Of a stretch of DNA of 64,000 bases, positions 1 to 64,000 are shown one piece after another. Every line of letters starts with the position of its first letter. Within the stretch, counting starts at the first letter, position 1. The position numbers were made by a program, and so were the translations under genes. Below the pieces are notes generated by a model, which was not told the DNA's origin, searched no databases, and was given only the letters and a program-made list of their open reading frames with translations. This DNA is from Variovorax guangxiensis (GTDB lineage Bacteria > Pseudomonadota > Gammaproteobacteria > Burkholderiales > Burkholderiaceae_C): the NCBI RefSeq assembly GCF_003952165.1, contig NZ_RXFT01000004.1:186001-250000 (forward strand), read 5' to 3'.

Positions 1-2
1 GC

Positions 3-470
3 CTAATCGCCGCGCTCGCCCCCTTATTCGCTCTTTTGGCCGCGGCCTCGCTGCCGGCACTGGCGGCCGAGTACGGCAAGCATCCGTTCTATCTCCACGC
101 CTTGTCCGACCTGCGCACCGCGGCCTGGAAGGTGGAGCACCGCCGCCCCGAGGACGGGCAGGTCTCGCGCGACGAGCAGGTGGTGATCGACGAGATCCAC
201 GCCGCCATCGGCGACCTGCAGCACGCCGCATGGCTCGACGGCAAGCCCGTCGAATGGCGCGAGCCCACCGATGCATGGCTGCCGCGCGAGGGCCGCCTGC
301 ACGCGGCGGTCGACCTGTTGCGCAAGGTGCATTCCGATGTGGCGCGCGAGGAGGACGACCCGCGCTCGCGGCCGTATCAGCAGCGCGGCCTCGAGCATGT
401 CGACCTCGCGCTTTCCACCGCGCAGCACGCCATCGGCGACGTGCGCCGCCACGATCTGCGCAGGGAGTGA
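3..470 (+). CDS. Exported protein of unknown function, 5' end cut by window
   Basis: The reading frame is open from the first bases and ends in TGA at 468-470. The visible N-terminus is a hydrophobic Leu/Ala-rich stretch ending in ALAAEYG, which looks like the end of a signal peptide, so the mature protein (about 135 residues) should be periplasmic. It is rich in His, Arg, Asp and Glu and looks helical; two segments (around LSDLRTAAW and LRKVHSDVA) could be related helices. The gene lies 44 bases before the DUF1800 gene on the same strand. I do not recognise the family. The true start lies left of the window; a TTG at 36 is inside the signal peptide and is probably not the start. Confidence 0.6.
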   Translation, partial: LIAALAPLFALLAAASLPALAAEYGKHPFYLHALSDLRTAAWKVEHRRPEDGQVSRDEQVVIDEIHAAIGDLQHAAWLDGKPVEWREPTDAWLPREGRLHAAVDLLRKVHSDVAREEDDPRSRPYQQRGLEHVDLALSTAQHAIGDVRRHDLRRE

Positions 471-514
471 GGGCGGTGCCGGCCGCCGCTGTTTCGCCGA
501 TCTTCTCTTTCCCG

Positions 515-2080
515 ATGCGGCGCGCATCGATGGCGCTTGGCGCCTGCGCGCTGGCGCTGCTCGCGGGCTGCGCAACCCCGCCCGGAGACCATCGGCCGCT
601 GGTTTCGGTGTCGCTGCCTTCGCAGCAAGTGGACGAGGCCACGCGGCTGCGCTGGCTCGACCGCGTGAGCTGGGGCGCCAATGCGAGCAGCGACGCGCAG
701 CTCGCGAAGCGCGGCCTCCCGCTGTGGATGCGCGACCAGCTCAACCCGCGCCCCGCGCCGCTGCCTGCGGCCGCGCAGGCGCAGATCGACGCGATGGAAA
801 TCTCGCGCACGCCGCTCGACCAGCTCGTCACCGGGCTCGACGCGCAGCGCAAGGCGGCCGATGCGCTGCCCGACGAAGACCAGAAGAAGGCCGCGCGGCA
901 GGCCTACCAGCAGCACCTCAACGCGCTGGTGCGCGAGGCCCAGCAGCGCTTCGTGCTGCGCGCCCTCTACTCGCCCAACCAGCTGCAGGAGCAGATGACC
1001 TGGTTCTGGATGAACCACTTCAACGTCAACCTGCGCAAGGACAACATCCGCGCGATGGTGGGCGACTATGAGGAGAACGCCATCCGCCCGCACGCGCTCG
1101 GCAGGTTCCGCGACCTGCTCGGCGCCACGCTGCACCATCCGGCGATGCTGCGCTACCTCGACAACGCGCAGAACGCCGCCAACCGCATCAACGAGAACTA
1201 CGCGCGCGAGCTGATGGAGCTGCACACGCTGGGCGTTGGCGGCGGCTATTCGCAGGCCGACGTGCAGGAGCTGGCACGCGTGCTCACCGGCGTGGGCGTG
1301 AGCTACCAGCCGCTCGATGCGCCGCCGCCGAACGTGCGGCCCAACCTACGCGCCGACTACGTGCGCAAGGGCCTCTTCGAGTTCAACCCGAACCGCCACG
1401 ACTACGGGCCGAAGACGCTGCTGGGACAGCCCATCCAGAGCCGCGGGCTGGCCGAGGCCGACGAGGCGCTCGACCGCCTCGCGCGCGCGCCGGCCACCGC
1501 GCGCTTCGTCTCGCGCAAGCTCGCCGTGTACTTCGTCTCCGACGATCCGCCGCAGGCGCTTGTCGACCGCATGGCTGCAGCCTTCACGCGCAGCGACGGC
1601 GACATCGCCATCACGCTGAAGGCTCTGTTCGAGTCGCCCGAGTTCTCGGCTTCGCTGGGCCGCAAGTTCCGCGACCCGGTGCACTACGTGATGGCCGGCG
1701 TGCGCCTCGCGTACGACGACCGCGTGGTCACCAACGTGAACCCGATGCTCGGCTGGATCAACCGCATGGGCGAGCAGCTCTACGGCCACGAGACGCCCGA
1801 CGGCTATCCGCTCAACGAGGCCGCATGGGCGAGCGCGGGGCAGATGAACACCCGCTTCGAGATCGCGCGCGCCATCGGCGCGAACGGCACGGTGCTGTTC
1901 CGCGCGGACGACAAGGCACCGCTGGAGAAGCCCGCCTTTCCCCCGCTGTCCGATTCGCGCGCGGTGCGCACGATGCAGGGCAGCATGAGCGCGGACACGC
2001 GCGAGGCACTGGCGCAGGCGAAGAACCCGCAGGAATGGAACACCTTCCTGCTGGCCTCGCCCGAGCTGATGCGCCGCTGA
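515..2080 (+). CDS. DUF1800 family lipoprotein
   Basis: A 521-residue protein of the DUF1800 family. Although the frame is open further upstream, I chose the ATG at 515 because it gives a proper lipoprotein signal: a hydrophobic stretch ending in the lipobox LAGC with Cys19. Family-typical stretches are visible, such as RMTWFWMNHFNVN-like text about 150 residues in, NENYARELMELHTLG, and the C-terminal GYPLNEAAW. Genes of this family nearly always precede a DUF1501 gene, as here. The pair's function is unproven; envelope export or surface assembly is a common guess. Expected location is membrane-anchored in the periplasm. Confidence 0.85.
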   Translation: MRRASMALGACALALLAGCATPPGDHRPLVSVSLPSQQVDEATRLRWLDRVSWGANASSDAQLAKRGLPLWMRDQLNPRPAPLPAAAQAQIDAMEISRTPLDQLVTGLDAQRKAADALPDEDQKKAARQAYQQHLNALVREAQQRFVLRALYSPNQLQEQMTWFWMNHFNVNLRKDNIRAMVGDYEENAIRPHALGRFRDLLGATLHHPAMLRYLDNAQNAANRINENYARELMELHTLGVGGGYSQADVQELARVLTGVGVSYQPLDAPPPNVRPNLRADYVRKGLFEFNPNRHDYGPKTLLGQPIQSRGLAEADEALDRLARAPATARFVSRKLAVYFVSDDPPQALVDRMAAAFTRSDGDIAITLKALFESPEFSASLGRKFRDPVHYVMAGVRLAYDDRVVTNVNPMLGWINRMGEQLYGHETPDGYPLNEAAWASAGQMNTRFEIARAIGANGTVLFRADDKAPLEKPAFPPLSDSRAVRTMQGSMSADTREALAQAKNPQEWNTFLLASPELMRR

Positions 2081-2093
2081 GGTTCGGGTTTTT

Positions 2094-2207
2094 CTCCCTC
2101 CCCCGCTGGGGGAGGGCAGGGGTGGGGGCAAGCGGCGCTCAATGAAGCGCTGAGGCTTGACAAGCATTGCCGTGCCCCCATCCCAACCTTCCCCCAAAGG
2201 GGGAAGG
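2094..2207. repeat. Composite GC-rich intergenic palindrome
   Basis: The DUF1800-DUF1501 gap holds two perfect 9-bp hairpins: CCCTCCCCC/GGGGGAGGG at 2096-2116 (3-base loop) and CCTTCCCCC/GGGGGAAGG at 2187-2207 (3-base loop). They are framed by an inverted pair TGGGGGCA (2123-2130) and TGCCCCCA (2173-2180). It resembles the small extragenic repeats common in Comamonadaceae. There is no downstream T-tract on either side that would make it an ordinary terminator. Confidence 0.6.
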
Positions 2208-2242
2208 AGCAAGGCAGGAAGAAAGAAGAAAGGACAACCGTC

Positions 2243-3454
2243 ATGCAACGCAGAGAAATCCTGAAGCTCGCAGCCGCCGCACCGTTCGCAGGCACCGCCG
2301 CCAAGGTGATGGCCGCGCCGGCCGCCGAAGGCGCCAAGCTGCTGGTCGTGTTCCTGCGCGGCGCCTACGACTGCTGCAACCTGCTCGTGCCCACGGCCAG
2401 CGACTTCTACTACGCCTCGCGTCCCAACATCGCCATCGCACGGCCCGGTTCGCCCAATGGCGCGCTGCCGCTGGACGGCAGCTGGGGCCTGCACCCCGCA
2501 CTGGCTCAGAGCGTGCTGCCGATGTTCCAGCAGAAGCAGGCGTCCTTCGTCGCCTTCGCGGGCACCGACGACCTCACGCGCAGCCACTTCGAGACGCAGG
2601 ACTCCATCGAGCTCGGCCAGGCGCTCGACAAGCGCCGCGACTACCGCTCGGGCTTTCTCAACCGGCTGGCCGGCGTGCTCGGCGCGGGGCCCGTCACCGA
2701 CGTGTCGCCCATCGCCTTCACCGACCAGTTGCCGATCTCGATGCGCGGCAACGCCAAGGCCGCCAACATGGCGCTGGCCGGCAATGCGCGCTCGGGCATC
2801 GACGCGCGGCAGAGCCAGGTCATCGCGTCCATGTACCGCAATACCACGCTGGCCCAGCCGGTGGCCGAGGGCTTCCAGGTGCGCGACGAAGTCATGCGCG
2901 CGGTGCAGGCCGAGATGGACGCCGCCAGCCGCAATGCCATGACCGCCAAGGGCTTCGAGCTGGTGGCGCGCCGCATGGCGCTGCTGATGCGCGACCGCTT
3001 CGACCTCGGCTTCGTCGACGTCGGCGGCTGGGACACCCACGTGGGGCAGGGCGGCGCCACCGGCTACCTCGCCAACCGTTTTGAAGAACTGGGCCGCGGC
3101 GTGGCCGGCTTCGTGCAGGAGATGGGCGACGACGCCTGGCGCCAGACGGTCGTGGTCGTCATCAGCGAGTTCGGCCGTACCTTCCGCGAAAACGGCAACC
3201 GCGGCACCGACCACGGCCACGGCACCGTCTACTGGGTGCTCGGCGGCGGCCTCTCGGCGCAGGCCGGCGGGCGTGTGGTGGGCGAGCAGCAGGCGCTGAC
3301 GCAGGCGACGCTGTTCCAGAACCGCGACTATCCGGTGCTCAACGAGTACCGGGCGGTGTTCGGCGGGTTGTTCCAGCGGATGTACGGGCTGTCGCCGGCG
3401 CAGCTGGGGAGGGTGTTCGAGGGCGTGGCGCCGAAGGACTTGCGGCTCGTCTAG
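2243..3454 (+). CDS. DUF1501 family protein, probable Tat substrate
   Basis: A 403-residue DUF1501 protein, of the fold related to alkaline-phosphatase/sulfatase-type enzymes. The N-terminus reads MQRREILKLAAAAPF, with Arg3-Arg4 followed by a hydrophobic Ala-rich segment and a likely cleavage site near AAPAAE, which fits a twin-arginine signal. Metal-site-like motifs occur later: FVDVGGWDTH and GTDHGHGT. It follows the DUF1800 gene and is presumed its functional partner. The ATG at 2243 is preceded by a purine-rich stretch (GAAAGGA). No substrate is known for the family. Confidence 0.88.
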   Translation: MQRREILKLAAAAPFAGTAAKVMAAPAAEGAKLLVVFLRGAYDCCNLLVPTASDFYYASRPNIAIARPGSPNGALPLDGSWGLHPALAQSVLPMFQQKQASFVAFAGTDDLTRSHFETQDSIELGQALDKRRDYRSGFLNRLAGVLGAGPVTDVSPIAFTDQLPISMRGNAKAANMALAGNARSGIDARQSQVIASMYRNTTLAQPVAEGFQVRDEVMRAVQAEMDAASRNAMTAKGFELVARRMALLMRDRFDLGFVDVGGWDTHVGQGGATGYLANRFEELGRGVAGFVQEMGDDAWRQTVVVVISEFGRTFRENGNRGTDHGHGTVYWVLGGGLSAQAGGRVVGEQQALTQATLFQNRDYPVLNEYRAVFGGLFQRMYGLSPAQLGRVFEGVAPKDLRLV

Positions 3455-3520
3455 CGGCGTCGGCTCCAAGGCGGCATGAGCCATGATCCGGGCTGATACA
3501 GGACGGATCGGGAAAGAAAC

Positions 3521-4030
3521 ATGGCCGTGATCGCCGAACACCTGCGAATGTCCGAGCTGCAGCGGCTCGGAGCATCCGCTCCGCTGATGCTGCTGGCTGC
3601 CGGCCAGTGCATCCACGAGGCGTTGCGGGACTCCTGCCTGGGACCGCCGTTCTACGTCTACAACGGCGCGGACGTGCCCGAAGGGCCCACGCTGGTTCCG
3701 CTGTGGGACCACGGCAGCAGGGTCTGCGGCCTCCGGGCAGCGGAGGGCAGCCTGGAGTTCATCGAGTTCAGCATCGAATTGCCTCAGGACTTCGAAAGGG
3801 TTGCCGGCACCGAGCAGGGCTTCTGGACGACGCGCTTCGACTTCCTCTACGAATGCGATCTGTCCGATGAAGTGCTGCGCGACGCCGCCGGAGTGGTCGG
3901 ATTCCGCTTCCTGGAGTGGTACCTGACGGCGAGGGAAGCCTTCGAGGAGCAACTGGGCAGCTTCAGCGCCCATCGGGCGTGGCTTCAGGAGCTGGTCGCC
4001 GGCATCGACCGGGACGCCACTTCAGCCTGA
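3521..4030 (+). CDS. Hypothetical cytoplasmic protein
   Basis: A 169-residue protein with no signal peptide or membrane segment. It has a compact mixed composition with many aromatic and acidic residues (LVPLWDHGSRVCGL, LEFIEFSIELP, FWTTRFDFLYECDL). The layout, a short helical N-terminus followed by a beta-rich core, loosely recalls SMI1/KNR4-like immunity proteins, but no diagnostic motif is present and I do not assign it. It stands alone between the DUF1501 and DTW genes, 66 bases after the former. The ATG at 3521 follows a GGGAAAGAAAC stretch usable as a ribosome binding site. Confidence 0.6.
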   Translation: MAVIAEHLRMSELQRLGASAPLMLLAAGQCIHEALRDSCLGPPFYVYNGADVPEGPTLVPLWDHGSRVCGLRAAEGSLEFIEFSIELPQDFERVAGTEQGFWTTRFDFLYECDLSDEVLRDAAGVVGFRFLEWYLTAREAFEEQLGSFSAHRAWLQELVAGIDRDATSA

Positions 4031-4067
4031 TCACAGGGCGGGCTGCAACACCACCGAGAATCCCCGC

Positions 4068-4796
4068 ATGCCTCACGCCGTTTCCCTTCTTCGCGCCGCA
4101 CGGCTGGCGCGAAGCGCCAAGCCTTTTCTTGCCCGTGGCGGCTTCAAGCGCGAGCGCTGTGCGGGCTGTCGGCTGGTGCCCAGCCACTGCATGTGCGCCA
4201 TCCGCCCGTCGGTCGCAACGCGCGCGGGCGTCTGCCTGATCATGGCGGACATCGAGCCGCTCAAGCCCACCAACACCGGCTGGCTGGTCGCCGACGTGGT
4301 GGCCGACACCTTCGCCTTCGGCTGGGCTCGCACCGAGGTCGACCCTGCACTGCTGGCGCTGCTGAACGACCCGCAATGGCAGCCCTACGTGGTGTTTCCG
4401 GGGCAGTACGCGGAACCGGAGCGTGTGGTGCTGGGCGTCGAGCAGCCCGCTGCGAAGCGCCCGCTCTTCATCCTGTTCGACGCGACCTGGGCCGAGGCGC
4501 GCAAGATGTTCCGCAGGAGCCCGTACCTCGACCGGCTACCGGTGCTGAGCCTTCGCCCGGAGCAGATCACGCAGTACAAGCTGCGCAATTCGGGCCGCGA
4601 AGACCACTTCTGCACCAGCGAGGTCGCCGCGATGTGCCTGAACCTGGCGGGCGAGCATGCGGCAGGGCAAACGCTGGAGGCCTATCTGCCGGTGTTCTCG
4701 CACCACTATCTGCGCGCGAAGAACCAGCAGCCGGTTGAGTGGGACGGTGCCGAGCACCAGCGGCTGCGCGAGGTGGTCGCCGCGCAGGCCTCGTGA
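4068..4796 (+). CDS. DTW-domain tRNA-uridine aminocarboxypropyltransferase
   Basis: A 242-residue DTW-domain protein related to E. coli TapT (YfiP), which transfers the aminocarboxypropyl group of S-adenosylmethionine to a uridine in the tRNA variable loop (acp3U). The signature D-x-T-W is at residues 138-141 (FDATW). An N-terminal Cys cluster (Cys31, Cys34, Cys41, Cys43) fits the usual zinc-binding ribbon. The middle segment LIMADIEPLKPTNTG matches the conserved pre-DTW motif. It converges on the HDOD gene, with only 12 bases between their ends. Family assignment is secure; the exact tRNA target is inferred. Confidence 0.88.
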   Translation: MPHAVSLLRAARLARSAKPFLARGGFKRERCAGCRLVPSHCMCAIRPSVATRAGVCLIMADIEPLKPTNTGWLVADVVADTFAFGWARTEVDPALLALLNDPQWQPYVVFPGQYAEPERVVLGVEQPAAKRPLFILFDATWAEARKMFRRSPYLDRLPVLSLRPEQITQYKLRNSGREDHFCTSEVAAMCLNLAGEHAAGQTLEAYLPVFSHHYLRAKNQQPVEWDGAEHQRLREVVAAQAS

Positions 4797-4808
4797 CGGC
4801 CGCCGTCG

Positions 4809-5639
4809 TCAGGCGATCATCGATTCGAGTTCCGCCGCCAGTTCGCGCGGCGCAGGCATTTCCTGGACGATGTCCTCGGTGATGCCGGCAGCGATGGCCG
4901 ACTGGCTCGGCCAGACGCCGCCCAGATTGCCCAGGTCCACGCCCTGGCGCTCCAGCGCCACGCGCCACACGGCCAGGTGCAGAACGCCGCCGAGTGCGTC
5001 GGCATGCACCGACTTGTCGGGGCTCACGAAGCTCGAAAGCCCGCCGACCAGGTCGGGCGCGAAGCCCCAGCGCTGCGCCAGCGAGGCGCTCACGTCGCCG
5101 TAGTGGTAGCCGAACTCGACCAGTTCCAGCTGCGCGCGCCCCAGCGCCTCGAAGGGATGGAGGGCGTTCAGCGCGGCGATCCGGCCCGGCATCGCCTGGG
5201 CCATGATCAGGTGGCCGATCGCATGCATGCTGCCGGCGGTAAAGGCCAGGTTGGGGTCGACGAGCCGGGTCTTGGAAGCCAGATACCGCGAAGCCGAAGC
5301 CACGCGCAGGCTGTGCGCCCAGAAGGCCGGAAGGCTGACGCCTTCCACCTTCCTGAAGGCGCCCGCCAGGCCCGAACTCACCACCACCGAGCGGATCGCC
5401 GAGAGCCCCAGCATCAGGATCGCGCCCTGGATCGAGGAAATCTTGCGCCGCAGCCCGAAGAGCGGCGAATTGATCATCTGCAGCACCTTGGCCGCCAGCA
5501 CCTGGTCGAGTTCGATGCGGTGAGCGACCGCCGAGAAGGACACGTCGTCGTCCCTCAGCATCTCCATCAGGTCGGAGACCACCCTCGGAACAGTGGGGAG
5601 CGACTCGTCATTGGCAAAGAGTTCGTCGAGTGTCTTCAT
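4809..5639 (-). CDS. HDOD domain-containing protein
   Basis: A 276-residue protein that is almost entirely one HDOD domain, a relative of HD phosphohydrolases lacking the full catalytic metal site. It starts with LPTVPRVVSDLMEML, and ISSIQGAILMLGLSAIRSVV is the typical core. Such proteins act as signalling or scaffold proteins for motility, c-di-GMP or stress responses rather than as enzymes. No receiver or GGDEF domain is attached. It stands alone. The 250-base gap upstream (5640-5891) probably holds both its promoter and that of the DUF4188 gene; I could not pick a clear promoter there. Confidence 0.85.
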   Translation of the reverse strand: MKTLDELFANDESLPTVPRVVSDLMEMLRDDDVSFSAVAHRIELDQVLAAKVLQMINSPLFGLRRKISSIQGAILMLGLSAIRSVVVSSGLAGAFRKVEGVSLPAFWAHSLRVASASRYLASKTRLVDPNLAFTAGSMHAIGHLIMAQAMPGRIAALNALHPFEALGRAQLELVEFGYHYGDVSASLAQRWGFAPDLVGGLSSFVSPDKSVHADALGGVLHLAVWRVALERQGVDLGNLGGVWPSQSAIAAGITEDIVQEMPAPRELAAELESMIA

Positions 5640-5891
5640 GGCGCTGGGGAGGTGTTATGCCTTTGTATGCAATGGATTTTCTCCCGGCGCGCGCCCTGGC
5701 GGGGCCCCGGTTTGCGCCGATCCGTCATTTCTACGGATTCTGGTGGGGAGGGTTTACCCGGCGTAGGCGCATTTGGCACCGCGTACAGGCATTCCGTCGC
5801 ATGGCGGTCGCTGTGGCGAGGGTGCGATGACATAGTCCGGCCGACTTCGCCGCAACCATCAACGAGCCAGAGGACAAGAGGACGCCCCGTC

Positions 5892-6389
5892 ATGATCAAC
5901 AGAGAACGCCTGACCGCCAAGCTGGAAGGGGACTTCGTCGTGTTCCTCATCGGCATGCGCATCAACCAGCCGCTGAAGCTGCACAAATGGCTTCCCGTCG
6001 CGGCCGCCATGCCCCGCATGCTCAAGGAGCTCCAGCAGCAGCCGGAGCGCGGCCTGCTTCACGCCGAGCTGTGGTTCTCGCGCACGATCCTCGTGCTGCA
6101 GTACTGGCGTTCCATGGAACAGCTGCTGGCCTACGCCAAGGACAAGGAGGCCGAGCACCTTCCGGCGTGGAGAGCGTTCAACAAGGCCATCGGCACTGAC
6201 GGCTCAGTAGGCATCTGGCACGAGACCTACGCGGTGTCGCCCGGCACCTACGAGAACATCTACGTCAACATGCCGCCCTTCGGGCTCGGCGGAGCCGGGG
6301 CGCTTCGGAGCGTGGCGGAGGCTAATCGGTCGGCGGCTGCCCGGTTGAGGGCTACGAAGAGCGCCCGCGCCGATCTGCGCCTGCCTTGA
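5892..6389 (+). CDS. DUF4188 domain-containing protein
   Basis: A 165-residue DUF4188 protein. The family is recognised by FVVFLIGMRINQPLKLHKW near the start, WFSRTILVLQYWRSMEQL in the middle and HETYAV with YVNMPPFGLG towards the end. It probably folds as a ferredoxin-like dimeric barrel, as in heme-degrading or monooxygenase-like small proteins, but no function is established. I set the start at the ATG 5892, after a purine-rich stretch, which gives the family-typical N-terminus MINRERLTAKLEGDF. It is divergent from the HDOD gene and has no obvious partner. Confidence 0.8.
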   Translation: MINRERLTAKLEGDFVVFLIGMRINQPLKLHKWLPVAAAMPRMLKELQQQPERGLLHAELWFSRTILVLQYWRSMEQLLAYAKDKEAEHLPAWRAFNKAIGTDGSVGIWHETYAVSPGTYENIYVNMPPFGLGGAGALRSVAEANRSAAARLRATKSARADLRLP

Positions 6390-6518
6390 TGGCTCTTGGC
6401 AATGGCGTTGTGCCGGATTTAACGCGCAAGCGGGCAAGTTCTTGTGGCGCGGTAGCATGGCGTCGATCGCGGCAGACAATGCCCGCCTATGCCCAATTTC
6501 AGATTTCAGGAGAGCCCG

Positions 6519-7037
6519 ATGGCTACCAATAACTCGGCGGCGATATTGGATTTGATAAGGGCAAATGCCCAGAAGCTGCGCGCCGAGCAAGAAGAAGCGA
6601 ATTCCGTCGATTGGTCTGCGCGGCGATCGTGGTGGCAGCAAGAAATCCAGAAACTCTACGGTGACCTTGGCGAAGTCCTGCGTCCTCTGGCGGAGTCCGG
6701 GGATCTGCAAATCAGTCGGCGCCCCCAAACCATCCACGAGGAATCCCTGGGCCAATACGAAACGGAAGCCCTGGAGCTTTCCATCGGGCGGCGAAGCGTC
6801 GTGCTGAAGCCGATTGGCTCCGTGATCATCGGCGGTGTCGGCCGGATCGATCTTCTAGGTCCCGAAGGCACAGCAAGGCTGATCCTGGCGACCCCGGATG
6901 GACAGGGCGACCGGGAGTACAAGACAAACGCGAAGTGGCATGTCACGGCACCGAGCCGGCCCTTGCCGCTTGCGGAGATGGACGACAAGACCTTCCTCGA
7001 ACTCTTTGCCCAGCTCATAGGCATCCGGGGCGAGTAG
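6519..7037 (+). CDS. Unknown protein, first gene of a coupled pair
   Basis: A 172-residue protein with a charged helical N-terminus (ILDLIRANAQKLRAEQEEANS) and a beta-rich second half (SIGRRSVVLKPIGSVIIGGVGRIDLLG). An in-frame ATG exists at 6489, but the ATG at 6519 follows a good AGGAGA site at the right distance, so I start there. The stop TAG overlaps the GTG start of the next gene by one base, so the two are co-translated. Base composition is visibly more AT-rich than the flanks, which suggests acquisition. No family recognised; a partner or regulator of the downstream HEPN-like protein is one possibility. Confidence 0.6.
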   Translation: MATNNSAAILDLIRANAQKLRAEQEEANSVDWSARRSWWQQEIQKLYGDLGEVLRPLAESGDLQISRRPQTIHEESLGQYETEALELSIGRRSVVLKPIGSVIIGGVGRIDLLGPEGTARLILATPDGQGDREYKTNAKWHVTAPSRPLPLAEMDDKTFLELFAQLIGIRGE

Positions 7038-7663
7038 TGCTCTTCTTTCCGAACAGACAGGGCTATCTGGAACCAGAGGCAATCTTCGAGTGGTATCAGA
7101 TGTGTGCCGCGGCCATCGATTCGCATCGGGCAGCGTTCCTCAACTGGCTTTCGAACGGGGCGACCGGCGTTCCTCCCTCGCCGCTTTCTTCCGCGCTGAT
7201 CGGCGGCACACGTGAAGATGTCGTCGAGCATTTCGATCAGGTTGCCAAGGAGCTGGAGCTTTCGTCGGTTCTCTGGCTGGTGACCGCGTGCGAAGGGCGG
7301 TTGAGGGTCGATCTGCGGACACGATTGAAAGACCAGGACTTTCTGGCCACTCGCCTCCAGATTGCGAGAAACGGCCGGGCGCAAGAATTCCTGGTTCCCT
7401 TGGAAGACGAGGGGATCTTCGACGCCTGGAAAGCGTTCATCCGAGGGCATGTCACCGGGCCGCTTCAAGATCAGGCAGTCAATGCGATGGGGTCTGTGAA
7501 GCCTCTCATCGATCTTCGGCACTGGCTGGCGCGTGGCCGCTATTGGCAGACCAAGGTATCGACCACTGCGCAGACGCCGGCGGCCGTCAGGAATGCAGTC
7601 ATCCAGCTTTTCCGCTTGCTCGATCAATGCGCGGCAAAAGCGGGCATCCGTGCGGTGGCGTGA
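7037..7663 (+). CDS. HEPN-like protein of unknown function
   Basis: A 208-residue protein, mostly helical. I start it at GTG 7037, which shares a base with the upstream stop (TAGTG); longer upstream versions only translate the other frame of the preceding gene. Near residue 165 it reads LIDLRHWLARGRYW. This looks like the second active-site helix of HEPN RNases (an R-x4-6-H motif inside a helix), but the catalytic His position carries Arg. That would make it a catalytically altered or inactive HEPN member. The HEPN link is inference from this motif and the helical pattern; the gene could equally be an unrelated helical protein. Confidence 0.5.
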   Translation: MLFFPNRQGYLEPEAIFEWYQMCAAAIDSHRAAFLNWLSNGATGVPPSPLSSALIGGTREDVVEHFDQVAKELELSSVLWLVTACEGRLRVDLRTRLKDQDFLATRLQIARNGRAQEFLVPLEDEGIFDAWKAFIRGHVTGPLQDQAVNAMGSVKPLIDLRHWLARGRYWQTKVSTTAQTPAAVRNAVIQLFRLLDQCAAKAGIRAVA

Positions 7664-7689
7664 AGGCTGATCGGGTGATATGGCTGGAG

Positions 7690-8616
7690 CTATGAATTGC
7701 TCCGGCCCGCAACCGGCGCATGCAGCGCCATCAGCTCCGCCACCCAATCGATGAACACCCGCAGCTTCGCGCTGACATGCCGGTTCGGCGGAAACGCCAC
7801 GTACAGCGGCATCGGGTCGAAGCTCCAGCCCTCGAAGAGCGGCACCAACTCGCCGCTGGGCAGGTGCGCCTTCGCCATGTAGTCGGGCAGCCAGAGCACG
7901 CCCAGGCCTGCCAGCCCCGCTGCGAGATACGCGTTGCCGTCGTCGACCGATAGCACGTACCGCCCCTGCACCTCGATGCGTTCGCCATCGCGGTACATGG
8001 CGTACGGAAAGGTCTTGCCGTTGCGCGACCACAGGAAGCCGACGATGCGGTGGTGCGTATCTTCCAGCTCGCGCGGATCGGAGGGCGTGCCGGCGCGCTC
8101 CAGGTAGCTGGGCGCCGCATACACGCCGAGCTGCAGGTCGCCCACGCGGCGCGCCATGAGCGACTGGTCGGTGAGCTCGCCGCCGCGCACCACGCAATCG
8201 ACGTTCTCGCCGATCAGGTCGACCATGCGGTCGCTCACGCCCATGTCGAGCTGGATGTCGGGGTAGCGCGCGTGGAACGCGGGCAGCGCCGGCACGAGGA
8301 TCATGCGGGCCAGCGGGCTGGGCACGTCCACGCGCAGGCGGCCTCTGGGAGAAGTCGACGCGCCCGAGAGGCTGGTCTCGGCGTCGTCCATGTCCGCCAG
8401 CAGGCGCACCACGCGCTCGTAGTAGGCGGCGCCGTCGGCCGTGAGGCCGACCTTGCGCGTGGTCCGGTTGAGCAGCTTCACGCGCAGCCTCGCTTCGAGC
8501 TGCTGCACCAGCTGGGTCACGCTGGTCTTGCTCGTGTGAAGCGTCTCGGCCGCCTTGGTGAAGCTGCCTGCTTCCACCACGCGGGCGAAGGCCTGCATTG
8601 CGTCGAAACGGTCCAT
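7690..8616 (-). CDS. LysR-family transcriptional regulator
   Basis: A 308-residue LysR regulator. The winged-helix DNA-binding domain is at the N-terminus (MDRFDAMQAFARVVEAGSFTKAAETLHTS), followed by the periplasmic-binding-like effector domain. The ATG at 8616 is preferred over one 39 bases upstream, because AGGAAC lies just before it and the domain begins there. It is divergent from the Rid-family gene, and a 17-bp palindrome sits between them, so it probably controls that gene and itself. The inducer is unknown. The sequence resembles the CrgA/AaeR-type subgroup with the MDRFDAMQAF N-terminus. Confidence 0.88.
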   Translation of the reverse strand: MDRFDAMQAFARVVEAGSFTKAAETLHTSKTSVTQLVQQLEARLRVKLLNRTTRKVGLTADGAAYYERVVRLLADMDDAETSLSGASTSPRGRLRVDVPSPLARMILVPALPAFHARYPDIQLDMGVSDRMVDLIGENVDCVVRGGELTDQSLMARRVGDLQLGVYAAPSYLERAGTPSDPRELEDTHHRIVGFLWSRNGKTFPYAMYRDGERIEVQGRYVLSVDDGNAYLAAGLAGLGVLWLPDYMAKAHLPSGELVPLFEGWSFDPMPLYVAFPPNRHVSAKLRVFIDWVAELMALHAPVAGRSNS

Positions 8617-8640
8617 GGTGCTGTTCCTGAGTTGCCGATT

Positions 8641-8657
8641 GTTTGGATTCCCCAAAC
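8641..8657. promoter_or_regulatory. Candidate LysR operator palindrome
   Basis: GTTTGG, five bases, then CCAAAC forms a perfect 17-bp inverted repeat, 25 bases upstream of the LysR start and about 100 bases upstream of the Rid-family start. A symmetrical TTTGG-CCAAA core in a LysR divergon is the usual position for the regulator's binding site. Binding is inferred. Confidence 0.5.
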
Positions 8658-8758
8658 AGTCATTGTCGGCATTGCCCGTTTATCGGCGAGGCGCGCTTTC
8701 CTAAAGTCCTTTCATTCCATCCATTCACTGATTGAAGAAGAGAGAAAGGAAAGCATCC

Positions 8759-9163
8759 ATGGCCAAACGCGACGTCGTCTTCCCGCCCGGGCGCCAGGCG
8801 CTCTACGAAAAAAACCGCTATTCGCCCGCAGTCCGCGCCAACGGATTCCTGTTCGTGTCGGGGCAGGTCGGCAGCCGCGAGGACGGCTCGCCCGAGCCCG
8901 ACCTCGAAGCGCAGGTGCGGCTCGCATTCAAGAACCTGAACGCGGTGCTGGGCGCCGCCGGCTGCACCTTCGACGACGTGGTGGACGTCACAGTCTTCAT
9001 CGTCGACCCCGAGGAGAACTTCGAGAAGGCCTGGAAGATCGTGCCGGAGTTCTGGGGCGATGCGCCGCATCCCACGCTGACCGGCATCGGCGTGACCTGG
9101 CTTTACGGCTTCAAGTTCGAGATCAAGGTGATCGCGAAGCTGCCCGGCAACGGCGAAGGCTGA
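8759..9163 (+). CDS. Rid/YjgF family protein, non-RidA subgroup
   Basis: A 134-residue YjgF/YER057c/UK114-fold protein, normally a trimer. The ATG at 8759 follows AAGGA; an in-frame start 27 bases earlier would place the RBS inside the coding sequence. The core SPAVRANGFLFVSGQVG and AFKNLNAVLGAAGC is typical. RidA enzymes that hydrolyse imines carry an Arg in a P-x-R-T-type motif near the C-terminus; here the corresponding stretch reads HPTLTGIGV, without the Arg. It therefore probably belongs to a Rid subgroup without classical enamine deaminase activity. Divergent from a LysR gene that likely regulates it. Confidence 0.8.
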   Translation: MAKRDVVFPPGRQALYEKNRYSPAVRANGFLFVSGQVGSREDGSPEPDLEAQVRLAFKNLNAVLGAAGCTFDDVVDVTVFIVDPEENFEKAWKIVPEFWGDAPHPTLTGIGVTWLYGFKFEIKVIAKLPGNGEG

Positions 9164-9433
9164 ATCGCTCGCGAAGCCGAAGCGGAGGAATGACGACTTT
9201 CTTTGTATGGAGACTGCTGTAGAGAGGCCGAACCTCACTTGTTCAAGTGATGCACCGCCCCGCGAATTGACCCACATTCCGCCCTGAGATCCGTGGCTAT
9301 CGATCGTTCGGCGTGGGGAACGATCACTTCATCGCATCGGCAAACCCCCGCATTGAAAGTCCCGGCGCCTTCGATGGAAAGAGGGCGCCTTGCGTCCATT
9401 CATCCATCCATCCACTCGAGCAAGGAGCACGGC

Positions 9434-10450
9434 ATGTCTTTCAAGATTCTCTGCTGCGACGGCGGCGGCATTCGTGGCGTCATCACGGCGCTGTTGATCC
9501 AGGACCTGGACAAGAGCTTCGGCATCGTCGCGGGCGCGAACGGCTTTGCCGGTACGTCCACCGGCGGGCTGATCTCGCTCGGGCTCGTGAACGGCGTGGC
9601 CATCGGCGACATCGTGAACGTCTACGAGAACGACGGCGCCACCATCTTCAAGCCCAACGGCTGGCTGCTGGAAGCGCAGGCCAGGCAGCAAGACAGGGCC
9701 CCGGCGCAGTCGACGGCAGAACTGCTGGGCAGCGGCCCGGGCATCTTCGAGTGCCAGTACGTCAACACCGGCCTGCAGTCGATCGCGCAGCAGTTGGTGG
9801 GCAGCGGCCCGCTGTCGTCGGCGAGCCGCTTCGTGGCCGTCAACTCCGCGCGGCTGTGGGACCCGAGCCAGAACAGCTGGGAGCCCTGCACCATCTCCAA
9901 CGGACCGAGCAATGCCTATCGCGGCATCAGCATGGTGGACGCCGCGCTGGCCACCTCGGCCGCGCCGACCTACTTCCCTCCGTACCAGGTGGGCAGCTAC
10001 GGCTACTTCGCCGATGGCGGCACCTTCGCCAACAACCCGTCGATGACGGCGATGGTGGAGGCGATCTACCAGGGCTACGCGAGCGGCACGTCCGACATCC
10101 TGATGCTCTCGCTCGGCACCGGCGTGAACCCGGTGGGCATTTCGCCAAGCTCGGTGTCGAACCCGCTGGACTGGGGCGTCACGCACTGGCTGTGGCCCTT
10201 CAGCGATGGCACGGTGCCGGCGACTGCGCTGCTCAACCTCACCATGGACGCCACCGCCGAACTGGCCGCGATCCAGGCCGGGCAGCTGCTCGGCGGCAAC
10301 TACATGCGCGGCAACGTGCCGCTGGCCCAGCCCTTCGGGCTGGACGACTACAAGAACGTCGGCGAGCTGGTGAGCGCGACGCAGAACTACATCAAGAACT
10401 CGCCCGAGTGGGCGAAGGTGCGCAACTGGGTGGAGGCGAACTGGACCTGA
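9434..10450 (+). CDS. Patatin-like phospholipase
   Basis: A 338-residue patatin-family lipid acyl hydrolase. The oxyanion loop DGGGIRG is at residues 9-15, the nucleophile Ser42 sits in GTSTG, and the catalytic Asp194 in ADGGTFANNP; all three elements of the Ser-Asp dyad site are intact. The ATG at 9434 follows AAGGAG, so the longer upstream frame is not used. No signal peptide, so the enzyme should act in the cytosol or be exported by other means. No nucleotidyltransferase or other defence gene is adjacent. The 270-base gap upstream contains an 8-bp inverted repeat (GATCGTTC at 9302-9309, GAACGATC at 9318-9325) that could be an operator. Confidence 0.85.
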   Translation: MSFKILCCDGGGIRGVITALLIQDLDKSFGIVAGANGFAGTSTGGLISLGLVNGVAIGDIVNVYENDGATIFKPNGWLLEAQARQQDRAPAQSTAELLGSGPGIFECQYVNTGLQSIAQQLVGSGPLSSASRFVAVNSARLWDPSQNSWEPCTISNGPSNAYRGISMVDAALATSAAPTYFPPYQVGSYGYFADGGTFANNPSMTAMVEAIYQGYASGTSDILMLSLGTGVNPVGISPSSVSNPLDWGVTHWLWPFSDGTVPATALLNLTMDATAELAAIQAGQLLGGNYMRGNVPLAQPFGLDDYKNVGELVSATQNYIKNSPEWAKVRNWVEANWT

Positions 10451-10475
10451 GCCGGCCTCCAGCCGCTGCAATCGC

Positions 10476-11558
10476 TCAATACTCCTCGAACATCCGCTGA
10501 AGCTCCTTCGGATCGTTCGTCTTCGTCAGACCGAGCATCAGGAGGATCCGCGCCTTCTGCGTCGTGTGCATCATCGATGTCACGAAGCCGGCTTCGGTGA
10601 ACTGACCGACCGGGGTCACGATGCCGCTCATGGCGCGCGACCCGACGACGATGGCCACGCCCTTCTGGCGCGCGGCCTTCAGGCTCTGCAGCGTGACGTC
10701 GGGCATGTTCGCATGGCCGACGCCCGCGTTGACGATGCCCTTCGCGCCGGCTGCGACTGCGGCGTCGACCAGCACGCCGTCGGAGCCCAGGGTCGTGTAG
10801 TTGATGTCCACGCGCGGCAGCTTCTGCAGGTTCGACACGTCGAACTCGCTGTGCACGGTGTGCCGCTTCAGCGGTTGCGCGACGAAGTAGGGCGTGGAGT
10901 TCTGCATGTAGCCCAGGTCACCGCCGTCCAGGCTCTTGAAGGTGGCGACGTTGGTGGTGTTGGTCTTGGTCACGCTGAACGCGCTGCTGATGACCTCGTT
11001 CATGCTCACCATCACGCCCTTGTCCCGGGCGCTGGGGCTCGCGGCCAGTGCGACCGCGTTGACCAGGTTCAGCGGGCCGTCCGCGCTCATGCCGGTGCTG
11101 GGGCGCATGGAGCCCACGATCACCACGGGCTTGGCGCTCTTGACCACCAGGTTGAGGAAGTAGGCGGTTTCTTCCAGCGTGTCGGTGCCGTGGGTGATGA
11201 CGACGCCGTCCACGTTCTTCGACGCGAGGATCTCGTTGGTGCGCTTCGCCAGCGTCAGCCAGTTGTCGATGCTCAGCTTGGAGCTGCCGACATTGAAGAT
11301 CTGCTCGCCCGTGATGTTGGCGAACTTCTGGATCTCGGGAACGGCAGTCACCAGTGCTTCGACGCCCACGGGCTGCAGCCCTTTGCTCAGGCCGTAGTCG
11401 GTGAGCGCCAGGCTGTCGGCGCCCCGGCTGGCGATGGTGCCGCCGGTGGCCAGGATCACCACGTTGGGCTTGGCCGGGGCCTGCGCGATGGCATGCCCGG
11501 CGCCTCCGAGGAGGCCGATGGCGGTCAGAAACGTCAAGGCGATTTTCTTGGGGTTCAT
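10476..11558 (-). CDS. Type II L-asparaginase, periplasmic
   Basis: A 360-residue asparaginase/glutaminase. A signal peptide ends near AIAQ (Ala25/Gln26). The first catalytic Thr is Thr41 in TGGTIA, and the second catalytic motif HGTDTLEET lies near residue 118. It hydrolyses Asn (and often Gln) to the acid plus ammonia in the periplasm. It is the last gene of a five-gene minus-strand run that handles N-blocked and D-configured amino acids; the gap to the D-aminoacylase gene is 58 bases. Whether it accepts D-asparagine cannot be told from the sequence. Confidence 0.9.
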   Translation of the reverse strand: MNPKKIALTFLTAIGLLGGAGHAIAQAPAKPNVVILATGGTIASRGADSLALTDYGLSKGLQPVGVEALVTAVPEIQKFANITGEQIFNVGSSKLSIDNWLTLAKRTNEILASKNVDGVVITHGTDTLEETAYFLNLVVKSAKPVVIVGSMRPSTGMSADGPLNLVNAVALAASPSARDKGVMVSMNEVISSAFSVTKTNTTNVATFKSLDGGDLGYMQNSTPYFVAQPLKRHTVHSEFDVSNLQKLPRVDINYTTLGSDGVLVDAAVAAGAKGIVNAGVGHANMPDVTLQSLKAARQKGVAIVVGSRAMSGIVTPVGQFTEAGFVTSMMHTTQKARILLMLGLTKTNDPKELQRMFEEY

Positions 11559-11616
11559 GATTCGACGGTTTTGAAGGAGGGGAACAGAGGAGGGAGAGAG
11601 AAAGGGAGGTCCCGGA

Positions 11617-13095
11617 TCAGTGCCGCTGCAGCACCTTGCCCGGCCGCAGGCCGGTGGGGCGCTGCCCGTCCCAGACCCGCTGCCCGTTGACCCACACGCC
11701 CTCGATGCCCCGGCTTGCCTGCACGGGGTTGTCGAAGGTGGCGAGGTCCGTCACGCGCTGCGCATCGAAGGCCACCAGGTCGGCCCGCAGGCCCGGGCGC
11801 AGCAGGCCCCTGTCGACCAGTCCGTAGTTGCTCGCGGCCAGGCCGGTCATCTTGTGGACGGCGGCTTCCAGCGTGAGCAGGCCCTTGTCGCGAACCAGCC
11901 GCGACAGCACGCGCGTGAAGGTGCCCCATTGGCGCGGGTGCGGATGCGGATCGAAGGGCAGCCCGTCGGAGCCGACCATGGTGCGCGGGTGCGCCAGGAT
12001 GCGCTCCACGTCGCGCTCGTCCATCAGGAAGTAGATGGCGCCCGCGGGTGCGAGCCGCTGCAGCATGGCCTCGTCGTCCAGCCCCCATTCGCGCTGCAGG
12101 TCCGCGAAGTCGCGCCCCTGCGCGGACGGCTCGTTCTTCGACCATGCGATGAGCGTGCGGCTCGCCAGCCGCACGCGGTCGAGCCGCAGCATGGTCGAGG
12201 TGGCCGGGTAGGGGTGGCAGTCGAGGCAGACAGGCTGCATCGCGCCGGCCTCGTCGATGCGCGAGAGGGTCTGCGCCGACCTGCCATGGTTGCGCTCGCC
12301 CGCCAGCTTGTGGTGCGAGAACACGACGCGCGCGGTCAGCGCGCGCCCGATTTCCAGTGCCTCCTCGATCGCCTCGTCGATCCGGTCGGATTCGTCGCGC
12401 AGGTGCACCGCGTAGACCATGCCTCCACGGCCCCGCATGGTTTCGCCGATGTCGATGATCTCCTGCGTGGTGGCGTGCTGCGCGGGCGGGTAGAAGGTGC
12501 CGGTGGACATGCCGAACGCGCCTGCGTCCAGCGCCTCGGCCAGAAGCTGCCGCATGGCGTCGCATTCCTGCGGCGTCGCGGCCCGCTGCAGGTCGTCCAT
12601 CGCGCTCACGCGCAGGCTGGCGTGGCCCACGAGGGGAATCACGTTGACCGCTGCAGGCGTCTGCCGCAGCGCGTCCATCCAGGAAGAGAAGCTCGCGTAG
12701 CGGAATAGCTCGGGCGGCCCCAGCAGGTCGAGCGGCTGGGGCAGGGGGCTGCCGGGCGGCACGGGCGCGAGGCTCACGCCGCAGTTGCCGGTCACCACCG
12801 TGGTCACGCCCTGCGAAACCTTGGGCACCATGTCCGGATGCGCCAGCAGGTAGCCGTCGTCGTGGGTGTGGGAGTCGATGAAGCCGGGTGCCAGGGCCAG
12901 GCCGTGGAGCTCGACGACTCCGGCGCCAGCGATCTCGCTGCCTGGCGGCAGGATGTCCGCGATGGTGTCGCCCTCTATCAGCACATCCGCGCGGCGCGGC
13001 GGGGCGCCGCTGCCGTCGATCACCGTGCCGCCGCGCAGCAGCAACTGCTGCTGTTGTTGCTGCTGTTGCCCGGATGGAGTCGCGAGGCCCGCCAT
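11617..13095 (-). CDS. N-acyl-D-amino-acid deacylase (D-aminoacylase)
   Basis: A 492-residue amidohydrolase-superfamily enzyme that removes the acyl group from N-acyl-D-amino acids. Metal ligands are visible in FIDSHTHDDGYLL, and VTGNCGVSLAP, GTFYPPAQHA and VVFSHHKLAGERNHG follow in the family order; the C-terminal small beta-domain carries GVWVNGQRVWDGQRPTG. The start ATG overlaps the stop of the Bug receptor gene by one base. The N-terminus carries a run of eight glutamines (residues 10-17) encoded by CAG/CAA repeats just before the first beta-strand, which is unusual. Cytoplasmic; no signal peptide. Confidence 0.9.
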   Translation of the reverse strand: MAGLATPSGQQQQQQQQLLLRGGTVIDGSGAPPRRADVLIEGDTIADILPPGSEIAGAGVVELHGLALAPGFIDSHTHDDGYLLAHPDMVPKVSQGVTTVVTGNCGVSLAPVPPGSPLPQPLDLLGPPELFRYASFSSWMDALRQTPAAVNVIPLVGHASLRVSAMDDLQRAATPQECDAMRQLLAEALDAGAFGMSTGTFYPPAQHATTQEIIDIGETMRGRGGMVYAVHLRDESDRIDEAIEEALEIGRALTARVVFSHHKLAGERNHGRSAQTLSRIDEAGAMQPVCLDCHPYPATSTMLRLDRVRLASRTLIAWSKNEPSAQGRDFADLQREWGLDDEAMLQRLAPAGAIYFLMDERDVERILAHPRTMVGSDGLPFDPHPHPRQWGTFTRVLSRLVRDKGLLTLEAAVHKMTGLAASNYGLVDRGLLRPGLRADLVAFDAQRVTDLATFDNPVQASRGIEGVWVNGQRVWDGQRPTGLRPGKVLQRH

Positions 13096-14081
13096 CAGTC
13101 GAGCTTCTCGATGCGGTTGCGCTCGATCAGCTCGCCCCAGCGCTTGGTTTCGCGGTCGATGGTGCGCTGGAAGTCGGCGGGCGTACCGCCGGCCGGCACG
13201 GCGCCGAGCTTGGCGAGGCCCTCACGCACGCTGGGGGTGGCCAGCGCTGCGTTGATTGCGGCGTTGAGCTTCTCGATCACCTCGCGCGGCGTTCCGCGTG
13301 GCGCGACCACGCCGCCCCAGGCCACCGTCTCGTAGCCTTTGATGCCCGCTTCGTCCAGCGTGGGTACGTTCGGCAGCAGCGCGATGCGCTTGGCGCTGCT
13401 CACCGCGAGCGCGCGCACCCGTCCGGACGAGACCAGCGGGCCGACTTCGGAAGAATTGGCGAACAGGTAGTCGATGCGACCGCCCATCAGGTCCTGCAGC
13501 GCGGCGGGGCCGCCGTTGTAGGGCACGAAGAGCACGTCGATGCCGGCCATGCTGCGGAACAGTTCGCCGCCCATGTGGCCGGTGGTGCCGATGCCGGGGG
13601 CGCCGAAGGACAGCTTGCCCGGCTGCTTGCGCGCTGTGGCCACCAGCCCGGCCACGTCCTGGATGGGCGAGTCCTTGGGCACGATCAGCACGTTGTAGAG
13701 GTCGAAGGCCTGCGCCACCGGCATCAGGTCGTGGTCCACGTCGTAAGGCAGCTTCTTGAACAGCGTGCGGTTGACCGCCAGCGTGTTCACGTTGCCGTAG
13801 CCGATGGTGTAGCCGTCGGCCGGCTTGCTCTTGATCTGCAGGATGCCGATGTTGCCTGCTGCGCCGGGGCGGTTCTCGATGACCACCGGCACGCCGAGCG
13901 ACTTGGAGACCTCGTTGGTCACCAGCCGCGAGAGCACGTCGGGCGAGCCGCCGGCCGCCGAGGGCACGACGAAGGTGATGGGGCGGTCGGGCCAGGCGGC
14001 CCACGTCGGGGCGGCGCTCGCCAGCAGGCCGAAGGCGGTGGCCAGCACGGCCATCGGGCGGGAGAACTTGCGATGGATCAT
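13095..14081 (-). CDS. Bug/TctC family periplasmic solute receptor
   Basis: A 328-residue tripartite tricarboxylate receptor family protein with a signal peptide ending near APTWAAWP. The typical text follows: PITFVVPSAAGGSPDVLSRL, VVIENRPGAAGNIG, GAPGIGTTGHMGGELF, FVPYNGGPAALQDLMGG, and a C-terminal REVIEKLNAAINAAL. Such receptors bind small carboxylates or amino acids. No TctA/TctB membrane partners are present in the window, which is normal for the many orphan Bug proteins of Betaproteobacteria. Its position between the racemase and D-aminoacylase genes suggests it binds an N-acyl or N-carbamoyl amino acid or a related amide. Confidence 0.9.
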   Translation of the reverse strand: MIHRKFSRPMAVLATAFGLLASAAPTWAAWPDRPITFVVPSAAGGSPDVLSRLVTNEVSKSLGVPVVIENRPGAAGNIGILQIKSKPADGYTIGYGNVNTLAVNRTLFKKLPYDVDHDLMPVAQAFDLYNVLIVPKDSPIQDVAGLVATARKQPGKLSFGAPGIGTTGHMGGELFRSMAGIDVLFVPYNGGPAALQDLMGGRIDYLFANSSEVGPLVSSGRVRALAVSSAKRIALLPNVPTLDEAGIKGYETVAWGGVVAPRGTPREVIEKLNAAINAALATPSVREGLAKLGAVPAGGTPADFQRTIDRETKRWGELIERNRIEKLD

Positions 14082-14141
14082 CGGAAGGGTCTTTCGTGGA
14101 AGTGGAGAGGCGACAAGGGGAGGCGAAAAGGGGAGGCAGCC

Positions 14142-14876
14142 TCAGTGCTGCTGGCGGCAGTGCGCGATCGCGGCCAGCGCCAGCGCGTCGATGGAGTCCG
14201 TGAGCACGCAGTCGAACTCGCCGCGCCGGTGGTGCGGAACCGCCAATGGCAGCTCGGTACAGCCGAGCACCACGGCCTGCGCGCCGCGTGCGACCAGCGC
14301 GCGGATGCCTTGTGCGGCCGGCTCCCAGGCGGCATCGATCTGCCCGGCCTTGACCGCCGCGATGGACGCTACGCAGTGGCGTTGCACGTCGTCAGCTTCG
14401 GGAACGATCGCCTCGTACCCCGCCTGCTCCAGCGCTCGCTGGTACAGGCCGAGCGCCAGCGTGGCCGGCGTGCCGAGCACGCCCACCTTGCCTTGCACGA
14501 CACTGTGGCGCCGCAGGTTCTGCACCACCGCCTCGGCGATGTTCAGCACCGGCAGCCGGGTCGCGCCTTTCAGGTCGTCGAACCAGAGATGCGCGGTGTT
14601 GCAGGGCACGGCGATGCAGCCGGCGCCCGCCGCCTCCAGCAGGCGGATGCCGCGCTGCATGGCGGGCAGCGGGCTCTCGCCGCCCTGGAGCATGGCGCTC
14701 GAACGATCGGGGATGCGAGGGTCGTTGCACAGGATCGTCGGAATGTGGTCCTGGTCGACGGCAGCCTCTGTCAGCTGCACCATCCGCAGCGCGAAGGTCG
14801 CGCCCGCCAGCGGCCCCATGCCGCCGAGGATGCCCAGCGCCCTCGGCGCGAATGGGGGGTGCTGCTGCCCGCTCAT
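14142..14876 (-). CDS. Aspartate/amino-acid racemase family protein
   Basis: A 244-residue cofactor-independent racemase of the Asp/Glu/hydantoin racemase superfamily. Both catalytic cysteines are in place: VPCNTAHLW in the N-terminal half and LGCTELPL in the C-terminal half. The opening ILGGMGPLAG is typical of the YgeA/aspartate racemase branch. The start ATG overlaps the D-carbamoylase stop (ATGA), which excludes the longer upstream frame. It probably interconverts D- and L-forms of the amino acid released by the neighbouring hydrolases. The substrate is not decided by sequence. Confidence 0.85.
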   Translation of the reverse strand: MSGQQHPPFAPRALGILGGMGPLAGATFALRMVQLTEAAVDQDHIPTILCNDPRIPDRSSAMLQGGESPLPAMQRGIRLLEAAGAGCIAVPCNTAHLWFDDLKGATRLPVLNIAEAVVQNLRRHSVVQGKVGVLGTPATLALGLYQRALEQAGYEAIVPEADDVQRHCVASIAAVKAGQIDAAWEPAAQGIRALVARGAQAVVLGCTELPLAVPHHRRGEFDCVLTDSIDALALAAIAHCRQQH

Positions 14877-15823
14877 GGCAGCGGATCTCCGGCGCCGGTG
14901 CGCTCGACGATCAGGCGGTAGTGTTCCGGACGGCGGTGCTTGGCGAAGTTGAAGACGTGCTCGCGGAAGTGCGCGCCCAGCGCAAGGTCGGCGCGCACGC
15001 AGATGACCTCGTCTTCCTCGCTCACCGTGCGCGCCACGATCTCGCCGCTGGGCGCCACGATCACGGAGCTGCCGATCATGTGGTGGCCGTCCTCCGACCC
15101 GCACTTGGCTGCAGCCGCCACCCAGATGCCGTTCTGGTAGGCGTTGGCCTGCAGCGAGATCAGGTGCGTGGTGGTGCGCAGGTGCGTCGGCTCGTTCCAG
15201 TGGATGTTGAGCGAGGGCGTGTTGTAGCCGAGCACCACCACCTCGGCGCCCTGCAGCGCCATCACGCGGTAGGTCTCGGGCCAGCGGCGGTCGTTGCACA
15301 GGCACATGCCCATGCGCACGCCGTCGGTGTCGAAGGCGCGGAAGCCCAAGTCGCCGACCTCGAAGAACTTCTTCTCCAGATGCTGGAAGGGTGCCTCGGG
15401 CTTGTACTCCGAATGGCCCGGTAGGTGGATCTTGCGGTAGCGGCCCGCGATGCTGCCGTCTCGCCCCACGATCACGGCCGAATTGAAGCCGCGCCCGTCC
15501 TCGGTGAGTTCCGCGTAGCCCAGATAGAAGCCCATGCCGAGCCTGCGCGCTTCGTCGAAGAGCGGCTGCGTCGCCGGGCCGGGCATGCTGCGCTCGAAGA
15601 AGCGCTCATGGGCCTCTTCTTCGCTCATCCAGTAGCGCGGAAAGAAGGTGGTGAGCGCGAGCTCGGGGAAGGTCACGAACTCCGCGCCGCGGCTGTGGGC
15701 CTGGCGCAGCATGTCGACCAGCCGGGCCACCACCGACTCGCGGCTGTCGGACAGATGGACGGGGCCCATCTGGGCGACCGCAAGGCCGAGAAAACGTGGG
15801 GGAGTGCCGGGGCGCGATGTCAT
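14873..15823 (-). CDS. N-carbamoyl-D-amino-acid hydrolase
   Basis: A 316-residue nitrilase-superfamily enzyme very like Agrobacterium D-carbamoylase. The catalytic triad is complete: Glu in FPELALTTFFPRYW, Lys in YRKIHLPG, and Cys in MCLCNDRRWPETYR. It cleaves N-carbamoyl-D-amino acids to the D-amino acid, CO2 and ammonia. It is the first gene of the run and overlaps the racemase gene by four bases. AAGG lies ahead of the ATG at 15823. No hydantoinase gene is in the window, so the carbamoyl compounds must come from elsewhere. Confidence 0.9.
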   Translation of the reverse strand: MTSRPGTPPRFLGLAVAQMGPVHLSDSRESVVARLVDMLRQAHSRGAEFVTFPELALTTFFPRYWMSEEEAHERFFERSMPGPATQPLFDEARRLGMGFYLGYAELTEDGRGFNSAVIVGRDGSIAGRYRKIHLPGHSEYKPEAPFQHLEKKFFEVGDLGFRAFDTDGVRMGMCLCNDRRWPETYRVMALQGAEVVVLGYNTPSLNIHWNEPTHLRTTTHLISLQANAYQNGIWVAAAAKCGSEDGHHMIGSSVIVAPSGEIVARTVSEEDEVICVRADLALGAHFREHVFNFAKHRRPEHYRLIVERTGAGDPLP

Positions 15824-16050
15824 CTGAACCTTCTTCGTTGCAGCCGTGTGACTGGTGCAATCGATTATTCGAAGCGGTGCCCACGACGTCGAATGACGAT
15901 TTGTCGCTCGGGTTTAACAACACGCTAAAGGTCCGCCTTCCGGTGGTGCGCACGCGCGCGCCTGCACCGGGGCAGGGCGCCGAGGCATCGGATGAGGGCC
16001 GCCGCAGCGGGCGGAGAAGAAGGGAGAAGGGGGCGCGGCGCCCCGGCTCG

Positions 16051-16977
16051 TCAGCGCAGGATCTCGTCGTCGTCCGCGAGCGGCAAGGCCAGCCCGCGCT
16101 GCAGCAGCACGCTGTGCAATGCGCGCAGCAGCGCCTGCGCCGCTGGCGACAGGGGCTCGGTCTGCAGGTACACCAGGTCGGCCACGATGGGCAGCGCGTC
16201 GCGCACCGGTATCGCCTTGAAAGACGACCCGAGCCAGCCCTGCAGCGAGTACTCGTCCACCAGCGCGATGCCGGCCCCGGCATGCACCAGCGAGCAGGCG
16301 TACTGCGGCGAGGTGACCTCCACGCTGATGCGCGGCGCGGCATCGCGCGTCTCGAACATCTGGTCGATGCGCAGGCCCAGCGGCGAGCCGTGCGGATAGC
16401 CGATGAACTCGTGGGGCAGCAGTTCGTCGAGGCCGACTTCTTCGAACGCGGCCAGCGGATGGCTGCGTGGGCAGATGCACATCAGCCGGCTGCTCGCCAG
16501 CGGCCTCGTCGCAAGGTTCGGATGGTCGACCGGAAAGGTGGAAATGCCCAGGTCGGCCCGCTGCTGCAGGATGCGTTCCTTCAGCGCCTCATGCGTGAGG
16601 CAGTGGAAATGAACCTGCACGTCGGGCATGGCGTTGCGCAACTGCGCGATCGCCTGCGGCACCAGCGTCTGCCCGATGCTGGGGCTCGAAAGAATGCTCA
16701 GCAGGCTGCGTCGCCGCAGCGCAAGCTCGTGCGAAAGGCTGCCGATGCGCTGCACGCCGCCGTAGACCTGCTCGACCTCCAGATACAGCCGCCGCGCCTC
16801 CGCTGTGGCATGCAGGCGCCCCTTCACGCGCTCGAAAAGCAGAAAGCCCAGCCGGCTCTCGGTATGCGAGAGCAGCCGGCTGACGGCAGGAATGGATACG
16901 TGAAGCAGCCGCGCTGCGCCGCTCACGGAGCCGGTGATCATCACCGCGCGGAACACCTCGATCTGTCGCAGGTTCAT
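16051..16977 (-). CDS. LysR-family regulator, probable controller of the D-amino-acid run
   Basis: A 308-residue LysR regulator: helix-turn-helix in MNLRQIEVFRAVMITGSVSGAARLLHVSIPAVSRLLSHTE, then the effector domain. It is closest in style to the NocR/OccR-like regulators that start MNLRQIEVFRAVM. It lies on the same strand directly upstream of the D-carbamoylase gene, with 227 bases between them; that gap holds imperfect inverted copies of ATTCGA and TCGAAT near 15864-15892. Control of the downstream genes is inferred from position. Confidence 0.85.
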   Translation of the reverse strand: MNLRQIEVFRAVMITGSVSGAARLLHVSIPAVSRLLSHTESRLGFLLFERVKGRLHATAEARRLYLEVEQVYGGVQRIGSLSHELALRRRSLLSILSSPSIGQTLVPQAIAQLRNAMPDVQVHFHCLTHEALKERILQQRADLGISTFPVDHPNLATRPLASSRLMCICPRSHPLAAFEEVGLDELLPHEFIGYPHGSPLGLRIDQMFETRDAAPRISVEVTSPQYACSLVHAGAGIALVDEYSLQGWLGSSFKAIPVRDALPIVADLVYLQTEPLSPAAQALLRALHSVLLQRGLALPLADDDEILR

Positions 16978-17161
16978 GCTTGAATTTGCAGCCCGAGGTT
17001 GAGCCGGATTACGCGCCCCAGCCTCCTTTGCCGCTTCAGGTGCTGGTCAAGCGTGGCCGGCATGTTCGAAAACCCGATTCCCGAAGGCATGGCGATAGCG
17101 GTTGCGGGCGGTGAGTACAAAGATATTCAGAATTATCCCCGCCTGACCGGGCATTCAGGCT

Positions 17162-18052
17162 TCAGCCAGCTGAACCCTTTTCAGGCAGCAAGGCGTTCAT
17201 GACGAAACGCGTCGGCCCACTGGCGCCCCGGTCGCTGACCGCGAGGCCGAGCTGCCGCCACAGGGCCGGGCTGAGCGGACGCACGGCGATGCGAGGGTCG
17301 CGCGCGCTCTGTTGCGATTCCTCCGGCAGCAGCGCCGCTCCGTAGCCCGCGGCAACCAGCGTTTTGATCGCGTCGTTGTAGTTGAGCTCGATGCGTGGCC
17401 GGCAATGGACGCCAGCCGCGGAGAACCATTCCGCGGTAAGCCTGTAGAGACGCGTGGAGGAGTCGTTCATGATCAACGGCTGCTGGGCCAGCCACTGCGG
17501 AGTCAGCCGCCTCGGTGCCTTCCAGTCCGCCGGCAGGAAGGCGACGACCGCCTCGCGCCGCAGGGGCGTGACATGGACGCCCCGCACGGGCGCCTGCGGC
17601 AGCGCCACGACCGCCAGGTCCAGGCTACCTGCGGCGAGCCGGGCCATGCTTTCGTTGGAGGTCAGCACCTGCACGTTCACGTCGATGCCGGGATGGTTGC
17701 GCGCGAGGCGTCCAAGCGCTGGCGGCAGCAGATGCGCGATGGCACCCGTCGAGGCACCCACCCGCACGCGGCCCGTCTGGCCCGCGAGCTGGCGTCTGAC
17801 GTCCTCCACCGCTTCGTCCGCGTCGGCCAGCAGCCTGCGGGCACGCGCGATGAAGCGCTCTCCCAGGGCGGTTGCCTGCGCGGGCCCCCGTCCTCGAACG
17901 AGCAACTGGCCACCCAGGCGCGACTCCAGCTCGGCGATCTGGACGGTGACCGTAGGTGCCGCCAGGTGAAGGGCGCGTGCGGCGTTGGCCAGGGAGCCGA
18001 GGTCGGCGATGGCGACAAGGGTGCGCAGATGGTCGAGGCTCAGTTCTCGCAT
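17162..18052 (-). CDS. LysR-family regulator divergent from argC-like gene
   Basis: A 296-residue LysR regulator with the DNA-binding domain MRELSLDHLRTLVAIADLGSLANAARALHLAAPTVTVQIAEL and a full effector domain. It is divergent from the argC-like gene across an 82-base gap that is AT-rich for this genome (TTTAACTTTTCTTAATT near 18060), where its operator and the two promoters probably lie. It likely regulates argC and perhaps the dioxygenase/Bug pair beyond. The effector is unknown. Confidence 0.87.
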   Translation of the reverse strand: MRELSLDHLRTLVAIADLGSLANAARALHLAAPTVTVQIAELESRLGGQLLVRGRGPAQATALGERFIARARRLLADADEAVEDVRRQLAGQTGRVRVGASTGAIAHLLPPALGRLARNHPGIDVNVQVLTSNESMARLAAGSLDLAVVALPQAPVRGVHVTPLRREAVVAFLPADWKAPRRLTPQWLAQQPLIMNDSSTRLYRLTAEWFSAAGVHCRPRIELNYNDAIKTLVAAGYGAALLPEESQQSARDPRIAVRPLSPALWRQLGLAVSDRGASGPTRFVMNALLPEKGSAG

Positions 18053-18134
18053 GGCGCAAATTTAACTTTTCTTAATTCCGGGTTCCATATATTTAGCTGG
18101 AGCCATCGAGGTCGGATGCCTACGATCGCGCTCC

Positions 18135-19064
18135 ATGGACCTCAAGATCTTCATCGACGGCGATCAGGGCACCACCGGCCTTGACCTGCAGAACCGGCTC
18201 CGGGGTGGGGAATTCCGCATCCACACATTGCCGGCGAACCTGCGCAAGGACGCGGCTGCCCGACGGGCCGCTCTCAACGAGTGCGACATCGCCATCCTTT
18301 GCCTGCCCGATGCAGCGGCACGCGACGCGGTGGCGATGATCGAGAACCCTTCGGTGCGCGTGATCGACGCCAGCTCTGCCCACCGCACCAGCCCGGGCTG
18401 GGTCTACGGCCTGCCCGAGCTCGATGCACGGCAGGGCGAACGCATCGCCTCGGCGACGCGGGTCACGAATCCGGGCTGCTATCCCACCGCCGCGGTTGCC
18501 CTGCTGCGGCCGTTGACGGATGAGGGCCTTCTGCCCGCCGACTATCCGCTTGTCATCCATGCGGTCTCGGGTTATTCGGGCCAGGGCAGGGCGGGAGCGG
18601 AAGCGCACGAGGCCGGGGCGGCAGCGCATTCGCTGAAGGTCTACGGCCTTGCACTCGAGCACAAGCACGTGGCGGAAATGGAGGCCTACGCCGGCCTGAC
18701 GGCGCGGCCCATCTTCGTGCCGGCCTATGGCAGCTACCGGCAGGGCATCGTGCTCACCATCGGATTGCACGCGCGAATGCTTCCCTCCGGTGTCTCGGGC
18801 ATGCGCATCCACGAATGCCTTGCGCAGCGATACCGCGATGCGGCGCACGTCCACGTGCTGCCGATGTCGTCGGCCGTGCCGATGACCGAGCTCGACCCGC
18901 AGGTCCACAACGGCTCGAACGACATGAGTCTGGCCGTCGCGTGCAATGAGCGCACGGGTCAGATCGTCCTGGGCGCGGTTCTCGATAACCTGGGGAAGGG
19001 GGCCGCGGGCGCGGCAGTGCAGAACCTGCGACTGACGGCGAGCGCTTCACGGCGCACGTCGTGA
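18135..19064 (+). CDS. argC: N-acetyl-gamma-glutamyl-phosphate reductase, type 2
   Basis: A 309-residue AGPR of the short type 2 class. The active-site Cys115 sits in [11 protein letters not shown], the cofactor loop is [11 protein letters not shown] at the N-terminus, and [13 protein letters not shown] and [12 protein letters not shown] follow. The canonical reaction is NADPH reduction of N-acetylglutamyl phosphate to the semialdehyde. Other arginine genes are absent; neighbours are a LysR gene, a 2-oxoglutarate-type dioxygenase and a Bug receptor. It may be a second AGPR or act on a related acyl phosphate. It converges on the dioxygenase gene. Confidence 0.85.
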
Positions 19065-19131
19065 ATTCGATGCAGAGCGAACGCTTCCGGACGGGGCCGA
19101 TGTCCGCAACAGAGGCGGACCTGTCTGTTCG

Positions 19132-20079
19132 CTATCGAACCCGCCTCGGAACATCGCCAATGATGGTCGCGCGCATCATGTGGCGTTCCGAGGGGTAGTA
19201 GTCGGACACCGCGTAGTGCTGGACTGCCCGGTTGTCCCAGAAGACGATCGTGTCCGGCTCCCAGTGCACGCGCACCTGGTATTCCGGGATCTTGGCCTGG
19301 CGCACGAGCAGGTCGAACAATTCGCGAATCTGGGTCGGGGTATCCATGCCCCAATCCGAGCCCAGGACTTCCCGGTAGTTGGCGATGTGCGTGGTGTGGA
19401 TTTCGTTCACGTACAGGATCAACTCCCCGGTTTCAGGGTGCGTGACCACCACCGGGTGCTCCACGGCGCGATGCCGGTCCCGATGCGCGGCGCGTTCGTT
19501 CGGATCCATCTTCTTGAACAACGCGACATTGACGTCGTTGACTGCCACCATGCCGTCGATCTTGCGCTTGACCTCCTCCGGCAACCCGGCATAGGCCTGA
19601 ACCATGTTGCAGAAGATGGTGTCCCCTCCAACTTCCGGGCACTTGATGCAACGAAGAATCGAACCCATCGAGGGCTTCTCGTAGAACGCGGTGTCGGAGT
19701 GAAAGAGGTTTTCGGCTCCCTTCTTTTCCCTGGAAGCCTTGAGTTGAACAAGCTCGGGAAAATCCGCGTTGGCGGCCAGCAGCGGATTCTGCGTCTCGAG
19801 ATCGCCGAACTTCCGGGCGAACGCCACATGCTGCGCGGGGGAGACAGGCTGGCGCCGGATGACCAGCACCCGGAAAGCCAGCAGCAGTGCACGAATCCTG
19901 GCGATGCCATCGTCATCGAGATCCGGCAGAAACAGATCCTGCAACTCCAGACCGAGCGACGGGGCCAGTCGACGGGTCTTCCAGCCCGAAGGCAATCCTT
20001 CGAGAGCTTGCTTCATGCCCGGGCTCGATTCGACAGGTGTCCAGCGTGAAGCCATTTCATCGGCAATGTTCAATGACAT
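19132..20079 (-). CDS. TauD/TfdA family Fe(II)/2-oxoglutarate dioxygenase
   Basis: A 315-residue TauD/TfdA enzyme. The iron ligands His127 and Asp129 lie in FHSDTAF, and the distal His plus the 2-oxoglutarate-binding Arg are in the C-terminal AVQHYAVSDYYPSERHMMRATI. I use the ATG at 20079 because GGAG lies seven bases before it; the ATG at 20091 has no site. It likely hydroxylates a small carboxylated or sulfonated substrate. It is the second gene after the Bug receptor (71-base gap) on the minus strand. Substrate unknown. Confidence 0.87.
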   Translation of the reverse strand: MSLNIADEMASRWTPVESSPGMKQALEGLPSGWKTRRLAPSLGLELQDLFLPDLDDDGIARIRALLLAFRVLVIRRQPVSPAQHVAFARKFGDLETQNPLLAANADFPELVQLKASREKKGAENLFHSDTAFYEKPSMGSILRCIKCPEVGGDTIFCNMVQAYAGLPEEVKRKIDGMVAVNDVNVALFKKMDPNERAAHRDRHRAVEHPVVVTHPETGELILYVNEIHTTHIANYREVLGSDWGMDTPTQIRELFDLLVRQAKIPEYQVRVHWEPDTIVFWDNRAVQHYAVSDYYPSERHMMRATIIGDVPRRVR

Positions 20080-20149
20080 TCTTGTCTCCATTCAATTTAT
20101 CGATGCAATTCACGAGCGGAACCTCGGGCCCGGCTCGCACAGCTTTTTC

Positions 20150-21151
20150 CTATTCCGCAGTCACTCCTGAAACCTTGATGAACTCCTGCCAACGCGGAAC
20201 CTCCGCTTCGAGGAACTTGCGGAAATCCGACGGTGATCGAACCGCTTGCCGTCCCCCAACCTGCTCGATCAAGGCCGTGTACTCGTCGGTTTGCAGGATG
20301 GCCTGCACTGCGTTCCAGATCTCCGCGACCTTGTCCGGCGCGACACCGCTGGGCGTCAGCAGGCCGACCCATGGCACGACATCGAATCCCGGAAGCCCCG
20401 ATTCGGCGACCGTGGGAATCGACTCGAGCTTGGGCAGCCGCTTCGCGCTGCTGATGGCCAGAGCCCTGATGCGGCCGCCTTGCAAGAGCGGCGTCGCGGC
20501 AGCCACCCCTTCGAAGGTCACCTGAACCTGGCCTGCGGCAAGGGCCGTCAGCGACGGCGCGGCCCCCTGATAGGGGACGTGCACGAACTTCAGCCTGGTA
20601 CGCCGGATGAACTCCGTCATGGCCAGATGCGAAACGCTCCCCACGCCGGGCGATGAAAAGCTGATCTCCCCCGGATGGCTGTTCGCATAGCTGACCAGCG
20701 ACTCCACCGAATCAATCGGCAGCCTGGAATTGACGAGCAGCAACAGCGGGGTGTCGTAGAGCGTCGCGACCGGCTCGAAGTTCTTCAGGGTGTTGTATCT
20801 CACGGCCTTGAAGAGGATCGGATTGATGACCAGCGCCGAAGATGCCGAGAAGGTCAGCGTGTTCAGGTCGCCGGCCGATCTGGCGACGTTGCCCAGCGCG
20901 ATGCTTCCGCTCTGGCCCGGAACGTTCTCGACGAAGAAATTGCGGTCCAGCTTCCTGCTCAAGGCGGATGCCAGGTACCGCCCCACCGTGTCGACGGATT
21001 GACCCGGTGGATAGCCGATGACGATCCGCGACGAGCGATGGGAAGCGTCGCCCGCCTGCGTCTGCGTCTGTGCTTCGGCCTGGTCGGACATGCCGATGGA
21101 GAGCAGGCCCATGGACGCGGCAATCCACACGAACAGGAATCGAACTTTCAT
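20150..21151 (-). CDS. Bug/TctC family periplasmic solute receptor
   Basis: A 333-residue tricarboxylate-type receptor with a signal peptide (hydrophobic VRFLFVWIAASMGLLSIG, cleavage after AEA). Family text: IVIGYPPGQSVDTVGRYLA, NFFVENVPGQSGSIALGNV, FSSPGVGSVSHLAMTEF and VHVPYQGAAPSLTALAAGQV. It lies upstream of, and probably in one transcript with, the TauD-type dioxygenase, so it may bind the substrate of that enzyme. It is only moderately similar to the receptor at 13095-14081, so they are separate lineages rather than a recent duplication. Confidence 0.88.
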   Translation of the reverse strand: MKVRFLFVWIAASMGLLSIGMSDQAEAQTQTQAGDASHRSSRIVIGYPPGQSVDTVGRYLASALSRKLDRNFFVENVPGQSGSIALGNVARSAGDLNTLTFSASSALVINPILFKAVRYNTLKNFEPVATLYDTPLLLLVNSRLPIDSVESLVSYANSHPGEISFSSPGVGSVSHLAMTEFIRRTRLKFVHVPYQGAAPSLTALAAGQVQVTFEGVAAATPLLQGGRIRALAISSAKRLPKLESIPTVAESGLPGFDVVPWVGLLTPSGVAPDKVAEIWNAVQAILQTDEYTALIEQVGGRQAVRSPSDFRKFLEAEVPRWQEFIKVSGVTAE

Positions 21152-21459
21152 CCGTTGTCTCCATCGTTGTTCTAAGAGATGGCGCCCGAATCACGTGCAC
21201 GCACCGCGTGCGTCTGCGCTCAATTGCCCGAATGGCTTGTCATCGGAACAATCATCGAACCGGGGTGAGGCCTCGTCCAATACCGTTTGGCCGGGCAGAC
21301 ATATGGGAATCGTATGGGTGTGGCCAGCCGCCGAAGCGGCGCCCGCCGCGTTCAGGGCTGCAGATGAGCCAGATCGATCCGAGGAGTCTTCGCTGCTCGC
21401 GCGCCAGCCTGTGGTGTCGCTGCGCAGCCTGGGCGGGTTGGCCCGCGCCGTCCAACTCG
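21152..21459. other. 308-base gap with no gene found
   Basis: Between the Bug receptor start and the dihydrofolate-reductase-like gene. Both flanking genes are on the minus strand. I see no open frame with a family signature, no strong hairpin with a T-tract and no clear promoter; the upstream signals of the Bug receptor gene presumably lie at its left edge. A short AT-rich patch (ACATATGGGAATCGTATGG) at 21299-21317 is the only notable element. Confidence 0.4.
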
Positions 21460-22038
21460 CTACGCGGGCTGCAGCGGCCCGGCGAGCTTGTAGGTATTGA
21501 GAAGGAGGCCGGACGGCGTCGTCTTGGTGCTGGCGAGTTCGAAGGAACACCCCGGCGTCCCCTCGGCGAAGAGGCGTTTGCCCGTGCCCACCAGCACCGG
21601 ATAGACGATCAGCAGGACTTCGTCTGCAAGCCCATGCGCCAGCAGCGCCGAAGTCAGCGTGGAACTGCCCCACAGCACAAGGTTGGGGCCGGCCTGCGAC
21701 TTGATGCGCCGCACGCCCTCGACCAGATCCGGCCCGACGCCTTCGAACGGTCCCCACGCGAGGCTCTCCGGACGATGGGTGACGACGAACTTGGTGGCCG
21801 CATTCAGGCCATCCGCCATCGGGCCGCTGGGCGCCTTCGGCCAGTAGTCCGACCACATGTCGTAGGTGCGCCGGCCCAGCAGCAGATCGAAGCGCCCGCC
21901 GTGCGCGGCAAGCACTTCGTCCCGGCCGGCGGGAGTCCGGTAAGGCACGGTCCAGTCGGCATAGGGGAAGCCGTCCTCGCTGGAGGGCTGGATCACGCCG
22001 TCGAGCGACACGTGCTCCATGAGCTTGAGCTTTCTCAT
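21460..22038 (-). CDS. Dihydrofolate reductase family protein (RibD C-terminal-like)
   Basis: A 192-residue protein of the bacterial bifunctional deaminase-reductase C-terminal/dihydrofolate reductase-like family. Signature parts: MRKLKLMEHVSLDGVIQ at the start, LLLGRRTYDMWSDYWP, LVLWGSSTLTSALLAHGLADEVLLIVYPVLVGTGKRLF, and a C-terminal beta-strand TPSGLLLNTYKL. Such stand-alone proteins bind NADPH but their substrates are largely unknown. The gene is monocistronic at the edge of the accessory stretch. Confidence 0.85.
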   Translation of the reverse strand: MRKLKLMEHVSLDGVIQPSSEDGFPYADWTVPYRTPAGRDEVLAAHGGRFDLLLGRRTYDMWSDYWPKAPSGPMADGLNAATKFVVTHRPESLAWGPFEGVGPDLVEGVRRIKSQAGPNLVLWGSSTLTSALLAHGLADEVLLIVYPVLVGTGKRLFAEGTPGCSFELASTKTTPSGLLLNTYKLAGPLQPA

Positions 22039-22181
22039 CCGGGTCTCCGTGTTTGACTGTTGGGGTTGGCAGGACGGAATGAAGGAGCAACTCAGCCTTC
22101 AACTGAGCCGTTCGTTGTTCGGTTGCTCGTGAAACTCATTGACGGATTCTGAGTAGATCGATCAATGCTTGGTAGATCGGT

Positions 22182-23546
22182 CTAGAAATTCCCGCTTCTC
22201 ATTCGAGCAACCTCGTCAACAACCAACTGCATCGGCAAGTCGAAGAAATCGAAAAGTGCATAGAGTGGGCGCAGCAATGGATGAATGATCTCTGGCAGAT
22301 TGGCTTCAATCGAGTGGGTTTCGACATGCGTTGAAAGCGTGATGGCATCTTGGTGAGCAACACGGCCTTCGCGAATATTGCGGCGACCTGTAACGCTTGC
22401 CAATGATCGACCGGATAGACCTGAGTAGTGGGCAACGAACCTGATCGTGGTCGGTCCGTCGAAAAGATTACCGGCAAGACTGCGTGCATGTAGCAACGTT
22501 TCGCCTATTCGCCATACAGGCAGAGTGACATCAAAGACAGTTGCAGGGGGGGCTGGCGCACGCCCTGTCCCTAGCACCTCCTCTCCATCCTCTTGGTATC
22601 CGCGCAGTAGGAATGCCAATCCGTCCGGATGAACTCGCCAAAAATCGGAGTGGGCGGCATCACGTTGTTCCACCGGTGTGTGCGGATCGCCACCCAACCA
22701 GCACTCAATTGTGTTATTGAACAAATAGGGCTCTATTCCAGCGCGCGTTGGGTACCAAAATGGAGGCCAACCTGTATGTCGAACAACACTGGCTCTGAGT
22801 ACCTCTGGCAGGTTCTCGATTGCAATCTGTCGGCTCTCTCCGGTTATTTCGTACGCCATGTAGAAGTAGCCATGTGGCATTCGGGGGGGAGCACCCGTGG
22901 GAATTCGCGCAATAAGGTTTGTCCATCGTTCGAGGCTCGACCCCACCCATTCATCAAGCCGTGCTGGAGCGGCGGGTTGCTCGACCTGTGGAACTACGCC
23001 GGTAATCAGATCCCTTATCTGATCGAACATCTCGTCACGCCGGTTTCGCAGGCAGCGATTCAGAAGGTCGTCCCAGTCTTGCGCACTTTGTGGTGTCTCA
23101 CTCCTCGGACCAGGTTTGCGGACATAGATCGCGTTGTTCGAGACGGTATTTCCATTCGGGCCAGCCCTCCTGGCGCGAATTGGCATTCGATGTCCTCCAG
23201 GAACAACGACTATGGGAAAGAGAGAGCCGACCGGGTTCGCGATTAGGTGTACGGCGCAATGAAATGGTGGATCGGCGTAGTTGTGGACGATGCCGTTAAC
23301 TAGATCTTGCGAATAGCCGTCGAGCGTGGCAGGTCGCCCTTGTGCCTCTACGATGCCACCGGCAGTCTCGATGAGGCCTAAGACAATGAAACCCCCACCG
23401 TGATTCGCGAGGGCTAGCACAGCTTTCGCGAATGTCGCCTTATCTTCGTTCGAAGCCTGCAGGTCAAGCCAATTTTTTATCTCACAATCAAGATCTTCCC
23501 TAGGTTCAACCAAAAGGTCGGCGAGGCGTTCGCGTGAAGTTGCCAT
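22182..23546 (-). CDS. AlbA_2 (Schlafen-type) domain protein
   Basis: A 454-residue protein whose first 130 residues are an AlbA_2 putative nucleic-acid-binding domain: EIKNWLDL (Glu22, Lys24) and KATFAKAVLALANHGGGFIVLGL, where Asn48 and the GGG are characteristic. The remaining 320 residues are a mixed alpha/beta region that I do not recognise. The start is ATG 23546; a longer frame to 23807 has no supporting site. Base composition is clearly AT-richer than the surrounding chromosome, indicating acquisition. AlbA_2 proteins are frequent in genomic islands and in some anti-phage loci, but nothing here proves a defence role. Confidence 0.75.
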   Translation of the reverse strand: MATSRERLADLLVEPREDLDCEIKNWLDLQASNEDKATFAKAVLALANHGGGFIVLGLIETAGGIVEAQGRPATLDGYSQDLVNGIVHNYADPPFHCAVHLIANPVGSLFPIVVVPGGHRMPIRARRAGPNGNTVSNNAIYVRKPGPRSETPQSAQDWDDLLNRCLRNRRDEMFDQIRDLITGVVPQVEQPAAPARLDEWVGSSLERWTNLIARIPTGAPPRMPHGYFYMAYEITGESRQIAIENLPEVLRASVVRHTGWPPFWYPTRAGIEPYLFNNTIECWLGGDPHTPVEQRDAAHSDFWRVHPDGLAFLLRGYQEDGEEVLGTGRAPAPPATVFDVTLPVWRIGETLLHARSLAGNLFDGPTTIRFVAHYSGLSGRSLASVTGRRNIREGRVAHQDAITLSTHVETHSIEANLPEIIHPLLRPLYALFDFFDLPMQLVVDEVARMRSGNF

Positions 23547-23793
23547 TGAGAAATGCCTGTTCAAAGAGAGTGTGAGGAGCCTCGTCAGGATATGACATCG
23601 CAGATTCAGATTGAAGTGAGTAAAGCCTCTCTCGTTGAAATACTTCATTTGCCTGCGGCGCGGTAGAAGCAAGGCTTCAGCGGCCTGCACATGGCTAGCT
23701 GTATCGCCGTTGCGCTTGGACGGTCGTGTCTTAGTTGACGTGGTTCGTCGATTTATCCATCGACTCAACAGCAATTGCATTGACCTCCCAAAC

Positions 23794-23823
23794 TTGACTG
23801 TTTCCATCGACAGCGCTTACATT
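23794..23823 (+). promoter_or_regulatory. Sigma-70 type promoter of the C4-like RNA
   Basis: TTGACT at 23794-23799 followed after 17-18 bases by TTACAT/TACATT at 23817-23823. It is one of the best promoter matches in the window and lies directly ahead of the structured RNA, with the expected start near 23829. Confidence 0.6.
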
Positions 23824-23828
23824 GCCCC

Positions 23829-23915
23829 CGCCTCGTGATGAGCGGGGCCGGGTTTGACAGCCCGCCGACATCCTGCGACGAGAGCCGCAGCCACCGCACT
23901 GGTCTGCGGCTTTTT
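23829..23915 (+). ncRNA. C4-type antisense RNA
   Basis: A compact structured element: an 8-bp hairpin (23826-23847, one bulge); a 4-bp stem CGGG/CCCG (23849-23864) presenting the 8-base loop TTTGACAG; a single-stranded CGACATCCTGCG; and an 11-bp terminator hairpin (AGCCGCAG/CTGCGGCT plus CCA/TGG) followed by TTTTT at 23911-23915. The loop and the single-stranded segment are both complementary to the downstream leader (CTGTCAA at 23990-23996 and AGGATGTC at 23977-23984). That is the layout of the C4 RNA of phages P1/P7 and the CI RNA of P4, which silence the ORF downstream on the same transcript. Assignment is by structure and complementarity, not by a database match. Confidence 0.7.
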
Positions 23916-23975
23916 CGTTTGCGCCTAATTTTTAGGCGGCTCGAACGGGAGGGCTCGCGCCCTGCCGGTTTCCGC

Positions 23976-24066
23976 AAGGATGTCCCGGTCTGTCAACCCG
24001 TTCGAGCTGCCGCCCTCGTTTGACAGCGGGTGCGTCGGTTTCTGCAAATCGACATCCTTGGGAGGC
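23976..24066 (+). promoter_or_regulatory. Switchable leader (C4 target) before the small ORF
   Basis: Segment B (AAGGATGTC at 23976-23984 and CTGTCAA at 23990-23996) can pair with the C4 RNA, or with a second copy of the C4 sequence just before the gene: TTGACAG at 24020-24026 and GACATCCTT at 24051-24059. The second copy abuts the ribosome site GGGAGG at 24060-24065. Segment B also contains the upstream in-frame ATG at 23980. The two pairings are mutually exclusive, so the leader can act as a switch. Confidence 0.65.
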
Positions 24067-24072
24067 CCACTC

Positions 24073-24432
24073 ATGGCCAATGCTTCTTCAAACGACGCGG
24101 CAAGCGCCGACGCTCGCTGCACTTGCACGCCTTATCGCCCCGACGCCCAGTTCAAGCCTTTCGAATGGGTTCAGGGCGACCGGCTCGGCGATTCTTCGCA
24201 ACAAAGCCAGGCCGCATTCCTCAACGATGCCCGCGACGTGGTGCAGGGCGCGCAGACGCTGGTGCAACTGCTCGGCTGGGACGAAGACCGGCGCGATGCC
24301 GCTTCGTCCGACGCAGACCCCGCGCCACTCTTCGATGCCTGCCATCGCAACTCGCTGCAGCGGCTGCTCTCGGCGACGCTGGGACTTCTTCATGCTCGGA
24401 TCGAAGTCCAGTGCGAGGCGCTGACGGGGTAG
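24073..24432 (+). CDS. Small protein under C4-like RNA control
   Basis: A 119-residue acidic helical protein. The ATG at 24073 follows a strong GGGAGG site. An in-frame ATG at 23980 would give a 150-residue form and lies inside the C4 target, so two products are possible; in phage P1 the C4-controlled icd and ant frames overlap in the same way. Features: CTCTPYRPDAQFKPFEWVQGD near the start, then two helices (FLNDARDVVQGAQTLVQLLGW and NSLQRLLSATLGLLHARIEV). No family is recognised; it faintly resembles the small DUF3077-type proteins of Pseudomonas in its helix layout. Confidence 0.65.
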   Translation: MANASSNDAASADARCTCTPYRPDAQFKPFEWVQGDRLGDSSQQSQAAFLNDARDVVQGAQTLVQLLGWDEDRRDAASSDADPAPLFDACHRNSLQRLLSATLGLLHARIEVQCEALTG

Positions 24433-24441
24433 AGCGCTTTC

Positions 24442-24858
24442 TTATTTGCCCGGCGGCATCTTCTCGAACTTGACCAGCTCCGGGTCGAGAACGTCCCATG
24501 CATGCCCCCGCACGCCGTACGTGACCGCCTGCGGCCTGAACCGGCCCGGGTCGTCGAGGCTCGCTGCATGCACGGTGATGACGTCCGGCATCGCCGCATA
24601 GGTCATGTAGACGGGCGAGCCGCAGGTGGGGCAGAACGCGCGGGTCTTGACGTTGCCGCTGTCGCCGACCATGTCCCACAGCGTGGCGTTGCCGGTCTGC
24701 TTCGCGCCGCCGCGCGGAAAGCTCAGGTACGAGCCGTGGCCGGTGCCGCTCTTGTGCTGGCAGTCGAGGCACTGGCAGTGGTTCTGGAAAATCGGCTCGG
24801 CCGGGATGTCGTAGCGGATCGCGCCGCATGCGCAGCCGCCGGTGTAGGAGGAGTTCAT
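24442..24858 (-). CDS. GFA family protein (CENP-V/Gfa zinc fold)
   Basis: A 138-residue protein with the glutathione-dependent formaldehyde-activating (GFA/CENP-V) fold. Zinc cysteines are visible: Cys9 and Cys11 in GGCACGAIRY, Cys28, Cys30 and Cys33 in NHCQCLDC, and a further pair in FCPTCGSPVY. The ATG at 24858 follows AAGGA and begins the domain; the longer upstream frame is not needed. Most stand-alone members have no known activity. It converges with the C4-controlled ORF, with nine bases between the ends. Confidence 0.87.
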   Translation of the reverse strand: MNSSYTGGCACGAIRYDIPAEPIFQNHCQCLDCQHKSGTGHGSYLSFPRGGAKQTGNATLWDMVGDSGNVKTRAFCPTCGSPVYMTYAAMPDVITVHAASLDDPGRFRPQAVTYGVRGHAWDVLDPELVKFEKMPPGK

Positions 24859-25134
24859 TTGTCTTGTCCTTTCGAGGTTGCCTGGACAGCGAGAGCTGGC
24901 GGCAGGCAACGAATTTATTTGGACAAGGGCAGGGCGGGCGAGTAACAAGTTCGTCGCGAATGGGCGCCGCCCCGGGGCTCAGGCTTCCTCCTCATTGTCA
25001 GCACGACGCGCTTCAACTTGCGCAAAAACACACGTTGTGGGGGTGCGAGGGCTTTGGGCTGGCTGGCGGCACATGCCCGAATCGATACCATGCGCCGGGC
25101 ATCGCCAGGGTATCTGGCCAATCAAGGGAGGACA

Positions 25135-25680
25135 ATGTCAACAGACATGAATACAGTTGGGCGTGCACAGCACTCGGAGCCAACCTTCACGCTCTATGGA
25201 CGGATCGCTGCGACGTATGCGGGGTACATCGGGCGTCCCTACGCCGATCTGCATTTGTCGCTCATCATTGACGATGCCTACAACGGCATCACTGTGATCG
25301 ATGGACAGCCGACCTTCGGGGAAGCAGGTTTGCACAATCTCTTGCGCATCAGGACCAACATCTACACCAACGAGTTGCCCGGCGGGGTGATCGTCAAGAT
25401 TCCGCTCGATCCGCCGGCCGGGATGAGTCGCGAGACCTTCGCGCGTGAGTTGGTGATTCGTGCCACCAACTTTGCAAGCTATGTCTCACCCTATCGTCCT
25501 CCGGCCAAGCTGCGGGGCGACAAGATGAATCCCGGCGAATACAACAGCAGCTCGTACTTGGCTGCGCTCCTCAAAAGCGTGATGGGTTACGTGCCGGCGG
25601 TCCATGTGGTCGGCTACCAAACACCCGGGTGGGAGCAACCCATGCCATTGCATTTCTTCAAGGGCGAGGCGCTGCGATGA
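25135..25680 (+). CDS. Unknown protein with papain-like C-terminal motif
   Basis: A 181-residue protein without a signal peptide. The start at 25135 follows GGGAGGA. The first half contains LYGRIAATYAGYIGRPYADLHLSLIIDD; the C-terminal part contains NPGEYNSSSYLAALLKSVMG followed by PGWEQPMPL. That arrangement resembles predicted papain/NlpC-like hydrolase domains with an NSNSF-type motif found at the ends of polymorphic toxins and in some phage and T6SS-linked proteins. This is a resemblance only. Its stop overlaps the start of a small membrane protein (ATGA), so the two are coupled. Confidence 0.6.
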   Translation: MSTDMNTVGRAQHSEPTFTLYGRIAATYAGYIGRPYADLHLSLIIDDAYNGITVIDGQPTFGEAGLHNLLRIRTNIYTNELPGGVIVKIPLDPPAGMSRETFARELVIRATNFASYVSPYRPPAKLRGDKMNPGEYNSSSYLAALLKSVMGYVPAVHVVGYQTPGWEQPMPLHFFKGEALR

Positions 25681-25994
25681 AGCCGAGCTGGCGACTTGGC
25701 TCGCACATTGCGCTCTGGGCGATTGCTTCACCTCTGGTCGAGATGCTGGCAGGGTTCATCGGGACCAAGGCGTTCTCCGCACTGGGAGCGTTTGCACCGA
25801 CCCTCACCCTTGTCCTCGAGGGCGCGATTCTCTTGGGCTGGGCGGTCTGGATCTATTGGCGTCACGTGCCTGGCGCACCAACGGCCGGCCGCCGCATCGC
25901 GTACGCCATTGCCTTCGGGTGCGTGCTGTTGGCTGCCGGTTATGCAGCTCTGTGGGCGGCCTGGATGCTGGCGACCCTGCTGTTCGGTGCGTAG
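25677..25994 (+). CDS. Small integral membrane protein, partner of preceding gene
   Basis: A 105-residue protein with three hydrophobic segments: about residues 10-28 (IALWAIASPLVEMLAGFIG), 35-55 (FAPTLTLVLEGAILLGWAVWI) and 72-98 (AIAFGCVLLAAGYAALWAAWMLATLL). The start overlaps the upstream stop by four bases, so translation is coupled. A coupled small membrane protein behind a possible papain-like hydrolase recalls effector-immunity or enzyme-anchor pairs. No family recognised. Confidence 0.65.
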   Translation: MKPSWRLGSHIALWAIASPLVEMLAGFIGTKAFSALGAFAPTLTLVLEGAILLGWAVWIYWRHVPGAPTAGRRIAYAIAFGCVLLAAGYAALWAAWMLATLLFGA

Positions 25995-26212
25995 GCGGCG
26001 CCCGGCGTGACCATCAGGTGCGCTGGAATTTGCTCGATGTAACGCGAAAGAATTGTTATTTGAACGGCTCCAGCGTTGAAGTTCTTACAACTTCGGCCCC
26101 GTTCATGCCGCTTTCAGACGGTAAAGTCCTGTCTCCCGTTTCGGACTATTGCCGAACCTTTTCCTGCCGCCTCCACCCGGTCGCTTTCCCGCCTTCTCGC
26201 GCGCTCTTCTCC

Positions 26213-27514
26213 ATGTCCAACCTCATCGTGCACGGCGGTACGCCGCTGCGTGGCCGCATCACCCCTTCCGCCAACAAGAACGCAGTGCTGCCGGTGCTCT
26301 GCGCCACGCTTCTTACCTGGGAGCCGCTGCGCCTGCATGGGGTGCCCGACATCACCGACGTGCGCAAGATCCTGGACATCTTCCGCACCCTGGGCAGCGA
26401 CGTGCGCATGGACCACGAAACGGGCACGCTGGAGCTGCATCACCGCGAGACGGCCTTCGACGCGTCGCGCCACCGGCTGCCCGAGGAGATGCGCTCGTCG
26501 ATCATGCTGGTGCCGCCGCTGCTGGCGCGCTTCGGCGTGGCGCGTCTGGAGGACAACGTCAAGGGCTGCACGCTGGGCGTGCGCGAGATCGATCCGCACG
26601 TGGAGGTGTTCCAGCGCTTTGGCGGCGAGGTGGAGCGCACCGAGGGCTCGCTGCTGGTGCGCAGCAAGGGCCGGCTGATGCCCACCGACCACTGGCTGGA
26701 CTACGCCTCGGTCACGACCACCGAGAACTTCGTGCTGTGCGCGGCGGCCACTGACGGCGCCTCGACGCTGACCAACGCGGCCTCGGAGCCGCACGTGCAG
26801 GAGTTCTGCCGCTTCATGTCGATGATCGGCGTGCGCATCGAGGGCATCGGCACCTCGCGGCTCACGGTGCACGGCGGCGGCACACTCAAGGGCGGCGAGT
26901 TCCGCTTCGACGAAGACTTCCACGAGATCACCACTTTTCTCGCGCTGGGCGCCATCACCGGCGGCGACGTGATCGTGCGCAACAGCGCGCCCGAGAACTT
27001 TCCGCTGCTGGACCGCACCTTCGCCAAGTTCGGTGTGCAGATCGAGCACAAGGAAGGCTGGTCGCGCGCCATCCGCAGCGGCCCGCTGAAGGTGCAGACG
27101 CCTTTCACGAGCAACGTGCTCACCAAGGTGGAGGCGGCGCCCTGGCCCTACTTCCCGGTGGACCTGCTGCCGATCTTCATCGCGCTGGGCGTTCGTGCCG
27201 AAGGCAACGCGATGTTCTGGAACAAGGTCTACGACGGCGCACTGGGCTGGACGGGCGAGCTCTCGAAGTTCGGCGCGCACGTGTTCTCGTCCGACCCGCA
27301 CCGGCTCATCACCTTCGGCGGCAATCCGCTGACGCCGGCGGTGGTCGAGAGCCCGTACATCATCCGCGTGGCGATAGCGCTCTTCATGGTGGCGGCCAGC
27401 ATCGAGGGCCGCTCCGAGATCCGCAACGCGGCGCCCATCCGCCGCGCGCATCCGCGCTTCGTCGAGAACCTGCGCAGCCTGGGCGTGCAGGTGGAGTGGA
27501 CGAGCGAGGAGTGA
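26213..27514 (+). CDS. Divergent MurA paralogue (enolpyruvyl transferase)
   Basis: A 433-residue EPSP-synthase-fold protein of the UDP-N-acetylglucosamine enolpyruvyl transferase family. Lys22 and Asn23 match the E. coli MurA substrate residues, the active-site Cys is Cys119 in VKGCTLGVREID, and the catalytic Asp is kept in FPVDLLPIF. The active-site loop and C-terminus (IEGRSEIRNAAPIRRAHPRF) diverge strongly from standard MurA, and the neighbours are not those of the usual betaproteobacterial murA-his region. It is probably a second enzyme, either a MurA variant or one acting on another UDP-sugar. The start ATG gives the family N-terminus; the frame is open much further upstream without meaning. 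Confidence 0.8.
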   Translation: MSNLIVHGGTPLRGRITPSANKNAVLPVLCATLLTWEPLRLHGVPDITDVRKILDIFRTLGSDVRMDHETGTLELHHRETAFDASRHRLPEEMRSSIMLVPPLLARFGVARLEDNVKGCTLGVREIDPHVEVFQRFGGEVERTEGSLLVRSKGRLMPTDHWLDYASVTTTENFVLCAAATDGASTLTNAASEPHVQEFCRFMSMIGVRIEGIGTSRLTVHGGGTLKGGEFRFDEDFHEITTFLALGAITGGDVIVRNSAPENFPLLDRTFAKFGVQIEHKEGWSRAIRSGPLKVQTPFTSNVLTKVEAAPWPYFPVDLLPIFIALGVRAEGNAMFWNKVYDGALGWTGELSKFGAHVFSSDPHRLITFGGNPLTPAVVESPYIIRVAIALFMVAASIEGRSEIRNAAPIRRAHPRFVENLRSLGVQVEWTSEE

Positions 27515-27606
27515 GCTGAAGCGGGGCGATGACCCTGCCGCCGCGGCGACCTCCGGCTTGGCCGGAGAATGGCCGGCATTCGACGAAACAGAAGGAGCGC
27601 CCTCGA

Positions 27607-28653
27607 ATGACCACGCTGCAACAACTCCTCGGAACGGAACTTCCGCTCATCCAGGCCCCGATGGCCGGCATACAGGTCAGCGCGATGGCCATCGCGGTCA
27701 GCAATGCCGGCGGCCTGGGCTCCCTGCCGGCGGCCATGCTGGGCACCGACGCCCTGCGCAGCGAGATCGCCGCGATCCGCGCTGGCACCGACAAGCCCTA
27801 CAACGTCAATTTCTTTTGCCACACGCCGCCCGTGCCCAGCGCCGAGCGCGAGGCCACCTGGCGCACAGCGCTGGCGCCTTACTACGCCGAGTACGGCATC
27901 GACGCCGCGAGCATTCCGGCCGGGCCGGGGCGCAACCCCTTCAGCGCCGAAGTGGCCGACTTGCTGGCCGAGTTCCGGCCGCCGGTGGTGAGCTTCCATT
28001 TCGGGCTGCCTCCCGAGGCGTTGCTGGCGCAGGTGCATGGCTGGGGCGCCAAGGTGTTGGCCTCGGCCACCACGGTCGAAGAGGCGCTGTGGCTCGAGGC
28101 GCATGGCGCCGACGCGGTCATCGCGCAGGGGCTGGAGGCAGGCGGGCATCGCGGCCATTTCCTCTCGCACGACCTGACGAAGCAACTCGGCACCTTCGCG
28201 CTGCTGCCGCAATTGGTCAAGGCGGTGAAGCTGCCGGTGATCGCGGCGGGCGGCATCGCCGATGCCGATGGCGTGGCGGCGGCGATGTCGCTGGGCGCGG
28301 CGGGCGTGCAGATCGGCACGGCCTACATGCTGACGCCCGAGGCGACGACCAGCGCGCTGCATCGCGCGGCGCTCAAGAGCGAGGCGGCGCGGCACACGGC
28401 GCTTACCAATCTCTTCACCGGGCGGCCGGCGCGCGGCATCGTCAATCGCGTGATGCGCGACCTGGGCCCGATCGGTTCGGCGGCTCCTGAGTTTCCGCTG
28501 GCCACCTCGGCCATCGCACCGCTGCGCGCCAAGGCCGAGGCGAAGGGCAGTGGCGACTTCTCTCCGCTGTGGTCGGGGCAGAACGCGACCGGCTGCCGCG
28601 AGATTCCGGCGGCCGAGCTCACCCGTGCGCTGGCAGAAGGATTCCGCCGATAG
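27607..28653 (+). CDS. Nitronate monooxygenase
   Basis: A 348-residue FMN-dependent TIM-barrel enzyme of the nitronate monooxygenase (2-nitropropane dioxygenase) family, which oxidises alkyl nitronates such as propionate 3-nitronate. Features: LPLIQAPMAGIQVSAMAIAVSNAGGLGSLPAAML at the N-terminus, the GLEAGGHRGHFL motif around the active-site His, and the phosphate-binding AGGIADADGVAAAMSLGAAGVQIGTAYML. The ATG at 27607 follows AAGGAG. It sits 26 bases ahead of the esterase gene and probably shares its transcript. Confidence 0.88.
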   Translation: MTTLQQLLGTELPLIQAPMAGIQVSAMAIAVSNAGGLGSLPAAMLGTDALRSEIAAIRAGTDKPYNVNFFCHTPPVPSAEREATWRTALAPYYAEYGIDAASIPAGPGRNPFSAEVADLLAEFRPPVVSFHFGLPPEALLAQVHGWGAKVLASATTVEEALWLEAHGADAVIAQGLEAGGHRGHFLSHDLTKQLGTFALLPQLVKAVKLPVIAAGGIADADGVAAAMSLGAAGVQIGTAYMLTPEATTSALHRAALKSEAARHTALTNLFTGRPARGIVNRVMRDLGPIGSAAPEFPLATSAIAPLRAKAEAKGSGDFSPLWSGQNATGCREIPAAELTRALAEGFRR

Positions 28654-28679
28654 GAACGACAAGAGAAAAGTCCAGGACC

Positions 28680-29357
28680 ATGACCCAGCTTCACCTGCCC
28701 CTGAAATTCCTCGCGCACGGCGCGCAACCCGGTGTTCGCGAGCCCTGGCTGCTGGTGCTGATGCACGGCGTCGGCAGCAACGAGCAGGACCTGTTCGGCC
28801 TCGCGCGGATGATGCCGCCGCAGTTTCACGTGCTGAGCCTGCGCGCGCCCTATGTGCTGTCGCCCGACTCCTACGCGTGGTTCGAGTTCGAGGTGCTGCC
28901 CGGCGGCGAACGCCGCATCGACGAGGAGCAGGAGCGCGAGAGCCGCTTTCTCGTCGGCGAGATGGTCGCTTCGGCCGCGCAGCAGCTGGGCGTGCCTGCC
29001 GAGCGAGTGATCGTCGGCGGCTTCAGCCAGGGCGGGATCATGGCGCTGTCGCTGCTGCTGACCAGGCCCGAGAGCGTGCGCGCCGCCATGGTGTGGCACA
29101 GCCGGCTGCTGTCGCAGGTGGTGCCGCATATCGCGCCGCCCGAGGCCTTCGAGGGCAAGGCGCTGTGGGTGAGCCACGGCAGCGCCGACAACGTGATTCC
29201 GCCGAGCGCGGCGCAGGCCACGCGCGAACTGGCGCGCACGCTGCCGCTGGCGCTGTCGGGCACGGACTTTCCGGGCGCGCACGAGATCCGTCCGGCGGAG
29301 CTGCAGGCCACGCTGGCGTGGCTGCAGTCGCTGAGCGCGCAGGCAGGCCCAGCCTGA
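28680..29357 (+). CDS. Alpha/beta hydrolase, phospholipase/carboxylesterase family
   Basis: A 225-residue cytoplasmic esterase of the carboxylesterase/lysophospholipase type. Oxyanion motif LMHGVGSNEQDLF, nucleophile Ser116 in GGFSQGG, acid Asp in HGSADNVIPP, and His in PGAHEIRP complete the triad. AGGA precedes the ATG. It probably cleaves short acyl esters. It follows the nitronate monooxygenase gene closely; no mechanistic link is evident. Confidence 0.85.
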   Translation: MTQLHLPLKFLAHGAQPGVREPWLLVLMHGVGSNEQDLFGLARMMPPQFHVLSLRAPYVLSPDSYAWFEFEVLPGGERRIDEEQERESRFLVGEMVASAAQQLGVPAERVIVGGFSQGGIMALSLLLTRPESVRAAMVWHSRLLSQVVPHIAPPEAFEGKALWVSHGSADNVIPPSAAQATRELARTLPLALSGTDFPGAHEIRPAELQATLAWLQSLSAQAGPA

Positions 29358-29481
29358 GCGACTGAACTTCAGCGCGGTCGCCGCGTCACAGGGCGTTACG
29401 ACGAGGCGGGCCGGCCATGACCCGATCTGGTGCACCATAGCCGCTCGCCTTCCTGACATTCCAGCACAAGGAACCGCCCCT

Positions 29482-30390
29482 ATGTCCGACAGCGACACCC
29501 GCGACACCCCCGAGTTCAGGCCCCGCCGCGAAACGCCCATAGGAACCATCGTCGTCGGCGTGCTCGTGCTGCTCGCGGCCGCGTTCTTCGGCTGGCGCTG
29601 GTACCAGCAACAGCAGCAGGCCCCCGAGGCCACGCCGGTGGCCACGGCCCCGAACGACGGGGCGCCGCCCGCGCCGGCACCCGCGCCCGCACCTCAATCC
29701 CAGGAACCGCGAAACCCGATGGACGGGATCGCGGTGCCCGACGCGGGCCTGACCACTGCCACCGACACTGATACACGCGTGATGAAGGCGCTCGTCGACC
29801 TGTTCGGCAGCAAGAACGTGGCCGACTTCCTGCAGTTCGACGGCATCGTGCGGCGCTTCGTGGCAACGGTGGACAACCTCGCGCGCGAGCAGGCGCCCGC
29901 GAGCGCGTGGCCGGTGCAGCAGACCAAACAGCGCTTCATCACCTCGGGGCAGGGCGACAAGCAGGTCATCGCCGCCAACAACGCGGCGCGCTACAACCCC
30001 ATCGTGCTGTTCGCCGAGTCGGTCGATGCGGCGAAGGCGGCCAAGGCCTATGCGCGGCTCTATCCGCTCTTCCAGAAGGCCTATGAAGAGCTGGGCTATC
30101 CGGGGCGCTACTTCAACGACAGGCTCGTCGCCGTGATCGACCACCTGCTGCAGGCGCCCGAGCCCGCCGGTCCGGTGCAGGTGCGGCTGGTCGAGGTGAA
30201 GGGCGACGTTCCCTCGCAGCGCCCGTGGGTGCGTTACGAGTACGCCGATCCGCAGCTGGAGGCCATGTCTTCGGGCCAGAAGATCATGGTGCGCATGGGC
30301 CTGGAGAACGAGCGCAAGGTGAAGGCCGCCATGCGCGCCTTCCGCGAGCAGGTGGCCACGGGCGACGTGGCCAGGAAGAAGCAGCCCTGA
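29482..30390 (+). CDS. DUF3014 domain membrane-anchored protein
   Basis: A 302-residue protein with a short cytoplasmic N-terminus, one membrane helix (TIVVGVLVLLAAAFFGWRW, about residues 22-40), a Pro/Ala-rich periplasmic linker and the DUF3014 domain. Typical parts are VMKALVDLFGSKNVADFL, FVATVDNLAREQAP and YNPIVLFAESVDAAKAAKAYARLYPLFQKAYEELGYP. Function unknown; the topology suggests a periplasmic envelope role. The C-terminal tail is basic (ARKKQP). Confidence 0.85.
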   Translation: MSDSDTRDTPEFRPRRETPIGTIVVGVLVLLAAAFFGWRWYQQQQQAPEATPVATAPNDGAPPAPAPAPAPQSQEPRNPMDGIAVPDAGLTTATDTDTRVMKALVDLFGSKNVADFLQFDGIVRRFVATVDNLAREQAPASAWPVQQTKQRFITSGQGDKQVIAANNAARYNPIVLFAESVDAAKAAKAYARLYPLFQKAYEELGYPGRYFNDRLVAVIDHLLQAPEPAGPVQVRLVEVKGDVPSQRPWVRYEYADPQLEAMSSGQKIMVRMGLENERKVKAAMRAFREQVATGDVARKKQP

Positions 30391-30497
30391 CGCAGCGGGC
30401 GTTCTTCCGGCGCTCCGTGTAGGCGCACACCGATTGCATGCCCTGCGGTTGTCGCGGAGGCTTGGTTGCCGAAACCCAAGCTCCGGAGGACAACCGT

Positions 30498-30752
30498 ATG
30501 AACCAGATGAGCGTCGACCTCTACCAGAGTGCCACCGATTCGGAGAAATTCCTCGCGCTTCCCGCGGGCACAGACCCCGCCGAACTCATGGGTCCGATGA
30601 CCTTCGACCGGGACTACGCGCAGATCAAACGTTACCGCGAGGCATTCATGTTCGATCCGTCGGAGGCCTATGCGGGCGTCAATGCCGCGAAGATCGCGGC
30701 CGACATCCTCACGGTGAAGTGGGCGACCTACCGCCGCGATCCTTCGTCATAG
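30498..30752 (+). CDS. Small hypothetical protein (84 aa)
   Basis: An 84-residue protein starting at the ATG 30498, after a strong GGAGGA site. It is soluble, with a C-terminal helix (AGVNAAKIAADILTVKWATYRRD) and several aromatic residues. It lies alone between the DUF3014 gene and the converging end of gcvP. The good ribosome site and codon use support it as real. No family recognised. Confidence 0.6.
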   Translation: MNQMSVDLYQSATDSEKFLALPAGTDPAELMGPMTFDRDYAQIKRYREAFMFDPSEAYAGVNAAKIAADILTVKWATYRRDPSS

Positions 30753-30786
30753 AAGGACGCGGCTTCCTTTCCTTCGGTCACTTCGC

Positions 30787-33702
<2,916 letters not shown>

Positions 33703-33747
33703 GGCAGTGCTGTTGATAAGAGCTTGGGGCGGAGGAGCGGGGTCAGA

Positions 33748-33850
33748 ACGCAGAAGTCGCGAAGGTTTCGCAGAGGTCGCAGAAGGAAAACCAAAAGATG
33801 ATTCGGTTTCTTCCGCGACTTCTGCGTAGTTTTTGTATTCCTTCTGCGTT
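33748..33850. repeat. Inverted/tandem CGCAGAAG-type extragenic repeat in gcvH-gcvP gap
   Basis: A perfect 14-bp inverted repeat, ACGCAGAAGTCGCG at 33748-33761 and CGCGACTTCTGCGT at 33814-33827, encloses a degenerate further copy (CGCAGAGGTCGCAGAAGG). A fourth copy in the opposite direction (CCTTCTGCGTTCGG) ends near 33853. It can fold into a long hairpin between gcvH and gcvP on the transcript and could protect or attenuate it. Confidence 0.6.
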
Positions 33851-33870
33851 CGGCTTTCCGATTTCGAGGA

Positions 33871-34242
33871 TCAGGACTCGGCAGCGAACTTGTCGTACGA
33901 GGCCGCGTCCAGCAGCGCGTCGAGCTGCGAGGGGTCGCTCAGCTTGACCTTGAAGAACCAGCCGGCGGCCAGCGGGTCGCTGTTGGCGAGCGACGGGTCG
34001 GCGCGCAGCTCTTCGTTCACTGCGGTGATTTCGCCCGACACGGGCATGAACACGTCGGCGGCGGCTTTCACCGATTCGACGACGCCGGCGACATCGCCCT
34101 GCGCGAAGGTCTTGCCGACTTCGGGCAGGTCGACGAACACCACGTCGCCCAGCGCGTCCTGCGCGTGCACGGTGATGCCGACGGTGGCCGCGTCGCCTTC
34201 GGCCGACACCCATTCGTGGTCCTTGGTGTACTTGATGCTCAT
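33871..34242 (-). CDS. gcvH: Glycine cleavage system H protein
   Basis: A 123-residue lipoyl carrier of the glycine cleavage complex. The lipoylated Lys59 sits in [11 protein letters not shown], and [32 protein letters not shown] matches the family throughout. It shuttles the aminomethyl group from GcvP to GcvT and electrons to the dihydrolipoamide dehydrogenase. Second gene of the operon, 73 bases after gcvT. Confidence 0.97.
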
Positions 34243-34315
34243 GGTGGAAAAACTCCTCGTGGAAAAAATGGATCGGGGTGCAGAGCCTAGCCGGGTCCGC
34301 GGCGTTCAGTCGCGC

Positions 34316-35488
34316 TCATCCCCGGTAATAGCGCGTCGGCACGAAAGGCATGGTCGACACCTCCATCGGCACCGGCTTGCCGCGCACGATGGCCTGCACG
34401 CGCGTGCCGGGCTCGGCGAACGCGGTGGCCACGTAGCCCATGGCGATGCAGCGGTCGGCCGTGGGGCCTAGCAGGCCGCTGGTGACAGTGCCGATGTCCT
34501 GGCCCTCGAAAGACTGCAGTACCGTGCCGTCGCGCACCGGAATGCGCTCCAGCGCCACGAGGCCCACGCGTTTGCGCTTCAGCGTGTCGTGGTCGGTGTG
34601 TCCGGCCGCGCCGGCGGTGGAGGCGGCCAACTGCGCGAGCACCTTCGCGGCACCCGGAAAGCCGCCTTCGCGCGCGCCGCCCGCGCGGCGCACCTTCTGC
34701 ATCGCCCAGTTGAGCGAGGCCTCGACGGGCGTGGTGGTGGTGTCGATGTCGTTGCCGTAGAGGCAAAGGCCCGCTTCGAGCCGCAGCGAATTGCGCGCGC
34801 CCAGGCCGATGGGCTTGACCTCGGGCTGGGCCAGCAGCAGGCGGGCGAGGCGTTCGGCGTCGGCGGCGGCCACCGAGATCTCGAAGCCGTCTTCGCCGGT
34901 GTAGCCGCTGCGGGTGACGAAGGCCGCAATGCCGTCGATCTGCACCGCGCCGCCCGTCATGAACACGAAGCGCTCGATGCCGGGCGACAGCCGCGCCAGC
35001 GTGGCCGCGGCCTGCGGGCCCTGCAGCGCGAGCAGCGCGTTCTCGGGCAGGGGGCGCACCTCGCAGCGCGAGCCGATCTTCTGCTGGATGTGAGCGATGT
35101 CGGCCACCTTGCAGGCGCCGTTGACGATCACGAAGATCGAGCCGTTGCCCTCGTTGAAGAACATCAGGTCGTCGAGGATGCCGCCCTCGTCGTCCAGCAG
35201 CAGGCCGTAGCGCTGCTTGCCGGCGGGCAGGTCGATCACGTCGACGGGCATCAGGGTCTCGAAGGCGGCCGCGGCGTCGGGGCCGACCAGGCGCAGCTGG
35301 CCCATGTGGGAAATGTCGAAGAGGCCGGCCGCGTCGCGCGTGTGCTTGTGCTCGGCCATCAGGCCCGCCGGGTACTGGACCGGCATCGAATAGCCGGCGA
35401 AGGGCACCATGCGGGCGCCCAGCTCCAGGTGGAGGTCGTACAGCGGCGTCTTGAGAAGTTCGGTAGCGGGGGCGGAAGAAGCGGCCAC
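34316..35488 (-). CDS. gcvT: Glycine cleavage system T protein (aminomethyltransferase)
   Basis: A 390-residue folate-dependent aminomethyltransferase. Family text: LYDLHLELGARMVPFAGYSMPVQYPAGLMAEHKHTR, GLFDISHMGQLRLVG, the folate-site Asp in TRSGYTGEDGFEI, and GARNSLRLEAGLCLYG. I start it at GTG 35488 with GGAG six bases upstream; a TTG at 35500 overlaps that site and is less likely. It is the first gene after the tandem glycine riboswitch, so its expression should rise with glycine. Confidence 0.96.
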   Translation of the reverse strand: MAASSAPATELLKTPLYDLHLELGARMVPFAGYSMPVQYPAGLMAEHKHTRDAAGLFDISHMGQLRLVGPDAAAAFETLMPVDVIDLPAGKQRYGLLLDDEGGILDDLMFFNEGNGSIFVIVNGACKVADIAHIQQKIGSRCEVRPLPENALLALQGPQAAATLARLSPGIERFVFMTGGAVQIDGIAAFVTRSGYTGEDGFEISVAAADAERLARLLLAQPEVKPIGLGARNSLRLEAGLCLYGNDIDTTTTPVEASLNWAMQKVRRAGGAREGGFPGAAKVLAQLAASTAGAAGHTDHDTLKRKRVGLVALERIPVRDGTVLQSFEGQDIGTVTSGLLGPTADRCIAMGYVATAFAEPGTRVQAIVRGKPVPMEVSTMPFVPTRYYRG

Positions 35489-35540
35489 GGGGCACTCCAA
35501 AGGGGCAGTCGAAATCCATGACGCAAGCCATGGGCCACCC

Positions 35541-35750
35541 CTGCTGTCCGCTTTACCTGAGAGATTCGCCCCACGATCGGGGTTTGCTCCTTCGGTGGGC
35601 CGCTGCTCCTGTTTTGGATGCGGCGGCCTCTCTCCAGCAAGGAAACGCCGGTTTTCACCGGCGCCTCGTCAGTCCTTTTGCCTGAGCGTTCGGGGGAAAT
35701 TTGCCCCCTGCGCCTTCGGCGGCCCCGGCTTGCGGGGCTCTCTCCTGACC
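35541..35750 (-). promoter_or_regulatory. Tandem glycine riboswitch upstream of gcvT
   Basis: Read on the minus strand, two glycine aptamers lie in series. The first is about 35750-35655, from GGTCAGGAGAGAG through the GCCGAAGG element to GCTCAGGCAAAAGGAC. The second is about 35643-35541, from CTTGCTGGAGAGAGG through CACCGAAGGAGCAA to ATCTCTCAGGTAAAGCGGAC. Both carry the conserved GGAGAGAG, CCGAAGG and CTCAGG-AAA elements. In this class the tandem switch turns gcv genes on when glycine is high. The promoter should lie in 35751-35803. Confidence 0.95.
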
Positions 35751-35803
35751 CCGGCGAGTGTAGTTGATCGAGCGGCCCGGCCGGCGGATATGCCTTGCCG
35801 CGC

Positions 35804-36214
35804 TCAACGCGCCGACAGATACCAGGCCCCGAGCCCGGCCGCGATCCAGACGGCCACGACCAGCGCGGCGCCCCAGCGGCTGGTCGGTTTGGAGCCGGCA
35901 CTCTGCATCCAGGCATCGGCCTGCTCGCGGCACTCGGCGAGCACGGGCGCCGGAACCATCCGGACCGCGAGCCAGATCAGCCCCGGCAGCAGCAGCACGT
36001 CGTCGACGTAGCCCAGCACCGGAATGAAGTCGGGGATCAGGTCGATCGGGCTGAGCGCATAGGCCACCACGAAAACGCCCAGCGCCTTCGCATACCAGGG
36101 CGTGGAGGCGTGCCGGCAGGCGAACCAGAGCGTGACGCCGTCGCGCTTGAGGCGCCTGGCCCAGTTTCGAAGGCGCGCGGACAACGAGGTGGAGGCGGGA
36201 GGCGGGGAATTCAC
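35804..36214 (-). CDS. DUF1232 (YkvA-like) membrane protein
   Basis: A 136-residue protein with the DUF1232 core WYAKALGVFVVAYALSPIDLIPDFIPVLGYVDDVLLLPGLIWLAV (residues about 41-85), in which SPIDLIPDFIPVLGYVDD is diagnostic, plus a C-terminal membrane helix (WGAALVVAVWIAAGLGAWYL). Function unknown; the family is a small membrane protein group. It lies just upstream of the gcv promoter on the same strand. Confidence 0.88.
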   Translation of the reverse strand: MNSPPPASTSLSARLRNWARRLKRDGVTLWFACRHASTPWYAKALGVFVVAYALSPIDLIPDFIPVLGYVDDVLLLPGLIWLAVRMVPAPVLAECREQADAWMQSAGSKPTSRWGAALVVAVWIAAGLGAWYLSAR

Positions 36215-36263
36215 CCGGCGATGGTGTCACAGGCCGTGGCGGCCATCGCCCCGATCGAAGTTC

Positions 36264-36812
36264 TCAGTGAATCACTTCGGCCGGCGGCAGCAGCCGGTCG
36301 ATGCGCTCGCGCAGCGACTCGGCGCGCTCCGCGCCCGCGGTCTTCTCGATCTCGGTGAGCATCAGCGCGGCGATGGTCAGCATGGCGTTGCGGTCGCGTG
36401 CCTCGCGCAGGGCGTCGCGCATCTGCAGCGCGAACTTCGGGTCGCGGCGCACGAACATGCGCTCGCAGATGTCGAACAGGAACATGCGCGTGGTCGCCAG
36501 CGAACGCTTGCCGTCGAAGGTGTCGGCGGAGGTGGCGACCTGGATCGGCTCGACGGCGGGAATGGGCGAGGGCGCGGGCTGTGCGGGGGGCTCGGCTTCC
36601 GCCGCCGCGGCCTTCGTGCCCTGCAGGTAGCCCTTGTCGATCAGCGCCTGGATGGTCCGCTCGGCTTCATCGCGGTTGGGGAAGAGGGGACTGAAGTCGG
36701 TCAGGGAGCGCCGGCCGTCGGCCATCAGCAGCAGGGCGCGTTCGCGCTGGGTGAGCGTGCGCTGTCCGCCCTGGAGTTCGTTGCGCGCCTTGTCGGTCTT
36801 GGTGGGAAACAT
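36264..36812 (-). CDS. Hypothetical soluble protein (182 aa)
   Basis: A 182-residue cytoplasmic protein. The N-terminal 60 residues (LTQRERALLLMADGRRSLTDFSPLFPNRDEAERTIQALIDKGYL) look like a winged-helix domain of the kind that begins many Comamonadaceae proteins. A Pro/Ala/Glu-rich linker follows, then a helical C-terminal domain (FLFDICERMFVRRDPKFALQMRDALREARDRNAML). It resembles in outline the small PATAN/regulatory proteins, but no family is certain. The ATG 36812 starts it; the much longer open frame upstream is antisense to other genes. Confidence 0.65.
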   Translation of the reverse strand: MFPTKTDKARNELQGGQRTLTQRERALLLMADGRRSLTDFSPLFPNRDEAERTIQALIDKGYLQGTKAAAAEAEPPAQPAPSPIPAVEPIQVATSADTFDGKRSLATTRMFLFDICERMFVRRDPKFALQMRDALREARDRNAMLTIAALMLTEIEKTAGAERAESLRERIDRLLPPAEVIH

Positions 36813-36925
36813 GGCAGCCACAGCTTTGGGGAAACGAAGGCTGCAGCATGGTTGCAAGTGGTGACACCTTCGTGAACCGTTTGGCTTACAGGGGCATTGC
36901 GTCCCGCCTCGTCCGGGCGCCTGCA

Positions 36926-37402
36926 TCAGCCGCCCGCGCTCTCCTTGCGGATGAGCCAGCGGCCCTCCACGCGCTGCAGCTCCAGCGTCTTGCGGCTCTT
37001 CTCGCGCAGCTTGTCGGCGCTGTAGGTCTGCTGGAAGCTGGCGGTGGCCGCCTGCCCCTTGAGGCTGATGACGAGGCTGTCGATCTCCACGCTGATGGCG
37101 GCCTTCTCTTCGATGCGCGTACGGCGATCGGTCTCCCATGCCTTGCGGTCCTGGCCGCGCGGGGGTGTGAAGTCGCTCGCATAGGCGGCGAGGTAGCGGG
37201 CCACGTCGCGTGCGGACCATGCGGCGGCCCAGGCGCGCACTGCGGCTTCGACTTCGCGGATGCCTGCTGCGGGATCGGCCGGTGCGGCGGCGGCTGCCGG
37301 CGCGGTGGTCGCTGCCGGCGCGGCCGTCGTTGCCGGCCCGGCGGCGAAGGCCGCCGGAGCCAGCAGCGCGCTCCCCAGTACGCAGCTCAGGAATCGATTC
37401 AT
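36926..37402 (-). CDS. Exported SnoaL/Cds6-like domain protein
   Basis: A 158-residue protein with a signal peptide (MNRFLSCVLGSALLAPAAFAAG), an Ala/Pro/Thr-rich low-complexity linker and one NTF2-like domain: IREVEAAVRAWAAAWSARDVARYLAAYASDFTPP, then WETDRRTRIEEK, SLVISLKGQAATASFQQTYSADKLREKSRKTLELQRVEGRWLI. The domain matches the Cds6/DUF4440-type module often attached to L,D-transpeptidases in this group. Here it is alone, periplasmic, and its role is unknown. Confidence 0.78.
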   Translation of the reverse strand: MNRFLSCVLGSALLAPAAFAAGPATTAAPAATTAPAAAAAPADPAAGIREVEAAVRAWAAAWSARDVARYLAAYASDFTPPRGQDRKAWETDRRTRIEEKAAISVEIDSLVISLKGQAATASFQQTYSADKLREKSRKTLELQRVEGRWLIRKESAGG

Positions 37403-37483
37403 GGCGCGGTGTCCCTCCTTGTCGTTTCGCCGGCCCTTCGGCCCTGCGCCCGATTCTGGCAGCGAACATGCGCCGGGCCGCTT

Positions 37484-38674
37484 TCAGGCGGCGGCAGCTC
37501 CTTCGGCGTCGGCCGGCATCGCCTGCATGGCGCGGTTGCGCAGCCGCAGCGCGAAGACCGTCGCCACGCACAGCACGCAGAGCACTGCTGTCAGCGTGAC
37601 GCCGAGGCCGCGCGCGTCCGACAGCATGCCGAAGAACGGCGACACCAGCCCGCCCACCGACAGCGCCAGCCCCAGCGCGATGCCGCTGGCCGTGGCCGGG
37701 TTGCGCGGCAGGTAGTCCTGCGCGAGCGTCACCTGCGCGGCGAAGGGCAGGAACATGCACAGGCCGAAGAGCGCGGTGCAGGCAAGCGCCCATCCTGCAC
37801 TCGGGGCGAGCACGATGCCCGCGAGCGAGGGCAGTGCAAGCAGATAACCGGCGCGGATCGTGCCCATTCGCCCGATGCGGTCGCCCAGCCAGCCGCCGAT
37901 CAGCGTGCCGACGGCGCCCGCCGCCGTGAACATGGTGAGCGCCGCCGCGCCCTGGAAGGCCGAACCTTGCAGGTCGCGCGTGATGCGCAGCGACAGCATC
38001 GACATCACCGTGACGTACGGAATCGACCAGCCCACGATGGTCGCCACCAGCAGCCCGAAGGCGCGCCAGTCGTTGTGGGGCTTCATCAGGTGATCGCCGG
38101 CCTTGCGGGCCGCTGCTGCGTTGCCCGAGGCCGCCCCGCGCCGCGCGTTCGCGGCGAACCACACCACGCCCATCGCCAGCGCCGGCACGCCCAGCAGGTA
38201 GCTGTGCGACAGGCTGCCGCCGCCCACGACGGCGGCCGCCAGTACCGGCGCGAACGAGGCGCCGATGGTGCCGCCCACCGAGAACACGCTCATCGCCTTC
38301 TGCGAGCCGCCGCCGGCCGCGCGCGCCGCCACCGTGGCCGGTGGGTGGTAGGCCGCGATGCCCAGCCCGCACAGCGCCATCGCGATCCAGGTCAGCAGGT
38401 AGCTCTGGCCCAGCCCCGCCAGCACCACGCCCAGCGCGGCGACAAGGAAGCCCGTGGGCACCAGCCAACTGCGCGGGTGCCGATCGGCGTACAGGCCGAA
38501 GAGGGGCTGCACCACGCTCGACAGGCCCGTGGCCGCCAGCATCAGCCCGCTGACTGCCGTGTAGCTGTAGCCGCGCTCCAGCACCATGAATGGCAGCAGG
38601 GCGGGCACGAGGCCCTGGTAGAGGTCGTTGACGGCATGGGTGCCGGTGAGCAGCCCGAGTCGGCGCTTGTTCAT
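37484..38674 (-). CDS. MFS transporter, fosmidomycin-resistance (Fsr) type
   Basis: A 396-residue major facilitator with about 12 membrane segments. The N-terminus LLTGTHAVNDLYQGLVPALLPFMVLERGYSYTAVSGLMLAATGLSSVVQPLFGLYADRHPRSW is close to the Fsr (fosmidomycin resistance) branch, and GLGIAAYHPPATVAAR contains its conserved AAYHP motif. It probably exports small hydrophilic toxic compounds. A divergent AraC-family gene 98 bases away is its likely regulator. Confidence 0.87.
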   Translation of the reverse strand: MNKRRLGLLTGTHAVNDLYQGLVPALLPFMVLERGYSYTAVSGLMLAATGLSSVVQPLFGLYADRHPRSWLVPTGFLVAALGVVLAGLGQSYLLTWIAMALCGLGIAAYHPPATVAARAAGGGSQKAMSVFSVGGTIGASFAPVLAAAVVGGGSLSHSYLLGVPALAMGVVWFAANARRGAASGNAAAARKAGDHLMKPHNDWRAFGLLVATIVGWSIPYVTVMSMLSLRITRDLQGSAFQGAAALTMFTAAGAVGTLIGGWLGDRIGRMGTIRAGYLLALPSLAGIVLAPSAGWALACTALFGLCMFLPFAAQVTLAQDYLPRNPATASGIALGLALSVGGLVSPFFGMLSDARGLGVTLTAVLCVLCVATVFALRLRNRAMQAMPADAEGAAAA

Positions 38675-38772
38675 GACGGATGCTTCTTTCGTTTGCAGGA
38701 GGAGTGGAAAAAAGCATCGTAGGAAGCCGTGAGAAGATGTTCCTGCTACGAATTGGCAAGCATCGTCGAGAA

Positions 38773-39552
38773 ATGGACAAAGAAATTGATCTCCGGCCGG
38801 AGCACGGCGAGTCGACCCCGCGCGCCGTCGCGGTGCTGGCGACCGACCCGGCGGGCGATGCCTTCATTCCGCCGCACACGCACCGACGCGGCCAGCTCAT
38901 CCACGCGATCTCGGGCGTGATGCTGGTGAGTGCCGCCGCCGGCAGCTGGGTGGTGCCGACCGGTCGCGGCGTGTGGGTGCCCGGCGGCATGGAGCACCAG
39001 ATCCGCATGGCGGGCGAGGTGCGCATGCGCACCGTGTTCGTCGAACCCGGCACGCGGGCCGACCTGGGCAGCGAATGTCGCGTGATCCACGTCGGCGCGC
39101 TGCTGTGGGAGCTGATCGTCACGGCCGTGTCGCTGCCGCTGGACTACGCGCCGGGCGGCCGCGACGAGCGCGTGATGGAGCTGATCCTCGACGAGATCGA
39201 GGCCGCACCCGCGCTCTCGCTGCACGTGCCGATGCCGCGCCACGCCCGGCTGGCCGCGCTGTGCGAGGAGCTGGTGCGCGACCCCTCGCTGCCCGCAACG
39301 CTGGACGACTGGGCCTCGCGTCTGCACATGAACACCCGCACGCTCGCGCGCCTGTTCCAGCGCGAGACGGGCATGAACTTCGGCGCGTGGTGCCGGCAGG
39401 CGAGGCTGCTGCTGAGCCTGCCCCGGCTGGCGGCGGGTGCGTCGATCCTGGAAGTGGCGCTGGCCCACGGCTACGAGAGCCCGAGCGCCTTCACCGCGAT
39501 GTTCCGGCGCACGCTGGGCGTGCCGCCCAGCGTGTACCTGCGCCGCGGCTGA
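38773..39552 (+). CDS. AraC-family regulator with cupin sensor
   Basis: A 259-residue regulator: an N-terminal AraC-type cupin (FIPPHTHRRGQLIHAISGVMLVSAAAGSWVVPTGRGVWVPGGMEHQIRMAG) and a C-terminal AraC/XylS domain with both helix-turn-helix motifs (ATLDDWASRLHMNTRTLARLFQRETGMNFGAWCRQARL and EVALAHGYESPSAFTAMFRRTLGVPPSVYL). The ATG 38773 with a nearby GAG is preferred to one 93 bases upstream, which would intrude on the MFS promoter region. It is divergent from the MFS gene and ends directly against the converging dctM-type gene. Confidence 0.85.
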   Translation: MDKEIDLRPEHGESTPRAVAVLATDPAGDAFIPPHTHRRGQLIHAISGVMLVSAAAGSWVVPTGRGVWVPGGMEHQIRMAGEVRMRTVFVEPGTRADLGSECRVIHVGALLWELIVTAVSLPLDYAPGGRDERVMELILDEIEAAPALSLHVPMPRHARLAALCEELVRDPSLPATLDDWASRLHMNTRTLARLFQRETGMNFGAWCRQARLLLSLPRLAAGASILEVALAHGYESPSAFTAMFRRTLGVPPSVYLRRG

Positions 39553-40830
39553 CTACCTCGCGTAGACCAGGTCCCGCAGCGCCAGAGAAATCCACGGCAC
39601 GTAGGTGATCACCATCAGGCAGCCGAGGATCACCAGCACGAACGGCACGAGGTGCTTCACGATGCGGTCGAGCGAGATGCGCGCCACCGTGCAGGCCGCG
39701 AACAGGTTCACGCCGAAGGGCGGGGTGATCATGCCGAGCGCGAGGTTCACCACCATGATCAGGCCGAAGTGCACCGGGTCGATGCCGAAGTGCACCGCCA
39801 CCGGCGCCAGGATCGGCGCGAGCACGATGATCGCCGCGCTGGTCTCGATGAACATGCCGATCACGAACAGCGCCGCGTTCACGCCCAGCAGGAACATCGC
39901 CGGCGACTGCAGCACCTCCTGCAGCCAGCGGCCGATGGCGTCGGGCACGCCGGCACGCGTGATGAGGAACGCGAACAGGCCCGCGTTGGCGATGATGAAC
40001 ATGATCACCGCCGACGACACCACCGACTTGCGCAGGATCGCGTAGAGGTCGGCCAGCCTGATCTCGCGGTAGATCAGCATGCCCACCACCAGCGCGTAGA
40101 ACACCGCCACCGCGGAGGCTTCGGTCGGCGTGAAGATGCCGCCGTAGATGCCGCCGAGGATGATCACCGGCATCAGCAGTGCCCAGCCGGCCTGCCACAG
40201 CGCGCGGCCGAAGGGCATGCGGCCCTCGCCGTCGTTCTTGCCCCAGCCCTTCCACTTGCAGTAGACCCACACGAACAGCATCAGCGCAAGGCTGATCAGG
40301 ATGCCGGGTCCGAAGCCTGCGATGAACAGCTCGCCGATGGACACTTCGGCGCTCACGCCGTACAGGATCATCGGGATCGACGGCGGGATGATCACGCCCA
40401 GCTCCGCGCTGGTGGCCTGCAGGGCCGCAGCGTACGAAGTGGGATAGCCGTGCTTGATGAGCGCGGGGATCAGGATGGCGCCGATAGCGAAGGTGGTTGC
40501 CACCGACGAGCCCGACACCGCCGCGAAGATCATGCAGGTGAGCACGCAGGTCATCGGCAGGCCGCCCTGCACGCCGCCCACGATGCTCTTGGCGAACTCC
40601 ACCAGGCGACGCGAGATGCCGCCCGTTTCCATCAGGTTGCCGGCCAGGATGAAGAACGGAATGGCCGCCAGCGGAAACTTGTTGATCGAGTTGAACATCT
40701 CCTTCACGGAGATCAGCATGTTGGCGTTGGTCACCTGGATGCCCAGGATCGACGCCAGCCCGATGGACACCGCCACCGAGATCGACAGTGCGAAGCACAG
40801 CACCATCGTCGCGACCATCACGGTGCTCAT
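39553..40830 (-). CDS. TRAP transporter large permease (DctM family)
   Basis: A 425-residue DctM-type permease with about 12 membrane segments. Recognisable parts: MVLCFALSISVAVSIGLASILGI, FPLAAIPFFILAGNLMETGGISRRLVEFAKSIVGGVQGGLPM, GAILIPALIKHGYPTSYAAALQATSAELGVIIPPSIPMILYG, and NLALGMITPPFGVNLFAACTVA. It drives sodium-coupled uptake together with DctQ and DctP. It is the last gene of denD-dctPQM. The 85-base gap before it contains a GC-rich hairpin repeat. Confidence 0.93.
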   Translation of the reverse strand: MSTVMVATMVLCFALSISVAVSIGLASILGIQVTNANMLISVKEMFNSINKFPLAAIPFFILAGNLMETGGISRRLVEFAKSIVGGVQGGLPMTCVLTCMIFAAVSGSSVATTFAIGAILIPALIKHGYPTSYAAALQATSAELGVIIPPSIPMILYGVSAEVSIGELFIAGFGPGILISLALMLFVWVYCKWKGWGKNDGEGRMPFGRALWQAGWALLMPVIILGGIYGGIFTPTEASAVAVFYALVVGMLIYREIRLADLYAILRKSVVSSAVIMFIIANAGLFAFLITRAGVPDAIGRWLQEVLQSPAMFLLGVNAALFVIGMFIETSAAIIVLAPILAPVAVHFGIDPVHFGLIMVVNLALGMITPPFGVNLFAACTVARISLDRIVKHLVPFVLVILGCLMVITYVPWISLALRDLVYAR

Positions 40831-40867
40831 GATGTAGCCCCCACGTTCGGCACTTCGTGTCCTCGCT

Positions 40868-40882
40868 GCCCCCCGAGGGGGC
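40868..40882. repeat. GC-rich hairpin repeat in the dctQ-dctM gap
   Basis: A near-perfect hairpin GCCCCC/GGGGGC inside a longer GC-rich tract (CCCCGAGGGGGCC, then CTTGCTTGGGGCGGCCCGG). I associate this type of extragenic repeat with Comamonadaceae. On the minus strand it lies in the transcript between the two permease genes and may act as an RNA stabiliser or partial terminator. Confidence 0.5.
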
Positions 40883-40915
40883 CGTTCGCTTGCTTGGGGC
40901 GGCCCGGCGCGGCGC

Positions 40916-41410
40916 TCATTGCGCCGTCTCCAGCTCGAGCCGTTTCGGGTCGAGAAAATTACCGACGATGCCGAACAGGCAGAAGAGCGACCCCACTGGC
41001 AAGGCCAGGTAGGACCACAGCATCGAGACGCTCTCGAGCCCGGCCATCGACTGCACGCGACCGCGGATCGCGTAGTCCCAGCCCCACCACAGAACGACCA
41101 GCATCAGCGTCAGCGCGGCCAGGCTGACCACGGCGTCGAGCACGCGGCGGATGCGCGGCGGACTCCAGCGGTAGAGAACGTCCACGCTCACCATCGCGCC
41201 CTGGCGGAACGCGGTGGGAATACCGAGGAACACCATCCAGATGAGGCTCACGCGGATCAGGATCTCGCTCCACTCGGCCGGCTGCTCCAGCACGAAGCGG
41301 GTGATGATCTGGAACAGGCCGAGGCTCGACGCAACGACCAGCATCAGGCAGGCCATCAGCATCGAGGCGCCGGTGGTCCAGCGCTCGATGCTCAGGAATT
41401 TTTCTTTCAC
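40916..41410 (-). CDS. TRAP transporter small permease (DctQ family)
   Basis: A 164-residue four-helix membrane protein of the DctQ family. Typical elements are TGASMLMACLMLVVASSLGLFQIITRFVLEQPAEWSEILIRVSLIWMVFLGIPTAFRQGAMVSVDVLY and a final LWSYLALPVGSLFCLFGIVGNF. It bridges DctP and DctM. Its start overlaps the dctP stop by four bases. Confidence 0.9.
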   Translation of the reverse strand: MKEKFLSIERWTTGASMLMACLMLVVASSLGLFQIITRFVLEQPAEWSEILIRVSLIWMVFLGIPTAFRQGAMVSVDVLYRWSPPRIRRVLDAVVSLAALTLMLVVLWWGWDYAIRGRVQSMAGLESVSMLWSYLALPVGSLFCLFGIVGNFLDPKRLELETAQ

Positions 41411-42375
41411 TTGTAGTCGCGGATCTTGTCGAGGTTGGCCTTGCCGAATTCCTTCTCGAACTGGGCATTGACCGGTGCGAGCGCGGCGACGAACTTGGCC
41501 TTGTCGACGTTGTCGATCACGGTCATGCCCTTGGCGCGCAGGTCGGCCACGCCCTTGGCGTCGTCCTCGTCCACGCGCGCGCGGTTGGCCTTGGTGCCTT
41601 CCTTGGCGGCGTCGAGGAAGGCCTGCTTGTCGGCCGCGCTGAGCTTGTCGAAGCTCGCCTTGTTCATCAGGAAGATGCAGGGCGAGTAGACGTGGCCCGT
41701 GAGCGACAGGTGCTTCTGCACCTGGTCGAACTTGGCCGAGATGATGACCGGCAGCGGGTTCTCCTGGCCGTCGACCGTGCCTTGCTGCAGCGCGGTGAAC
41801 ACCTCGGGGAAGGCCATGGGCGTGGTGATGATGCCGAAGCCCTTGTAGGCGGCGATGTGCACCGGGTTTTCCATCGTGCGCATCTTCAGGCCCTTGAGGT
41901 CTTCAGGCGCCTTCACGTCACGCTTGCTGTTGGTCATGTGGCGGAAGCCGTTCTCGGCCCATGCCAGCGCCTTGAAGCCCTTGGCGTCGAACTTGGTCAG
42001 CAGGTCCTGGCCGATCGGGCCGTCGAGCACCGCGCGTGCGTGCGCCTTGTCGCGGAACAGGAAGGGCACGTCGAGGATCTTGGTCTCGGGCACGAAATTC
42101 GGCACCGGGCCGGTCGAGGAGAACGCGAGTTCCTGCGTGCCCAGCTGCACCGCCTCGATCGACTCGCGCTCGCCGCCGAGCGAGCCGTTGTAGAAGGTCT
42201 GGACCTTGTAGCGCCCGCCGGTGCGTTTCTCGACTTCCTTGGCGAAGGTGTCGATGGCAACGCCCTGGTGCGAGTTCTGCGCGGTCGAGATGCTGATCTT
42301 CATGGTCGTCTGCGCGAAGGCGACCGAGCTCAGGGCGAGCGAAAGGCAAGCGGCGGCGATGGGGCCGAATTTCAT
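41407..42375 (-). CDS. TRAP transporter substrate-binding protein (DctP family)
   Basis: A 322-residue periplasmic receptor with a signal peptide ending at SVAFAQ. DctP hallmarks: NSHQGVAIDTFAKEVEKRTGGRYKVQTFYNGSLGGERESIEAVQLGTQELAFSS, the carboxylate-binding Arg region in DLKGLKMRTMENPVHIAAYKGFG, and PMAFPEVFTALQQGTVDGQENP. Ligands of this family are usually acidic sugars or organic acids. Because it is followed by its permease genes and preceded by denD, an aldonate such as D-erythronate is a reasonable guess. Confidence 0.92.
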   Translation of the reverse strand: MKFGPIAAACLSLALSSVAFAQTTMKISISTAQNSHQGVAIDTFAKEVEKRTGGRYKVQTFYNGSLGGERESIEAVQLGTQELAFSSTGPVPNFVPETKILDVPFLFRDKAHARAVLDGPIGQDLLTKFDAKGFKALAWAENGFRHMTNSKRDVKAPEDLKGLKMRTMENPVHIAAYKGFGIITTPMAFPEVFTALQQGTVDGQENPLPVIISAKFDQVQKHLSLTGHVYSPCIFLMNKASFDKLSAADKQAFLDAAKEGTKANRARVDEDDAKGVADLRAKGMTVIDNVDKAKFVAALAPVNAQFEKEFGKANLDKIRDYK

Positions 42376-42425
42376 GGTGTCTCCGGGGAGTTGGGTCAGG
42401 AACGCGTCAGGCGCGCTTCGTCCGA

Positions 42426-43445
42426 CTATGCCGTAACCGGAAGCTTCACCGCGTCGGGATTTTCACGGACGTATTCGCGGATGACGGCCTCGAAGCTGTC
42501 GTCCGCCGCCAGGCCCAGCGCCTTCGCGCGCGCCGTTTCGATGCGCCCCGGCCAGGTCTTCACGATGCGCATGATCGCCGGGTCGGGCGTGCGGTCGAGC
42601 AAGGCGGTGGCGGCCTTGCCGGCCACGCGCTCCAGCGCCGCGGCCATCTCGCCCACCGTGGTCGGCAGCGAAGGCAGGTTCAGCGCGGTGCGTGGTCCCC
42701 ATTGCGCATCGCTCGCCTCGGCGGCGCGGATGATGCCCTCGATGGTGCGAGCCGGTGACGCGATGGCGACAGGCGTCTCGTCGGGCACCGGGCAGGCCGC
42801 GCGCAGCCCCGCCAGCGGCTCGCGGATCATTCCGCTGAAGAAGCCCGAGGCCGCCCCGTTGGGCTTGCCCGGGCGCACGCTCACCGTCATGAGCCGCACG
42901 CTGCGCCCGCGCACGAAGCCCTTGCGCGTGAAATCGGCCACCAGCTGTTCACCAATGAATTTCTGGATGCCGTAGCTGGTCTGCGGCGTGGGCAGCGTGT
43001 GATCCTCGATCACCTTCGGCAGCGGCTGCTCGGGCGAATCGCCGAACACCGCGAGCGAACTGGCGAACACCAGCACCGGCTTCGTGCCGAGACCGCGGAC
43101 CCGTTCGAGCAGCGCATGCGTGGCGGCGAAGTTGCTGCGCATGCCGAGGTCGAAGTCGGCCTCGCATTCGCCGCTCACCGCGGCCGCCAGGTGGAAGATG
43201 GCGTCGGCCTCGCGCCAGGGCGTGGCATCGGCCTGCGCCGAGAGCTGGTCGTTCAGGTCGCCGGTGATGGCCTTGATACGCGCGTCGGCCGTCAGGTCGG
43301 CCGGCGGGGCCGCGCGGTCGACCAGCGTGATGCGTTCGATGGGACGGGCCGCGGCGCCGGCCAGTGAAAGGCTGCCTTGCGCGAGCAGCGTGCGTGCGAG
43401 TCGCGCGCCCAGAAAGCCTGCGCCGCCGGTGATGATGATCTGCAT
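42426..43445 (-). CDS. denD: D-erythronate dehydrogenase-like NAD epimerase/dehydratase family protein
   Basis: A 339-residue extended SDR enzyme close to DenD, which oxidises D-erythronate at carbon 2. Nucleotide loop GGAGFLG at residues 7-13, catalytic Tyr-Lys in TSYGIQKFIGE, and the DenD-typical SVRPGKPNGAASGFFSGMIREPLAGLRAACPV are visible. AGGAGA precedes the ATG 43445, which excludes the longer upstream frame. It is the first gene of the TRAP operon. The kinase, aldolase and isomerase that complete the erythronate pathway are not in the window. Confidence 0.85.
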   Translation of the reverse strand: MQIIITGGAGFLGARLARTLLAQGSLSLAGAAARPIERITLVDRAAPPADLTADARIKAITGDLNDQLSAQADATPWREADAIFHLAAAVSGECEADFDLGMRSNFAATHALLERVRGLGTKPVLVFASSLAVFGDSPEQPLPKVIEDHTLPTPQTSYGIQKFIGEQLVADFTRKGFVRGRSVRLMTVSVRPGKPNGAASGFFSGMIREPLAGLRAACPVPDETPVAIASPARTIEGIIRAAEASDAQWGPRTALNLPSLPTTVGEMAAALERVAGKAATALLDRTPDPAIMRIVKTWPGRIETARAKALGLAADDSFEAVIREYVRENPDAVKLPVTA

Positions 43446-43589
43446 GGGGCGGGTCTCCTGTCTTGTCTCCTGAGAGCTTCGAGGATAAGCGGGCAGCGGC
43501 GAGGGCGGGAGGCCTGTGGCATGCTCGATCTCAGCTTGTGCAGCGGAAACCGTCGCGACCGAGCGCCCCTCATCGACAGGAGACACTGC

Positions 43590-43862
43590 ATGCTCACGGT
43601 CATCGTCTTGTGGCTTCTTGCCGTGGCATGGCTCGTTGCGAACGGCATGTTCGCCGAGAAGCCTTCGCCTCAGTACCGGCGCAGGCGAACCCTGGTGGCC
43701 TGCATGTTCCTGGGCGGTTGCACGGGAGCGCTCGCCGGCCTGGCGGGGCCAGGCTTCTCGCTCGCGGGCTCCATCGTCGGTGCCGCGGCCGCCGGGTTCG
43801 TGGCGCGCAGCCTCGTTGACGTGCGAAAGCCCGCCCCCGGTGCAGAAACAACGACGCCATGA
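43590..43862 (+). CDS. Small membrane protein (90 aa), coupled to next gene
   Basis: A 90-residue protein with an N-terminal membrane helix (VIVLWLLAVAWLVANGMF) and a second hydrophobic region (ACMFLGGCTGALAGLAGPGFSLAGSIVGAAAAGFVA) rich in Gly. The ATG 43590 follows AGGAGA. Its stop overlaps the next start by four bases (ATGA). No family recognised. Confidence 0.65.
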   Translation: MLTVIVLWLLAVAWLVANGMFAEKPSPQYRRRRTLVACMFLGGCTGALAGLAGPGFSLAGSIVGAAAAGFVARSLVDVRKPAPGAETTTP

Positions 43863-44920
43863 CGATCAAGTTCCCACCCGATTTCCTCGAGACGCTGCGG
43901 CAGCCGGTGCGCGTCGAGGCCGATCTCGACAGCCAGTCCTCGTTCTTCTCGCGCAAGGAGATCAGGGATTTCTATCTTTCGGTGATCGAGAGCCCCGAGA
44001 AGAACGATGTGCTGCTGCTGGCGGCCGACGAACTGCCTCGTCTGCATCCCCACCGGGCCGCGCTGCTGGCGCTGTTCTGCGGCGCGCTCGTGGAGGACGG
44101 GGCCGACCCGCGCCTGCTCTTCGGCGCGGCGCTCGAACTCATGGCCGGCCTGCTCGTCTCGCTCGAACCGTTCTGCGCGACACAGCCTCAGGACGATGGC
44201 GAAGAGGCAGACCCCGAAGAAGTCGCCGAATGGCAGGCTGCGGAGGCGGCCCTTGGCGCGCTGTCTGCACCGGAGCGTTTCGAGGTCGAGGCACGGCAGG
44301 CCGCGGCCGGCCTGCTGGTGCTTCCGCTGATGGCCATGCTCATGCGCGACGTGCGCAACCACCGCGCCCTGCTGGCCGACGGCGAACTGGTGGCGCGCAT
44401 CGATGCGTTGGCCGTCAACGATTCGCTGCCGATCGACGGTCTGCACTTCCTGCAGCGGGCCGCCGAACTGGCCTACGAGGACGAACTGGTGGTGGTGCTC
44501 CCGGCCTCCGGCACCGGCATGGTGGTGAAGGCCCACGCCATCAACAACAACTTCCACGCGTTCTCGCTGCTGCAGAAGCTGATGCGCAAGCGCGCCAAGG
44601 CGCTCGGCATCCACCCGCCCGCACGCGAGGCGGGCGCGACCGCAAGCCGCGACACCGACTGCGCCGAGTACCTGTGGCTGCAGGCCGATGCCTTCAGGAA
44701 CGGCGAGCTGGTCGATCCCATGGCGTGGTCGTGGGGCGAAGGCTCGCTGCGCGAGAACGCCCGCAGGCAGGGGCGGCTGGTGCTGGTGGCGCTGGACACG
44801 CAGGACAAGCCCAGCCGCAGCTGGAACGGATTCAACCGCGTGCTCCATTCGGAACAGAAGTCGCGCGTGTCGCTCGTGCGCATGCTCACGCCCGAGGAAG
44901 TCGCTTCTTACCTTGCCTGA
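43859..44920 (+). CDS. Hypothetical soluble protein (353 aa)
   Basis: A 353-residue cytoplasmic protein, mostly helical, with an acidic stretch (PQDDGEEADPEEVAEW, around residue 110) and a more mixed C-terminal half (DELVVVLPASGTGMVVKAHAINNNFHAFSLLQKLM). It has no signal peptide, no obvious motif and no family that I recognise. Translationally coupled to the small membrane protein upstream, so they probably act together. Ends about 25 bases before the etf terminator hairpin of the opposite strand. Confidence 0.65.
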   Translation: MTIKFPPDFLETLRQPVRVEADLDSQSSFFSRKEIRDFYLSVIESPEKNDVLLLAADELPRLHPHRAALLALFCGALVEDGADPRLLFGAALELMAGLLVSLEPFCATQPQDDGEEADPEEVAEWQAAEAALGALSAPERFEVEARQAAAGLLVLPLMAMLMRDVRNHRALLADGELVARIDALAVNDSLPIDGLHFLQRAAELAYEDELVVVLPASGTGMVVKAHAINNNFHAFSLLQKLMRKRAKALGIHPPAREAGATASRDTDCAEYLWLQADAFRNGELVDPMAWSWGEGSLRENARRQGRLVLVALDTQDKPSRSWNGFNRVLHSEQKSRVSLVRMLTPEEVASYLA

Positions 44921-44947
44921 AGCGGCGGGTCTTCCGGCCAGGCCAAG

Positions 44948-44970
44948 AAAAAGGCCCTCCGAAGAGGGCC
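44948..44970 (-). terminator. Rho-independent terminator of the ETF-QO gene
   Basis: On the minus strand, GGCCCTC-TTCG-GAGGGCC forms a perfect 7-bp stem with a UUCG loop followed by TTTTT. It lies 26 bases after the stop of the ETF-ubiquinone oxidoreductase gene. Confidence 0.85.
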
Positions 44971-44995
44971 TCGAGCGGCAAGAGTGCCGGGAGCC

Positions 44996-46693
44996 TTACA
45001 TCCCCACGTAGTTCGGCCCGCCGCCGCCTTCGGGCGTGACCCACACGATGTTCTGCGTCGGGTCCTTGATGTCGCAGGTCTTGCAGTGCACGCAGTTCTG
45101 CGCGTTGATCTGCAGGCGCTGCTTGCCGTCCTCGGTGCCGACGAACTCGTACACGCCGGCCGGGCAGTAGCGGCTTTCGGGGCCGGCGAACTTGGCGAGG
45201 TTGATGTTCACGGGCACCGTCGCGTCCTTGAGCGTCAGGTGGGCCGGCTGCTGCTCCTCATGGTTGGTGTTGCTGATGAACACGCTGGAGAGGCGGTCGA
45301 AGGTGAGCTTGCCGTCGGGCTTCGGGTAGACGATGGGCTTGCACTCCGAAGCTGGCTTCAGGTACAGGTGGTCGGGCTTGTCGCGGCGCAGCGTCCATGG
45401 AATGTGGCCCTTCAGCAGCCATTGCTCGACGCCGTTCATGAAGGTGGCGATGCCCAGGCCCTTCTTGAACCAGGCCTTGAAGTTGCGGGCCTTGTTCAGC
45501 TCGGTGTGCAGCCAGCTCTTCTCGAAGGCGGCGGGGTAGGCCGTGAGTTCGTCGTGCTGGCGGCCGGCCATGACCGCGTCGAAGGCGGCCTCGGCGCACA
45601 GCATGCCGGTCTTGATGGCGGCGTGGCTGCCCTTGATGCGGCTCACGTTGAGATAGCCGGCCTCGCAGCCGACCAGTGCGCCGCCCGGGAACACCGTCTT
45701 GGGCAGCGACATCAGGCCGCCGGCCGTGATGGCGCGCGCGCCGTAGCCGATTCGCTTGGCGGGCTTGATGCCCTTGGACTCGTCGCCTTCCAGGTACCAG
45801 CGGATGTTGGGGTGCAGCTTCCAGCGCTGCATTTCCTCGAAGGGGCTCAGGTAGGGGTTGCTGTAGTCCAGGCCCGTGATGAAGCCCATCGTGACCTTGT
45901 TGTCCTCCATGTGATAGAGGAAGGCGCCGCCGTAGGTGTCGCTCTTCATCGGCCAGCCGGCGGTGTGCAGCACGAAGCCGGGCTGGTGGCGCTTGGGGTC
46001 GATTTCCCAGACTTCCTTCACGCCGATGCCGTAGGTCTGTGGGTCCTTGCCGGCATCGAGCTTGTATTTGGCGATGAGCTGGCGGCCCAGGTGGCCGCGC
46101 GCGCCTTCGGCGAACACGGTGTACTTGCCCAGCAGCTCCATGCCGAGCTGGAAGTTCTCGGTGGGCTCGCCGTCCTTGCCGACGCCCATGTTGCCGGTGG
46201 CCACGCCGCGCACCGAGCCGTCTTCGTTGTAGAGCACTTCGGCGGCTGGGAAGCCCGGGAAGATCTCCACGCCCAGGTTTTCTGCCTGCTGGGCCAGCCA
46301 CTTGGTGAAGGCGCCCAGGCTGATGATGTAGTTGCCGTGGTTCTGGAAGCAGGCCGGCAGGAAGAGGTTGGGGGTGCGCAGGCCCGACTTCTCGCCCAGG
46401 AACACCATCGCGTCGTCGGTTACCGGCTGGTTCAGCGGGGCGCCGAGTTCCTTCCAGTCGGGCAGCAGCTCGTTGAGCGCGCGCGGGTCCATGATGGCGC
46501 CCGAGAGGATGTGCGCGCCGGGCTCGGAGCCCTTCTCGAGCACCACGACCGAAATCTCCTTCTCGTGCTGCGCGGCCAGTTGCTTGAGCCGGATCGCGGT
46601 CGACAGGCCGGCCGGGCCGCCGCCGACCACGACCACGTCGTATTCCATGGCTTCGCGAGGGCCGAACTGAGCGAGGATTTCGTCGTGGGTCAT
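44996..46693 (-). CDS. Electron transfer flavoprotein-ubiquinone oxidoreductase
   Basis: A 565-residue membrane-associated flavoprotein that passes electrons from reduced ETF to ubiquinone during fatty-acid and amino-acid oxidation. The FAD loop is VVVVGGGPAGLS near residue 22. The C-terminal ferredoxin-like domain carries the [4Fe-4S] cysteines: 534, 537 and 540 in NCVHCKTCDIKDP plus the earlier one in RYCPAGVYE. GHLGRQL and EGARGHLG match the ubiquinone region. Monocistronic, with a good terminator and divergent from the SDR operon. Confidence 0.95.
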   Translation of the reverse strand: MTHDEILAQFGPREAMEYDVVVVGGGPAGLSTAIRLKQLAAQHEKEISVVVLEKGSEPGAHILSGAIMDPRALNELLPDWKELGAPLNQPVTDDAMVFLGEKSGLRTPNLFLPACFQNHGNYIISLGAFTKWLAQQAENLGVEIFPGFPAAEVLYNEDGSVRGVATGNMGVGKDGEPTENFQLGMELLGKYTVFAEGARGHLGRQLIAKYKLDAGKDPQTYGIGVKEVWEIDPKRHQPGFVLHTAGWPMKSDTYGGAFLYHMEDNKVTMGFITGLDYSNPYLSPFEEMQRWKLHPNIRWYLEGDESKGIKPAKRIGYGARAITAGGLMSLPKTVFPGGALVGCEAGYLNVSRIKGSHAAIKTGMLCAEAAFDAVMAGRQHDELTAYPAAFEKSWLHTELNKARNFKAWFKKGLGIATFMNGVEQWLLKGHIPWTLRRDKPDHLYLKPASECKPIVYPKPDGKLTFDRLSSVFISNTNHEEQQPAHLTLKDATVPVNINLAKFAGPESRYCPAGVYEFVGTEDGKQRLQINAQNCVHCKTCDIKDPTQNIVWVTPEGGGGPNYVGM

Positions 46694-46856
46694 CTGGGTT
46701 GGATCGATAATGATTTTTCGAGACGCGGGGGCTTCCCGGGATTGCGGGGCATTTTATGCGGCGTCCAGGCATGCTCCCTGTCGCGTCCGGCATGCTCCCC
46801 AGCGCTCGCGGGCGGGACTTCCCGCGTCACCTGCGCGACTCCACAGGATCCAGTTC

Positions 46857-47639
46857 ATGGCTTACAGCATCGATCTCTCCGGCCGCGTGGCCTTCGTCAC
46901 CGGCGCCTCCAGCGGGCTCGGTGCCCAGTTCGCGAAGACGCTGGCGCGTGCCGGCGCGGCGGTGGTGCTGGCGAGCCGCCGCGTAGAGAAGCTCAAGGAG
47001 CTGCGTGCGCGTATCGAGGGCGAGGGCCACGACGCCCACGTGGTCGAACTCGACGTGACCGACATCGGCAGCATCAAGGCCGCCGTGGCGCGCGCCGAGA
47101 CCGAGGTGGGCCCCATCGACATCCTGGTCAACAACTCGGGCGTGAGCACCACGCAGCGCCTGCAGGACGTGACGCCCGACGACTACGACTACATCTTCGA
47201 CACCAACGTGAAGGGCAGCTTCTTCGTGGCGCAGGAGGTCGGCAAGCGCATGCTGGCCCGCGCCAGGGGCACGGCGCCGGGCACCTACATCGGCGGGCGC
47301 ATCATCAACATCGCCTCGGCCGCGGCGCTCAAGGTCATGCCGCAGATCGGCACCTACTGCATGAGCAAGGCCGCGGTGGTGCAGATGACCAAGGCCATGG
47401 CGCTCGAATGGGGCCGCTTCGGCATCAACGTGAACGCGCTGTGCCCGGGCTACATCACGACCGAGCTCAACGAGGAGCACTGGAGCACCGAGGGCGGCAC
47501 CAAGCTGGTCAACATGCTGCCGCGCAAGCGCGTGGGCAAGCCCGAAGACCTCGACGGCCTGATCGTGCTGCTGGCCAGCGGCCAGAGCCACTTCGTGAAC
47601 GGCGCCGTCATCGCGGCCGACGACGGGTTCGCGCTCTGA
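46857..47639 (+). CDS. SDR-family oxidoreductase
   Basis: A 260-residue classical short-chain dehydrogenase. TGASSGLG at residues 15-22, NNSG at 92-95, Ser154, Tyr167 and Lys171 (YCMSK) complete the active site. The sequence style (SRRVEKLKELRARIEGEG, CPGYITTELNEEHW) is like the short-chain reductases linked to acyl-CoA metabolism. AGGA lies ahead of the ATG. First gene of a four-gene chain with 4-base overlaps. Confidence 0.88.
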   Translation: MAYSIDLSGRVAFVTGASSGLGAQFAKTLARAGAAVVLASRRVEKLKELRARIEGEGHDAHVVELDVTDIGSIKAAVARAETEVGPIDILVNNSGVSTTQRLQDVTPDDYDYIFDTNVKGSFFVAQEVGKRMLARARGTAPGTYIGGRIINIASAAALKVMPQIGTYCMSKAAVVQMTKAMALEWGRFGINVNALCPGYITTELNEEHWSTEGGTKLVNMLPRKRVGKPEDLDGLIVLLASGQSHFVNGAVIAADDGFAL

Positions 47640-48550
47640 GCCCGCGGGCGTGGGTCGGCATCGCGGCCGGGCTGGCCGCGGGTGCACTCTGGGGCCTGAC
47701 CTTCGTGGCGCCGCGCATGGTGGGCCACTTCGGCATGGTCGACATCACCGCCGCGCGCTTCGCCATCTTCGGTGCCGTCTCGGCGCTGGCGGTGTTCGCG
47801 CGGCCGGCCGCCGTGCGCTGGCCCAACGGGCGGCAGGCGCTCGCGGCGCTGGGCCTCAGCGTGCTCGGCTTCAGCGGCTACTACCTGCTGCTGGCCTTCG
47901 GCATCCAGGCGGCGGGCACGGAGGTGCCCAGCCTCATCATCGGCACGATCCCCGTCTGGATGATGCTGCTGGGCCGCCCCGCAGGCCTGCGCATGAGCGC
48001 GTTGCTGCCGGGGCTGCTGCTCACGGGCGCGGGCATCGCGCTGATGATCTATGGCGCATGGTCGGCGCAGCACGGCGCGGGTGAAGCGACCGGTGCCCGC
48101 TTCGGCTGGGGCATCGCGCTGGCGTTGGCCGCCATGGCGAGCTGGACGGTGTACGGCCTGCTCAACGCGGCCTGGCTGCAGCGCCACACCGGGCTCAACG
48201 CGACCGACTGGGCCAACTGGCTGGGCGTGGCGACCGGGCTCGGCGCCTTGCTGCTGTGGCTCATCGCGGGCAGCGACGTGGCCACGCTCCAGGCGCAGCC
48301 CGATGGCATGCTCTTCGTGTGGATCGCGCTGGCCAGCGGCTTCGGCTCGTCGTGGCTCGCGACCATTCTCTGGAACGTGGCCAGCCAGCGGCTGTCGGCC
48401 AGTCTCTGCGGGCAGCTGATCGTCAGCGAGACGCTGTTCGCGCTCCTGTATTCCTTCGTCTGGGACGGCCGCTGGCCGCAGGCCACCGAGTGGGCCGCGG
48501 CGGCGCTGTTCGTGCTGGGCATCCTCGCATCCATCAAGGCGCACCGATGA
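47636..48550 (+). CDS. EamA/DMT family transporter, apparent CTG start
   Basis: A 304-residue drug/metabolite transporter with two EamA repeats and about ten membrane segments (GIAAGLAAGALWGLTFVAPRMV first, AAAALFVLGILASIKAHR last). No ATG, GTG or TTG lies in frame between the first helix and far upstream. The CTG at 47636, sharing four bases with the upstream stop (CTGA), has the same geometry as the ATGA junctions of the next two genes and is the best start. An ATG at 47717 would remove the first helix. Substrate unknown, perhaps an amino acid or metabolite. Confidence 0.78.
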   Translation: MSPRAWVGIAAGLAAGALWGLTFVAPRMVGHFGMVDITAARFAIFGAVSALAVFARPAAVRWPNGRQALAALGLSVLGFSGYYLLLAFGIQAAGTEVPSLIIGTIPVWMMLLGRPAGLRMSALLPGLLLTGAGIALMIYGAWSAQHGAGEATGARFGWGIALALAAMASWTVYGLLNAAWLQRHTGLNATDWANWLGVATGLGALLLWLIAGSDVATLQAQPDGMLFVWIALASGFGSSWLATILWNVASQRLSASLCGQLIVSETLFALLYSFVWDGRWPQATEWAAAALFVLGILASIKAHR

Positions 48551-48972
48551 GAATCGAAATCCCCGAAAAGAAGAAGCTGGTGTACGAAACCTCCATTCCC
48601 ATCCGCTGGGGCGACATGGACGCCATGGGCCACCTCAACAACGGCACCTACTTCCGCTACCTCGAAACCGCGCGCATCGACTGGATGCACTCCATCGGCT
48701 TCGAGCCGCAGCCCAACGGCGAGGGCATGGTGATCGTCAACGCCTTCTGCAACTTCTACCGGCAGATCGAGTACCCGGGCAACGTGCTGCTCAAGATGTA
48801 CGTGAGCGATCCGGGCCGCACCACCTTCGAGAGCTGGGCCACCATGGCCCGCGAGGCGGAGCCCGACGTGATCTGCGCCGCCGGCGGCGCGACCACGATC
48901 TGGGTCGACTTCCCGAAGCAGAAGGCGCTGACATTGCCCGACTGGCTGCGTGCGCTCGTGAGCGCCGAATGA
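48547..48972 (+). CDS. Acyl-CoA thioesterase, 4-hydroxybenzoyl-CoA type
   Basis: A 141-residue hotdog-fold thioesterase. Catalytic Asp in IRWGDMDAMGHLNNGTYFRYLETAR is the family motif (D-x-x-G-H-x-N). It hydrolyses acyl-CoA. Overlaps the transporter gene and the next gene by four bases each. With the SDR gene upstream, an acyl-CoA related pathway is plausible. Confidence 0.88.
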   Translation: MRIEIPEKKKLVYETSIPIRWGDMDAMGHLNNGTYFRYLETARIDWMHSIGFEPQPNGEGMVIVNAFCNFYRQIEYPGNVLLKMYVSDPGRTTFESWATMAREAEPDVICAAGGATTIWVDFPKQKALTLPDWLRALVSAE

Positions 48973-49673
48973 GAAGAACGCTCCTGGCGGTCGCCTTGCT
49001 CGCATCGCTCGCCACCGGCAGCCATGCGCAGACGCCACCCGGCAAGAACGGTACCGAGTGCGCCTCCGGGGCGCCGTACCTGAACGCCGAGGCGCTGAAG
49101 AAGGCCGGGTTCGAACTTCCGGTGTTCAAGCGGTACTGCTATTCGGACAAGGCGGGCAGCCACGTCCTGCTGCTCGGCGAGAAGCAGGACCTGCCGTTCC
49201 CCGAGGAAAAACTCTCTTCGGCCATCCAGGCCGCGCTCTACAAGGTCGGTGCCGACGGCGGCGGCCTGACGCCCGAGTGGTCGATCCGAGACTTCCCAGT
49301 CAAGGACGAGGCTGGCGTCAACTTTCGCTCGAAGCTCATCGAACTCACGGACATCGACGGCGACGGATTGGTCGATCCCATCCTCGTCTACCGCTTCTTC
49401 GAGCCAGATGGTGCCGACCGCATCGTCAACGACGATTTCGTCGGGCGCATCAAGATCGTCACCTTCCACCAGGGCCGCAAGGCGACCATCCACGCGATCA
49501 CCGGCAACCTGGACAGCGACCGAAGGACCACCGCCAACGCCAGCTACTTCGCGCTGCTGAAACCGGTGCGGCAGCATCTCGTGAAGAAGATGGCGGCGAT
49601 GTATTCCGCCGGCCAATTCGGCTTCGACAACTCCTACGGCTTCGTGCCGAGGAAGGATGTAGCCCGGCGCTGA
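48969..49673 (+). CDS. Exported protein of unknown function with calcium-loop-like motif
   Basis: A 234-residue protein with a signal peptide (MRRTLLAVALLASLATGSHAQ). A segment LTDIDGDGLVDPILVYRF resembles a dockerin/EF-hand-type calcium loop within beta-strands, and the whole recalls the M949_RS01915-type proteins of unknown role. Two Cys (ECASGAPYL, RYCYSDK) could form a disulfide. Last gene of the coupled chain, converging on the histidine kinase gene. Confidence 0.65.
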   Translation: MRRTLLAVALLASLATGSHAQTPPGKNGTECASGAPYLNAEALKKAGFELPVFKRYCYSDKAGSHVLLLGEKQDLPFPEEKLSSAIQAALYKVGADGGGLTPEWSIRDFPVKDEAGVNFRSKLIELTDIDGDGLVDPILVYRFFEPDGADRIVNDDFVGRIKIVTFHQGRKATIHAITGNLDSDRRTTANASYFALLKPVRQHLVKKMAAMYSAGQFGFDNSYGFVPRKDVARR

Positions 49674-49688
49674 GGTTGCTTCGCGCGG

Positions 49689-51041
49689 TCAGGCCGGCTG
49701 CAGCACGATCCGCGCCTCGAAGCCCTGCGCCGCGCCCGCCGGAGGCGAAGACAGCTCCAGCTTCGCGCCGTGCTTCTCGACGATGGTGCCCACGATCGAG
49801 ATGCCCAGCCCGTAGCCCGCGCGGTCGGAGCTGTGGCGCACATGGCGCTCGCGCAGGGTGGCGAGCTGCTCGGGCGTGACGCCCTTGCCGGAGTCGCGCA
49901 CGGCCAGCGTAGCGGGGCCCATCACCTCGATGACGACGCGGCCGCCGCCGTAGCGCAGCGCGTTCTCCACCAGGTTGCGCAGCGCGATGGCGAGCGCGTC
50001 GACGTCGCCGAGGGCCGCTGGGGCACCGCTGTCCGGTACCTTGAGCGCGAGGCGCTCGCTGTTCTGCGGGTCCTGCCAGAAGTCCTGCGCCACGGTGCCG
50101 GCGAGCTGCACGAGGTCGACCCGCGAGCGCGCGAGCGAGGCGCCCGATTCGGCGCGCGAGAGCTGCAGCAGCTTTTCCGTGCGATGGCTCAGCGTGCGCA
50201 GCGCGTCGAGCGCGGCCTGCACGTCGTTGCGCTGAAGGTCGTGCTCCAGCGCGGTCTGCAGCCGCAGCCTCGCGGCGGCGAGCGGGGTGCGGAGTTCGTG
50301 CGCGGCATTGGCGGCCAGCGCGCGCTCCACGTCGAGCGAATGGGAGAGCCGCTCCAGCAGCCGGTTGACGTGGTCGCCGACGGTGCGCAGCTCCTTCGGC
50401 AGGCCGGGCAGGGTGATCGGGCTCAGGTCGGCGCCGCTGCGCTTCTCGATCTCCGCGGCCAGCTCCTGCAGCACCCGGAGTTCGGTGCGGGCCACGTTGC
50501 GCAGCACCAGCGCGAGCAGCGGGAGCACCGCGCCCAGCGGAATGATCAGGCCGAAGAGCGTGCGGTTGAGCGCATGGCGCCTCTCGTCGAGCGGGTCGGC
50601 CACCTGGAAGAACAGGCCCAGCGTCGGGTGGCGCACGGTGTAGATGCGCCAGGTCGGGTTGTTCGCGAAGCCGGCGGCCAGCGGCACGTCGAAGGTGTCG
50701 GCGGGCGTCTCCGCGGAGCGCAGCAGCACATGCTCGTGCAGGTCGACGATCTGGTAGATCACCGCATCTTCGGAGAAGAGCTGCTTGGGCGCGATGAGCG
50801 GCTCTCGCGGCTGCTGCTCGCCCGGGTGCTGCAGCTTCTCGAGTTCCTGCACCGCCATCGCGAACATGCGGTGCGAGACCTCGACCAGTTCGTTGTCGAA
50901 GTTGTGGTTGATTTCGCGGTCCACGTACCAGACCACCGCGAACACGCAAAGCAGCCACACGCCGCCGACCCACAGGATCAGCGTGCGGGTCAGCCGCCCG
51001 GCGAGCGAGTCGCGCCCGGCGGCGAAGCTGGCTGAATTCAT
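49689..51041 (-). CDS. Sensor histidine kinase, PmrB/QseC-like
   Basis: A 450-residue sensor kinase: membrane helix at about 20-40, a periplasmic sensor of about 120 residues, second helix at about 162-181, HAMP-like linker, phosphorylated His248 in NAAHELRTPLAA, N-box LRNLVENALRYGG, then DSGKGV and GYGLGISIV. The start overlaps the regulator stop by four bases, and GAGGA lies just before it. It pairs with the response regulator and probably senses the envelope. Its genes face away from PAP2 and eptA genes, which recalls PmrAB-type control of lipid A modification. Confidence 0.9.
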   Translation of the reverse strand: MNSASFAAGRDSLAGRLTRTLILWVGGVWLLCVFAVVWYVDREINHNFDNELVEVSHRMFAMAVQELEKLQHPGEQQPREPLIAPKQLFSEDAVIYQIVDLHEHVLLRSAETPADTFDVPLAAGFANNPTWRIYTVRHPTLGLFFQVADPLDERRHALNRTLFGLIIPLGAVLPLLALVLRNVARTELRVLQELAAEIEKRSGADLSPITLPGLPKELRTVGDHVNRLLERLSHSLDVERALAANAAHELRTPLAAARLRLQTALEHDLQRNDVQAALDALRTLSHRTEKLLQLSRAESGASLARSRVDLVQLAGTVAQDFWQDPQNSERLALKVPDSGAPAALGDVDALAIALRNLVENALRYGGGRVVIEVMGPATLAVRDSGKGVTPEQLATLRERHVRHSSDRAGYGLGISIVGTIVEKHGAKLELSSPPAGAAQGFEARIVLQPA

Positions 51042-51712
51042 TCGTCCTCGTCTGTCGAGAACGACAGCCGGTAGCCCAGCCCGCGCAGTGTCTGGATGTG
51101 GCTGCGGCCGAGCTTGCGCCGCAGGCGGCTGATGAAGACTTCGAGCGTGTTGCTGTCGGCCTCGTCGCCGAAGCCGTACAGCGCGTCGGCGAGGTTCTCG
51201 CGCGTGTGGATGCGCTCGGGCCGGGTGGCCATCACGCGCAGCAGCGCCCATTCCTTCTGCGTGAGAGTGATCGGCGAGCCGTGCTTGCGCACCATGTCGT
51301 GGGCGAGGTCGATCTCCAGCGTGCCCAGCTGCAGCACCGGCGAGCTGCTGGAGCTGCGCCGCCGCTCGACCGCACGCAGGCGCGCCAGCAGCTCGGCCGG
51401 GTCGTAGGGCTTGATCAGGTAGTCGTCGGCGCCGGCGTCCAGGCCGCGGATGCGGTCGGTCACCTGGTCGCGTGCGGTCAGCACGATGACGATGGGGCGC
51501 TCGGGCAGGGCACGTATCTGGGGCAGCAGCGAGAGGCCGTCTCCGTCGCCCAGGTGCAGGTCGAGCAGCACCGCCGCGTACTGCACCGAGAGCAGGGCGC
51601 CGCGCGCATCGGCCAGGCTGGGGGCCACGTCGACCACGAAGGCCTTGGCCAGAAGGTAGCTGCAGACGGCATCTGCCAATGCAGTGTCATCTTCGACCAG
51701 CAATATGCGCAC
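51038..51712 (-). CDS. Response regulator, OmpR/PhoB family (PmrA-like)
   Basis: A 224-residue regulator: receiver domain with the acidic pocket VEDD, phospho-Asp51 (LLDLHLGDGDG), Thr in VLTARD and Lys in LIKPYDP, then a winged-helix output domain (LTQKEWALLRVMATRPERIHTRENLADALYG). I use GTG 51712, with AAAGGA six bases upstream; a TTG at 51727 lies over that site. Likely controls the neighbouring phosphatase and eptA promoters through the TTCAG repeats described separately. Confidence 0.9.
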   Translation of the reverse strand: MRILLVEDDTALADAVCSYLLAKAFVVDVAPSLADARGALLSVQYAAVLLDLHLGDGDGLSLLPQIRALPERPIVIVLTARDQVTDRIRGLDAGADDYLIKPYDPAELLARLRAVERRRSSSSSPVLQLGTLEIDLAHDMVRKHGSPITLTQKEWALLRVMATRPERIHTRENLADALYGFGDEADSNTLEVFISRLRRKLGRSHIQTLRGLGYRLSFSTDEDE

Positions 51713-51767
51713 GCCATGTCCTTTCAACGAGAAAAAGAGTCTAGCGTCCCCGGGCTGAAGCAGGCCT

Positions 51768-51824
51768 TTCAGTCAGGTTCGGTTCATCTTGCTTCAGGCT
51801 CGGTTCATTCCGCAAACGTAGGCT
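51768..51824 (+). promoter_or_regulatory. Direct-repeat operator and promoter of the PAP2 genes
   Basis: CAGGTTCGGTTCAT (51774-51787) and CAGGCTCGGTTCAT (51795-51808) are direct copies 21 bases apart. The last half-sites TTCAG (51793-51797) and TTCAT (51804-51808) are 11 bases apart, and the -10-like TAGGCT (51819-51824) follows after exactly 10 bases. The same spacing occurs before eptA. The region also separates the PAP2 gene from the divergent regulator gene. Confidence 0.6.
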
Positions 51825-51854
51825 CGCGGCTGTTTTTCAGTCCTGCCTTCGTCC

Positions 51855-52559
51855 ATGACTCGTCCGCCCATTTTTCGTCTGGGGGTTTTCACCCTTGTCG
51901 CGCTGGTTGCGCTGATGGCCTGGGACACGACGGGCGGCGATCTGCTTCTGGCACGCATGGCAGGCTCGCAACTCGGTTTTCCCCTGCGCGAGAACCCCTT
52001 CATGGTCCACGTCATGCATGAGGGCGCGCGCAACCTCAGCTGGGCGCTGGTGATCCTGCTGTTCGCCGCGATCCGCTGGCCCTTCGGCGTGCTGCGCCGC
52101 CTCGATACCGGCTCCCGCGCGCAACTGGCCCTGACCGTGCTCGGCTCGGTGATCGCGGTCAGCATGATCAAGCATGCGAGCCACACCAGCTGCCCCTGGG
52201 ACCTGCAGGAGTTCGGCGGCGTGGCGCGGTACGTGTCCCACTGGTCGTGGGGCGTGAGCGATGGCGGTCCCGGCGGCTGTTTCCCGGCCGGCCATGCCTC
52301 GGCGGCCTTCGCCTACGTGGGCGGGTACTTCGTTCTGCGGCGGGTGTCGGCCCGCGCGGCGGCGATCTGGCTCTGGACGGCCGTGGCCGCGGGGCTGGTG
52401 CTGGGCTTGGCCCAGCAGCTGCGCGGCGCGCACTACATGAGTCACACCCTCTGGACGGCCTGGGTCTGCTGGACGGTGGGCCTTGTCATCGAGATGGCGG
52501 TTGCGCGATTCGGTTCGCGCTCGACCAATACGGCGGTGCCCGCGCATGCAGGGCCTTGA
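51855..52559 (+). CDS. PAP2-family phosphatase (membrane)
   Basis: A 234-residue integral membrane phosphatase. The three PAP2 motifs are visible: KHASHTSCPWDL, then GGCFPAGHASAAFAYVGGYF (catalytic His), and QQLRGAHYMSHTLWTAW. Members dephosphorylate lipid phosphates such as lipid A, undecaprenyl pyrophosphate or phosphatidylglycerophosphate. It lies ahead of a second PAP2 gene and an EptA-type gene, so lipid A phosphate trimming before phosphoethanolamine addition, or recycling of carrier phosphates, is the likely theme. Confidence 0.85.
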   Translation: MTRPPIFRLGVFTLVALVALMAWDTTGGDLLLARMAGSQLGFPLRENPFMVHVMHEGARNLSWALVILLFAAIRWPFGVLRRLDTGSRAQLALTVLGSVIAVSMIKHASHTSCPWDLQEFGGVARYVSHWSWGVSDGGPGGCFPAGHASAAFAYVGGYFVLRRVSARAAAIWLWTAVAAGLVLGLAQQLRGAHYMSHTLWTAWVCWTVGLVIEMAVARFGSRSTNTAVPAHAGP

Positions 52560-53142
52560 TTTCGCCCTCTTCAGGCTGATCAACGCGAGCGCCACGGTGC
52601 CGCCGTGGAGCCTGCGCTTCGCCGAGTTCTGCTCCGATCTGCTGCCGGCCCTGCTGACGCTGGCCATCGGCGTGTGCGCGCTGTTCAGCCGGCGCTGGCG
52701 CTATGCGCTGTTCACCGTGCTGCTGAGCGTACTGGCGGCGTGGATCGTCGTGAGCCTTATCCGCATGGTGGCGCCGATCCCCCGGCCCGCCTACTACGGC
52801 CTGGGCATCCAATGGGTGCCGCAGGGTGTGCGGCCGGGCTTCCCGAGCATGCACGCGGCCGGCACCTTCGCCGCAGCCTTCGCGCTCTGGTGCCTGCCGT
52901 CGCGCGTGCCCATGCTGGCGGCGCTGGTGGTGGCGGCTCTGGTGGCGTGGAGCCGGGTGTACCTGGGCCTGCATTTCCCGTCCGACATCGTGGCGGCGAC
53001 CATGCTGGGCGCGCTGGTGGCGATCGTGGTGGAGCGGGGCGCCAGCCGGCCGATGAGCCAGGCTGCCTCGGGCGCACTGGTGGCGCGGCGGCGCTCGGCA
53101 AGATTGCGGCTGCGCAGGGCGGCGAGTCTGAACACGGACTGA
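52546..53142 (+). CDS. PAP2-family phosphatase, undecaprenyl-pyrophosphatase type
   Basis: A 198-residue PAP2 membrane phosphatase. Motifs: RMVAPIPRPAYYG, GFPSMHAAGTFAAAFALW and SRVYLGLHFPSDIVAATMLG with the catalytic His. It resembles the BcrC/PgpB type that acts on undecaprenyl pyrophosphate. The start ATG 52546 lies 14 bases inside the preceding gene, so the two are coupled. The C-terminal tail is very basic (ARRRSARLRLRRAAS). Confidence 0.85.
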   Translation: MQGLDFALFRLINASATVPPWSLRFAEFCSDLLPALLTLAIGVCALFSRRWRYALFTVLLSVLAAWIVVSLIRMVAPIPRPAYYGLGIQWVPQGVRPGFPSMHAAGTFAAAFALWCLPSRVPMLAALVVAALVAWSRVYLGLHFPSDIVAATMLGALVAIVVERGASRPMSQAASGALVARRRSARLRLRRAASLNTD

Positions 53143-53150
53143 AGGGGCAA

Positions 53151-53182
53151 TTCAGCCTCGCTTCAGGCGGCGTCGTTACATT
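53151..53182 (+). promoter_or_regulatory. Direct-repeat operator and promoter of eptA
   Basis: TTCAG at 53151-53155 and TTCAG at 53162-53166 are 11 bases apart, followed after 10 bases by the -10-like TACATT at 53177-53182. This matches the half-site and spacing pattern of the PAP2 promoter. The box takes the place of a -35 element, as in PmrA/PhoB-type activation. Confidence 0.6.
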
Positions 53183-53188
53183 CGCCGC

Positions 53189-54940
53189 ATGTCTGTTTCA
53201 CGAATTTCGCCTGTTCCATTGGAACGGGTGGGTACTTCTGAGTCAAAAACGCCACAGTCGCCTCCTTCGGGCGCCCCGTGGACCCGCTTCGACCTCTGGT
53301 TGCAGCGTCCGCGCTCGGCCGCCATGGTCGTCCTCTGGCTCAGTCTCTACCTCGTACTGACCACCAACTGGCCGCTGTGGAACGAACTGGCCCGCATCGG
53401 CGGCGCTCCCAGCAGTTACATGTCGACCGTGGTGTCGATGAGCCTGCTCACGCTGTGCGGGTCGGCGGCCATCCTGTCGTTCACGGCCTGGTCGCGCTGG
53501 ATGAAGCCGTTGTGGCTTTTGGTGGTAATACTGGCCGCGGTGGTGCAGCACTACATGCTCGAATACCGCGTGGTCATGGACCCCACCATGATCGCCAACG
53601 CGCTGCAGACCGACCCCAACGAGGCGCGCGACCTGCTGAGCTGGCGCATGGCCTTCAACGTGGCGGTTGTGGTGTTGCCCGCGGCCTGGCCGATCTGGCG
53701 CGTGCGCGTCGCGCCGATGCGCTTCCTGCCCAAGCTCGCGCGCAACGTGGGGCTGCTGCTGCTGTCCGTGGCCGTGGCCGTGGGCACGGCAGTGGCCATG
53801 AACCGCGAGCTGGCGCCACTGATGCGCAACAACGTGCACCTGCGCTACATGATGAACCCGATCGCATCGCTCTATTCGACGGGTGCGCTCTTCATCAAGC
53901 CGCTCTTCAAGCGCAGCGGCAAGCTGGTTTCCATCACCGCCGGAACGGCGCTGGGCGCGAGCTATGCCGCGCAGACCAGGCCGCCGCTCTTCGTGGTGGT
54001 GGTGGGCGAGACGGCACGGGCCGACCACTTCGCCCTCAACGGCTACGCGCGCGACACAACGCCGGAACTGGCCAAGCGCGGCGTGCTGAGCTATCGCGAG
54101 GTGCGCTCCTGCGGCACCAACACCCTGGCCTCGGTGCCGTGCATGTTCTCGCCGCTGGGCAAGGAAGGCTACGAGTCGCGCAAGGACGACTACGAGACCC
54201 TGGTCGACGTGCTGCAGGCAGCCGGCCTCGCCGTGTTCTGGCTCGACAACCAGGCCGGTTGCAAGGGCGTGTGCGAGCGCATTCCGAACGCTTCGGCCTT
54301 CGACGGACTCGACGCAGCGACCAAGAAGGCGCTGTGCGACGGCGACGAATGCCTGGACGATGTCATGCTCAAGGGCCTGGACGCGCGCATCGCCGCGCTG
54401 CCGGCCGAGCGCCGCGCCAAGGGCGTGGTGCTGGTCATGCACCAGATGGGCAGCCACGGCCCGGCCTACTACAAGCGCTCGGCGCCCGACGTGAAGCGCT
54501 TCCTGCCCGAGTGCAAGACCAACGCGCTCGCCGATTGTGGCCATGCCGAGCTGATGAACGTATACGACAACTCTATCGTTCAGACCGACCGCTTCCTCGG
54601 CCAGACCATCGACTGGCTCAAGGCGCAGTCGAAGCAGTACGACCCGGCGATGCTGTATATCAGCGACCACGGCGAATCGCTCGGCGAGTTCGGCCTGTTC
54701 CTGCACGGCGTGCCGTACAGCTTCGCGCCCGATGCGCAGAAGCACGTGCCCATGGTCACCTGGTTCAGCGAAGGCATGAGCGAGCGGCGCAAGCTCTCGC
54801 GCTCGTGCATGGAAGCGGGGCTCGATGCGCCGCTCACGCACGACAACCTGTACCACACGGTGCTGGGCGTGATGGACGTGACCACGCCGACCTACAAGCC
54901 CGCCCTCGACGCGCTGGCCTCCTGCCGCGCCAAGGGCTGA
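53189..54940 (+). CDS. eptA: Phosphoethanolamine-lipid A transferase (EptA/MCR family)
   Basis: A 583-residue inner-membrane enzyme: about five membrane helices in the first 200 residues, then a periplasmic sulfatase-fold domain. The acceptor Thr275 is in VVVVGETARADHF; zinc ligands are in SDHGESLGEFGLFLHG; paired cysteines (RSCGTNTLASVPCMF, GCKGVC, ECLDD) form the family disulfides. It transfers phosphoethanolamine from phosphatidylethanolamine to lipid A, reducing polymyxin binding. The chromosomal setting beside a two-component system marks it as intrinsic. The ATG 53189 lies only seven bases after the -10, so the transcript may be leaderless, or translation may start at the in-frame TTG 53219 or GTG 53228. 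Confidence 0.92.
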   Translation: MSVSRISPVPLERVGTSESKTPQSPPSGAPWTRFDLWLQRPRSAAMVVLWLSLYLVLTTNWPLWNELARIGGAPSSYMSTVVSMSLLTLCGSAAILSFTAWSRWMKPLWLLVVILAAVVQHYMLEYRVVMDPTMIANALQTDPNEARDLLSWRMAFNVAVVVLPAAWPIWRVRVAPMRFLPKLARNVGLLLLSVAVAVGTAVAMNRELAPLMRNNVHLRYMMNPIASLYSTGALFIKPLFKRSGKLVSITAGTALGASYAAQTRPPLFVVVVGETARADHFALNGYARDTTPELAKRGVLSYREVRSCGTNTLASVPCMFSPLGKEGYESRKDDYETLVDVLQAAGLAVFWLDNQAGCKGVCERIPNASAFDGLDAATKKALCDGDECLDDVMLKGLDARIAALPAERRAKGVVLVMHQMGSHGPAYYKRSAPDVKRFLPECKTNALADCGHAELMNVYDNSIVQTDRFLGQTIDWLKAQSKQYDPAMLYISDHGESLGEFGLFLHGVPYSFAPDAQKHVPMVTWFSEGMSERRKLSRSCMEAGLDAPLTHDNLYHTVLGVMDVTTPTYKPALDALASCRAKG

Positions 54941-54947
54941 GGCGGGG

Positions 54948-55541
54948 CTATTCGGGGTCTTGCTTCTTCTCGCGGGGCACCCGCCCCATGAGGAAGAACT
55001 CGTTGTTCGGCTGCATGCCGCTGAAGCTGGCCAGGCGGTTGCTCAGTCCGAAGAAGGCGGTGATTGCGGCGATGTCCCAGATGTCCTCGTCGTCGAAGCC
55101 GTGCGCGTGCAGCGGCGGGAAGTCGCTGTCGTCGATCTCGTGCGAGCGTTCGCAGACCTTCATCGCAAAGTCGAGCATCGCGCGCTGGCGCGGGGTGATG
55201 TCGGCCTTGCGGTAGTTCACCGCCACCTGGTCGGCCACCAGCGGCTTCTTTTCGTAGATGCGCAGCAGCGCGCCGTGCGCCACCACGCAGTAGAGGCACT
55301 TGTTGGCCGCGCTGGTGGTGGTGACGATCATCTCGCGGTCGCCCTTGGTGAGCGAGCCTTCCTCCTTGAGCATGAGCGCGTCGTGGTACGCGAAGAAGGC
55401 GCGCCACTCGGCGGGGCGGCGCGCGAGTCCGAGGAACACGTTCGGCACGAAGCCGGCCTTCTCCTGCACGGCAAGGATCGCGGTGCGGATGTCCTCGGGC
55501 AGATCCTTGAGTTCGGCGAGGGGGTAGCGGTCTGCGGCCAT
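54948..55541 (-). CDS. Peroxidase-related (AhpD-like) protein
   Basis: A 197-residue protein of the alkylhydroperoxidase AhpD/carboxymuconolactone decarboxylase fold, in the peroxidase-related subgroup. The catalytic pair is in NKCLYCVVAHGALL (C-x-x-C...H), with the usual helical text around EWRAFFAYHDALMLKEEGSLTKGDREMIV and DIWDIAAITAFFGLSNRLAS. It probably reduces peroxides using a thiol donor. It stands alone, converging on eptA. Confidence 0.85.
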   Translation of the reverse strand: MAADRYPLAELKDLPEDIRTAILAVQEKAGFVPNVFLGLARRPAEWRAFFAYHDALMLKEEGSLTKGDREMIVTTTSAANKCLYCVVAHGALLRIYEKKPLVADQVAVNYRKADITPRQRAMLDFAMKVCERSHEIDDSDFPPLHAHGFDDEDIWDIAAITAFFGLSNRLASFSGMQPNNEFFLMGRVPREKKQDPE

Positions 55542-55620
55542 GTTGTCTCCGGTTCGGGTTGCCTTGATGGGGCCATCATAGGCAAGCCGCGCCGAAGACC
55601 CTGCGACCGCTCCCGTTCTC

Positions 55621-56883
55621 TTACTTGAGCGCCTTGCCTTGCGTGGCGCCCAGCGGCGTGTGCAGCTGCGAGCTCACCCACGAGCCGGTGTTGTCGTCGC
55701 GACCCTGCAGCAGGTAGCGCGTGTCGGCCTTGCCGTAATTCTGCACCGCCATGGCGGAGAACCTGCCGATGTCGGTCTTCGGGTCGCGCAGGCGGTTGAC
55801 GATCAGCACCTTCTTCGTGTCGGCGAAGTCGGCCATCATGTTCTGGTCGCCTTCGCTGTCGCCGGCCACGAAGCTCGGACCGTAGCCGTACTTGCCGACC
55901 AGGAAGCGCCGGATGTTCCTCGTCTTGCCCGGGCCCTGCGTCTGGTCGTAGCCGCGGCGGAACTCGGGCTGGATCACGCCCCTGGCGTCGCGCTCCAGCT
56001 CCATCGCCAGCACGCGCTCGGGCGGGTTGTTGTAGCCGAAGGCGGGGTTCGACGAGATCTCCTTGATCACGTCGACGAACGATGCCGAGCACACCCACAC
56101 GTCGAAGCCGGCGTTGCGGAAGGCGGCGTACAGCTGCTGCATCTCGGGCTGCAGCCGCAGGCCGTTCTTCCAGCTCACCGAGACCACGCCGGCGCGGCCC
56201 GGCAGCGCGGATGGCGAAGTCCACTTGACCTTGGCCACGGGCTCCTTCAACTGCCAGGCCACCGTGTCGGCCGTGAGCTTGCGCACCTGCCCCTCGGTCA
56301 TGCCGGCGAAGAGGTAGGTGACCCACGGGTAGGCCGTGTCGTGGTCGAAGGTGTCGCCGATGGCTTCATAGAGATAGCGCACCTTGGTGGTGAAGGCACC
56401 GTAGTGCGGGCTCAATGCCACCACGGCCAGCGACTGGTCGCCCTTCAGTCCCTTGTAGTTCTGATAGAGCCATGTGTAGCTCGCGACGATGTCGGGCACC
56501 ACCGCGTCGATGTTCACGGCCTGGCCGGCGGCGTTGTTGTATGCGGGCAGGAAGTCCTTCTTCGGGATGTTCTTGCGCAGCGCCACTTCGAGCTGCGCGG
56601 GCGTGGCGCCGAAGACGAGGTTCTCGAGCTGATAGATGAGCGCGGCCTCCTCGATGTCGAGGAAGACGCTGGTGTTGTCCCAGTCGAACACCACGTAGGG
56701 CGGCTTCGCGGCGTCATAGCCCGGGCTTGCCTTGCCGATGCTGGCGATCAGGCCCTCGATCTGCGCGCGGTTGAAGGCGTCCCAGTTGCCGGGCGCGAGG
56801 CTCTTTGCAGGCGAGAGGCTGGCGCATCCGGCGGCGACGAGCGCTGCGGCCATGGGGGTGAGAAGGAGGAGGCGGCGTTGCAT
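55621..56883 (-). CDS. HAD-superfamily lipoprotein phosphatase
   Basis: A 420-residue lipoprotein: lipobox VAAGC within the first 20 residues. HAD motif I is VFDWDNTSVF, with the nucleophile Asp followed by W-D-N-T; the later VCSASFVDVIKEI and FVAGDSEGDQNMMADF supply motifs II and III/IV. The layout resembles phosphorylcholine phosphatase (PchP) of Pseudomonas, although it is longer and lipid-anchored. It should act in the periplasm on a phosphorylated small molecule. Confidence 0.78.
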   Translation of the reverse strand: MQRRLLLLTPMAAALVAAGCASLSPAKSLAPGNWDAFNRAQIEGLIASIGKASPGYDAAKPPYVVFDWDNTSVFLDIEEAALIYQLENLVFGATPAQLEVALRKNIPKKDFLPAYNNAAGQAVNIDAVVPDIVASYTWLYQNYKGLKGDQSLAVVALSPHYGAFTTKVRYLYEAIGDTFDHDTAYPWVTYLFAGMTEGQVRKLTADTVAWQLKEPVAKVKWTSPSALPGRAGVVSVSWKNGLRLQPEMQQLYAAFRNAGFDVWVCSASFVDVIKEISSNPAFGYNNPPERVLAMELERDARGVIQPEFRRGYDQTQGPGKTRNIRRFLVGKYGYGPSFVAGDSEGDQNMMADFADTKKVLIVNRLRDPKTDIGRFSAMAVQNYGKADTRYLLQGRDDNTGSWVSSQLHTPLGATQGKALK

Positions 56884-56985
56884 GCTTTTCCTGGTTTTGA
56901 GCGTTGCAGATTGAGAGAAACCTCAACCTACGCATCAGCTGTGCCAGGCCGTGCCTGATGGCCATGCATTCCGCCGCACGGCGCG

Positions 56986-58239
56986 CTAAGCCGCGATGCG
57001 TTCGGCCTGCTGTTCGACAAAGCCTGCCACCCGCCGCACCAGTGCCACATTGCCGCCGGCAGCCGCCACGCTCGCCGCCGCATGGACGGCAACCGTTTCA
57101 CCAATAGCCAGTATGACTTCTTCCGCCGCCGCAGCCGATAGCCCGAAGTGCGGCGCTGCCTCGCGCGCCAGGGCGAGGCTCGACGCGTGCTGCCCTGGAA
57201 GAATGGCGAGCTCCTGATAACCCGTGTGACCGCCAAGCTGCATGACGAGGTCGAACGCAGGCGCCAGGCGCCACCGTCCGTCGTCGCCGCGCAGCGCGCC
57301 GTGGTTCTTGACGTGATCGTCGCTGTTCCCCGCCGCCAGGTTGAACACCAGCCGCCGGAACAATTCGGCCAGGTCCTCTTGTGGCTGCGCGGAGATGCGC
57401 CGCAGCAACTGGGCCAGTTCGACATAGCTGCCCCGGCTGGATTCATAAGGCACATCGAGCAGCGCCGACGCCGAGAGATAGTGAAAGCGCCGCTCGTCGG
57501 TCACCGGTCCCGCGCGATCGAAGCGCTCTACCAGCAAGGCATGCCCGGATGAGAGAGGCTGCAGCAGGAAGGGCGGTACTGCGATCCCGCAGGCATCGGC
57601 CAGCCAGAGCGTGGCTGCTTCGATCACTTCCACGTCGTGGTCGTCACCGCGTGATGCGAACTTGGCGATGCAGCGCCGGCCCTCGTGCACGAACGCTGCC
57701 TTGGGGCGCGCGCCGCCCAGGCTGCCGCCGCGCAGCAACAGATGCATGTCGGGGCCGATCTCCAGGCCTTGTTCGATGCGATGCGAGGCTTCGGCGAGTT
57801 CCTGAAGCGACCGGAGCGCGACCGGTGGTTCGTCGCTGCGGATGGGCAGGGTTTCGGCGAACACCATCGCGCCGACGCGGTCCTCGTCGGTCAGCAAAAG
57901 CGCGTCGATGTCCGAGAGCGGCTTGCCCTGGCGTATTTCGAGCACCTTGCGTCCCCAGCTGTCCGGCAGTGCGTCGCGCAACGTGAGCGGCATGGCGCCA
58001 CCGTCGCGGATGCGGCTTTCGGCCAGCACAAAGGCGGCGTCGCGCAGCGGCAGGTGTTCGGGGTTGAGCGGTGCAGCTTCCGGGTCTTCGAGGTAGCGCC
58101 GGCCGTAGGCGAATTCACCGGATTCCATGACACCACGGCGAACGAGCTTCATCAGCCCGGCCGGTTGCACCTGCGCGCCTGTTCGGTGCGCGAGTCCGAC
58201 GTAGACACGCCGCTCGACTTCATCGGATTCAGAAGTCAC
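56986..58239 (-). CDS. hipA: HipA-family toxin kinase
   Basis: A 417-residue Ser/Thr kinase of the HipA toxin family. The P-loop-like ejection loop is GGSLGGARPK (residues 171-180), and the catalytic segment is NSDDHVKN (305-312). HipA-type toxins phosphorylate an aminoacyl-tRNA synthetase and slow growth. The N-terminal subdomain 1 (VYVGLAHRTGAQVQPAGLMKL) is complete, as is the C-terminal helical end. Its start overlaps the hipB stop by 11 bases. Confidence 0.9.
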   Translation of the reverse strand: MTSESDEVERRVYVGLAHRTGAQVQPAGLMKLVRRGVMESGEFAYGRRYLEDPEAAPLNPEHLPLRDAAFVLAESRIRDGGAMPLTLRDALPDSWGRKVLEIRQGKPLSDIDALLLTDEDRVGAMVFAETLPIRSDEPPVALRSLQELAEASHRIEQGLEIGPDMHLLLRGGSLGGARPKAAFVHEGRRCIAKFASRGDDHDVEVIEAATLWLADACGIAVPPFLLQPLSSGHALLVERFDRAGPVTDERRFHYLSASALLDVPYESSRGSYVELAQLLRRISAQPQEDLAELFRRLVFNLAAGNSDDHVKNHGALRGDDGRWRLAPAFDLVMQLGGHTGYQELAILPGQHASSLALAREAAPHFGLSAAAAEEVILAIGETVAVHAAASVAAAGGNVALVRRVAGFVEQQAERIAA

Positions 58240-58573
58240 GCTCGTCCTCCGCGATCACGCCCGCCGCCCCGCGGGTTGCCGACTTGCGCACCCGGCGTTT
58301 TGCGGCCAGCCCTGCTGGGGCGGGGGCTACGTTGTCGAGCGAATCGATTTCGCCGAAGAGCCACAGCGCATGGGCAAGCAGGCCGATGCTGGTGCCAGGC
58401 TTGCCGGATTCGAGCGCGCGCAGCGTGTTGGGTGAGCACAGCAGCCGCTCGGCCATTTCGGCAACCGTCCATTCGCGATGGATCCTGTGCGCGCGCAGGC
58501 GCAAGCCCAGCTGTTCAAGGGGGCGAATGGTGTGCGAAGGCAGGGCCGAGAGGCTGCGGCTGCTTTTTGACAT
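58229..58573 (-). CDS. hipB: HipB-like antitoxin, XRE-type DNA-binding protein
   Basis: A 114-residue protein with an XRE helix-turn-helix (LGLRLRAHRIHREWTVAEMAERLLCSPNTLRALESGKPGTSIG) and a basic disordered C-terminus (LAAKRRVRKSATRG). It should bind HipA and the operator palindrome immediately upstream. The start is ATG 58573 with a TTG just before it; no clear Shine-Dalgarno precedes it, so initiation may be weak or leaderless. First gene of the hipBA pair. Confidence 0.85.
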   Translation of the reverse strand: MSKSSRSLSALPSHTIRPLEQLGLRLRAHRIHREWTVAEMAERLLCSPNTLRALESGKPGTSIGLLAHALWLFGEIDSLDNVAPAPAGLAAKRRVRKSATRGAAGVIAEDERDF

Positions 58574-58614
58574 CAATAAAATGACTGTTAAAAGGCTTAA
58601 AAGTCATTTTATTG
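58574..58614 (-). promoter_or_regulatory. hipBA operator: 13-bp perfect inverted repeat
   Basis: CAATAAAATGACT at 58574-58586 and AGTCATTTTATTG at 58602-58614 form a perfect 13-bp inverted repeat around a 15-base spacer that itself contains TTAA-AAGGC-TTAA. It directly abuts the hipB start and is AT-rich in a GC-rich region. It is the expected autoregulatory operator for HipB or the HipBA complex. Confidence 0.75.
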
Positions 58615-58623
58615 CATAAGTTT

Positions 58624-59430
58624 CTAACTTGGGAGGCTGCCCGCCCGGCTGATCTCCGGGGTCTCGCGCTGCTCCAGCACCGCAAGGTCGCTCTCGTCCT
58701 TGAGCCCCACGCCCGTCAGCCCCCTGCGCAGGGACTCCCGCATGAGCCATGCCAGCTTGAACGCGGCCGCCTCGCTCGACAGGCCCTCGGGCCGCACGTT
58801 CGAGATGCAGTTGCGCTCGGCATCGTGCCGCCCGCGCGTGGGCGTGTGGGTCAGGTAGATGCCCAGGCTGTCGGGCGAGCTGAGGCCCGGCCGCTCGCCG
58901 ATCAGCATCACCGACAGCGCCGCGCCGAAAAGCTCACCCACCTCGTCGGCCAGCGCCACACGCGCCTGAGTGGCGATCACCACCGGTGCGAAGCGCGTGC
59001 CGGCCGGCAGGTGCGGGCGCAGCGCGGCCAGCAGCGGCACCGCATGGCGTGCCACGGCGAGCGAGGAAAGCCCGTCGCCGATCACCACACAGACGTCGCA
59101 GCCGTAGCGCCGCTCGGCGAGCAGGCGCGTGGCGTCGCTCTCGTCGAGCTGGCGGCCGAGGTCGGGGCGGCGCAGGTATTCGGTGCGGTCCGCCGCGCGG
59201 CTGCGTGCGCGGGCCACCTCCCAGCGCTGCGCGGTGAGGGCGGCCGCGAGCGCGTCGACGTCGAGCGCGGCATGGATCGCGTCTCGCGCCATCGCGTGCG
59301 CCCAGCCGAAGCGCAGCGTCTCGTCGGTGGGCATGCCCGAGCCGGCGCGGCCCAGCGCCAGCCGCGCGGGCGTGGCCGAGCGCCATTGCGACCAGGGGTT
59401 GGGAGTGACTGGCGATTCGGGGCTGCTCAT
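58624..59430 (-). CDS. eutC: Ethanolamine ammonia-lyase, light chain
   Basis: A 268-residue small subunit of the adenosylcobalamin-dependent lyase that splits ethanolamine into acetaldehyde and ammonia. Matching text: GRAGSGMPTDETLRFGWAHAMARDAIH, CDVCVVIGDGLSSLAVARHAVPLL, IGERPGLSSPDSLGIYLTHTPTRGRHDAERNCISNVRPEGLS. Its start overlaps the eutB stop by four bases. No microcompartment genes are present, as is usual for the short eat-eutBC type. Confidence 0.95.
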   Translation of the reverse strand: MSSPESPVTPNPWSQWRSATPARLALGRAGSGMPTDETLRFGWAHAMARDAIHAALDVDALAAALTAQRWEVARARSRAADRTEYLRRPDLGRQLDESDATRLLAERRYGCDVCVVIGDGLSSLAVARHAVPLLAALRPHLPAGTRFAPVVIATQARVALADEVGELFGAALSVMLIGERPGLSSPDSLGIYLTHTPTRGRHDAERNCISNVRPEGLSSEAAAFKLAWLMRESLRRGLTGVGLKDESDLAVLEQRETPEISRAGSLPS

Positions 59431-60821
59431 GACGTCAGCGCGGACAGCCCGCTCATGTCGGCCAGCAGCCGGTTAGAGGAAGGCGGCGCCAATTTGCCGG
59501 CCTCGTCGGTGATCTGCATGCGCTGCAGCCATGCCTCGAACTCCGGCGCGCGCTTCAGGCCCAGCGTGTCGCGCAGGAACAGCGCGTCATGGAAGGAGGT
59601 GCTCTGGTAGTTGAGCATCACGTCGTCGGCGCCCGGAATGCCCATGATGAAGTTGATGCCCGCCGTGCCCAGCAGCACGAGCAGGGTGTCCATGTCGTCC
59701 TGGTCGGCCTCGGCGTGGTTGGTGTAGCAGACGTCGCAGCCGATGGGCAGGCCCAGCAGCTTGCCGCAGAAATGGTCTTCCAGTCCGGCGCGGATGATCT
59801 GCTTGCCGTCGTACAGGTACTCCGGCCCGATGAAGCCCACCACCGTGTTGATGAGCAGCGGCCTGTAGCGCCGCGCCAGCGCGTAGGCGCGCGCCTCGCA
59901 GGTCTGCTGGTCGACGCCGAAGTTGGCGTTGGCCGAGAGAGCGCTGCCCTGGCCGGTCTCGAAGTACATGACGTTGTCGCCCACGGTGCCGCGCTTGAGC
60001 GACTGCGCGGCCGCATGGGCCTCTTCGAGCAGTTCCGGCGTCACGCCGAAGGAGAGGTTCGCCTTCTCGGTGCCCGCGATCGACTGGAACACCAGGTCGA
60101 CCGGCGCGCCGGCTTCGGCGAGCTTGAGCGTGTTGGTCACGTGCGTGAGCACGCAGCTCTGCGTGGGGATCTCGAAGCGCTGGATCACCTCGTCGAGCAT
60201 GTGCAGCAGGCGGCCCAGCACGGGCATGCTGTCGGAAGCGGGGTTGAGGCCGATCACCGCGTCGCCCGCGCCGTAGAGCAGGCCGTCTAGCGTGGAGGCG
60301 GCCACGCCGCGCAAGTCGTCGGTCGGGTGGTTGGGCTGCAGGCGCACCGAGAGATGGCCGGGCAGGCCGATGGTGTCGCGAAAGCGCGTGACCACGCTGC
60401 ACTTCTTCGCGACCGACACCAGGTCCTGGTTGCGCATGAGCTTGGACACGGCCGCGACCATCTCCGGCGTGAGGCCGGGCGCCAGTGCCGTGAGCGTGGC
60501 GGTGGTGGCTGCGTCCGACAGCAGCCAGTTGCGGAAGTCGCCCACCGTGAGATGCGACACCGGCGCGAAGGCCTGCGCGTCGTGGCTGTCGATGATGAGG
60601 CGCGTGATGTTGTCGCTCTCGTAGGGAATCAGCGCCTCGGTGAGGAACTGCTTGAGCGGCGTTTCGGCCAGCACATGCCGCGCGGCCATGCGCTGCTGCG
60701 CGGTGGCCGCGCCGATGCCCGCGAGGTAGTCGCCCGAGCGCGCAGGGCTGGCGAAGGCCATGACCTGCCGCAGGTCGTCGAAGGCGAAGACCTGGCCGGC
60801 GATGGTGGTGCGATAGAGCAT
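59427..60821 (-). CDS. eutB: Ethanolamine ammonia-lyase, heavy chain
   Basis: A 464-residue large subunit with the active site. The N-terminus LYRTTIAGQVFAFDDLRQVMAFASPARSGDYLAGIGA and the core FIGPEYLYDGKQIIRAGLEDHFCGKLLGLPIGCDVCYTNHAEADQDDMDTLLVLL are diagnostic; the latter binds ethanolamine and the cobalamin. The ATG 60821 is chosen because it gives the family N-terminus. Gap to the permease gene is 19 bases. Confidence 0.95.
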   Translation of the reverse strand: MLYRTTIAGQVFAFDDLRQVMAFASPARSGDYLAGIGAATAQQRMAARHVLAETPLKQFLTEALIPYESDNITRLIIDSHDAQAFAPVSHLTVGDFRNWLLSDAATTATLTALAPGLTPEMVAAVSKLMRNQDLVSVAKKCSVVTRFRDTIGLPGHLSVRLQPNHPTDDLRGVAASTLDGLLYGAGDAVIGLNPASDSMPVLGRLLHMLDEVIQRFEIPTQSCVLTHVTNTLKLAEAGAPVDLVFQSIAGTEKANLSFGVTPELLEEAHAAAQSLKRGTVGDNVMYFETGQGSALSANANFGVDQQTCEARAYALARRYRPLLINTVVGFIGPEYLYDGKQIIRAGLEDHFCGKLLGLPIGCDVCYTNHAEADQDDMDTLLVLLGTAGINFIMGIPGADDVMLNYQSTSFHDALFLRDTLGLKRAPEFEAWLQRMQITDEAGKLAPPSSNRLLADMSGLSALTS

Positions 60822-60840
60822 CTTCTGGAGGGGCCCGATG

Positions 60841-62268
60841 TCAGGAGCCGGTGGTCCGGGAAGACAGCATCTCGTCGGGCGCGGCCGCATCGCGTTGCCC
60901 CGATGTCAGCAGGAAGTAGCCGTAGGCGGCGGCCATCAGCACGATGAACAGCAGCGTGAGCATGCCGTTGAACCACACCATCGCGCCCAGGCACACCAAG
61001 CCAAGGCCGAAGGCGATGGCCGGAAACACGGGGTAGAAGGGCGCGCGGTAGGTGCGCGGCAGGTCTGGCTCGGTGCGGCGCAGCCTGAAGAGCGCGGCCA
61101 TCGAGATCAGGTACATCACGATGGCGCCGAGCACGGCCATGGTCACGATGTTGGCGGTGAGCGTCTGGCCGCCGAACTGCACCCACTCGTCGCTGAAGAT
61201 GGCGATGACGCCGATCATGCCGCCGGCCAGCAGCGCGCGGTGCGGCGTGTCGAAGCGCGGGCTCAGGCCTGCAAAGTAGCGCGGCAGGTAGCCCGCGCGC
61301 GCCAGCGCGAAGATCTGGCGCGAGTAGCCCATGATGATCCCGTGGAAGGAGGCGATCAGCCCGAACAGGCCGATCCACACCAGCATGTGCAGCCAGCCGC
61401 TGTTGTCGCCCACCACCGCCTTCATGGCCTGCGGCAGAGGGTCGTTGATGTTGGCAAGCTTGCGCCAGTCGCCCACGCCGCCCGCGAAGATCATCACGCC
61501 GAAGGCCAGCACCACCAGCGTGACGATGCCCGTGGTGTAGGCGATGGGAATGGTGCGGTGCGGATCGCGCGCCTCCTCGGCCGCCATGGCCGCGCCTTCG
61601 ATGGCAAGGAAGAACCAGATCGCGAACGGGATCGACGCGAAGATGCCCGCGACGGCCGCGCCGTTCAGCACGCTGCCGCCGGCCCAGCCGTTGGCCACGA
61701 AGTTGGCCATGGTCCAGCCGGGCGTGACCACGCCCATGAACACCAGCAGCTCGACGATGGCCAGCACCGTCACGAAGAGTTCGAACGCCGCCGCGATACC
61801 CACGCCGATCCAGTTGAGCCCGATGAAGATCACGTACGCGCCGAGCGCGAACCACTTCGGGTTGATGCCCGGGAACTGCACGTTGAGATACGCGCCGATG
61901 GCCAGCGCGATGGCCGGCGGCGCGAAGACGAATTCGATCAGCGTCGCGAAGCCCGCGACGAAGCCACCGCTGGGGCCGAAGGCGCGCCGGGCGTAGGCAA
62001 AAGGACCACCCGCGTGCGGGATGGCGGTCGAGAGTTCGGTGAAGCTGAAGATGAAGGTGGTGTACATGGTGGCCACCAGCACAGTGGCGACCAGGAAGCC
62101 GAGCGTGCCGGCCGTGTTCCAGCCGTAGCTCCAACCAAAGTACTCACCGGATATGACGAGGCCCACCGCGATGCCCCAGAGCTGAACGGGGCCGAGCACT
62201 TTCTTGAGATGGCCTGTGCCTGCGGGGGCAGGCGATGCGGCCGTGCCGGCGGCGGTGGTGGAGTTCAT
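60841..62268 (-). CDS. eat: Ethanolamine permease
   Basis: A 475-residue APC-superfamily transporter of the ethanolamine permease type, with about 12 membrane segments. Typical text: LGPVQLWGIAVGLVISGEYFGWSYGWNTAGTLGFLVATVLVATMYTTFIFSFTELSTAIPHAGGPFAYARRAFGP. The ATG 62268 follows GAGGAAG. First gene of eat-eutB-eutC. A 21-bp inverted repeat lies 19-39 bases upstream of the start. Confidence 0.92.
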   Translation of the reverse strand: MNSTTAAGTAASPAPAGTGHLKKVLGPVQLWGIAVGLVISGEYFGWSYGWNTAGTLGFLVATVLVATMYTTFIFSFTELSTAIPHAGGPFAYARRAFGPSGGFVAGFATLIEFVFAPPAIALAIGAYLNVQFPGINPKWFALGAYVIFIGLNWIGVGIAAAFELFVTVLAIVELLVFMGVVTPGWTMANFVANGWAGGSVLNGAAVAGIFASIPFAIWFFLAIEGAAMAAEEARDPHRTIPIAYTTGIVTLVVLAFGVMIFAGGVGDWRKLANINDPLPQAMKAVVGDNSGWLHMLVWIGLFGLIASFHGIIMGYSRQIFALARAGYLPRYFAGLSPRFDTPHRALLAGGMIGVIAIFSDEWVQFGGQTLTANIVTMAVLGAIVMYLISMAALFRLRRTEPDLPRTYRAPFYPVFPAIAFGLGLVCLGAMVWFNGMLTLLFIVLMAAAYGYFLLTSGQRDAAAPDEMLSSRTTGS

Positions 62269-62286
62269 GCGACTTCCTCTCTTCGT

Positions 62287-62307
62287 GAATGTTGACAGTG
62301 CACATTC
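62287..62307. promoter_or_regulatory. Candidate operator of the ethanolamine operon
   Basis: GAATGT at 62287-62292 and ACATTC at 62302-62307 form a perfect inverted repeat with a 9-base spacer, just upstream of the permease gene and between it and the divergent FKBP gene. No regulator gene is adjacent; a GntR- or AraC-type site is a guess. Confidence 0.4.
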
Positions 62308-62386
62308 GCCAAAGCAAGGGTTGTTCCACCGTGGGCCTGCATGGCCGCTGGCCATAATCGAGGTCTCTCAATCCTCGAGGTGTTCC

Positions 62387-62797
62387 GTGAAGTCTCTTTT
62401 CTGTGCCGCCCTGGTTTCCTTCGTTGCCATGCCCGCCGCGTTCGCGCAGTCCGCGCCCGTCACCACGCCAAGCGGCCTGGTCTACCAGTCGATCAAGGAA
62501 GGCACCGGCGCATCGCCCGCGGCCACCGACGTGGTCAAGGTGCACTACCGCGGCACCTTCCCCGACAGCGGCAAGGAATTCGACAGCTCCTACAAGCGCG
62601 GCGAGCCCACCGAGTTCCCGCTCAACGGCGTGATTCCGTGCTGGACCGAAGGCGTGCAGAAGATGAAGCCGGGCGGCAAGGCCAAGCTGACCTGCCCGCC
62701 CTCGATCGCATACGGCTCGCGCGGCGCCGGCGGCGTGATCCCGCCGAACGCCACGCTCAACTTCGAAGTCGAGCTGATCTCCGTCTCGAAGCGCTGA
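62387..62797 (+). CDS. FKBP-type peptidyl-prolyl isomerase, exported
   Basis: A 136-residue protein with a signal peptide (VKSLFCAALVSFVAMPAAFAQ) and one FKBP domain: VTTPSGLVYQSIKEGTGASPAATDVVKVHYRGTFPDSGKEFDSSYKRGEPTEFPLNGVIPCWTEGVQKMKPGGKAKLTCPPSIAYGSRGAGGVIPPNATLNFEVELI. It starts at GTG 62387 with GAGG upstream. It acts on proline bonds of periplasmic proteins and is the single-domain type, lacking the dimerisation helix of FkpA/Mip. Confidence 0.9.
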   Translation: MKSLFCAALVSFVAMPAAFAQSAPVTTPSGLVYQSIKEGTGASPAATDVVKVHYRGTFPDSGKEFDSSYKRGEPTEFPLNGVIPCWTEGVQKMKPGGKAKLTCPPSIAYGSRGAGGVIPPNATLNFEVELISVSKR

Positions 62798-62824
62798 GGC
62801 TTCGAGCCGCAGCGCTCGAAGAAA

Positions 62825-64000
62825 TCAACCTGGCTGGTACTGGTACAGCCAGGTCTCGGTGAGCGTCTGGTCGCCGTTCTTCAGGTACATGCGCATGTCG
62901 ATCGGCTCGTTGCCCTCGGGCGTGAAGTCGAACTGCGCGCGCCAGTGGCCGGGCACGCCGTTGGGCACGGCCTCGGCGAAGACGTACGAGAACTTGCCGC
63001 GCGCGGCCGTCAGCACCACCTCCGGCTTCACGCCGAAGGGCACGGTCGTAAGCGGCTGGCCGATGAACTCCACCATGAACTTGCGCACGCCCTGCGGCCG
63101 CGGCTGCCCCGGCTGGCCGCCGCGGCCGATGCGCGTGGCCACGCAGCGCGCGAGCGGCGATGGAAAGGGCTCCTGGTCGGTCCAGTGCAGCCGGTATTGC
63201 AGGCTGTAGCTGGCGCCGGCCTTCGCGTCGGCCTTGGGCACCCAGAAGGCGACGATGTTGTCGTGGATCTCGTCGTCGGTCGGGATCTCGATGAGCTGCA
63301 CCGAACCTTCGCCCCAGTCGCCCAGCGGCTCGATCCACAGGCTCGGGCGCTTCTCGTAGTTCACGCCGTCCTGGTAGTGGTCGAAGGCGCGGTCGCGCTG
63401 CAGCAGGCCGAAGCCGCGCGGCTTCGTGTCGGCGAAAGCCGAGGCGCGCGTCTGCGAGGGGTTGTTGAGCGGGCGCCAGATGCGCTCGCCCGCGCCGTTC
63501 CAGATCGCGAGGCCGTCGGAGTCGTGCACCTCGGGGCGCCAGTCGATGGCGGTGGGCTTGATGGTCTCCGAGTACCAGTACATCGAGGTCAGCGGCACCA
63601 GTCCCAGGCGGGCCACGTCCTTGCGCACGAAGATGCGTGCGTCGATGTCCATGATGACGGCCTTCGTGCGCTGCATGACGAACTTGAACACGCCCGTCAC
63701 GCTCGGCCCTTCGAGCAGCGCGTAGACCGTCATCGACGTCGTGTTGTTCGCGGCCGGCGTCTCGAAGTAGAAGCGCGTGAAGTTCGGGAACTCCTCGGGC
63801 CGGTCGGGCACCGCCACGTCGAGCGCGATGCCTCGCGCCGACAGGCCGTACTGGTAGAGCTCGCCGATGGCGCGGAAGTAAGAGGCACCCAGGAAGGCGA
63901 CCCAGTCGTTCTTCTGCCAGTCGAGCTTGCCCTGGTCGCCCAGTCGGCTTTCCTGCAGGCGGAAGCCGGCGAAGCCCGCGCCCGGCGGAAGCGAGCGCGC
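62825..64000 (-). CDS. Periplasmic glucan (OPG) biosynthesis protein, 5' end cut by window
   Basis: The frame is open to the window edge; about 391 C-terminal residues are visible. Typical OpgD/OpgG text: NDWVAFLGASYFRAIGELYQYGLSARGIALD, ETPAANNTTSMTVYALLEGPSVTGVFKFV, TSMYWYSETIKPTAIDWRPEVHDSDGL, YEKRPSLWIEPLGDWGEGSVQLIEIPTDDEIHDNIVAFWVP. These periplasmic enzymes shape osmoregulated glucan backbones. OpgD and OpgG cannot be separated without the N-terminus. Confidence 0.9.
   Translation of the reverse strand, partial: ARSLPPGAGFAGFRLQESRLGDQGKLDWQKNDWVAFLGASYFRAIGELYQYGLSARGIALDVAVPDRPEEFPNFTRFYFETPAANNTTSMTVYALLEGPSVTGVFKFVMQRTKAVIMDIDARIFVRKDVARLGLVPLTSMYWYSETIKPTAIDWRPEVHDSDGLAIWNGAGERIWRPLNNPSQTRASAFADTKPRGFGLLQRDRAFDHYQDGVNYEKRPSLWIEPLGDWGEGSVQLIEIPTDDEIHDNIVAFWVPKADAKAGASYSLQYRLHWTDQEPFPSPLARCVATRIGRGGQPGQPRPQGVRKFMVEFIGQPLTTVPFGVKPEVVLTAARGKFSYVFAEAVPNGVPGHWRAQFDFTPEGNEPIDMRMYLKNGDQTLTETWLYQYQPG

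Follow-up and report, generated by a model that had tools for sequence, protein, structure and literature searches.

The C4 antisense RNA of phages P1 and P7 (RF01695; its a1,b1 target is RF03163) carries two short words, a' and b', which pair with targets on the same strand, the second target lying at a ribosome site. The 1990 work of Citron and Schuster is cited in the later C4 literature. The papers given below by PMC number were available as excerpts, and what is said of them refers to those excerpts. Both C4 and c4-a1b1 have been catalogued in Proteobacteria and in phages (PMC2864571), and processing of C4 from a longer transcript, with RNase P acting at the P1 stem, has been reported for phage and for Acinetobacter (PMC5320573). 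In the isrK-orf45-anrP region of the Salmonella prophage Gifsy-1 (RF01394), IsrK supplied in trans raises the translation of anrP 114-171 fold, and the immunity region of P4 has the order target, antisense, target in its elements seqA, CI and seqC (both PMC4825925). Acinetobacter baumannii AB5075 has 21 C4-like RNAs, of which the 15 full-length ones are expressed and apparently processed (PMC5320573), and in a genomic island of Burkholderia cenocepacia isrK and C4 form one transcription unit (PMC4603805). The excerpt of a Variovorax transcriptome paper presents no small-RNA data (PMC7494200); further literature is found in PMC12197685, PMC6337395 and PMC8201110. Among the matches listed in our literature search, whose scope left out most subscription literature and likewise the DUF3077 paper PMC9630843, we found no work on private codes of C4 copies or on the ORFs treated here as C4 targets.

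In this work we have analysed a stretch of 64,000 nucleotides of Variovorax guangxiensis, here called the window, which contains a unit that begins with a promoter-like site, followed by the a1/b1 copy and its terminator, by C4, by the a2/b2 copy and then by a ribosome site and an ORF. Its parts are as follows.

23794..23823, plus strand: predicted sigma-70-like promoter (TTGACT, 18 nt, TACATT), by consensus match
23829..23915, plus strand: predicted terminated a1/b1 RNA in the IsrK or seqA position, from sequence features, its start inferred from the promoter match
23853-23860, plus strand: a1 word TTTGACAG, at a hairpin loop
23866-23874, plus strand: b1 word CGACATCCT, read in the sequence
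23884-23915, plus strand: terminator, with a stem at 23884-23910 and then TTTTT
23929..24017, plus strand: predicted C4 antisense RNA, by RF01695 covariance match, with a long stem at 23935-24014
23976-23984, plus strand: b' word AAGGATGTC, inside C4 and complementary to the b words
23990-23996, plus strand: a' word CTGTCAA, inside C4 and complementary to the a words
24019..24057, plus strand: predicted a2/b2 target, with TTTGACAG at 24019-24026 and CGACATCC at 24050-24057, separated by 2 nt from the ribosome site
24060-24065, plus strand: Shine-Dalgarno GGGAGG, read in the sequence
24073..24432, plus strand: putatively controlled ORF of 119 aa, start ATG 24073, conserved and without family match

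The Rfam C4 covariance model, run against the 64-kb window, matched 23929-24017 on the plus strand with 58.7 bits (GA 45, E 9e-09) over its full length (model 1-87 of 87), and the a' and b' words are complementary to nearby targets on the same strand, as in the C4 class. By the covariance model the window unit is a C4 RNA, and its predicted layout is that of IsrK and c4-a1b1, in which a terminated RNA with the target words lies upstream of C4. That upstream stretch scored under the Rfam cutoffs of isrK (RF01394, 33/50 bits) and c4-a1b1 (RF03163, 32/46.7 bits), and the a1/b1 RNA is therefore not filed as a member of either family, although it is alike in position and layout. In the predicted folds a' is free of base pairs and b' falls within the P3 loop, where three of its bases belong to a small hairpin, and TTTGACAG of the a1/b1 RNA is at a hairpin loop. 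Between 23700 and 24500 there is a single promoter-like site, the one at 23794-23823 (shuffles, mean 0.1), and there are 2 terminator-like sites, the second inside the ORF, against a mean of 1.0 in shuffles; since this number is near chance, the case for the terminator behind a1/b1 is built on its position and its conservation by eye. The initial annotation had described a C4-type antisense switch ahead of a small ORF without known family and had proposed the Rfam C4 search as a check; the match bears this out, and on re-reading we found the features it had listed, namely the promoter-like site, the words, the complementary segment and the second copy by GGGAGG. It had also pointed to ATG 23980 as a possible start of a leader or alternative start of the ORF. 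This ATG is present and in frame and would give 150 aa, but it lies within the b' word of C4 and, in contrast to P1/P7, is not conserved, being kept in 19 of the 142 intact units described below, so that we reject it as a start and a P1-like leader ORF is not supported. Elsewhere in the window, the ORF at 22182-23807 on the minus strand, which adjoins the switch, has a weak Schlafen AlbA_2 match under the cutoff (E 0.00067), and two neighbouring glycine riboswitch aptamers over the Rfam cutoff lie at 35534-35757 on the minus strand. One other locus (L161) aligns with the window up to 22075 and resumes from 23774, so that the Schlafen-like ORF looks absent there.

How does this locus compare with the described systems? 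The Variovorax units share with C4 of P1/P7 a score above the C4 cutoff, the a' and b' words, the second target at the ribosome site and the common strand, but they are chromosomal, occur in many copies and precede a small ORF without family match. Like Gifsy-1 they are predicted to have a promoter, a short terminated RNA, a read-through RNA with a complementary segment and a downstream gene (PMC4825925); in Salmonella, however, this gene is a prophage antirepressor behind a leader ORF, whereas in Variovorax the small ORF itself adjoins the target, and the isrK score of the window is under the cutoff. The Variovorax unit shares with P4 the order of target, antisense and target (PMC4825925), although P4 acts by termination. 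With the Group 1 C4-like sRNAs of A. baumannii AB5075 the Variovorax unit has in common that chromosomal C4s are many and their a' loops variable (PMC5320573). The targets were left open in the excerpt on AB5075, whereas each intact Variovorax unit is flanked by two targets and includes an ORF, and the codes differ among the copies of one genome. The mechanism class of the window switch is ordinary; its number, its chromosomal setting and its private coding are unusual.

The window C4 is one of 8 over the cutoff in the source genome (7.18 Mb, 42 contigs; 8/8 listed copies), a multiplicity that goes beyond the initial annotation, and 7 of these 8 stand in intact units, which carry 7 distinct codes. 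At least one C4 was present in 47 of the 101 Variovorax genomes returned when up to 400 were requested, the source genome included, with up to 13 per genome, and the same search in 14 control genomes found none (0/14). Wider draws, again with the source genome included, had a match in 21/150 genomes of the family, 25/150 of the order and 18/274 of the class. The ORFs behind the layout at these loci are varied, and several resemble, to our eye, antirepressors of the Rha, BRO or KilA type. G344, a genome from a different family within the same order, carries 27 C4s. Two C4 units have tRNA genes within about 1 kb (L303, 215-301; L100, 1868-1939). Three Variovorax genomes (L007, L087 and L121) contain C4s with the a' core AGGCC, with no matching a2 and apparently ORF-less; L007 and L121 each have a further C4 in tandem behind it.

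Does each C4 act on the targets beside it? The loci of 41 of the 47 positive genomes were read, and a regular expression found 170 distinct C4s, while 7 of 197 Variovorax loci gave no match to it (L052, L071, L151, L264, L267, L275, L283) and three G137 loci stood outside the analysis. No a1 could be extracted for 15 of the 170 and 28 were not intact, which leaves 142 intact units in 41 genomes, a set selected for agreement by its definition (an ORF of at least 60 aa and agreeing a words). The 5-nt a' core took 7 forms among the 170 C4s. Its reverse complement was the a1 word in 151 of the 155 loci from which a1 could be extracted (28 on average and at most 46 in shuffles) and the a2 word in 157 of 170 (29 on average and at most 46); among 115 distinct switch sequences, a1 agreed in 111 and a2 in 108. 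We read the 4 a1 mismatches as 2 wrong sites taken by the regular expression, 1 that is one base off and 1 that is real (L263); of the 13 C4s without matching a2 some have an ORF and some do not. The longest complement of b' was 6.19 nt to its own b1 (155 loci; 3.77 shuffled) and 7.16 nt to its own b2 (170 loci; 4.42 shuffled), and the gap between the end of b2 and the ribosome site was 0-5 nt in 122 of the 129 measurable units among the 142. Such shuffling of words leaves the relatedness among loci in place; loci with a common flank but different codes indicate that the words change jointly, beyond relatedness. When pairing energies were calculated for the 18 genomes with at least 4 intact units, the C4 paired best with its own a1/b1 in 102 of 103 units, and in 98 of these 103 it paired best with its own a2/b2 (chance about 18), counts that are inflated because the units were preselected for agreement of the a words. 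The three-site covariation suggests that the C4s, most likely, target their own neighbours.

The copies within one genome differ in what we call the full code, that is, an a word together with the last 7 nt of b'. There are 56 distinct codes among the 142 Variovorax units, and no full code was common to two intact units of one genome in 284 within-genome pairs, against 7.73 shared codes expected at the identity-matched between-genome rate and 7.86 when codes were shuffled inside ORF clusters (P 0.0003), with the reservation that draft assemblies may collapse near-identical repeats and that the units L065, L077 and L078 are no more than about 450 nt away from a contig end. The 14 near-closed genomes (at most 3 contigs) gave no shared code in 52 pairs, where 1.17 would be expected (P 0.27). 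A flank of at least 100 bases is common to a unit in another genome for 99 of the 142 units, and of the 183 flank-sharing pairs 107 have the same a, 93 the same b and 58 the same both; as flank-sharing pairs differ in code, we conclude that many units occupy stable places on the chromosome at which the code is rewritten. One flank-sharing group contains two units of one genome. The 27 copies in G344 have 27 distinct codes, 20 read by script (2 of these shortened by eye) and 7 by eye, and the b word TTGATG recurs there in five copies, each time beside a different a word. An ORF of at least 60 aa was present in 24 copies, and none of the 79 ORF pairs at 70% identity or more has the same code. 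In 20 of these copies we counted 0 a x b collisions, where 0.8-0.9 were expected by shuffling (P about 0.4); with this set of words, the combinations of a and b are no more exclusive than chance would make them. Another genome, G320, has 12 copies, 10 of them fetched, from which 7 codes were readable; no two of these are alike, and both a1 and a2 were present in 7/7. An ORF of at least 60 aa, as picked, was present in just 5 of the 10. What the comparison of sequences demonstrates is the architecture, the three-way covariation and, in the sample, the absence of shared codes within a genome; from these we infer repression, processing, sponge action and selection for insulation. We read the window unit as lying within what appears to be an expanded, insulated set of C4/IsrK-type switches.

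With E up to 1 for Pfam, NCBIfam and PHROGs and up to 0.01 for the phage and plasmid collections, the 119-aa ORF of the window matched nothing; we rejected phages and plasmids as its home, since these collections gave no match and IMG/VR one of 19 residues. In the named genome collection its relatives stand at 27 loci, 26 in Variovorax and one in a MAG filed as Frankiales. The 35-unit cluster to which it belongs has a median dN/dS of 0.29 (352 between-genome pairs with dS under 1.2), a value that shows purifying selection as estimated from these alignments. A second Variovorax ORF family was compared with plasmids through one member, and no match was found. The window ORF was rejected as a DUF6124 or DUF3077 homologue (no Pfam match, hhalign probability 0.1), and we do not claim that it is related to the second Variovorax family (P 0.11) or that this family is related to DUF6124 or DUF3077 (probability 0.1). 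The best PDB match by sequence, about 27 residues of sirtuin-3 (E 0.022), was weak and, like a PADLOC methylase match (E 0.024), was taken as chance.

A pattern scan of viral contigs gave at least 120 stretches, of which 80 loci were read and 40 left unread, and among the matches listed a1 and a2 both match in 66/80. Ten ORFs, nine of them from viral loci, were scanned against Pfam, and four exceeded the cutoff, three as DUF6124 (L335, L363 and L369, behind C4) and one as DUF3077 (L351); some members of DUF6124 and DUF3077 seem to be C4-controlled. Small proteins similar by eye lie behind the viral C4s of L336, L338, L348, L355, L366, L387, L395 and L400, and other ORFs behind viral C4s resemble antirepressors by eye. 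In L401 an ORF that looks like an AntA/AntB antirepressor follows a C4 whose b' loop is long, as it typically is in the Variovorax units. The ORF of viral contig L381, which sits behind C4 and isrK matches that are both over the cutoff, resembles the window ORF (hhalign probability 93), and it alone, among the candidates compared, is a likely relative. The ORF of L220 is a look-alike by eye.

How might such a unit work? The single promoter would yield a short terminated a1/b1 RNA, and read-through of the terminator would give a longer RNA with the C4 element, the second target a2/b2 and the small ORF. C4 is probably cut out of the long RNA, as has been reported in phage P1, and it may pair through a' and b' with a2/b2 by the ribosome site and so turn the ORF off. 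The short a1/b1 RNA, having the same target words, would compete for C4, so that the ratio of terminated to read-through transcript would set how tightly the ORF is shut off. In Variovorax the cassette appears to have multiplied over the chromosome while its pairing words diverged at all three sites together, and copies of one genome are therefore predicted not to cross-regulate. We consider it likely that C4 keeps the ORF off via a2/b2, that the a1/b1 RNA competes with this and that the copies have diverged in code, with no cross-regulation predicted among them, which is the best explanation we can offer. In Salmonella, STnc1160, which we have taken for a C4-like RNA, strengthened growth arrest when it was co-expressed with IsrK (PMC4825925), and this does not agree with a simple sponge.

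Other explanations have to be weighed against repression at the ribosome site. The initial annotation had the roles the other way round, with the short terminated RNA as the antisense repressor and the middle segment as its target. The complementarity is indeed real and mutual, but the C4 model matches the middle segment, 23929-24017, and the terminated RNA has the same sense word as the ribosome-site copy and so cannot pair there. The RNA in this position also activates in Salmonella (PMC4825925), and it is highly improbable that the terminated RNA is the repressor; the antisense role had been given to the wrong member. Could C4 instead work mainly by transcription termination, pairing on nascent RNA with a1/b1 in the manner of seqA and with a2/b2 in that of seqC? 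The order of the elements is that of P4 seqA-CI-seqC (PMC4825925) and a terminator follows a1/b1, but the closeness of b2 to the ribosome site in 122 of 129 units points to translation, and the sole other terminator-like site lies inside the ORF, in a scan to which rho-dependent termination is invisible. On balance a P4-like termination mode seems unlikely to us.

Two further alternatives concern not the act of pairing but the reason for so many codes. One of two proposals made for the Acinetobacter C4s is immunity (PMC5320573), by which a chromosomal C4 would silence C4-controlled genes that arrive on phages or elements of matching code, many codes giving broad cover. It accords with this that both target sites match in most of the viral loci listed (the 66/80 above) and that, among the matches listed, the a word of 34 of 70 a2-verified viral loci is also used in Variovorax. 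However, no full code is common to these 70 viral loci, among the matches listed, and the 142 Variovorax units, and every intact unit retains its own target and ORF, which immunity would not need; we think it rather improbable that the codes serve this end. It is possible, though we doubt it, that the codes drift neutrally with compensation and that the codes of one genome differ because of age and sampling and not through selection for insulation. The near-closed genomes taken by themselves are not significant, and a and b assort independently in G344, as neutral drift would have it, but against it stand the 41 genomes together, with 0 shared codes where the identity-matched and within-cluster controls expect 7.7-7.9, and the 79 similar ORF pairs of G344, with no code in common.

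Whether chromosomal C4 families in general evolve a two-word a x b code that is selected for mutual insulation, each copy controlling its own small protein and the code being rewritten at all three sites of a fixed locus, appears to us an evenly balanced question. If this is true, these families are a natural set of orthogonal antisense regulators. Multi-copy chromosomal C4s have been on record since 2016, with their targets left open in the excerpts available, and covariation now supplies the most likely targets. Insulation between copies becomes directly testable, and for measurements of what gives an antisense pair its specificity the units provide dozens of natural RNA pairs, both matched and mismatched. 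The finding also points to a set of small switch-controlled proteins, which may include some of DUF6124 and DUF3077.
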